Position numbers and translations under genes: made by a program
Source of the DNA: a virus
Reading direction: 5' to 3' (one strand)
IMG/VR virus record: IMGVR_UViG_3300034061_002703
Coordinates: 1-24,511 of that record
DNA: 24,511 bases
Notes under the pieces: generated by a model
Told to the model about the DNA's origin: nothing
What the model saw: the letters and a program-made list of their open reading frames with translations, nothing else
The model's database searches: none
Part shown: positions 1 through 24,511 of the stretch, in pieces
How the letters are laid out: each line of letters opens with the position of its first letter
Position numbering within the stretch: position 1 is the first letter of the stretch

Positions 1-552
1 GTCATAACTGTCTCTAAACTTACACACATCTGGATAATTCATTTCGTTTCTGGATATATCTGTATAGTTTATAATCATCAATGGATCAAATAGCCTTACG
101 AATAGCATTTTGACATATTCCCCATCATTGAACTCTTTATGAGTTCTCCAGTGCACTTCCTTATTAGGGTTGAATATAAGGGCAGAGTTGTCCTTCATCT
201 CATATACCTGGAAATTTAATCCTACATTCCATACTGTGTTAGATTCTAATTGAATAACTGCAATCATCTCAGTTTTATCTCCATCAAGGTGGGGTGGAAG
301 GTTGGGCTTGCCATATAGACTACTATACTCAACACAAGAAATAGATGAAATGTGTAATGGTTTTTCTATTAAATTGTTAATATTTTTTAATAAAATATCT
401 TGAATATTATTTTCTTGTATATATCTATGAACTCCCTCATACGAAACTCTTCCCAACTGAGCGTGTATCTCTTTGTTAGAGTTAGTTAAGCCACGATTTA
501 ATATGTCTAAATATCCTTTAGGAAGTATGCTGTTTATGTGGACTATAGACAT
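1..552 (-). CDS. 2OG/Fe(II) oxygenase-like protein (C-terminus cut by window edge)
   Basis: This minus-strand frame is open from the ATG at 552-550 to the window edge (184 codons, no stop), so the C-terminus lies outside. It shows the layout of a 2-oxoglutarate/Fe(II) dioxygenase double-stranded beta-helix: His88-x-Asp90 inside PPHLDGD, a distal His134 in KEVHWRT, and a candidate 2OG-binding Arg153 in LFVRLFD. Such enzymes hydroxylate proteins or small molecules using Fe(II), O2 and 2OG. The substrate cannot be told. A TATAAT at 564-559 sits exactly 6 nt before the ATG and there is no Shine-Dalgarno, so a leaderless mRNA is likely. It is not closely similar by eye to the two oxygenases at 3732 and 5697. 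The fold class is likely but the exact family is uncertain. Confidence 0.72.
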   Translation of the reverse strand, partial: MSIVHINSILPKGYLDILNRGLTNSNKEIHAQLGRVSYEGVHRYIQENNIQDILLKNINNLIEKPLHISSISCVEYSSLYGKPNLPPHLDGDKTEMIAVIQLESNTVWNVGLNFQVYEMKDNSALIFNPNKEVHWRTHKEFNDGEYVKMLFVRLFDPLMIINYTDISRNEMNYPDVCKFRDSYD

Positions 553-583
553 ATTTTTATTATATCATTTAAATGCTTTGTAC

Positions 584-612
584 TTGACATACCCGCATCA
601 ATATGGGATACT
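584..612 (+). promoter_or_regulatory. Sigma-70-type promoter for the 634 gene pair
   Basis: A TTGACA -35 box lies at 584-589 and GATACT at 607-612, with a 17-bp spacer. It drives plus-strand transcription about 15 nt before the AGAAAGG Shine-Dalgarno of the gene at 634. It is back to back with the leaderless promoter of the minus-strand oxygenase (TATAAT 564-559), making a short divergent promoter region. Confidence 0.7.
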
Positions 613-633
613 TATATAAAAGAAAGGTTTACA

Positions 634-786
634 ATGAAAAGTTCAATTTGTGCATATAAGCGTGGAGAGCCATACTTTACCAGTTACCATTGGTGTAATG
701 AATGCCCACCTTCTGATGAATACCGTGCCATGGAGCGCCAGCAAAAACTTGCTTGGGCTAAGAGAAATGCAAAGAAGGATAAGTAA
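634..786 (+). CDS. Hypothetical 50-aa protein with CxxC motif
   Basis: A 50-residue protein beginning MKSSICAYKRGEP. The frame stays open upstream to 538, but the start at 634 is preferred because an AGAAAGG Shine-Dalgarno (621-627) and a promoter (584-612) both lie inside the longer version. It contains Cys6 and a Cys22-x-x-Cys25 pair (WCNECPP), suggesting a small metal-binding knuckle, and a Lys/Arg-rich C-terminus. The stop overlaps the next start by one base (TAATG), so the two genes are probably translationally coupled. No family is recognised. Confidence 0.7.
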   Translation: MKSSICAYKRGEPYFTSYHWCNECPPSDEYRAMERQQKLAWAKRNAKKDK

Positions 787-1013
787 TGCTTAAACCAAAC
801 TGTCCAGCACGTAATGATAGAGATGAGCCAAACTTATTTTCTAAAGGCAGTAGGGGTGGTAGCAGAGGTAAGGTGAAGGGGCAAAAGCGCAAGCCACCTA
901 AGTCTAAACCTGTTATGAAGGTTGGTGGTAGAAAGGTTTCTGCTGCAATACAGAATAAAACAAAGTATGTCTTCCCAGTGGAGATATCGCATGTGGAGGA
1001 TAATAACCAATAG
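786..1013 (+). CDS. Hypothetical basic 75-aa protein
   Basis: The start codon shares a base with the upstream stop (TAATG), indicating coupled translation with the 634 gene. The protein is strongly basic, with a Gly/Arg/Lys-rich stretch (about residues 20-50: KGSRGGSRGKVKGQKRK and following) that looks disordered and nucleic-acid binding, then a short acidic tail. No catalytic motif is visible. A role in RNA or DNA binding is only inferred from charge. It ends just before a small hairpin that may end the transcript. Confidence 0.6.
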   Translation: MLKPNCPARNDRDEPNLFSKGSRGGSRGKVKGQKRKPPKSKPVMKVGGRKVSAAIQNKTKYVFPVEISHVEDNNQ

Positions 1014-1028
1014 TGCCCGTTTAGGGCA
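1014..1028. terminator. Weak hairpin between convergent genes
   Basis: TGCCC, loop GTTTA, GGGCA: a 5-bp perfect hairpin directly after the stop of the 786 gene and before the convergent stop of the 1064-1396 gene. There is no clean T-run on either side, so terminator function is suggested mainly by position. Confidence 0.3.
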
Positions 1029-1063
1029 TAGGATGGTTTAAAACTTCTATTTTGCGCCGAACT

Positions 1064-1396
1064 TTAAATCTCTTCATTTTTTTTATTTTTATGGTATTCC
1101 ATCGCTTCACCGCCGACAAATCTTGGATTGTCTGGATCCCATGACTCAGATGCCAGGTGTGAAACAAACTTACCGCAAGGACACAGCCCTGGAGCGCACT
1201 GACATGTCTTGCTTGGGTCATTAAGATCTATTTCTTTTGCACCTGCTGGGCGTAGTGGATGAGGAAGTTTGTCTTTGTTTGCCTCTGTTAGCAGCACAAG
1301 GATTGTATCTTCATTGCAGTAGTTACAAAAAGGCATTTCTCCTGCCAACGGTGTTATTGTATTACCACATATCATACATCTATAGGACATTTCCAT
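1064..1396 (-). CDS. Zinc-ribbon-like protein, 110 aa
   Basis: The N-terminus carries two CxxC pairs (CMICG near residue 8 and CNYC near residue 24), the classic zinc-ribbon arrangement. A second Cys cluster follows around residues 70-80 (TCQCAPGLCPCGKF). The protein probably binds one or two zinc ions structurally and may contact nucleic acid or a protein partner. The start at 1396 is favoured by AGAAAGG about 10 nt upstream; an alternative Met lies at 1390. A TACAAT -10-like hexamer (1434-1429) lies upstream. The gene is divergent from the tiny 1455 gene. Confidence 0.7.
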   Translation of the reverse strand: MEMSYRCMICGNTITPLAGEMPFCNYCNEDTILVLLTEANKDKLPHPLRPAGAKEIDLNDPSKTCQCAPGLCPCGKFVSHLASESWDPDNPRFVGGEAMEYHKNKKNEEI

Positions 1397-1428
1397 ATAG
1401 TGACTACCTTTCTAAACAATATTAACTT

Positions 1429-1448
1429 ATTGTATCATATGATATAAT
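1429..1448. promoter_or_regulatory. Divergent promoter pair with AT palindrome
   Basis: The plus-strand -10 TATAAT (1443-1448) ends 6 nt before the ATG at 1455. The minus-strand -10-like TACAAT (1434-1429) serves the zinc-ribbon gene. Between and overlapping them is the 12-bp palindrome TATCATATGATA (1433-1444). One protein bound here could affect both directions, but no -35 boxes are convincing. Confidence 0.5.
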
Positions 1449-1454
1449 CTATAT

Positions 1455-1580
1455 ATGAATAAAACTAAGTGTTTCTTTTGTAAAGAGGATGCAACACATT
1501 ATGATATCGTGGTAGATCACGCTGATTATATTGTTGCAGATGTGTGCTTAGTTCATCTGTCTATGGGCCTTGTGTCATAA
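1455..1580 (+). CDS. Tiny zinc-knuckle protein, 41 aa
   Basis: A 41-residue ORF beginning MNKTKCFFCKEDATH. It has Cys6-x-x-Cys9 and, near the end, Cys31-x-x-His34 (VCLVHLS), a spacing that fits a single zinc site. The ATG lies exactly 6 nt after TATAAT (1443-1448) and lacks a Shine-Dalgarno, so a leaderless start is expected. The stop overlaps the next start (TAATG at 1578-1582). Its layout resembles the 37-aa protein at 13469-13582. Function unknown. Confidence 0.68.
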   Translation: MNKTKCFFCKEDATHYDIVVDHADYIVADVCLVHLSMGLVS

Positions 1581-1819
1581 TGAATAAAAGAATACTCAAA
1601 GATGGTTCTGAGGTTGATTCTTTTGATAAGCCAGTTGATTTAGTTATTCACACTAAGGCTCCTGGTAAATGGAAATTAATTGATTTAGAAACAGGCGAAG
1701 AATATCTTGGATCTGAGATAAGCACTGATTTTGCAGAGGTACTAAGAGAAAAAGTTAACATTAATAAAATAGGCACTTGGGTAAAGACCAAGTGGAAACA
1801 AAAGCCAGTAGTTGACTAA
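1580..1819 (+). CDS. Hypothetical 79-aa protein
   Basis: The frame is open from 1544, but the ATG at 1580 overlaps the stop of the 41-aa gene by one base and gives a compact start (MNKRILKDGSEVDS), so it is preferred. The protein looks like a small beta-rich domain (KWKLIDLETGEEYLGSE) with a basic, Trp-containing C-terminus. No known family is recognised. Its last codons contain the -35 box of the following leaderless gene. Confidence 0.62.
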   Translation: MNKRILKDGSEVDSFDKPVDLVIHTKAPGKWKLIDLETGEEYLGSEISTDFAEVLREKVNINKIGTWVKTKWKQKPVVD

Positions 1820-1840
1820 ACCCTTACTTTAAGGTATACT
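1812..1840 (+). promoter_or_regulatory. Leaderless promoter for the 1847 gene
   Basis: TTGACT at 1812-1817, a 17-bp spacer and TATACT at 1835-1840. The ATG at 1847 is exactly 6 nt beyond the -10, at the expected +1. The -35 box overlaps the stop codon of the preceding gene. Confidence 0.72.
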
Positions 1841-1846
1841 GAATAT

Positions 1847-2131
1847 ATGGAACAATGGATGAACGACTATGCCTCATACATACTTGTATTGAGTGGTGCT
1901 GCTGCCATGTTTACCATTGGTCGTAAAAAACGATGGGGATGGCTCTGGTTTATATTTAATGAGTTTATGTGGACAGCCTATGCTCTAATTACAAAGCAGT
2001 ATGGCTTTATCCTTGGTGCTATCCTATATGGTGTAGTTGGAGTTAAGTCATACATTAGATGGAAAGACTTATCATTAGACAAACATTCATGGAATAATTT
2101 CTTAAGATTGGTATGGTCACGCAATGATTAA
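1847..2131 (+). CDS. Small integral membrane protein, PnuC-like fragment architecture
   Basis: A 94-residue protein with about three hydrophobic segments (roughly residues 8-24, 29-46 and 51-68). Aromatic-rich sequence in the middle (GWLWFIFNEFMWTAYAL) resembles the conserved Trp/Asn helices of PnuC-type nicotinamide-ribose transporters. PnuC proteins are about twice this length, so this would be a half-size relative or just a similar membrane protein. The C-terminal 25 residues are polar and basic, probably cytoplasmic. It is expressed from its own leaderless promoter (1812-1840). Confidence 0.6.
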   Translation: MEQWMNDYASYILVLSGAAAMFTIGRKKRWGWLWFIFNEFMWTAYALITKQYGFILGAILYGVVGVKSYIRWKDLSLDKHSWNNFLRLVWSRND

Positions 2132-2330
2132 CATGGAAATTCCAGATCCTTTCCAAACCTTTGTAGCCAAGAAATATGCTAACGCCAAAGGTTATGTACA
2201 TGACTTCTTTACTGGAGAATGGTCTTATAGATGTAGTGCTTGTAAAGATGATCTTTATGCTCCATCCCGCAAAATTATGACAAAGATTAGATTGTTTCAC
2301 ACACGCAACGAATGCCTTGGAGGTTACTGA
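2124..2330 (+). CDS. Putative CCHC-type zinc-finger protein, 68 aa
   Basis: It contains Cys-x-x-Cys (YRCSACKDD, about residues 36-40) followed about 20 residues later by His and Cys (FHTRNEC), the spacing of a small zinc finger. The start at 2124 overlaps the preceding gene by 8 nt; the Met at 2133 is an equally plausible start just after that gene's stop. The stop overlaps the next ATG (TGATG). It belongs to the run of coupled mini-genes from 1455 to 3630. Confidence 0.6.
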   Translation: MINMEIPDPFQTFVAKKYANAKGYVHDFFTGEWSYRCSACKDDLYAPSRKIMTKIRLFHTRNECLGGY

Positions 2331-2476
2331 TGAGAATTAAAGTTAATCGTGGTACACAGACTGCTGGCTACTCTATTGGGTTTTATTTATACAATTGGGG
2401 ATATCCTATTGCCAATGAGTGGGAGTTGGGTATATACTTTTTAAAGTGGTACATAGGAGTGGAGTTGTTTAGATGA
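2330..2476 (+). CDS. Hypothetical 48-aa protein
   Basis: The ATG overlaps the previous stop (TGATG) and its own TGA overlaps the next ATG (ATGA at 2473-2476), so it sits inside a coupled operon. The sequence is aromatic-rich (SIGFYLYNWGYPIANEWELGI is split here as GFYLYNWGY and ANEWELG) and could be peripheral to a membrane, but it has no clean transmembrane helix. Function unknown. Confidence 0.5.
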   Translation: MRIKVNRGTQTAGYSIGFYLYNWGYPIANEWELGIYFLKWYIGVELFR

Positions 2477-2568
2477 ACGAAGAAGAGTTTGACTTAGAGT
2501 TTACTGTTGAAGAAATGATTAATCTTTATGGTATTAATAGCCTTGAAGATTTAGATAGGATTGACTAA
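2473..2568 (+). CDS. Acidic 31-aa mini-protein
   Basis: Starts with MNEEEFDLEF and ends DLDRID. It is highly acidic and probably a single helix. ATGA overlap upstream and TAATG overlap downstream support real translation. The N-terminus resembles that of the next gene (MDTEEEFNLED), hinting at a small tandem duplication. No function can be assigned. Confidence 0.45.
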   Translation: MNEEEFDLEFTVEEMINLYGINSLEDLDRID

Positions 2569-2678
2569 TGGATACTGAAGAAGAGTTTAATTTAGAAGAC
2601 ATTACGAACGCCATAGTTAATCAGGCTAAGGCTGAAGTTAAATCTAAGTTTGGTAATAAGAAACGGCATAGACAATGA
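2568..2678 (+). CDS. 36-aa mini-protein, acidic N-terminus and basic C-terminus
   Basis: Begins MDTEEEFNLEDITNA and ends in a Lys/Arg/His-rich tail (KFGNKKRHRQ). It overlaps both neighbours (TAATG upstream, ATGA downstream), so it is likely translated as part of the 1455-3630 chain. The EEEFxLE start is shared with the 31-aa protein before it. Function unknown. Confidence 0.45.
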   Translation: MDTEEEFNLEDITNAIVNQAKAEVKSKFGNKKRHRQ

Positions 2679-2770
2679 TCTGCCCTACCTGTAAGATGGA
2701 CAAAGAAAACATTGAGTACTGGGATACTCATCAAACTATGAGCGATTATAAGGTGTGGTGTACAAAATGA
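2675..2770 (+). CDS. Zinc-knuckle mini-protein, 31 aa
   Basis: MICPTCKMDKEN: a Cys3-x-x-Cys6 pair at the N-terminus, followed by His19 and Cys29 near the end (VWCTK), enough ligands for one zinc. It is coupled by ATGA overlaps to the gene before it and to the methyltransferase-like gene after it. It might be a regulatory or stabilising partner, but that is only positional inference. Confidence 0.48.
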   Translation: MICPTCKMDKENIEYWDTHQTMSDYKVWCTK

Positions 2771-3333
2771 GTAAGTTTATGAATCTTTATCTTAAAGATG
2801 TTTATGATAAGTTATACAAGAGAGCAAATGCTTTTGATATTATTACATCAAAACTAGAAGAACTAAATCGCCCAGTAACAATTATTGAAACTGGATGCTC
2901 AAGATATGCGGATAGTTGGTATGGAGATGGCAACTCTACAGTCGTTTGGGACAACTTTGTTAATATTTTTGGTGGAAATGTTTATTCTGTAGACATTGAT
3001 CCCGTCGCTACAGCACATGCTAAAATTCTGGTAAGTAAAAAAACAATAATAGAAACGTCAGACTCTGTTGAGTGGCTAAAGAAACTAAATTTAAAAGCAG
3101 ATCTGCTGTATTTAGACTCTTATGACATAGACTGGAACAATCCAGATCCATCTATGAAACATCATGCAAAAGAACTTAATGCTTCTTTACATTTGCTTTC
3201 TATTGGGTCCATAGTTGCAGTAGATGACAACCTACCAAATGTTGGTAAAGGATATATAGTTGAATCTGTTGCCCTTGCTTTGGGGTGGACACCTATTGTA
3301 AATGAATACATTAAAGCGTGGGTAGTTACATGA
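2767..3333 (+). CDS. Class I SAM-dependent methyltransferase-like protein
   Basis: A 188-residue Rossmann-type methyltransferase. Motif I-like sequence TIIETGCSRYADS lies near residue 40, the motif II acidic strand YSVDIDP near residue 76, and LLYLDSYD (about residue 115) plus IVAVDDN (about residue 150) complete the pattern of the Methyltransf_24-like group. It would transfer a methyl group from S-adenosylmethionine; the acceptor is unknown. The start at 2767 is chosen over the Met at 2755 because it makes an ATGA overlap with the 31-aa zinc-knuckle gene. In motif I the usual Gly-x-Gly is reduced to a single Gly with nearby Ser, so binding of SAM should not be taken for granted. Confidence 0.68.
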   Translation: MSKFMNLYLKDVYDKLYKRANAFDIITSKLEELNRPVTIIETGCSRYADSWYGDGNSTVVWDNFVNIFGGNVYSVDIDPVATAHAKILVSKKTIIETSDSVEWLKKLNLKADLLYLDSYDIDWNNPDPSMKHHAKELNASLHLLSIGSIVAVDDNLPNVGKGYIVESVALALGWTPIVNEYIKAWVVT

Positions 3334-3446
3334 CAAGAGAACCTAAGATTACGAAGATGGACTGGAGAGCCTTGGGCTACTGGCCTGTCTACAAAGATGG
3401 TAAAAAAGTATGGGAAAAAGATGATAACAAAACATCAGAAGACTAA
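3330..3446 (+). CDS. Hypothetical 38-aa protein
   Basis: Starts in an ATGA overlap with the methyltransferase-like gene. The sequence MTREPKITKMDWRALGYWP is basic and aromatic at the N-terminus and charged at the C-terminus. It overlaps the next gene by 26 nt in another frame. No motif is recognised. Confidence 0.42.
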   Translation: MTREPKITKMDWRALGYWPVYKDGKKVWEKDDNKTSED

Positions 3447-3630
3447 GATAGTTCCTCTTAGAATTATTGGTAATATCTGTGGTGGCTTTGCTGGTAACCA
3501 TTTGTTTAAGGCTATGTGTCTGGATGAAGATGGAGATAATGGTTGGCGTTATAGATACCACGGAAAAATGTGGGTCATTTTAAACAAACCATATACTTGG
3601 TGGGGAACGTACTATATTTTAGAAAGATAG
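3421..3630 (+). CDS. Hypothetical 69-aa protein
   Basis: The ATG at 3421 is preceded by GGGAAAAAG, a plausible Shine-Dalgarno; a longer version from 3397 has a poorer site. The protein contains a Gly-rich hydrophobic stretch (RIIGNICGGFAGNHLF) and a Trp/Tyr-rich C-terminal half. It may be membrane-associated or a small beta domain. It is the last gene of the plus-strand mini-gene chain and is followed 6 nt later by tRNA-Glu. Confidence 0.5.
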   Translation: MITKHQKTKIVPLRIIGNICGGFAGNHLFKAMCLDEDGDNGWRYRYHGKMWVILNKPYTWWGTYYILER

Positions 3631-3636
3631 GGTAAT

Positions 3637-3708
3637 GGCTCCATCGTCTATCGGTTAGGACAACGCCCTTTCACGGCGTAAAGACGGGTTCGATTCCCGT
3701 TGGGGCTA
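3637..3708 (+). tRNA. tRNA-Glu(TTC)
   Basis: Full cloverleaf: acceptor GGCTCCA/TGGGGCT (two G·U pairs), anticodon stem ACGCC/GGCGT around CTTTCAC (anticodon TTC), T-stem ACGGG/CCCGT with loop TTCGATT. Discriminator A3708; CCA is not encoded. It reads GAA and GAG, which are abundant in these AT-rich, acidic-rich genes. Confidence 0.93.
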
Positions 3709-3731
3709 CAAACTTGTGGTATCATGGATGC

Positions 3732-4415
3732 ATGGAAAAAACATACTTAGACGAAAACAAAAAGGTCTGGATCATAGAAGACTTTCTTACACAAGAAGAA
3801 TTAGATTGGTTTAAAACTAACACAGAAGATGTAAATGCTTGGTATCCAACCATGAGATCACCATACAGAAACATTCTTAATAAGTTTTTAAACATTGTAC
3901 CAAAGTATAATTCTGACGGAAACATAGAGTTTCCAAATGAAAACTCAGAGGTGTTAGAACTTTCAGTATTTTCAAAGCCTGGTGGAATATGGGATAGGCT
4001 TGAGTCTGTTCTTCCACCAGGATACAAAAGACACGCAACACTTCAAACATTTAAGTACATGACAGATGAAGAAATTATTAATAATGCAAACGAAGATCTA
4101 ATGAAAGAGTATGGCGTAGATAAAAATGAAATTGACTTTGCAATGTATTGGCATCAAGATCCAGGCGTAGAGCATAACATCTTAGCATCTTTTAGTCTTT
4201 ATTTAAACGATGATTTTGAGGGTGGGGAACTTGAGTTCATGCATCTTCCAATTAAAATTAAGCCAAAGGCTGGAATGCTTGCTGTAATTCCTGGTGGTAA
4301 TGAGTATACACACAGGGTAAATAAGGTTCTTGGGCCAAACTCAAGGCATACCCTTTATGGCAATTCTTTTGTAGACCTTGAGTCTGCGCCTGTAAGCACA
4401 GCGGATGACTGCTAA
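3732..4415 (+). CDS. 2OG/Fe(II) dioxygenase (prolyl-4-hydroxylase-like fold), copy A
   Basis: A 227-aa protein. The double-stranded beta-helix metal site is clear: His141-x-Asp143 (YWHQDPG), His194 (YTHRV) and the 2OG-binding Arg205 (SRHTLYG). SFSLYLNDDFEGGELEF and PKAGMLAVIPG are typical strand and turn sequences of this superfamily. It hydroxylates an unknown substrate with Fe(II), O2 and 2OG. The ATG at 3732 lies 6 nt after TATCAT (3720-3725), so it is probably leaderless; the frame is open back to 3714. It is a clear paralogue of the protein at 5697, sharing the start MEKTYLD and the end ST.DDC. The paired glutathione peroxidase-like genes lie between the two copies. Confidence 0.86.
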   Translation: MEKTYLDENKKVWIIEDFLTQEELDWFKTNTEDVNAWYPTMRSPYRNILNKFLNIVPKYNSDGNIEFPNENSEVLELSVFSKPGGIWDRLESVLPPGYKRHATLQTFKYMTDEEIINNANEDLMKEYGVDKNEIDFAMYWHQDPGVEHNILASFSLYLNDDFEGGELEFMHLPIKIKPKAGMLAVIPGGNEYTHRVNKVLGPNSRHTLYGNSFVDLESAPVSTADDC

Positions 4416-4447
4416 TCTTAAAATAAAAAAGGTGCTATAATAACAAT

Positions 4448-5236
4448 ATGAAATCTATTTACGACATCCAGTTGGACTCTGCCGAAGGCACTCCAAACTT
4501 TCTTGAACAATTTAAAGGCAAAGTAGTTTTGCTAATCAATACCACTGTAGGTTGTGGTAACGCTGGTCAAATGGAGTCCATCGAATGGATTCAGGAAGAT
4601 ATGGCAGGAGAAGATTTTACTGTTGTAGCAATTCCTACTAATGATTTCTGTGGTCCAAGCATAACAAAGGGTAAGTGGTCACAAGGTATTACATGTGGTC
4701 TGGACTCTAAGTTATACGGAGAAGATGTTTATGGTGTTACATTCCCATTCTCAGAAATGATCACATCTAATCCCGCAGATATTCCATTGGAAGCACCATG
4801 GCTTGGCAAGGGTCCAGGACTTAACGGAAACGGTCAGCCTTTTGGAGAAAGACATGAACTTTATTTAGAAATCTCTGAGCAGATTAAGGCATTACAGGAA
4901 GACAAAAGAGAAAAAGGATTAGTTGAAAAGACAGACTATGAATCAAGATACCTAAATGAGCATAACGGTGGTGTCATGATGAACGCAAACTTTGAGAAAT
5001 ATTTGATTGATAAGGATGGCTATGTAGTTAAGCACTATCCTGCTACAACATTGAACTGGGATGTAGAGCGTACATTAAAGGAAGATCTTGCAGCACAAGG
5101 AATTCATGCTTCTATGGGTCCTGACAGATCAGAGTACATCTTCAACGAAGAAAATGCTGTTATCCGTGATCACATCGAAAGACTTATGGCTGGCGAACGA
5201 TCACGCATTAATCCTAACCTTGTTCTATCTAACTAA
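4448..5236 (+). CDS. Glutathione peroxidase-like protein with altered active site, 262 aa
   Basis: A thioredoxin-fold protein of the glutathione peroxidase family. Cys36 in the NTTVGCGNAG segment occupies the peroxidatic position, and YGVTFPF (95-101) and NFEKYLIDKDG (181-191) align with the family. The other tetrad residues differ: the usual NQF is NDF (Asp66 for Gln) and the usual Trp-Asn is Ala180-Asn181. It also has an insertion around residues 102-175 and a long C-terminal extension, making it about 100 residues longer than a typical GPx. It may still reduce a peroxide, act on another thiol substrate, or serve as a scaffold. The ATG lies exactly 6 nt after TATAAT (4436-4441), predicting a leaderless mRNA. 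It pairs with the canonical copy that starts 18 nt downstream. Confidence 0.85.
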   Translation: MKSIYDIQLDSAEGTPNFLEQFKGKVVLLINTTVGCGNAGQMESIEWIQEDMAGEDFTVVAIPTNDFCGPSITKGKWSQGITCGLDSKLYGEDVYGVTFPFSEMITSNPADIPLEAPWLGKGPGLNGNGQPFGERHELYLEISEQIKALQEDKREKGLVEKTDYESRYLNEHNGGVMMNANFEKYLIDKDGYVVKHYPATTLNWDVERTLKEDLAAQGIHASMGPDRSEYIFNEENAVIRDHIERLMAGERSRINPNLVLSN

Positions 5237-5254
5237 CAGAAAGCAGAAACTCGC

Positions 5255-5689
5255 ATGAGTATATATGACTTGTCATTTATTGACAACAATGGTAATGAAA
5301 TAAAACTGGAAAGTTTTAAAGGAAAAAATGTTTTAATAGTAAATACAGCAAGTCAGTGTGGATACACAAAACAGTATGCTGATTTACAAAAAATTCAAAG
5401 TGACTCATTAGTTGTAATTGGATTTCCATGCAATCAGTTTGGAAATCAGGAGCCAGGAACAGATCAAGAAATTAAAAACTTCTGCACAAGCGTATATGGA
5501 ATAACATTTCCCATATCTCAAAAGGTAGAAGTAAACGGACCAAACGCTCATCCAATATATAAGTATTGCAAGGATGTTGCTACTCCAGGTAGAGAAATCG
5601 GTTGGAACTTTGAAAAATTCTTAATATCTGTTGATGGTTTGGTCACTCACTACCCCAACTCGTATCCAGTTTTAGAAATTAAGGTATAA
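5255..5689 (+). CDS. Canonical Cys-type glutathione peroxidase
   Basis: A 144-aa protein with the full GPx catalytic tetrad: Cys35 (NTASQCGYT), Gln61 (FPCNQFGNQEPG), Trp117 and Asn118 (GWNFEKF). YGITFPI and DGLVTHY also match the family. The second Cys at 77 (KNFCTS) is in the region where Cys-type, thioredoxin-dependent GPx enzymes keep the resolving cysteine. It reduces hydrogen peroxide or lipid peroxides in the cytoplasm, probably using thioredoxin or another host thiol. It is slightly shorter than the usual ~158 residues. No strong Shine-Dalgarno is visible before the ATG. Confidence 0.92.
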   Translation: MSIYDLSFIDNNGNEIKLESFKGKNVLIVNTASQCGYTKQYADLQKIQSDSLVVIGFPCNQFGNQEPGTDQEIKNFCTSVYGITFPISQKVEVNGPNAHPIYKYCKDVATPGREIGWNFEKFLISVDGLVTHYPNSYPVLEIKV

Positions 5690-5696
5690 TGATTTT

Positions 5697-6404
5697 ATGG
5701 AAAAAACATATTTAGATGGACAAGTTTGGTACATTGAGAACTTTTTAACTGATGAAGAACTATTAATTTTAAAGAAGTATTGGGATGCCCCTGGTGCCTG
5801 GTACTCCACTATGCGCTCACCATACAAGAACATTTTAAACAGATGGCCAATGCATGTGCCAGAGCACGAACCTGACGGAACACTTTCTATTCCCAATAAA
5901 GATAGCGTGATGGTACAGGAAGTTCTTGATCTTTTTTCTGGCAAAAATGGAATTTGGAAAAGATTAGAGTCTGTTCTTCCAGAAGGTTATGCTCCTAATA
6001 GTGGTATTCAAACATTTAAGTATTGCACAGATGAAGAAATAGAAAGAGACAGAGACGAAAGCATGTCTCTTGGTGATGATGAGATGAGAAGCATTTTGTC
6101 AAACCCAATTGAAAGCAAAGACATTGACTATGCAATGGACTGGCATTGGGAAGACACTGGAAAATATGGAAACAGAGTTGCATCACACTCTATTTATCTT
6201 AATGATGATTTTGAGGGTGGAGAGATAGAGTTTAGAAGTGGTCATGCTATCCATCCAAAGGCTGGTATGCTAATTAATATTCCAGTAGGAAAAGAGTTTG
6301 AGCATAGAGTTAAAAAAGTTCTTGGACCTAATAATAGACATACTTTGTACGGTCAGTGCTGGTCTACTGCAGAAGTTCCGCTTAGCACCAAAGATGACTG
6401 CTGA
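5697..6404 (+). CDS. 2OG/Fe(II) dioxygenase (prolyl-4-hydroxylase-like fold), copy B
   Basis: A 235-aa paralogue of the 3732 protein: shared MEKTYLD start, MRSPYKNILN, RLESVLP.GY, LNDDFEGGE.EF and the ST.DDC end. The metal site is His150-Trp-Glu152-Asp153, His203 and Arg214. The first pair therefore reads HxE, or HxxD with an extra residue, instead of the HQD of copy A, a difference that may affect metal binding. The ATG is 6 nt after TATAAT (5685-5690) and has no Shine-Dalgarno, so it is leaderless. With copy A it brackets the two peroxidase-like genes. Confidence 0.84.
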   Translation: MEKTYLDGQVWYIENFLTDEELLILKKYWDAPGAWYSTMRSPYKNILNRWPMHVPEHEPDGTLSIPNKDSVMVQEVLDLFSGKNGIWKRLESVLPEGYAPNSGIQTFKYCTDEEIERDRDESMSLGDDEMRSILSNPIESKDIDYAMDWHWEDTGKYGNRVASHSIYLNDDFEGGEIEFRSGHAIHPKAGMLINIPVGKEFEHRVKKVLGPNNRHTLYGQCWSTAEVPLSTKDDC

Positions 6405-6422
6405 TATAAACAAGTAACCTTC

Positions 6423-6451
6423 TTGACATTCGTTGTTGATCAGTGTATAAT
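6423..6451 (+). promoter_or_regulatory. Consensus leaderless promoter for the 6458 gene
   Basis: TTGACA at 6423-6428, a 17-bp spacer and TATAAT at 6446-6451; the ATG is exactly 6 nt later. This is the cleanest example in the window of a consensus promoter that leaves no room for a 5' leader. Confidence 0.85.
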
Positions 6452-6457
6452 TAATAC

Positions 6458-6625
6458 ATGAGCATAGACGATATGATATTAAGAGAAGGAATTGCACGAG
6501 AGATAGAAGGTATCTCACTTGGTGAAGAGAACTCACAACTAAACGCATTAGGCATGCGTATGCTTGCTGCAAGGGTAGCAAGAGGAGACAACAATATGTT
6601 TGAGAGACAGGTAGATTTTGAATGA
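6458..6625 (+). CDS. Hypothetical 55-aa helical protein
   Basis: Begins MSIDDMILREGIARE and is predicted to be mostly helical and charged. It starts at the +1 of a consensus promoter (TTGACA-17-TATAAT, 6423-6451), so translation is leaderless. Its TGA overlaps the next ATG (ATGA). No enzyme motif is visible. Confidence 0.65.
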   Translation: MSIDDMILREGIAREIEGISLGEENSQLNALGMRMLAARVARGDNNMFERQVDFE

Positions 6626-6723
6626 TTAATATACTTTTTTTAATTCCTACAATTATTGTGGGGTTTGCATTAGGGTTTGTATCCTGTTATTTTAGAATGA
6701 CTTACAATGTTGATCAAGGTTGA
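6622..6723 (+). CDS. Single-pass membrane mini-protein, 33 aa
   Basis: Starts in an ATGA overlap. Residues 3-24 form one hydrophobic segment (NILFLIPTIIVGFALGFVSC), followed by a short polar tail (RMTYNVDQG). This is a typical single-span small protein. It overlaps the start of the HAD phosphatase gene by 17 nt in another frame. Confidence 0.5.
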   Translation: MINILFLIPTIIVGFALGFVSCYFRMTYNVDQG

Positions 6724-7174
6724 TGCAAGGCCAACTGCCTACATATTTGACGTTGATGGGACATTGGCTAATGTAGATCCCTACCTGCATCTTGTTCGTG
6801 GCTCTAATAGGGACTACAATGCCTTTCATGAGGCTTCTATAGATGCCCTGCCAAACTTGGATGTAGTTGAAATGTTAAATAATGCTGTTGCAGATCGCCA
6901 CTCAATACTGGTTGTAACATCCCGTAAAGAAAAATATCGTGGACTAACCTCTATGTGGCTTGCCAAAAATAATATTAGATCTCATGGCCTATTTATGAGG
7001 TCAAACGATGATAACAGACCAGACTATGAAGCAAAGAAGGATATGCTTGATAAGATAAGTAGCCTTTGGAATGTTGTCCATGCTATTGATGATAACCCAA
7101 ATGTAATAAAGTTATGGGAAGATCATGATATACCTACAACAAAGATTGGCTCTTGGGATGGAAACAAGTCTTGA
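6707..7174 (+). CDS. HAD-family phosphatase, polynucleotide-kinase 3'-phosphatase-like
   Basis: A 155-aa HAD domain. The nucleophile motif is Asp15-Val-Asp17-Gly-Thr (YIFDVDGTLA), motif II is VVTSRKEKY (about residues 72-80), and later acidic residues HAIDDNPNV form motif IV. The sequence TSMWLAKNNI then LFMR...DDNRPDYEAKKDML closely follows the phosphatase half of T4-type polynucleotide kinases, but no kinase half is fused here. It probably removes 3'- or 5'-phosphates from nucleic acid ends or nucleotides. The stop overlaps the -35 box of the next promoter. Confidence 0.82.
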   Translation: MLIKVDARPTAYIFDVDGTLANVDPYLHLVRGSNRDYNAFHEASIDALPNLDVVEMLNNAVADRHSILVVTSRKEKYRGLTSMWLAKNNIRSHGLFMRSNDDNRPDYEAKKDMLDKISSLWNVVHAIDDNPNVIKLWEDHDIPTTKIGSWDGNKS

Positions 7175-7199
7175 CAAGCAATATTTAGTATGATATGAT
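7171..7199 (+). promoter_or_regulatory. Leaderless promoter for the 7206 gene
   Basis: TTGACA at 7171-7176 (overlapping the TGA stop at 7172-7174), a 17-bp spacer and TATGAT at 7194-7199, with the ATG 6 nt beyond. Confidence 0.8.
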
Positions 7200-7205
7200 T
7201 AATAC

Positions 7206-7343
7206 ATGAGCAAACAAATTAAAAGGATCTATAAGTGTGAAGAGTGCAAGACCACTATAACTATCTCAACTAAGGTTCATGAACTTCCAGAATCAATTAT
7301 CTGTCCTTGTGACAGTGTAGCAGAAAATCAAGGTGTAAAGTGA
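7206..7343 (+). CDS. Mini zinc-ribbon protein, 45 aa
   Basis: Cys11-x-x-Cys14 (YKCEECKTT) and Cys33-x-Cys35 (IICPCDS) form a compact zinc ribbon. The ATG sits at the predicted +1 of the promoter at 7171-7199, so it is leaderless. The end overlaps the next gene (GTGA at 7340-7343). It could be a nucleic-acid or protein-binding adaptor; function unknown. Confidence 0.66.
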   Translation: MSKQIKRIYKCEECKTTITISTKVHELPESIICPCDSVAENQGVK

Positions 7344-7501
7344 AAAAGTCAAACGACAAAGTATCTCAGCATAAGATTAAGAGAGCAGCAAAGAATAAAA
7401 AAAGAATACAAGCCAAGCCTTATCTTTCAAGGTTTGAACGCAAACAGATTGAGATCAGAAAACGAATACTTCTTGGTTTAGAAAACACATCAACTAAATA
7501 G
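7340..7501 (+). CDS. Basic 53-aa protein with GTG start
   Basis: A GTG start overlaps the upstream TGA (GTGA). The protein is very Lys/Arg-rich (KIKRAAKNKKRIQAK and RFERKQIEIRKR), probably helical and nucleic-acid binding. Charge, coupling and open frame support it as real. No family is recognised. Confidence 0.5.
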   Translation: MKKSNDKVSQHKIKRAAKNKKRIQAKPYLSRFERKQIEIRKRILLGLENTSTK

Positions 7502-7515
7502 AACTGGAGACAATC

Positions 7516-7659
7516 GTGATTGATTACGATAAACTAAAAAAAATCCCAGACGAACTAAAGCATGCAATCATTAAAGAACATATGAAAACCTACTATCATT
7601 GGACAGTTGGAATTCTTTGCTTCTTGATTGGAACATTCTTTGGACTATTAATTAAATAA
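7516..7659 (+). CDS. C-terminally membrane-anchored 47-aa protein, GTG start
   Basis: A GGAGA Shine-Dalgarno (7506-7510) lies 5 nt before GTG at 7516. The first half is a charged helix (DYDKLKKIPDELKHA); residues 28-46 form one transmembrane segment (HWTVGILCFLIGTFFGLLI). A tail-anchored topology is likely. It ends 6 nt before tRNA-Met. Confidence 0.52.
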   Translation: MIDYDKLKKIPDELKHAIIKEHMKTYYHWTVGILCFLIGTFFGLLIK

Positions 7660-7665
7660 GGACTA

Positions 7666-7740
7666 GCACCAGTAGCCAAGTTGGTTAAGGCACCGAACTC
7701 ATAATTCGGCTATTCGTAGGTTCAAGTCCTACCTGGTGTA
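7666..7740 (+). tRNA. tRNA-Met(CAT), elongator type
   Basis: Acceptor GCACCAG/CTGGTGT, anticodon stem CCGAA/TTCGG with loop CTCATAA (anticodon CAT), T-stem GTAGG/CCTAC with loop TTCAAGT. Discriminator A7740; no encoded CCA. The same anticodon is used by lysidine-modified tRNA-Ile2, but a separate tRNA-Ile(TAT) is encoded at 8214, so Met is preferred. Confidence 0.88.
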
Positions 7741-7741
7741 C

Positions 7742-7770
7742 TTGACATACCGTGCCAAAGTCGGTATAAT
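7742..7770 (+). promoter_or_regulatory. Perfect consensus promoter for the Excalibur gene
   Basis: TTGACA (7742-7747), a 17-bp spacer and TATAAT (7765-7770), starting right after tRNA-Met. Unlike the leaderless promoters, it is followed by a leader of about 23 nt with an AAAGGA Shine-Dalgarno, predicting strong expression. Confidence 0.85.
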
Positions 7771-7799
7771 TATAATATAACTACTAACAAAGGATAAAA

Positions 7800-8051
7800 A
7801 TGAAGAAAGTAATCGTATCTCTATTAGTTGCAGGACTCTCTGTTGCAGGTGTATCCACATCAAACTCAACACAAACATTTAAAACATGTAAAGAACTAAA
7901 CAAGGCATATAAGTATGGTGTTGGACTTGAGGGTGCTCAGAACATGGTAAAGGGTAAGCCAAAGGCATCTAAGCACCTTGTAGATGTTGCTCTCTATGAG
8001 GCTAACAAGAAGTCTGACGGAGACAAAGACGGAATTGCTTGCGAGAAGTAA
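7800..8051 (+). CDS. Secreted Excalibur calcium-binding-domain protein
   Basis: An 83-aa protein with an N-terminal signal peptide (Lys-Lys then a hydrophobic stretch, residues 4-18) and an Excalibur domain: FKTCKELN...YGVGL near the start and the closing DGDKDGIACEK. The Dx-DxDG-like loop near residues 73-79 should bind calcium, and the two Cys (30 and 81) may form a disulfide. Excalibur domains are common in surface proteins of Gram-positive bacteria, so this may act at the host envelope or be a virion decoration. Start is supported by AAAGGA and the consensus promoter at 7742. Confidence 0.85.
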   Translation: MKKVIVSLLVAGLSVAGVSTSNSTQTFKTCKELNKAYKYGVGLEGAQNMVKGKPKASKHLVDVALYEANKKSDGDKDGIACEK

Positions 8052-8203
8052 TGCAAACCTGGACATTAGATGTAGTCCATAAACCTACTGGACAAACCTC
8101 TCAAATTGTTTGGACTACTAAAGCATACAACGATCTTGATGAAAAACAAGTCTTTGATATTGCTATGCAAGAACTATCTATTAAAGTCAATATGGTCGGG
8201 TAG
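8051..8203 (+). CDS. Hypothetical 50-aa protein
   Basis: The ATG overlaps the Excalibur stop (TAATG), so it is coupled to it. It looks like a small alpha/beta protein (TWTLDVVHKPTGQTSQIVW, then a helix DEKQVFDIAMQEL). It ends 10 nt before tRNA-Ile. No family is recognised. Confidence 0.5.
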   Translation: MQTWTLDVVHKPTGQTSQIVWTTKAYNDLDEKQVFDIAMQELSIKVNMVG

Positions 8204-8213
8204 TTAAAGGCTT

Positions 8214-8287
8214 ACATCTGTAACTCAGTTGGTTAGAGTACCTGCCTTATATGCAGAGAGCCGAAGGTTCAAGTCCTTCCAGATGTA
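8214..8287 (+). tRNA. tRNA-Ile(TAT)
   Basis: Acceptor ACATCTG/CAGATGT (perfect), D-stem ACTC/GAGT, anticodon loop CTTATAT (anticodon TAT), T-stem GAAGG/CCTTC with loop TTCAAGT, discriminator A8287, no CCA. The anticodon stem CCTGC/GCAGA has one C-A mismatch at its outer end. It reads AUA directly, without the lysidine modification most bacteria depend on. Confidence 0.85.
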
Positions 8288-8291
8288 CTAT

Positions 8292-8363
8292 ACCTCTGTA
8301 ACTCAGCGGAAGAGTAGCGGACTTCTAATCCGTTTGTCGCAGGTTCGATTCCTGCCAGGGGTG
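8292..8363 (+). tRNA. tRNA-Arg(TCT)
   Basis: Acceptor ACCTCTG/CAGGGGT, D-stem ACTC/GAGT, anticodon stem GCGGA/TCCGT with loop CTTCTAA (anticodon TCT), T-stem GCAGG/CCTGC with loop TTCGATT, discriminator G8363. It decodes AGA and AGG; AGA is visibly the favoured Arg codon in this window. It lies 4 nt after tRNA-Ile. Confidence 0.92.
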
Positions 8364-8376
8364 CTATAATAGTAGT

Positions 8377-8453
8377 AAGGGTGTGGTTAGCCTGTATGTG
8401 TCGGGAAACACTTATAGCCTATGTTGCAACACCACACCCTCCTAAAATTTTTT
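8377..8453 (+). ncRNA. Probable small structured RNA with terminator-like closing stem
   Basis: A TATAAT at 8365-8370 predicts +1 at 8377. The predicted RNA folds with a perfect 10-bp closing stem (8378-8387 with 8431-8440) and an internal hairpin (8391-8400 with 8407-8416, one T-T mismatch, loop CGGGAA). The closing stem is followed by a U-rich tail (8447-8453). It contains the self-complementary GTTGCAAC (8423-8430). No Shine-Dalgarno or ORF is visible. It could be a stand-alone phage sRNA, or simply an elaborate terminator for the tRNA operon and for the convergent gene at 8442-9182. The match of the predicted +1 to the base of the stem favours a defined RNA. Confidence 0.5.
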
Positions 8454-9182
8454 ATTCCAAAACAATAGGTCGTTTTGATATATTTCTTTGTCAAACAAAA
8501 AGTTATTATAGATCAAATCTATATCGTCTTTGCTAAGTTTATTAAGAAGAGCCTCTGATGAATTATTTTTATAGTGTTCTCTATCTGCTGATGAAAGTTC
8601 TATGTTTATATCTATGCCAAGATCATTTGATATCTTGCTGATCAGTGTAGAGTAGTCCATGGTCTTTAAGTCTTCGTGCCTTATCATTAAGTTAACCCTT
8701 TTTATTCTTTCATATACCAAATCTGAATCTATGGTATTTCCCTTGTTATGCTCCTTTATGGATTCCTGAATTATGTGGTTTTCTGTAGGGCTTAGTATAA
8801 AGTTTTGAGATTGAAAATTTTTTAAATAATCTAACTGAACTATTTTATTACGAACAGCATCTACTGGTATATCCAGTATTTTTGTTTTATCTCTTACGAT
8901 GTGATCTTTATTTTCATCCAGCATCTTTTCTTCGTCTGCAAACATGTGAGCAATAACACTCACAAAGAATCCTACTGGATCTCTAAACACAGAAACAACA
9001 TAGGTTTTGTCATCTATTTCTTTATGCCATCCACCATGCTTTAAAACATTTGGTGGCAACTTAACTACATCTATTCCATTTTCTTTTAATGTAGTTTCAA
9101 TTGGCTCAAGTATATACTTTGTAAAAAACCTTCCGCCTGTTTTTGGAATATGCAAAAAGTATATTTTATTATACTTTGACAT
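8442..9182 (-). CDS. Sulfotransferase-family-like protein, 246 aa
   Basis: The N-terminus YFLHIPKTGGRFF (about residues 8-20) is the 5'-phosphosulfate-binding loop signature of the Sulfotransfer_2 type, and VSVFRDPVGF (near residue 64) matches the 3'-phosphate-binding RDP motif. Such enzymes move sulfate from PAPS to a hydroxyl on a glycan, lipid or protein. The C-terminal half is helical and charged with no recognised motif. It is the third gene of an operon (9528 to 9313 to 9182), starting 2 nt after the stop of the 42-aa gene. A second family member is at 19944-20528. The family is a confident call; the donor and acceptor are unverified. Confidence 0.8.
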   Translation of the reverse strand: MSKYNKIYFLHIPKTGGRFFTKYILEPIETTLKENGIDVVKLPPNVLKHGGWHKEIDDKTYVVSVFRDPVGFFVSVIAHMFADEEKMLDENKDHIVRDKTKILDIPVDAVRNKIVQLDYLKNFQSQNFILSPTENHIIQESIKEHNKGNTIDSDLVYERIKRVNLMIRHEDLKTMDYSTLISKISNDLGIDINIELSSADREHYKNNSSEALLNKLSKDDIDLIYNNFLFDKEIYQNDLLFWNKKF

Positions 9183-9184
9183 TT

Positions 9185-9313
9185 CTACTTCTTAGGATGT
9201 TGTGGTTCGTATGGTGCGATCTTGGATTTAATGCGACCATCTTTATATAGTCTAACAATCCATCCATCTTTAATCTGAATTGGATTAAACGCTGATGCTT
9301 TTTTCTTTGGCAT
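9185..9313 (-). CDS. Hypothetical basic 42-aa protein
   Basis: Begins MPKKKASAFNPIQIKDGW and contains VRLYKDGRIKSKI. It has a plausible AAGGAA Shine-Dalgarno before the ATG at 9313. It lies between the 70-aa gene (2-nt gap) and the sulfotransferase-like gene (2-nt gap), so it is probably cotranscribed. Short Lys-rich proteins of this form are common in actinophages, but no function is known to me. Confidence 0.52.
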   Translation of the reverse strand: MPKKKASAFNPIQIKDGWIVRLYKDGRIKSKIAPYEPQHPKK

Positions 9314-9315
9314 AA

Positions 9316-9528
9316 TTATTCCTTAAATAGGTTAGTAACTCTTGTTTGCTTTGAGTAATCTTTTGCTGAAAAAAATATTGATTCTGTCTTTGCTACTGGG
9401 ACACAGTTAGGAACTGGACTACCGTCTGCCCCTGGTTTCATTCCACGCTGCACATATCCGTCCCAGCAAGGCGCTTGCTTGTTGCTTTGATAAGTATTGG
9501 TTGGCATCATTGAATCATCTTGAGTCAT
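9316..9528 (-). CDS. Phage-type protein with GMKPG..G..VPNCVP motif, 70 aa
   Basis: The central segment PCWDGYVQRGMKPG followed by GSPVPNCVPV (about residues 20-46) matches a short motif that recurs in phage head- and portal-associated proteins (Cys/Gly-Tyr...Gly-Met-Lys...Val-Pro-Asn-Cys-Val). Here it is a stand-alone 70-aa protein. The two Cys residues (21 and 42) frame the motif. The ATG at 9528 lies exactly 6 nt after TATAAT (9540-9535 on the minus strand), with no Shine-Dalgarno, so it is leaderless. It opens the three-gene operon ending in the sulfotransferase-like gene. Confidence 0.68.
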   Translation of the reverse strand: MTQDDSMMPTNTYQSNKQAPCWDGYVQRGMKPGADGSPVPNCVPVAKTESIFFSAKDYSKQTRVTNLFKE

Positions 9529-9540
9529 ACATCAATTATA

Positions 9541-9816
9541 TCACGCTATGAGGCCAAGAAACCTGTTGTGAGTCCTTATTCTATGGCAGTTGGCACAAAC
9601 CACCTGACACTTCTCTATCTCTCTCTTAATTGCTTTCCAGGAGAAGCCGTCATGGACCATTCTTGAAACATTATATTTTTTATCTCTTAGGTGATCAAAA
9701 TCTAAAACTATATGATTGGACATTCCACAATCAAAGCATCCAGCAGACTCTTTTATTTCGGCAAGCCTTTTCTTGATCTGTTGCTTATTATAATGGTCTA
9801 ACTCTTTGTCAGTCAT
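9541..9816 (-). CDS. HNH endonuclease, 91 aa
   Basis: A compact HNH nuclease: zinc ligands Cys27-x-x-Cys30 (CFDCG) and Cys74-x-x-Cys77, the metal-binding Asp41-His42 (LDFDH), and CANCHRIRTHN with His78, His83 and Asn84. Such enzymes nick or cleave DNA; in phages they act as homing enzymes or as packaging cofactors near terminase, but no terminase is present here. The frame is open to 9891, yet the Met at 9816 is chosen because TATAAT (9829-9824) lies 7 nt upstream and the longer version would run into the structured non-coding block. It stands alone, so a free-standing homing endonuclease is plausible. Confidence 0.88.
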   Translation of the reverse strand: MTDKELDHYNKQQIKKRLAEIKESAGCFDCGMSNHIVLDFDHLRDKKYNVSRMVHDGFSWKAIKREIEKCQVVCANCHRIRTHNRFLGLIA

Positions 9817-9845
9817 TGCTTCTATTATACCGTGCAATATTAAGG

Positions 9846-9927
9846 CCCCACACAGGCAATTCACCTGACTTGCGCCACGGTCTCTATCCAATGGGTAACT
9901 AATCCATCACTAAGGTCCTGTGTGGGG
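9846..9927 (-). ncRNA. Structured RNA candidate closed by an 11-bp stem
   Basis: A perfect 11-bp inverted repeat (CCCCACACAGG at 9846-9856 and its complement at 9917-9927) encloses 60 nt. A second helix ACCT/AGGT (9863-9866 with 9913-9916) continues it after a 6-nt bulge. Inside is ATGG/CCAT (9890-9893 with 9903-9906). A TATAAT on the minus strand (9936-9931) lies just upstream of the 5' arm, so transcription toward the HNH gene is more likely. No ORF with a credible start fits. It could be a small RNA, a 5' regulatory element of the HNH gene, or a terminator. Confidence 0.45.
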
Positions 9928-9939
9928 ACAATTATATTG

Positions 9940-10045
9940 TAGCATAGGAAATGAGCAGTTTATAGACGACTGCTCAGGTCTATTAGCCACGAAGATTCGA
10001 CTCCTGCTAACTCTCCACTCATAGGAGCATCCGTTGTAAAACCTT
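9940..10045. other. Non-coding block with alternative hairpins
   Basis: No gene is seen here. The block contains a 7-bp hairpin TGAGCAG/CTGCTCA (9952-9958 with 9970-9976) whose loop holds ATAGAC, complementary to GTCTAT at 9978-9983. The two pairings cannot easily coexist, so they look like alternative structures. Further short helices follow (TTAGC/GCTAA, CGAA/TTCG, CTCC/GGAG). The direct repeat CATAGGA occurs near both ends. Strand and role are unknown. Confidence 0.35.
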
Positions 10046-10078
10046 TTAAAGTCTTATATCGGAATGTTATCTATTATA

Positions 10079-10495
10079 CTACTTAATTTTAATAGATTTA
10101 GGCTTCTTTTCTTCAGGAACAATACGAACCACATTAACATGCAGCATACCGTCCTTAAGTTCTGCAGATGTTACTTCCATGTACTCTCCCAGTGCAAAAG
10201 ATCTTACGAACTTTCTTCCTGCGATTCCCTTGTGAACTACCTCTGCATCTGTCACTTCAACAATCTCACCCTTGATAATTAATGTTCCATTATCTACTGA
10301 AACATCAATATCATCCTTTGAAAACCCAGCGACAGCCAGTGAAATCTTGTATGTATCTTCATCCAGTTTAATAAGATCATACGGAGGGTACGAATGTGAG
10401 TTTGTTTTATGTGCTGTATTTAGGCGACTCAACTCTCTGTTGAAGCCAATAAAAAAAGGATCATTGAATAGATCCATAGCGTATTTTGTTACCAT
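10079..10495 (-). CDS. Hsp20 small heat-shock protein
   Basis: A 138-aa protein with a complete alpha-crystallin domain (about residues 38-128). It includes DTYKISLAVAGFSKDDIDVSV, the GTLIIKGE strand, GIAGRKFVRSFALGEYM, and the LKDGMLHVNV strand, followed by a Lys-rich tail with the IxI-type motif IKIK at the end. It acts as an ATP-independent holdase in the cytoplasm; phage Hsp20 proteins are known in cyanophages and are thought to protect or help assemble virion proteins. The ATG at 10495 has a strong AAAGGGG Shine-Dalgarno and a perfect consensus promoter about 55 nt upstream (10551-10579), so high expression is expected. Confidence 0.93.
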   Translation of the reverse strand: MVTKYAMDLFNDPFFIGFNRELSRLNTAHKTNSHSYPPYDLIKLDEDTYKISLAVAGFSKDDIDVSVDNGTLIIKGEIVEVTDAEVVHKGIAGRKFVRSFALGEYMEVTSAELKDGMLHVNVVRIVPEEKKPKSIKIK

Positions 10496-10550
10496 TTTAT
10501 TCCCCTTTCAAGCGAATAAGTTAATTCCCCCCATTTGGGCAGGTAACAAT

Positions 10551-10579
10551 ATTATAACATAGAAAAGCAGGCCTGTCAA
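10551..10579 (-). promoter_or_regulatory. Perfect consensus promoter for hsp20
   Basis: On the minus strand TTGACA (10579-10574), a 17-bp spacer and TATAAT (10556-10551). The -35 box lies in the loop side of the terminator hairpin of the upstream gene, so termination and initiation signals are interleaved. Confidence 0.87.
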
Positions 10580-10592
10580 ATAACAAGCCTGC
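10562..10592 (-). terminator. Rho-independent terminator of the holin-like gene
   Basis: On the minus strand GCAGGC (10592-10587) pairs with GCCTGC (10572-10567), followed by TTTTCT (10566-10561). It lies about 15 nt after the stop of the gene at 10608-10925 and overlaps the hsp20 -35 box. Confidence 0.75.
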
Positions 10593-10607
10593 CAGTCTAT
10601 ATCAAGA

Positions 10608-10925
10608 TTACTTTACTTGATTAGTTGTCTTTCCTCCGCCAGATGACTTCTTTGCAGTAGCCTTCTTAGCAGTCTTCTTAACAACCTTTGCAGACTTAAC
10701 TGCCTTATCAACTTCTTCAACTGAAGGCATCTTTCCAAATGCCAAATCTGAAGGGTTGGCTGCTCTCAATACTACGGGCACAAGTGCTCCAAGTAGTGAG
10801 TATGCAAGTGTCTGTGGATCTGTAACTCCAGATGCATACATTGCTGTTGCTGCACCAAGGACTGAACGTCCGTATGATGCAAGCGCTGCCTTGATCTGTG
10901 AGTTTGTTTCGTTATGATGTGTCAT
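10608..10925 (-). CDS. Holin-like small membrane protein
   Basis: A 105-aa protein. Residues 10-60 (ALASYGRSVLGAATAMYASG, then LAYSLLGALVPVVLRAANP, then DLAFG) follow the arrangement of a common actinophage holin-like family: an amphipathic Ala/Gly-rich helix, a second hydrophobic helix, then the Asn-Pro-x-Asp-x-Ala-Phe-Gly-type end. The C-terminal 40 residues are a Lys/Ala-rich tail ending KKSSGGGKTTNQVK. The endolysin at 21324 has almost the same tail, which supports a shared lysis or envelope role. A strong TAGGAGG Shine-Dalgarno precedes the ATG, with a TATAAT about 65 nt upstream (10996-10991) giving a real leader. It is 10 kb from the endolysin. Confidence 0.72.
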   Translation of the reverse strand: MTHHNETNSQIKAALASYGRSVLGAATAMYASGVTDPQTLAYSLLGALVPVVLRAANPSDLAFGKMPSVEEVDKAVKSAKVVKKTAKKATAKKSSGGGKTTNQVK

Positions 10926-10990
10926 ATTATTCCTCCTAGGATATGAACTTAGACGTAGTTGTCCAAGTTAATTGAACAGTCTACAATCTA

Positions 10991-11019
10991 ATTATAGCAC
11001 TAACTGAATAGCCAGTTAG
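10991..11019 (-). promoter_or_regulatory. -10 box of the holin-like gene and adjoining hairpin
   Basis: A minus-strand TATAAT lies at 10996-10991. Just upstream, CTAACTG (11000-11006) and CAGTTAG (11013-11019) form a 7-bp hairpin with a 6-nt loop, after the stop of the DUF6065-like gene. The hairpin may end that transcript, although no T-run follows on this strand. Confidence 0.45.
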
Positions 11020-11029
11020 AATTATATTT

Positions 11030-11761
11030 TTATTTATTTGGGTCCTCTACATAGAGTTTTGTCTTTGTTATGTGAGTATGCTCCCAGTTTGGAGTAGAAC
11101 CATCATGAAGTTGACCACGCATGTAGTGCTTGCCAAAAACATCTTCTTTTTTTGTTTTTTTATCTTCTCTAAAATTTATAAATTTTGCAAGAGGTCCTTT
11201 TATTTCTGGATAATCCTCTATTCCAAAATGCTGCATGGAGAACTCTTCAATCATTGTTTTATTTACTGGAACAAAGAAAAATACTGGATCTCCTTTTTTA
11301 AAAGTAACTAATCTTCCAGGATCTGTAAACTTCCAGTTCATTGTTGGAGATGATGGGCTCCAGTCTGTTTCTATAATAGCGCTAAGTGGCTGTGCTCCAG
11401 GAATTACCAGATTTGGTGCAGGCATAATCCAAATACCCCATCCAGGTGGTGTTCTTGGTATAGCATTTATGTGAAATGTTAAAATACCATTTCCAGTACC
11501 GTTGTCAGCAAATATATGATTAGTTTCTGTATACCTACCACAAATAATTTTCATTCCTGATGCCTCTGCAGTTCCATCCCAAACTGCCTGAACATCATAT
11601 GGTGCCTTTACAGCCCAGCCATATTGTGATGCAAAAGTCATTGGCAAACATCTGTAGGCATATCCTTTAGCAGTATCATCCATCCATTGTCTATTTACGG
11701 GAGATTGAACTATGTCTAGTCTTTCTCCTTTTGGATTTATATGATACCAATTTATATACAT
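11030..11761 (-). CDS. DUF6065-like protein, 243 aa
   Basis: The sequence resembles DUF6065: SPVNRQWMDDTAKGYAYRC, LPMTFASQYGWAV, VQAVWDGTAE, then FADNGTGNGILTF, a Pro/Gly-rich PRTPPGWGIWIMPAPN, an ETDW strand and FKKGDPVFFFVPV. Members of this family appear beside natural-product and post-translational tailoring genes, but their reaction is not established. The order of strands suggests a beta-rich fold. The gene follows the two LLM genes by 2 nt and ends their operon. Conserved acidic, His and Trp residues would be the first candidates for a catalytic site. Confidence 0.78.
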   Translation of the reverse strand: MYINWYHINPKGERLDIVQSPVNRQWMDDTAKGYAYRCLPMTFASQYGWAVKAPYDVQAVWDGTAEASGMKIICGRYTETNHIFADNGTGNGILTFHINAIPRTPPGWGIWIMPAPNLVIPGAQPLSAIIETDWSPSSPTMNWKFTDPGRLVTFKKGDPVFFFVPVNKTMIEEFSMQHFGIEDYPEIKGPLAKFINFREDKKTKKEDVFGKHYMRGQLHDGSTPNWEHTHITKTKLYVEDPNK

Positions 11762-11763
11762 GT

Positions 11764-12618
11764 TTATTTATACCTTGACTCTACATATTTTTTAATAAAA
11801 GATACTATTATTTTTGATTCTGATCTTGGTACAGCATTTATTAAAAGGTGATTAATATTATCTTTTTCAAGCATCTGAATAAATTCATGAAAAGTTTCGT
11901 GGGTAAAGTATTCTACGTCTTCTACAACCTTTGAGACATCTCCTTTTTTCCATACTGGCTTCATAGCATGCTGTGCTAAGGATTGAAGTTCTTCTTCTGT
12001 CTCTCTAATAACTGGTGTCATTGCCAGCATTATTTCAGTTTCTCCCCTATCAAACTCAATCTTTAAAGAAGGATCTTTTAGCCAGTCTGACCAAAATCCA
12101 CGCTTGTAGATGCTGTATGGAAGAATAATCTTGTTCTTATATTTTTTTACTGCATCAAACACGTAGTTATTAGTTGTTGAAATGTAGACATCTAACTGCT
12201 CTTTTGGATCTTTATTTTTTGATATCTCGTCTAAACTTTCAATAAATTTAATTGTGTAGTTTGATCTTTCGACTGAAGATGATAGGTCATTTACATCACC
12301 AACAATTCCCCCTACATTACTTTCGTGGTCTTTTATATAACCTGCAATTATATTTATCTGAAGTCTATCTTTTTGAATTTCATCTATAGATTGGTTTATT
12401 GCATAAAGATATTGTGGAGATATTGTATAAGGTCGTATTGCAATAAGGTATTTAATCTTTTCATTTAATTTAATATCTTTAGCAACCCTAACAAACATAT
12501 CTCCCTGTGTTGCATCATAGGTAAACATTACTCCATCGAAGTGGTGACTATCTAATGTAGATGTATCTTCAAGTGTATCATTTTCATTAAACGTTCCACC
12601 AAAATAATAAAACTTCAT
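11764..12618 (-). CDS. Luciferase-like monooxygenase (LLM) family protein, copy 2
   Basis: A 284-aa TIM-barrel protein of the flavin-dependent LLM type. IKYLIAIRPYTISPQYLYA (about residues 53-72) followed by DRLQINIIAGYIKDHE (about 84-99) reproduces the SsuD-like pattern ALRPG..SP..AA and GRL.LN.VTG...E, which forms the flavin phosphate pocket in alkanesulfonate monooxygenases. Typical LLM proteins are 330-380 residues, so this one is compact. It uses FMNH2 and O2 if active; no flavin reductase is visible in the window. Copy 1 ends in a TAATG overlap with this start. The two copies are similar over their whole length. Confidence 0.8.
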   Translation of the reverse strand: MKFYYFGGTFNENDTLEDTSTLDSHHFDGVMFTYDATQGDMFVRVAKDIKLNEKIKYLIAIRPYTISPQYLYAINQSIDEIQKDRLQINIIAGYIKDHESNVGGIVGDVNDLSSSVERSNYTIKFIESLDEISKNKDPKEQLDVYISTTNNYVFDAVKKYKNKIILPYSIYKRGFWSDWLKDPSLKIEFDRGETEIMLAMTPVIRETEEELQSLAQHAMKPVWKKGDVSKVVEDVEYFTHETFHEFIQMLEKDNINHLLINAVPRSESKIIVSFIKKYVESRYK

Positions 12619-13472
12619 TATTTGTTTATCTCCGCATACTCTTTTGATTGCACATAATCTCTAATAAATGGAATTATCACATCATTTTCTGCTTGAGGAA
12701 CAGCGTTAATTAGAAGATAGTTTATGTTGTCATTCTTTAATTCTTTGATAAATTCATGAAAACTTTTGTGAGTAAAGTATCCAACATCATTAACTACTTT
12801 AGGGATTTCTCCTTCTTGCCAAACAGGTCTTAATGCATAATTTTTTAAGGCCTCAAGTTCTTTCTCGGTTTCTCTAATAATTGGTGTCATTGCCAACATT
12901 ATCTCTTTGCTTTTAACATCTAAAGTTTTACTATATTTTTTAAACCAAAGATTATTTTTATACAGACTATATGGAAGTATTATTTTGTTGTTATATTTAT
13001 TAACCGTATCAAGAACTCTTGGATTAGTAGTTGTTACAAAAAAATCTAAAGGTGATTTTAAATCTTTTTCTGACTGCATATCGTTTAATGAATCAAGAAA
13101 CTCAGTCATATATTTTCTTTTAGCAACCTTGTCTGACTGGTCGTTTACGTTTCCAACGATTCCATTAAAACTGTTTTCGTGGTCCTTTGTGTATCCTGTA
13201 ATAAAATTTATTTGAATTCTATTCTTATCTATCTTATTTAAAGAATCATTGATCATATACAAGTACTGTGGAGATATTGTATATGGTCTTATAGCAATCA
13301 AATACTTAATGCTCTTAGTTGTTTTTATATCAAGTGCTGCTTTTACAAATATATCTCCTTGAGGAATGTCATGTGTAAACATTACACCAGAGAAATGATG
13401 TTGCTCTAAATTTGAAGGAGACTTAACTGATCCTTCTTCACCAATAACTCCACCAAAATAATAAAAATTCAT
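12618..13472 (-). CDS. Luciferase-like monooxygenase (LLM) family protein, copy 1
   Basis: A 284-aa paralogue of the next gene, both starting M(N/K)FYYFGG. Flavin-domain signatures are IKYLIAIRPYTISPQYLYM (55-73) and NRIQINFITGYTKDHE (84-99); NKIILPYSLYK and EIMLAMTPIIRETE are shared with copy 2. The conservation of both copies suggests a heteromeric enzyme, as in bacterial luciferase LuxA/LuxB, or two substrates. Its start overlaps the stop of a 37-aa zinc-knuckle gene (ATGA), and its stop overlaps the start of copy 2. Together with DUF6065 it makes a three-gene tailoring cassette. Confidence 0.8.
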   Translation of the reverse strand: MNFYYFGGVIGEEGSVKSPSNLEQHHFSGVMFTHDIPQGDIFVKAALDIKTTKSIKYLIAIRPYTISPQYLYMINDSLNKIDKNRIQINFITGYTKDHENSFNGIVGNVNDQSDKVAKRKYMTEFLDSLNDMQSEKDLKSPLDFFVTTTNPRVLDTVNKYNNKIILPYSLYKNNLWFKKYSKTLDVKSKEIMLAMTPIIRETEKELEALKNYALRPVWQEGEIPKVVNDVGYFTHKSFHEFIKELKNDNINYLLINAVPQAENDVIIPFIRDYVQSKEYAEINK

Positions 13473-13582
13473 GCTGTTGCCTGACTATAGTGAAAATCGC
13501 ACAAGTCTACAATTCTGCTTTCTGAGTTTGCCCAAACTTGAGTGCTCTCATCTTGGCATAACTCTTCTTCACACATAAACAT
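13469..13582 (-). CDS. Zinc-knuckle mini-protein, 37 aa
   Basis: MFMCEEELCQD: Cys4 and Cys9, then Cys28-x-x-His31 (LCDFHYS) near the end. The design matches the 41-aa protein at 1455 (CxxC...CxxH). Its TGA overlaps the ATG of the first LLM gene, so the two are coupled. It may be a small partner of the LLM cassette, but this is only inferred from position. Confidence 0.52.
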   Translation of the reverse strand: MFMCEEELCQDESTQVWANSESRIVDLCDFHYSQATA

Positions 13583-13614
13583 GTTAACATTTTTAATTGA
13601 TTTAAGGACTATCA

Positions 13615-14040
13615 CTACTCTATTCTATCATAGTCTTCTGGTAGTAGTTTCTTTAGTTCTTTGTATGCCCCTGAAATTTTCTTCATTGAGTGGTAGTGCG
13701 GATAGGCTGACCCTACTTCTCCATACTCATCAAAATATGCAATCTCTGGCTCAATATCAATAATAAATTTATTTAAACCTTCTTGAACATCATCTATATA
13801 TTGGTATGCCCAATCACGAGAATCTGAAACAAATTTTAAAAATGCATCCGACTCTGTTTCTTTCTTAAGTAAATTTCTTGCAGATGCTTCAAAAAGTTTT
13901 TCAGCCAGAACTGTTTTATCTATGTGTGATTGAATTAGTTCTTTAGACATTGATACAGTTTTAATTTTAAATCTAACATTGTTTATAATTAAAGCAAAAA
14001 ATAAAAATATAAAAAATACAAATGAAATTAACTCTATCAT
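13615..14040 (-). CDS. Membrane-anchored hypothetical protein, 141 aa
   Basis: Residues 3-22 form an N-terminal transmembrane helix (ELISFVFFIFLFFALIIN), followed by a Lys-rich linker and a helical cytoplasmic or periplasmic domain of about 110 residues (LAEKLFEASARNLL, then WAYQYIDDVQEGLNKF). The last 25 residues (HSMKKISGAYKELKKLLPEDYDRIE) resemble tails seen in actinophage proteins. It is coupled to the upstream gene by an ATGA overlap. Confidence 0.62.
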   Translation of the reverse strand: MIELISFVFFIFLFFALIINNVRFKIKTVSMSKELIQSHIDKTVLAEKLFEASARNLLKKETESDAFLKFVSDSRDWAYQYIDDVQEGLNKFIIDIEPEIAYFDEYGEVGSAYPHYHSMKKISGAYKELKKLLPEDYDRIE

Positions 14041-14273
14041 AGTTCTTTACCACCTTCTCTTACTAATAGAACAATGGCCCCATTGTCTTCAAGGGCCTTC
14101 TTTGTTCTAATCATGTACTCAACAGCCTGCTTTCTTTCTTCTCCAGAAAGGCTCATAAATTCTTTTTCACTTGCCTTTACTGTTAAAAAATTATCATGAT
14201 CAACTATTTGAAGTTGAAACCCGTCAGGACCCTTTAAAGATCTAAATGCTTTTCTCATTGAATCTGTATACAT
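14037..14273 (-). CDS. Hypothetical 78-aa protein
   Basis: A small alpha/beta protein beginning MYTDSMRKAFRSLKGPDGFQLQ, with a strand-rich first half and an acidic helix (SGEERKQAVEYMIRTKKALE). The ATG lies 1 nt after the WhiB stop; its own stop overlaps the next start (ATGA). It is probably in the WhiB operon. No family is recognised. Confidence 0.58.
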   Translation of the reverse strand: MYTDSMRKAFRSLKGPDGFQLQIVDHDNFLTVKASEKEFMSLSGEERKQAVEYMIRTKKALEDNGAIVLLVREGGKEL

Positions 14274-14274
14274 A

Positions 14275-14559
14275 TTATTGATCCACCGTTAACCTTTGCC
14301 ATGTATTTGCCCAGTCTGACTTAGACTTATGCTTAGAAAACTCTTTAGAAAGTTGGCCACCTTCAAGGTAAACTCCTCCCCAAACTCCCCACTCTTTTTG
14401 TGAAACTCCAACAGCAAAGCACATTTTTGATACTGGACACATAGAGCATAGTTTATCTATTGCTGGCCTTAACAGTTCATCATCTTCATACTTTTCAAAG
14501 AATAAATTTGTGTCGTAGTCTAAACATAAAGCATCGTCTTTCCATTCATGTTTAGGCAT
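14275..14559 (-). CDS. WhiB-family iron-sulfur regulator
   Basis: A 94-aa WhiB-like protein. Four Cys ligands for a [4Fe-4S] cluster are present (Cys12, Cys38, Cys41, Cys47, with C-x2-C-x5-C), then the G[VI]WGG turn (GVWGG, 58-62) and a basic C-terminal region expected to touch DNA. WhiB proteins are restricted to actinobacteria and their phages; they bind the primary sigma factor and sense redox or NO. A phage copy could redirect host transcription or block host WhiB proteins. It is the strongest host marker in the window. It sits in a run of minus-strand genes with 1-nt spacings. Confidence 0.93.
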   Translation of the reverse strand: MPKHEWKDDALCLDYDTNLFFEKYEDDELLRPAIDKLCSMCPVSKMCFAVGVSQKEWGVWGGVYLEGGQLSKEFSKHKSKSDWANTWQRLTVDQ

Positions 14560-14560
14560 A

Positions 14561-14770
14561 TTAACCTACAAACTTGTCTGGTATGTCCCATCCATTCTTA
14601 GAAGGTACAAAACGACGCTGTAGGTGCCACTTGCCATCTACGAATGCACCCTGTGGTGCTGTTCTACCCTTCTCAGAAGGATAAGTGTTTACCACTGTCC
14701 ATCCATCCCATACCAAAGATTTGTTTGCATTAACAATCTTTTCCATCTGCTCTAATGATTTAATTTGCAT
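14561..14770 (-). CDS. Hypothetical 69-aa protein
   Basis: The start at 14770 (MQIKSLEQMEKI) is preferred over 14836 because it has an AAAGGA Shine-Dalgarno 6 nt upstream and does not overlap the 14784 gene. The protein has a helix then a strand-rich, Trp-containing half (WDGWTVVNTYPSEKGRTAPQ, then GKWHLQRRF), typical of small actinophage proteins. The same start context (AAAGGAATAAAG) is used by the FkbM-type gene at 22624. Function unknown. Confidence 0.64.
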   Translation of the reverse strand: MQIKSLEQMEKIVNANKSLVWDGWTVVNTYPSEKGRTAPQGAFVDGKWHLQRRFVPSKNGWDIPDKFVG

Positions 14771-14783
14771 CTTTATTCCTTTG

Positions 14784-15134
14784 TTAGTATCTGAAAATGC
14801 CGTATTCGACATTGTTGTTTTTTGCTTCATCAACAAGTTTTGAAACTTGTTCTCTTTCTTTACTTAAAAAAGCAAAGTAGTTTATGTCTGAAATATTTTC
14901 TGCAACCCATGAAGGAGCAACAGCCTTATACTTAATACTTTTGCCACGAGCCTTTAGTCCTCGCTCTGAAAGGTTTGCAAACTCCATAGCCATAGAGTTA
15001 ATGTTTGCAGGTCCTGCAGAGTAAATATAAAAATATGGATCTTCTTCTTTTAAAGAAGACATTGTAACTGCCATGGCTCTAAGAAAAACCTGGTAGTCAT
15101 TAAAACTACTGGTTCCTTGAATCCCCACTATCAT
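14784..15134 (-). CDS. SLOG/DUF2493-like nucleotide-binding protein
   Basis: A 116-aa Rossmann-like protein. It starts MIVGIQGTSSFNDY, where a hydrophobic strand and a Gly-Thr-Ser-Ser loop resemble the SLOG/YAcAr superfamily that binds nucleotides or ADP-ribose derivatives. AMAVTMSSLKE and FYIYSAGPANINSMAMEFA would be the following helix and strand. The start at 15134 has GGGAAG 6 nt upstream; a second Met at 15146 is possible. It overlaps the membrane-protein gene upstream by 29 nt. Confidence 0.55.
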   Translation of the reverse strand: MIVGIQGTSSFNDYQVFLRAMAVTMSSLKEEDPYFYIYSAGPANINSMAMEFANLSERGLKARGKSIKYKAVAPSWVAENISDINYFAFLSKEREQVSKLVDEAKNNNVEYGIFRY

Positions 15135-15528
15135 TTTTCTTCCCATCTCTAAGTTGATCCATTATAAACAGCATCTTATCTAATTGTACCTTATCCATAC
15201 CCATCGTGTCAACTACGATTGCACTCTGTTTGTCTATAGAATCTCCATCTACATCCGCACAATAAAAGCCTCCATCCTTAACAAAATAAGCCTTGTTATC
15301 AAGAATTACAACTCTTATGTTTACCTTTTCATCATGCTTGCTTGACTGGGTAACCATCTTTTTTCTATACGTTTTAAGGTCTGGAAGCAGTGGCATAACC
15401 AGTGTGTGTATATGGCTTTGGCTATATCTAATATTATTTACTTTGGTTTTTAGGGTGCGTGGAAGTATTAGCCTTGTTGTTATAAACATGGCTAACATGG
15501 TTAGCGCAGATCCTAAAAAGTATTCCAT
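15106..15528 (-). CDS. Membrane-anchored hypothetical protein, 140 aa
   Basis: One N-terminal transmembrane helix (residues 3-24, LGSALTMLAMFITTRLIL) followed by a polar domain with a strand-rich centre (NIRVVILDNKAYFVKDGGFYCADVDGD) and an acidic, helical C-terminus. A GGAG Shine-Dalgarno lies before the ATG, and a TATAAT lies about 20 nt upstream (near 15545-15550 on the minus strand), so it starts a transcript. Function unknown. Confidence 0.62.
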   Translation of the reverse strand: MEYFLGSALTMLAMFITTRLILPRTLKTKVNNIRYSQSHIHTLVMPLLPDLKTYRKKMVTQSSKHDEKVNIRVVILDNKAYFVKDGGFYCADVDGDSIDKQSAIVVDTMGMDKVQLDKMLFIMDQLRDGKKNDSGDSRNQ

Positions 15529-15549
15529 AGTGTCTCCAAAACAATTATA

Positions 15550-15888
15550 CTACTTATCTAAAAGAATAACTCTGATTATCTCTTTCAAGGTAGCCTGAGA
15601 CTCTTTACTTAACTTAGAAACCGCCTCCTGATCCATGGCTTTAGAAGTCAATGTAACTATTGGATTTTTTTCAGTAACATCCATATCTAAAAATCCATGG
15701 CTCCACAAAGACATAGTCTCACGAGAAAAATATAGAGAAACTTCTTTGTGTAGTTCTGGACTTATCTCTATCAACTTTTCTGTAAAATTATATATAGGCT
15801 CACCAGTGTCCATATCTATTCCAGAAACCTCAAGTGCGCCAGCCAAGATTAACTGATCTATTGCATCATCTTCATCTTTAAAGTTCAT
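15550..15888 (-). CDS. Conserved actinophage-type protein, paralogue 2
   Basis: A 112-aa protein. The start at 15888 (MNFKDEDD) gives an ATGA overlap with the upstream gene and is preferred over 15903. Residues 10-60 (DQLILAGALEVSGIDMDTGE and YNFTEKLIEISPELHKE) align with the 74-aa protein encoded just upstream. The repeat unit is [L.L.GA.E..GID..TGE..Y..TEK..E.SPE..KE]. It looks like a small helical-hairpin protein often found in actinophage genomes; its role is unknown. The longer C-terminal part is unique to this copy. Confidence 0.63.
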   Translation of the reverse strand: MNFKDEDDAIDQLILAGALEVSGIDMDTGEPIYNFTEKLIEISPELHKEVSLYFSRETMSLWSHGFLDMDVTEKNPIVTLTSKAMDQEAVSKLSKESQATLKEIIRVILLDK

Positions 15889-16109
15889 TGACGAATTCTC
15901 CATGTCATTCTTGTAGGCCCCTGGTCAATTAGTTGAAACATATGGTGCTCGTATTGATCTTTTAGTTCTTTATATATTTCTGGACTGACTTCTTTCATCT
16001 TTTCAGTAATTGTGTACATCATCTCACCAGTTATGTCATCGATACCCTGAAATTCAACAGCACCTTGAAGCATTAAGTGTTCGAGCATGGCTTCTTCTTT
16101 AAGCCCCAT
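15885..16109 (-). CDS. Conserved actinophage-type protein, paralogue 1
   Basis: A 74-aa protein with EHLMLQGAVEFQGIDDITGE, MMYTITEKMKEVSPEIYKE, matching the first 60 residues of the next gene. The tandem pair probably arose by duplication. It ends in an ATGA overlap with its paralogue and starts 1 nt after the stop of the nuclease gene. Confidence 0.64.
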   Translation of the reverse strand: MGLKEEAMLEHLMLQGAVEFQGIDDITGEMMYTITEKMKEVSPEIYKELKDQYEHHMFQLIDQGPTRMTWRIRQ

Positions 16110-16110
16110 A

Positions 16111-16518
16111 TTACTTACCCGACTTTGCTCTTGCCTTCTTCAAAGCGTCAAAATCTTTGACCTTTGTCTCTCCCATATATCCCCAAGCGTAGCCATCATT
16201 AATCATCATATCATTAAGGGATACAGTATCCCCATTAATATATACCCAGCCCAAAATGCGACCATACTTCTCAGATGAATCCATCTTCTCAGTCTTGATT
16301 ACAACAGACTTAGCATCTTTTAGAGCCTTCTTTAGGTACTCTTTAGACTCAAGGCCAAGCGCTTTCTCTTTAAGATCTTTTGTGCGAGACTCAGGGGTAT
16401 CAATACCAGCCAGTCTTACACGAGATGAGAACAGGATATCAAACCCTAAATCAATTAGAACGTCAATGGTATCTCCATCTACTACGTTCTCTACTTTTCT
16501 TACATAATACTGATACAT
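16111..16518 (-). CDS. Thermonuclease (staphylococcal nuclease family)
   Basis: A 135-aa SNase-fold protein with VVDGDTIDVLIDLG, the catalytic Arg in SSRVRLAGIDTPE, the Glu of TPES, and the second Arg in KYGRILGWVYINGD, ending with LNDMMINDGYAWGYMG. It would cut single-stranded DNA or RNA with calcium. No signal peptide is present, so it acts inside the cell unless released by lysis. The Met at 16518 is chosen because AAGGGGG sits 6 nt upstream; the frame is open to 16539. It is downstream of the membrane-protein gene by 11 nt. Confidence 0.9.
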   Translation of the reverse strand: MYQYYVRKVENVVDGDTIDVLIDLGFDILFSSRVRLAGIDTPESRTKDLKEKALGLESKEYLKKALKDAKSVVIKTEKMDSSEKYGRILGWVYINGDTVSLNDMMINDGYAWGYMGETKVKDFDALKKARAKSGK

Positions 16519-16529
16519 AATAAGCCCCC

Positions 16530-16814
16530 TTAGACCCAATGTTTAATTATAGCACTTACAGCAAGAGTTGACCACAAAATATTAAACCAAATAATTGTAG
16601 GCAAAGTCTTTACTGTTGATGACCAAATCAATGCAAGGCTTGACACCAATGCAAAAATGTATAGCCACCACCATTGCTTGCCGAATAGTAAGCCTGGAAA
16701 TATGATAGATATTTTTGTCATAAAAGCAAAGAACTCAACAGTGTTTGGTCTATCCCAATACTTCTTGTGTTTCATTGTCTTTAGAGCATTAATCCACTCT
16801 GTTCTAAATTTCAT
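16530..16814 (-). CDS. Membrane protein, 94 aa
   Basis: About three hydrophobic segments: ISIIFPGLLFG, the Trp-rich WWWLYIFALVSSLALIW (51-65), and TIIWFNILWSTLAVSAI (70-88). The first 30 residues are basic and polar (MKFRTEWINALKTMKHKKYW). It starts in an ATGA overlap with the halogenase stop and so is coupled to it. It may anchor or export a product, or be an unrelated phage membrane protein; no family is recognised. Confidence 0.6.
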   Translation of the reverse strand: MKFRTEWINALKTMKHKKYWDRPNTVEFFAFMTKISIIFPGLLFGKQWWWLYIFALVSSLALIWSSTVKTLPTIIWFNILWSTLAVSAIIKHWV

Positions 16815-18334
16815 TTTAATCCCTCCAAAAATTGTCTATGGTCTACGCACTCTGATACCTTATATTCTCTGTACTTGCTATAGTACTCATAAGAATCAAC
16901 TGCTTTCTTATATTCGTCAGACAGTTCTATATATTGATTTGCAAGATCTTTGTTAATCTTATCCTGTGCTGATCCAACTAAGAACCAACTCTTAGAACTC
17001 CAGTGATTACCATTGTCTGCTTTCCCTGGCATTCTTTTTTTCCAAACATTTAACTTGTTCTTTAAAGTTTCTGGTGCATTTTCATATGAAAACTTTTCCC
17101 AAAATGGTGTGTCTTTTCTTAAAGACATGTAGTGAAAATATATAAAGTTAAGAATGTCATCATTCATATTTACAATAATTTTATTAAACTCTGCTCTTAT
17201 CTCAGGGCAATTATTAATTAAAAAGTCTGGGCTTGCAAATATCTCAGTTAGTTCAACCATACTTACCCATAAAGAGGTTGCCTCAAGTGGCTCTACAAAG
17301 TTTGCTGCCAAGCCAACTGCTATACAGTTGTTTTGCCATGGCTCTTCAAATGCTCCTGGACTAAAACTAAACCCACCCTTGTCTTTTCTTGGGTAGGTTG
17401 GAACAAAGCCCAAAAAATCCTCAACTTCTTTTATTGCTTCGCCTTCTGATATCAAAGATGAGTCATAAACATATCCGCAACCAAATCTATTTTGTAGAGG
17501 AATCTTCCAGACCCATCCGTACTTCATAGCAATTGCTTCTGTATATGGTGGAATCTTGTCTGTCATGTCAAGGAAGAATGGTACTGCAGAGTCTGTCGGC
17601 AAAAAATCTTTATAACTCTTCCACTTTGAGTTAAACGTTTTTCCAATTATTAACCTATGAAATCCACTGCAGTCAAATACAAAGTCGCAAACAATGTTAG
17701 ATCCACTATCTAAGTCTAAACTTGTAACATTATTATTTTGATCTAAGTGAACATTGGTTATGGTGTTTTCAAATACTTCAATGCCTCTTTCAAGCCCTAT
17801 CTCTTTAAATCTGGCTGCAAGTTTTGTAGCATTAAAATGAAAAGATATATGCCCAATCTTCTTATAGTCTAAAAGAGTTTTTCCTTCTTTATTTTTTTCA
17901 AGAACGAAAGGAACTTTATTATTTTCTGATACCGTTTCTGTAAAGTCAATATCTTTTACACTATTGTTTAGCATAATGCTTGAAAGCATCATTGGGCTTG
18001 CAGATAAAAACTTAGATGATAGAGCCTCTGTTCCAAGGGCACTATCTGTAAATGAAAATCCATGATAATAAAAGTCATCCTGGTTATTCCAGTTAGTAAA
18101 CTTTATACCATTTTTTACAGTAGCGTCACAATTTTTTACTAAGTCTTCAAAAGTTATATCTAAGGTTTCTAAAAATGCAGGTAAGTATGGTGTGGAGCCT
18201 TCTCCTGCACCTAAGATACCAATATCTTTTGACTCTACTACAATAACATTTAGTTTTGGATACTTCTTTTTTGCGGTCAACGCCGTAAGCCATCCAGCGC
18301 TTCCTCCACCAACAACAACTATATTCTTTGTCAT
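16811..18334 (-). CDS. Flavin-dependent tryptophan-halogenase-like enzyme
   Basis: A 507-aa protein with the FAD-binding GGGSAGW (9-15), LGAGEGSTPYLP (41-52), the segment VKNGIKFTNW (73-82) where the family's catalytic lysine lies, DFVFDCSGFHR (217-227), the diagnostic WxWxIP motif WVWKIP (274-279), and IAVGLAANFVEPLEATSLW near residue 350. These match PrnA/RebH-type halogenases, which make HOCl from FADH2, O2 and chloride and halogenate tryptophan or an indole. A flavin reductase would have to come from the host. Many phage homologues exist, and some family members lack halogenation activity. It is encoded in a coupled operon with hydroxylase, sulfotransferase and kinase genes. Confidence 0.92.
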   Translation of the reverse strand: MTKNIVVVGGGSAGWLTALTAKKKYPKLNVIVVESKDIGILGAGEGSTPYLPAFLETLDITFEDLVKNCDATVKNGIKFTNWNNQDDFYYHGFSFTDSALGTEALSSKFLSASPMMLSSIMLNNSVKDIDFTETVSENNKVPFVLEKNKEGKTLLDYKKIGHISFHFNATKLAARFKEIGLERGIEVFENTITNVHLDQNNNVTSLDLDSGSNIVCDFVFDCSGFHRLIIGKTFNSKWKSYKDFLPTDSAVPFFLDMTDKIPPYTEAIAMKYGWVWKIPLQNRFGCGYVYDSSLISEGEAIKEVEDFLGFVPTYPRKDKGGFSFSPGAFEEPWQNNCIAVGLAANFVEPLEATSLWVSMVELTEIFASPDFLINNCPEIRAEFNKIIVNMNDDILNFIYFHYMSLRKDTPFWEKFSYENAPETLKNKLNVWKKRMPGKADNGNHWSSKSWFLVGSAQDKINKDLANQYIELSDEYKKAVDSYEYYSKYREYKVSECVDHRQFLEGLK

Positions 18335-18537
18335 TACTTTCTACCCCATTTTATGCAGTTCCATCCACGCTCATGAACGTAGTAAATAAATATTTTAACT
18401 ACTGTTTCCCAAAACGCAATTGCGCTTGATAGTGTAGCATTTCTTGTAAAAATATAAACGATAACGAATGAGGAAAGCGTTCCCCATATGCGATAACTTA
18501 ATGCCTTAGCAAAGGATCTAGCCTTTGTTACTGTCAT
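18334..18537 (-). CDS. DUF2061 family membrane protein
   Basis: A 67-aa protein. The start at 18537 (MTVTKARSFAKALSYRIWG) matches the usual DUF2061 start; the frame is open to 18585 but that part belongs to another gene. Two transmembrane helices are predicted (SSFVIVYIFTRNAT and AIAFWETVVKIFIYYVHERGW), ending with the typical YYxHERxW and a basic tail. Function of the family is unknown. It overlaps the 35-aa gene upstream by 20 nt, and its stop overlaps the halogenase start (TAATG). A more diverged relative may be the 86-aa protein at 21064-21324. Confidence 0.8.
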   Translation of the reverse strand: MTVTKARSFAKALSYRIWGTLSSFVIVYIFTRNATLSSAIAFWETVVKIFIYYVHERGWNCIKWGRK

Positions 18538-18625
18538 CAGATCCACCCCACTTTTTGTCAACAAAGTGAACAGCAATAGCAGCAACTATAAGTGAAACAA
18601 CAACTGCAATAGCATTCTCTAACAT
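18518..18625 (-). CDS. Single-pass membrane mini-protein, 35 aa
   Basis: MLENAIAVVVSLIVAAIAVHF is one transmembrane helix followed by a polar tail (VDKKWGGSDDSNKG). It starts directly after the stop of the kinase gene (adjacent TAG and ATG) and overlaps the DUF2061 start. A real gene in a coupled operon is likely; it could pair with the DUF2061 protein in the membrane. Confidence 0.55.
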   Translation of the reverse strand: MLENAIAVVVSLIVAAIAVHFVDKKWGGSDDSNKG

Positions 18626-19387
18626 CTATATACCCATTTCCTTACGCTTTTGTGTAGCAGAAATAGCATGAATATCTGCACCTAAATCTACCTGCTCAAT
18701 CTTATACCCTACATCACGACCATAGACAATGTTGGTAATGTTAGGTAGTCTTAATACTAATGCTTCGTCCATAAATTCATCTTTGGCAATATATTCTTTA
18801 ACCTGATCAAACTTAAGTGGATCCTTTTCGCTTGTGTTGTAGGTATTACGGACTCCAAGAAGCACTTGGTCAGTTCTCTTACCAGCCTCTTTGTAAAGGG
18901 CGTGGTGGCCTTCGTGCCAAGGCTGATACCTACCCAGCATAAGAGTTGTAGGTGCAGACCAGTCATGAAGACTAAACTTGTCAATGATATGAGATGCCTT
19001 TGCTTCTGCATCTAAGTTGTGACTAATAAATGATACATCAAACTCTGTTGGTCTTTCAAACATTTTGTTTGTGTCTTCAAATCGACCCTCTGCAATTGTG
19101 TCCATGAATACTAAGATATCTGGCTTGCCAAATGCTACACGAGTTAGATCTGTTGGACATACAAAGTCAACAATTACTGGAGCAACACCCTGCTTAGAAA
19201 TAAGTCTTGCCATCTCCCCCATGCGTCTTGCCTGCTCAAGTCTATCTTCTGGAGCAAAACCCAAGTCTGAGTTTACTGTTGCTCTAACCTCATCTGCATT
19301 AAGATGAATAGCATTAATTCTTTCCTTTAATGCCTTTGCTAATTCTGTTTTGCCAGATCCTGGCAGACCTATAATCTGAATAATCAT
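18626..19387 (-). CDS. APS-kinase-like P-loop domain fused to HxGH nucleotidyltransferase
   Basis: A 253-aa two-domain protein. Residues 1-140 are a P-loop kinase of the CysC type: Walker A GLPGSGKT (7-14), NADEVRA (30-36), APEDRLEQARRMG and the VIVDFVCPTDLTR segment (71-83). Residues 146-253 are a nucleotidyltransferase with GRYQPWHEGHHAL (152-164; HxGH at 158-161) and ISATQKRKEMG (242-252), the ISxTxxR-type closing motif. Such fusions are known in phages but their substrate is unsettled; NadR-like or glycerol-phosphate/pantetheine-type chemistry is as possible as sulfate activation. Because the operon starts with a sulfotransferase-like gene, a role in PAPS supply is tempting, but only inferred. 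It begins in an ATGA overlap. Confidence 0.85.
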   Translation of the reverse strand: MIIQIIGLPGSGKTELAKALKERINAIHLNADEVRATVNSDLGFAPEDRLEQARRMGEMARLISKQGVAPVIVDFVCPTDLTRVAFGKPDILVFMDTIAEGRFEDTNKMFERPTEFDVSFISHNLDAEAKASHIIDKFSLHDWSAPTTLMLGRYQPWHEGHHALYKEAGKRTDQVLLGVRNTYNTSEKDPLKFDQVKEYIAKDEFMDEALVLRLPNITNIVYGRDVGYKIEQVDLGADIHAISATQKRKEMGI

Positions 19388-19947
19388 TTTTTACCTATTT
19401 CTGTCTTTGGCATAATGTCAATTAACAAATGCACCCTGTCTATTTTACTGCCATTATTTACAAAATGAGTTTTTGAGTTGTTTATTTCCCAACATTCACC
19501 AGTCTGCATCTTAACCTTTTCAGTATCTACCCCAAAAAATACATCGTCAGAAGTAACTACTGGTATGTGATTTCTTCTTGAAAGAATTAGGTAGTCTCCT
19601 GAGTCGTGATGTGGCGCTATGTCTTGCCCTGCCTTCAACTTAATCAAGAGCACCATACCCCTGACACCGTTGTGTATTCTTTCAAGGTCTGAAATTATTG
19701 GCTCTAAAAGTTCAAGCAAAACTTTATCGTTAGAGGTTTTTTGAGTAGAAAAATTTTCTCCCTCTTTCCATCTAAGGTCTGCCGTATAGACAAAGTATGA
19801 GGTTGTATCCTTGTGTACATAATGATTATCTTGTCTTGAGGTATTAATAAACCACTCTTCAGAAAAACCATCTATGTGTTTTCTGATTGGCTCCACATCA
19901 TATTTGCTATGCTGTTTAAAATTAAAATCTTCTAAAGTCTTTTTCAT
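19384..19947 (-). CDS. Aspartyl/asparaginyl beta-hydroxylase-like protein
   Basis: A 187-aa cupin-type 2OG enzyme of the Asp/Asn hydroxylase group: LLIKLKAGQDIAPHHDSG (iron His in APHHD), NHIPVVTSDDVFFG, GECWEINNSKTHFVNNG (second iron His), and DRVHLLIDIMP with the 2OG-binding Arg-x-His. It would hydroxylate an Asp or Asn side chain of a protein or peptide. The gene is joined on both sides by ATGA overlaps, to the sulfotransferase-like gene before it and the kinase after it; GGAGACAAA precedes the ATG. Confidence 0.87.
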   Translation of the reverse strand: MKKTLEDFNFKQHSKYDVEPIRKHIDGFSEEWFINTSRQDNHYVHKDTTSYFVYTADLRWKEGENFSTQKTSNDKVLLELLEPIISDLERIHNGVRGMVLLIKLKAGQDIAPHHDSGDYLILSRRNHIPVVTSDDVFFGVDTEKVKMQTGECWEINNSKTHFVNNGSKIDRVHLLIDIMPKTEIGKK

Positions 19948-20528
19948 TTTGTCTCCAAGGTTTTATTAAAATCTGTAGAATAGGAAAAATTTATAAAGTC
20001 AGAACTATAAAGGTCCTTGGTCATATCTATTGCCTCTTCTGTGTAGTCTTTCATATATGATTCTACCACATAGTTTCCTAAATTATAAAACCCAAGGTTC
20101 CAGCCAAGGTCATTCTCCAACTCTTTTAAGTTTTCAAACCTATACAGTCTATCAACCTGCAGTCTGCCATTATCAATAATATAAAATGATTGTGGAAGAT
20201 GAAGCAGTGGGCTTATTGGAGATATATTGTTTTGCTTAATATTGTCTAAATATTTTACAAAAGATATATCTGTTTTGTTAACCTTATTAAATTGCTTATA
20301 GCAACTATAAGTCCTTGTGTATGGATTTCTTACAACAGAAAAAGAAAAAACACTCTCATCAATTTTGTTTGCTTCCTTTAGATAGGAATAAGGGTCATGG
20401 TGTCTTGGCCATGCCCTATTCCAGTTATCTAAATTATTATCGTTCAGAACCTTAGAGATGGACGAGCCAGCAGTCTTTGGGATGTGAACAAATAAAACGT
20501 GAGAATATTGCTTTTCTTTTATAAGCAT
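19944..20528 (-). CDS. Sulfotransferase-family-like protein, 194 aa
   Basis: LFVHIPKTAGSSISK (12-26) is the PAPS 5'-phosphosulfate loop and FSVVRNPYTRTYS (about 63-75) the RNP 3'-phosphate motif of Sulfotransfer_2-type enzymes; the length of 194 is short for the family, suggesting a minimal core. It begins the coupled operon running to the membrane protein at 16530. The ATG follows a hairpin directly (20529-20547), with no separate Shine-Dalgarno. It is only distantly similar to the other sulfotransferase-like protein at 8442-9182. Confidence 0.82.
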   Translation of the reverse strand: MLIKEKQYSHVLFVHIPKTAGSSISKVLNDNNLDNWNRAWPRHHDPYSYLKEANKIDESVFSFSVVRNPYTRTYSCYKQFNKVNKTDISFVKYLDNIKQNNISPISPLLHLPQSFYIIDNGRLQVDRLYRFENLKELENDLGWNLGFYNLGNYVVESYMKDYTEEAIDMTKDLYSSDFINFSYSTDFNKTLETK

Positions 20529-20547
20529 ACTAGTTTAACTAACTAGT
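20529..20547 (-). promoter_or_regulatory. Hairpin touching the sulfotransferase start codon
   Basis: ACTAGTT (20529-20535) and AACTAGT (20541-20547) form a 7-bp hairpin with a 5-nt loop. It contains the stop codon of the upstream gene and ends immediately before the ATG at 20528. A translational control element is possible; the plus strand carries a following TTTT but no gene. Confidence 0.4.
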
Positions 20548-20753
20548 TTTTGTCGCTCATCAAGTACCGTCAAAGCAAAGGAAATCATTTTCTTGTACCC
20601 ATCTTTGTTGTTCATGATGTTGTTGTAATGGTGACCACAAAACAGCAGGTCTCCGCTAATACCAGAGACCTTTACCAAAGCCTCAGCGTTGCACCTATCG
20701 CATCGATCTGCTGGAGATAGTTGCCACTCTTGCTTTACTTCATCCTTAACCAT
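20535..20753 (-). CDS. DUF7455-like zinc-binding protein, 72 aa
   Basis: CDRCNAEALVKV...GDLLFCGHHYNN: a Cys-x-x-Cys pair and a Cys-Gly-His-His motif, the hallmark of the small DUF7455 proteins common in actinobacteria and their phages. The zinc site is probably structural. The start at 20753 (MVKDEVKQ) is favoured because TATAAT (20766-20761) lies 7 nt upstream, as for the HNH gene; longer starts at 20762 and 20801 would run through it. Confidence 0.76.
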   Translation of the reverse strand: MVKDEVKQEWQLSPADRCDRCNAEALVKVSGISGDLLFCGHHYNNIMNNKDGYKKMISFALTVLDERQKLVS

Positions 20754-20766
20754 TGTAAACATTATA

Positions 20767-20952
20767 CTACCGCTTTCTGTTATCAGTGGAATAAAATCCA
20801 CTACCGTTGAATACTGCTCCTATATTAGAGTATACACGAACCAGAGGCAGATTGCAAGTTTCGCAATTGTACCCTGGATCGTCTTCTTTAATTGATCTTT
20901 CTTTTGTATACCTTTGACCGCAAGGCATACAATCGTATTCGTATAATGCCAT
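20767..20952 (-). CDS. FmdB-type zinc-ribbon protein
   Basis: A 61-aa protein starting MALYEYDCMPCGQRYTKERSI, with CxxC at 8-11 and a second Cys pair CETCNLPL (30-33), ending FNGSGFYSTDNRKR. This is the standard layout of the FmdB family, small zinc ribbons named as putative regulators. It follows the 35-aa gene by a few bases and precedes the DUF7455-like gene. Confidence 0.86.
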   Translation of the reverse strand: MALYEYDCMPCGQRYTKERSIKEDDPGYNCETCNLPLVRVYSNIGAVFNGSGFYSTDNRKR

Positions 20953-20956
20953 TATG

Positions 20957-21064
20957 TTATTTCTTTTTCTTTTCTTTTATATACCAAACAGGCAGTTTTA
21001 GTTCATCTCCAGACCATTCATAGCCTAAAGCCTTTACAACAAACTTAATAATTTTAATACGCAT
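20957..21064 (-). CDS. Basic 35-aa mini-protein
   Basis: MRIKIIKFVVKALGYEWSG with a Lys-rich end (YIKEKKKK). Its ATG shares a base with the stop of the upstream membrane-protein gene (TAATG). It may be an amphipathic peptide; no family is recognised. Confidence 0.5.
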   Translation of the reverse strand: MRIKIIKFVVKALGYEWSGDELKLPVWYIKEKKKK

Positions 21065-21324
21065 TACTTTGCCTTCCTTCTTAACTTAGACTTAATTGTT
21101 TTAAATAATTTTTCAATTTTTGGCCAGATCATTTCAAAAATTGAATACCCAACAATTTCCCAAATAATATAACCAAGAAGTCCAAATCCTATCTTCTCAA
21201 GATACTCGTACTCCCATTTTCCAGTAATAAAATATATCACAGTAGAAAAAATTAAAGCAGCAATAGTTACATGGTATAGTGTGTAACAACTTGCTTTTAA
21301 AGAAATTCTCTTGAGTGAATTCAT
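21064..21324 (-). CDS. DUF2061-like membrane protein, 86 aa
   Basis: SLKRISLKASCYTLYHVTI, then IFSTVIYFITGKW, then IGFGLLGYIIWEIVGYSIFEMIWPKI: two to three hydrophobic segments in the same order as DUF2061 proteins (basic start, helix, ITG turn, helix ending in an aromatic E.xW), with a Lys/Arg-rich tail. The family link is weaker than for the gene at 18334. Start overlaps the endolysin stop (TAATG), so it may be part of the lysis operon. Confidence 0.58.
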   Translation of the reverse strand: MNSLKRISLKASCYTLYHVTIAALIFSTVIYFITGKWEYEYLEKIGFGLLGYIIWEIVGYSIFEMIWPKIEKLFKTIKSKLRRKAK

Positions 21325-21980
21325 TATAGTGCTACCTGATTTGTCTTTCCGCCACCGCCACCAGATGACTTCTTAGCAGCAGGCTTAATATCCTTTGGTG
21401 CTGCTTTCTTTGCTGCTGGTGCTGATGTCTTTGCAGATTCAACAATTTTATTAAGTAATGGTGCATTTTCTTCTCCAGTATATACTGGACGACCCCAACC
21501 AACTACAGCGTTAACCAACTTCTTTTTATTGTTCTTTACGTATGCACGAGTTTTTTCTACGCACATTCCGCCATTGCGCTGATCTCCCTTTGCAGTTCCT
21601 GAAGTGTTTCCTTCAATAACTTGAATCGTTCCATCTCCATTGTTCTTAATGCAAAGACCAACATGTGAAATACGATTTACACCATCATCTGGGAAATCAA
21701 AATAGATCCAGTCTCCTGCTTGTGGATCATCATTACGAGCATCTGACCAACGCTCATTCTTCTTAAACCAGTCTGCTGCTTGAACTGTTGATGCAGACTT
21801 AGGGAATGATTTTACTCCCGCAGTAAATGCACACCAAGAAACGAATGACTGGCACCATGGTTGGAAGTTTACCTTAATCCATGCGCCGTACTTTGTTTCG
21901 TTATCCTTTGGGCCTTCAATTGTGCCCACTTCCTTCTTTGCAACCTCAATGATTGCTTCTAAACTACCTTTTGCTGCCAT
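21324..21980 (-). CDS. CHAP-domain endolysin
   Basis: A 218-aa protein with an N-terminal CHAP cysteine peptidase/amidase domain: catalytic Cys43 (FQPWCQSFVSWCA), His106 (RISHVGLC) and an acidic or Asn partner in VIEGNTS (about 122-127), with AGDWIYFDF between. It would cut peptidoglycan stem peptide or amide bonds. No signal peptide is present, so holin-dependent release is likely. The C-terminus (from about residue 180) is an Ala/Lys/Pro-rich linker ending KKSSGGGGGKTNQVAL, nearly the same as the tail of the holin-like protein at 10608. A strong AAGGAGG Shine-Dalgarno and a TATAAT upstream (about 22015) give a leadered transcript. Confidence 0.9.
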   Translation of the reverse strand: MAAKGSLEAIIEVAKKEVGTIEGPKDNETKYGAWIKVNFQPWCQSFVSWCAFTAGVKSFPKSASTVQAADWFKKNERWSDARNDDPQAGDWIYFDFPDDGVNRISHVGLCIKNNGDGTIQVIEGNTSGTAKGDQRNGGMCVEKTRAYVKNNKKKLVNAVVGWGRPVYTGEENAPLLNKIVESAKTSAPAAKKAAPKDIKPAAKKSSGGGGGKTNQVAL

Positions 21981-22036
21981 GTTATTCCTCCTTGTAGGTA
22001 TGACAATATAATTATATCACGATAGAAAATCTCATA

Positions 22037-22624
22037 TTAGAGACATTCCCATTTAAAATGTTTTCTGTATCCTTCTAAATTTACTACGGTTGGATCTACC
22101 CACCAGTCTTCATGAAAGTCTCTAACGACCAGGGAATATCCAAGTGAATCTAAGATTTCTCTTTGAGCATCCCTAATAGAAGTGTTTCTCCAATACATAC
22201 TAGCATCATGCTCAAATGTAATAACTGTAAATCTATATTTGTTTAGTGGAACTGCAATCAAGCCCTGCAAAGACTGGTGAGGATTTCCATCAGGCCTTCC
22301 GTTAAGTCTATATCCAGAGTCAATATCTACTTGTAGATAATCTATCTGCTTAGGAAATTTATTTTCCTCAAAATATTTTATGTAGTCAAACTTTGTAGCG
22401 TCCCCAAGGATACATGGGTTTTTTCTATTTTCTGAAACCTCTTGTTGCAGTTCTGGAACAATTTCAAAAGACACACCCTTCCAGTCAAACTCTGTTTCTA
22501 ACCTATACGTGTTGCTTCCATTTTTAGAATGGTATGCTCCAAGTTCTACATAGTACCCACCTCTTTTTTTATTTAATAGGTCTATGACAAACTCTTCTTG
22601 TCTGCTTGTTGGTGCAACCTGCAT
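22037..22624 (-). CDS. FkbM-type SAM methyltransferase-like protein
   Basis: A 195-aa protein. GGYYVELGAYHSKNGSNTYRLE (about 22-43) carries the motif I region, WKGVSFEIVPE the acidic motif II strand, DYLQVDID a later strand, and the C-terminal half resembles FkbM O-methyltransferases that modify sugars and natural products. The start at 22624 (MQVAPTSRQEEF) is preferred over 22639 because AAAGGAATAAAG precedes it. It may methylate a glycan or a product of the neighbouring tailoring enzymes; substrate unknown. Confidence 0.8.
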   Translation of the reverse strand: MQVAPTSRQEEFVIDLLNKKRGGYYVELGAYHSKNGSNTYRLETEFDWKGVSFEIVPELQQEVSENRKNPCILGDATKFDYIKYFEENKFPKQIDYLQVDIDSGYRLNGRPDGNPHQSLQGLIAVPLNKYRFTVITFEHDASMYWRNTSIRDAQREILDSLGYSLVVRDFHEDWWVDPTVVNLEGYRKHFKWECL

Positions 22625-22649
22625 CTTTATTCCTTTCATCAGTACTGCG

Positions 22650-22722
22650 CTGCCCCACCTGGCCTCGATCCAGGGACATCCGAATTAACAGTTCGGCACT
22701 CTACCAACTGAGTTATAGGGCA
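22650..22722 (-). tRNA. tRNA-Asn(GTT)
   Basis: Acceptor TGCCCTA/TGGGGCA (one G·U), D-stem ACTC/GAGT, anticodon stem CCGAA/TTCGG with loop CTGTTAA (anticodon GTT), T-stem CCTGG/CCAGG with loop ATCGAGG, discriminator G22650; CCA is not encoded. The T-loop begins with A instead of the usual T, which is unusual. The 8 nt just before the 5' end (ACTGCCCCAT region, 22723-22732) repeat the acceptor strand and could pair with the 3' acceptor strand even better. Confidence 0.85.
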
Positions 22723-22757
22723 ATGGGGCAGTTTAAAGTCATGCCTAGGACTATAAC

Positions 22758-23666
22758 TTAGTTACGAATGTATGATGCGGTGCCAATTAAAATCTTTGGA
22801 AGAGATGTGAGATACTCACCAAATGTTTTAAATGTGTTGCGATTTACGTAAGATGCTGCAGATACTACAGTTGCTACAGAACTACCAGCAGTATCTGTTG
22901 GAGAACCGTTATACTTAGTGACGTGTACCTTGCCTGGTGCAACCATATCAAGACCAGGACCTGTATTGGTCAGTCCTTCAAGTTGTGTTGTGTTTCCAAG
23001 TGCTCCAACACCGATAACACCTGGAACACATGATGGGAAACCAACGAGAGTTCTTGATCCATTATTACCAGTAGCAGCAAATGTAGGAATGTTTACCGCA
23101 TTTAGTTGTGATACTTGATTTGTAAATGGATTTAAAATTGATGGATTTGTACATCCAGGATGAAGTGACTGAACCCTTGTTCTTAGATCAGTGTGAATAC
23201 CAGACATACTTACTGATACGGCATCAATGCTATACTTTGATGCGTTTTTATTTACCCAATCTAGAGCGCTAAAGATTGTTGACCCATCTGCTGGTGCAGA
23301 TCCTGCGCCAAGTGATGTTATGTTATGTACACGAATAAAAACAATTTTTAGATTTGAATTAACAGTTAGTGCAGCCTTAACCATAGTATCTCCGTGAAAT
23401 GTTCCAGACCCTAGGTTTGTTGGCCAGTTAGCAGTTGCTGCTCCTTTACCCTCCATAAATAGTTCTCCGTTAGGGCAAGACATATTCTGAGTAGGATTTT
23501 TTGACTTTACAGTTGTAAAGCAAACCTCGTGAATAATTGAGGGGAAATTATTAGAGTTAATTGCTGAATCAATAATTGCTAGGACTCGCTCATCTTGTGC
23601 TTGTGCTGGTGCAATTGCTGTAAATGCAAGTGCGATTGTTAGTAGTGATAGTAGTACTTTCTTCAT
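22758..23666 (-). CDS. Secreted subtilisin-like (S8) serine protease
   Basis: A 302-aa protein. The start at 23666 (MKKVLLSLL) has AAGGAG 6 nt upstream and opens a Sec signal peptide with likely cleavage after AQA (residue 23); the frame is open back to 23738. The catalytic set is Asp33 (LAIIDSAIN), His91 (TFHGDTMV), oxyanion Asn201 (AATGNNGS) and Ser263 (TAGSSVAT), with SVSMSG (151-156) as substrate-binding strand. It lacks a long propeptide domain. A secreted subtilase in a phage may act on host surface proteins, in virion maturation, or be released by the lysogen. It is the largest secreted gene here. Confidence 0.88.
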   Translation of the reverse strand: MKKVLLSLLTIALAFTAIAPAQAQDERVLAIIDSAINSNNFPSIIHEVCFTTVKSKNPTQNMSCPNGELFMEGKGAATANWPTNLGSGTFHGDTMVKAALTVNSNLKIVFIRVHNITSLGAGSAPADGSTIFSALDWVNKNASKYSIDAVSVSMSGIHTDLRTRVQSLHPGCTNPSILNPFTNQVSQLNAVNIPTFAATGNNGSRTLVGFPSCVPGVIGVGALGNTTQLEGLTNTGPGLDMVAPGKVHVTKYNGSPTDTAGSSVATVVSAASYVNRNTFKTFGEYLTSLPKILIGTASYIRN

Positions 23667-23686
23667 TTTGTTCTCCTTGTTATTGT

Positions 23687-23905
23687 TTATTGTTTGATTT
23701 TTAAAACTACTTGGCAAGGGTCTCCGCCCTCTTCCCATTCTTGCTGTTCTTCATCTGTCATGTAGGGATCTCCTTCATGAGTGTTGCAGAACGGTTCTGT
23801 TACCCATCCCCGCTCAATTCCATTTTCAAGCCAGATCTCAAACTCATCAAAGTCTGACTCTATGTTCTGAATGTCCTTTAGGATCTCTTCAAATTCTTCG
23901 CTCAT
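23687..23905 (-). CDS. Conserved acidic actinophage protein, 72 aa
   Basis: The sequence GWVTEPFCNTHEGDPYM followed by EEEGGDPCQVVLKI-like residues resembles a small conserved protein of mycobacteriophages and other actinophages (PFC.THDG..MT.EE...WEEGGDPC). Two conserved Cys and one His may bind zinc. The ATG at 23905 is exactly 6 nt after TATACT (23917-23912), with TTGACA 17 bp upstream (23940-23935) inside the proteasome-like gene, so it is leaderless. Function unknown. Confidence 0.78.
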   Translation of the reverse strand: MSEEFEEILKDIQNIESDFDEFEIWLENGIERGWVTEPFCNTHEGDPYMTDEEQQEWEEGGDPCQVVLKIKQ

Positions 23906-23911
23906 ATTATA

Positions 23912-23940
23912 AGTATACTCCTAAGCGCTTATGATGTCAA
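23912..23940 (-). promoter_or_regulatory. Leaderless promoter inside the proteasome-like gene
   Basis: Minus-strand TTGACA (23940-23935), 17-bp spacer, TATACT (23917-23912), ATG 6 nt later at 23905. The -35 and part of the spacer are codons of the upstream gene. Confidence 0.85.
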
Positions 23941-24445
23941 CTGGACCCATGCATGATGGGTTAAATTTAATTGCTGCAGATACTGCTTGCTGTACTCTAT
24001 TCCTTGCATTTTTTTGTTTGTCTGTTGCATACATTACTCCATATGCATACTCTGAGCCAGAGCCAATAGAAATGTATGGCAATGAGTATTTAGACAAAGA
24101 CATATCTCCAGAACTATGCTCGTAGATTTCTCCACGAATACCAATTATCAAACTAAGTTCGCCTTCTTTAGATGTGTCAATCCAGAACTCATTATAAAAT
24201 TCACGAAGTTCTTTAATGAACTTGGTATGCATGTACTTATCTGTGTCTTTAATGTTAGGTGCTGATGGTCTAAAGTTATGTCTAATTCTGTCCCCGTCCA
24301 TTGAGCCAGCGTATCCAATTAAGTATGGACCAACCTTCCAAACCTTTGGTGATTCAAGTGCAAGGATGACTCCATCATCTGATGCTCCACGATCTCCAGC
24401 CATATAAATTTTTTCTTCATGGCGTAAAGCAACAATACAGGTCAT
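23921..24445 (-). CDS. Proteasome-beta/HslV-like Ntn hydrolase
   Basis: A 174-aa protein of the proteasome/HslV family. After Met1 is removed the mature chain begins Thr1 (MTCIVAL), and by that numbering Asp17 (AGDRGAS) and Lys33 (ESPKVW) fall exactly where the catalytic residues of this family lie; ISIGSGSEYA places a Ser at about 128, near the family Ser129. WKVGPYLIGYAGSMDG and the GSG turn are also typical. There is no propeptide, as in HslV. It may form a self-compartmentalising peptidase, perhaps for phage protein turnover; no partner ATPase is seen in the window. The start has GGAGAGGGC a few bases upstream. Confidence 0.88.
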   Translation of the reverse strand: MTCIVALRHEEKIYMAGDRGASDDGVILALESPKVWKVGPYLIGYAGSMDGDRIRHNFRPSAPNIKDTDKYMHTKFIKELREFYNEFWIDTSKEGELSLIIGIRGEIYEHSSGDMSLSKYSLPYISIGSGSEYAYGVMYATDKQKNARNRVQQAVSAAIKFNPSCMGPVDIISA

Positions 24446-24450
24446 GACAA

Positions 24451-24506
24451 AGCCCTCTCCAGATAGGTGATACTCAAGTATACCATTGCCCAGAGAGGGC
24501 TGTCAA
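24451..24506 (-). promoter_or_regulatory. Promoter of the proteasome-like gene inside a 9-bp inverted repeat
   Basis: Minus-strand TTGACA (24506-24501), 18-bp spacer, TATACT (24482-24477). The arms GAGAGGGCT (24493-24501) and AGCCCTCTC (24451-24459) form a perfect 9-bp inverted repeat 33 bp apart; one arm lies between the -35 and -10 and the other overlaps the Shine-Dalgarno. This suggests an operator or looping site more than a terminator. Confidence 0.6.
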
Positions 24507-24511
24507 CTAAG

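Follow-up and report, generated by a model that had tools for sequence, protein, structure and literature searches.

Halogenases encoded by viruses are already known. VirX1 of cyanophage Syn10 (PDB 6QGM) is a phage-encoded flavin-dependent halogenase (FDH) of family PF04820 without the free-tryptophan motif, and tryptophan halogenases are widespread in phages, with 20 of 153 cyanophages reported to carry them (PMC10452541). No established infection role of phage tryptophan halogenases was found in the literature. We analyzed a halogenase-like gene (HAL) located in a viral source record of 24,511 bases, referred to along its whole length as the window. VirX1 is about 26% identical to HAL and shares with it the glycine-rich motif, the catalytic Lys and Glu and the WxWxIP motif; it differs in keeping FxxPxxSxG, where HAL has FxxPxxAxS, and in having no adjacent gene for the small Trp-rich membrane protein (TrpMP) encoded next to HAL. 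RebH, PrnA, SttH and other tryptophan halogenases share their fold family with HAL (phmmer E 4e-62 to 1e-53 over its residues 4-438), but HAL lacks the Trp4 motif, lies outside a biosynthetic cluster and has a membrane protein as its close partner. The best-scoring match among phage records is the halogenase of the Pelagibacter phage HTVC008M (40% identity over 82% of the query), which carries the same FxEPLEATS motif as HAL, whereas its gene adjoins 2OG oxygenase and terminase genes and is not accompanied by TrpMP. TrpMP as membrane partner of a halogenase appears not to have been reported before; a literature search that left subscription papers largely uncovered returned no paper linking a halogenase, a phage and a small membrane protein.

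Gene layout and composition of the cargo slot

HAL is included in a set of seven intact, open ORFs that run on the minus strand from position 20528 to 16530. The first one, SULF (19944..20528), encodes a sulfotransferase-like protein (PF03567, 1.1e-6; phrog_3347, 3.3e-13) whose translation contains the motifs HIPKTAGSS and RNPxxRxxS. It is followed by ASPH (19384..19947), an Asp/Asn beta-hydroxylase-like 2OG oxygenase (PF05118, 1.9e-13), and by KINNT (18626..19387), in which an APS-kinase-like domain (APS_kinase, 1.7e-14, residues 2-83) is joined to a small HxGH nucleotidyltransferase domain (phrog_10255, 7e-63; CTP_transf_like, sub-threshold). A 35-aa membrane ORF of no assigned family (18518..18625), which goes with KINNT and DUF2061, and a DUF2061 small membrane protein (18334..18537; PF09834, 2.6e-16) precede HAL (16811..18334; 507 aa; Trp_halogenase PF04820, 3.6e-104) and its core partner TrpMP (16530..16814; 94 aa). 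From SULF to TrpMP the junctions measure -4, -4, 0, -20, -1 and -4 nt. The seven genes are therefore packed without gaps and mostly overlapping, as had been described from the sequence alone, and the enzyme assignments made from it are upheld. HAL and TrpMP show dN/dS values of about 0.02-0.4, which correspond to purifying selection; together with the existence of orthologues, this shows that both are real genes.

Spacing is tight in 6/6 gene pairs inside the cluster and in 14/25 outside it. Close spacing is usual in this minus-strand transcription unit and extends from the CHAP endolysin gene (21980) to about position 13615. It does not single out the seven genes, and genes lying close together in a phage cargo region are a poor indication of a shared pathway.

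We compared 96 related slots, all of them bounded by the same two backbone genes, which in the window are a zinc-finger-like gene at the upstream border (20535..20801, minus strand) and an SNase-like gene at the downstream border (16111..16518, minus strand). Gene order was also compared in the surroundings of 80 close HAL relatives. Across the 96 slots the genes form three separate units, SULF-ASPH, KINNT-small ORF-DUF2061 and HAL-TrpMP, and slots were observed that contain all units, KINNT-DUF2061 only, SULF-ASPH only, HAL-TrpMP only, or none. SULF and ASPH are co-present or co-absent in most of these slots, and small ORFs of 31-91 aa occupy the position of the 35-aa ORF in relatives. The units lie apart from one another in L044, L055 and L075, and occupy different places in L044 and L055. 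A set of 18 phage genomes of 80-120 kb includes 15 with KINNT, 8 with a sulfotransferase and 9 with HAL; on a DnaE backbone tree, neither KINNT nor HAL is associated with the sulfotransferase.

The sequence-only reading had taken the tight coupling of the seven genes as a sign of a single peptide or natural-product tailoring route. The overlaps between the genes and the recurrence of the full set, in the same order, in many relatives are in line with this proposal. However, each unit has its own history of gain and loss, as observed in the 80 HAL relatives, the 96 slots, the 18 genomes and the DnaE tree, and the units can lie apart; the sulfotransferase, hydroxylase and kinase genes are scattered in related phages and independently gained, an outcome that the proposal itself had named as contrary to it. 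Besides, packing is no tighter than in unrelated neighbor genes, and no carrier, synthetase, precursor or scaffold gene was recognized among the window proteins scanned. With independent units and no scaffold gene recognized, peptide or natural-product tailoring gained no positive support, and we consider a single pathway very improbable. The SULF-ASPH and KINNT-DUF2061 units would rather work separately.

With respect to the origin of the window, a WhiB-like gene was identified from its translation at positions 14275-14559. As whiB is an actinophage marker (PMC6802176), this gene indicates an actinophage, and freshwater actinobacteria are probably the host of the source virus. No near relatives of this phage family were found among the phage records searched.

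Motifs of the halogenase-like protein

HAL aligns with the solved chains of RebH, SttH and VirX1 over residues 4-438. The FAD-binding GxGxxG motif is present as GGGSAGW and is invariant from the window to VirX1, as are W274, W276, K74 and E351. The latter two align to the catalytic Lys (K79 of PrnA/RebH) and the Glu of EPLE in RebH and SttH. WxWxIP is present as WVWKIP, and HAL also contains FX[DE]PX[EFL], the second of the published motifs. The tunnel motif differs: in place of FxxPxxSxG, which every active FDH is reported to have (PMC8407142), HAL has FVEPLEATS, with Ser changed to Ala and Gly to Ser. The second outcome that the sequence-only reading had named as contrary to it, a halogenase lacking FAD or substrate-pocket residues, was not observed: the FAD site and the catalytic Lys and Glu are in place, while the tunnel motif differs. 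As FxxPxxSxG is not found, we assign HAL to the PF04820 variant A sequence family by membership and make no claim of halogenating activity, which from these motifs appears plausible, not assured.

The altered form FxxPxxAxS is fixed in 168/169 close relatives and is common to HTVC008M, S-H38 and P-SSM2. Such a departure from the motif of the active enzymes may suggest that the clade of the window has lost halogenation and consists of flavin monooxygenases or oxidases with altered tunnel chemistry. Taking into account that K74, E351 and WxWxIP are retained and that FX[DE]PX[EFL] is present, we regard this loss as clearly unlikely. In a second clade that is also paired with TrpMP, the SxG residues are kept and the Ile of WxWxIP is lost.

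HAL was also compared with published tryptophan substrate motifs (PMC8269204). Neither form of the Trp4 motif was found in it, and the Trp1 and Trp2 forms are also absent. As the published Trp4 motifs are missing, free tryptophan is an unlikely substrate. The substrate side of HAL is strongly variable. No cellular relative with more than 34% identity to HAL was found, and a recent host origin is accordingly not supported. A scan with the halogenase sequence of DSL-LC01 returned no relatives.

Association of HAL with a Trp-rich membrane protein

TrpMP adjoins HAL in all 80 close relatives, a 4-nt overlap being the commonest arrangement, and is found in hundreds of phage contigs. HAL and TrpMP are both present in the same nine of the 18 genomes of 80-120 kb, and neither occurs in the remaining nine; 12 of the 18 had been reached via KINNT or ASPH and were not chosen via HAL. 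On the DnaE tree the presence of HAL changes about five times, and TrpMP follows every time. The two genes are concordant in 4/4 independent pairs on supported branches, a number of pairs too small for p<0.05. A second halogenase clade, near VirX1 and about 30% identical to the HAL of the window, is also paired with TrpMP. In G007 and G024 the order is reversed, with TrpMP before the halogenase, which argues against hitch-hiking of TrpMP at the 3′ end. HAL and TrpMP thus share their gains, losses and retention, whichever comes first and with halogenases as little as about 30% identical, and the link between them survives, stronger than the sequence-only reading had recognized.

The pairing is frequent and repeated, but not universal, as TrpMP is missing next to the halogenases of cyanophages, pelagiphages and some actinophages; the halogenases without it include those of cyanophages, HTVC008M, DSL-LC01, G026, L089 and L135. 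Conversely, four of the 80 best TrpMP loci have no adjacent HAL: L243, where the contig end cuts off the locus; L221, which has a HAL fragment elsewhere on the contig; and L258 and L259, short contigs of 9 and 14 kb with TrpMP and without HAL.

Window and L224 TrpMP proteins are 84% identical and the corresponding halogenases 31%, with synonymous sites saturated. On this comparison, TrpMP is the constrained part of the pair, evolving far more slowly, and the halogenase is the diversified one. As synonymous sites are saturated, recent transfer was rejected as the source of the high TrpMP identity in distant pairs; local transfer was accepted for L003, L028 and L058, where TrpMP dS is below HAL dS.

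Nine of the 94 residues of TrpMP are Trp, and four of these Trp are invariant; the other invariant residues include N24, E27, K34, K69, T70 and N78. It is predicted to form an N-terminal helix followed by three membrane helices (AF2 model of medium confidence, pLDDT 71). Comparison with PHROG and NCBIfam gave no match and that with Pfam none of significance, and a fold search likewise returned nothing significant; SemiSWEET, considered as a fold, was discarded since its E values of 3-5 are noise. A pattern scan of a kind that would miss distant forms found no TrpMP in cellular genomes.

With nine Trp residues, four of them invariant, and a halogenase always adjacent, TrpMP might itself be the substrate, HAL halogenating the Trp residues of its small partner. 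Nevertheless, many of the invariant residues are non-aromatic, the Trp residues would sit inside membrane helices, and TrpMP is almost constant, in contrast to the highly variable substrate side of HAL. We consider TrpMP as substrate quite improbable; its pattern of conservation would instead fit a partner with a fixed job.

Modification of the virion has to be weighed as well. HAL would then halogenate aromatic residues of tail-fiber or collagen-like virion proteins and be one of several particle-decorating phage enzymes, such as 2OG hydroxylases and glycosyltransferases. This is the strongest rival, because halogenases without TrpMP sit among collagen-like or tail genes (L382, PF01391 3.6e-24; DSL-LC01) and because L223, with its halogenase behind tail genes, has TrpMP too. 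The HTVC008M halogenase likewise lies among virion genes, and PF11397 GlcNAc transferases adjoin HAL at L059 8758-9954, L135 9731-10639 and L089 10177-10917. On the other hand, in the window and in most TrpMP-paired relatives HAL is located among endolysin, SNase and WhiB genes, away from virion genes, and a virion substrate needs no dedicated membrane protein. We judge virion modification to be rather unlikely.

From the observed anatomy and co-inheritance of the two genes, we infer a location, a substrate and a chemistry for HAL as follows. HAL would use FADH2, O2 and halide supplied by the host, and a hypohalous species would travel through its tunnel to the Lys/Glu site. The enzyme would act at the inner membrane with the three-helix TrpMP as dedicated partner, whose most likely function is to recruit HAL to an aromatic substrate in the membrane or envelope, or to present that substrate; the substrate would differ between phages. 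Our best explanation couples three parts: halogenation, or a related flavin chemistry, that is linked to the membrane and served by TrpMP as its dedicated partner; a slot holding three independently gained units, and not one pathway; and the interpretation of the seven-gene region as the accessory cargo slot of a family of actinophages whose genomes measure about 115 kb. The three together have about an even chance of being right. A more specific version, which we put forward tentatively as possible rather than probable, is a two-gene system in which the near-constant three-helix protein docks a substrate-diversified flavin halogenase, or altered-tunnel flavoenzyme, to the host membrane, where a target in the host envelope, or one resembling a quinone, would be modified in the course of infection. 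Modification of the host surface, suggested already by the sequence-only reading, or of the membrane is still a possible role. A conserved membrane partner provides a handle on where phage halogenases act and what they touch, and the HAL-TrpMP pairing makes their role testable.

The kinase-nucleotidyltransferase and other enzymes of the region

The kinase half of KINNT adopts an APS-kinase fold in the predicted structure (pLDDT 89.5), the top Foldseek matches of which are APS kinases (E 1e-8), and the APS-site residues D32, R35, F44, R49 and R55 are invariant in 30 diverse phage KINNTs. The C-terminal part, of about 105 aa, is a small, NMNAT-like HxGH nucleotidyltransferase with the conserved motifs GRYQPxHxGH, YGRxVGY and ISATxxR and with weak matches to NMNAT/cytidylyltransferase models; no sulfurylase model matched KINNT. 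The protein thus resembles PAPS synthetase (APS kinase plus ATP sulfurylase) in its fusion of an APS-kinase-like domain with a nucleotidyltransferase of the HxGH type, but differs from it in that the latter domain is small and NMNAT-like and the gene is unlinked to sulfotransferases.

KINNT is common in many kinds of phages, with at least 600 pattern matches. Nearby genes of distant KINNTs encode 2OG oxygenases, glycosyltransferases, redoxins and DUF2061, the latter also following some of them; sulfotransferases are absent among the 25 commonest families. As neither co-occurrence on the backbone tree nor a place among these commonest neighbors was found, KINNT as PAPS supplier of the sulfotransferase was rejected as a general rule. 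Searches for defense systems gave only marginal matches for KINNT. In the nod region of a Mesorhizobium huakuii plasmid (L265 4017-8257), DUF2061 lies between a sulfotransferase gene and cysD-cysN, a hint that DUF2061 may be connected with sulfate activation or sulfation; the order sulfotransferase-DUF2061-cysD-cysN is missing from three other DUF2061 loci. A second sulfotransferase-like gene, with a weak phrog_3347 match, is located at 8442-9182 in the window.

Two tandem 284-aa paralogues, weakly similar to FMNH2-dependent luciferase-type monooxygenases, are encoded at 11764-13472. In relatives, the cargo slot can also receive a further luciferase-like paralogue, which sometimes precedes HAL-TrpMP. 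On the plus strand, at 3714-6404, two 2OG-Fe(II) oxygenase genes alternate with two glutathione-peroxidase-like genes, and a 94-aa protein encoded at 1847-2131 is weakly similar to half of the nicotinamide riboside transporter PnuC.

DUF6065 or DUF6065-like proteins are recurrent neighbors of phage halogenases (window 11030-11761; L224 1748-2476 and 4286-5742; L380 5891-6604), and L224 encodes three of them. G007, in which the TrpMP-HAL pair at 82-84 kb is intact, also contains a second and shorter halogenase frame at 111672-112811 (402 aa, with its middle part unmatched). In L382, L223 and L181 (DSL-LC01), phage halogenases adjoin collagen-like or tail-fiber genes together with a DUF6445/2OG-oxygenase-like protein or a glycosyltransferase, gene groups that are possibly virion protein modification cassettes.
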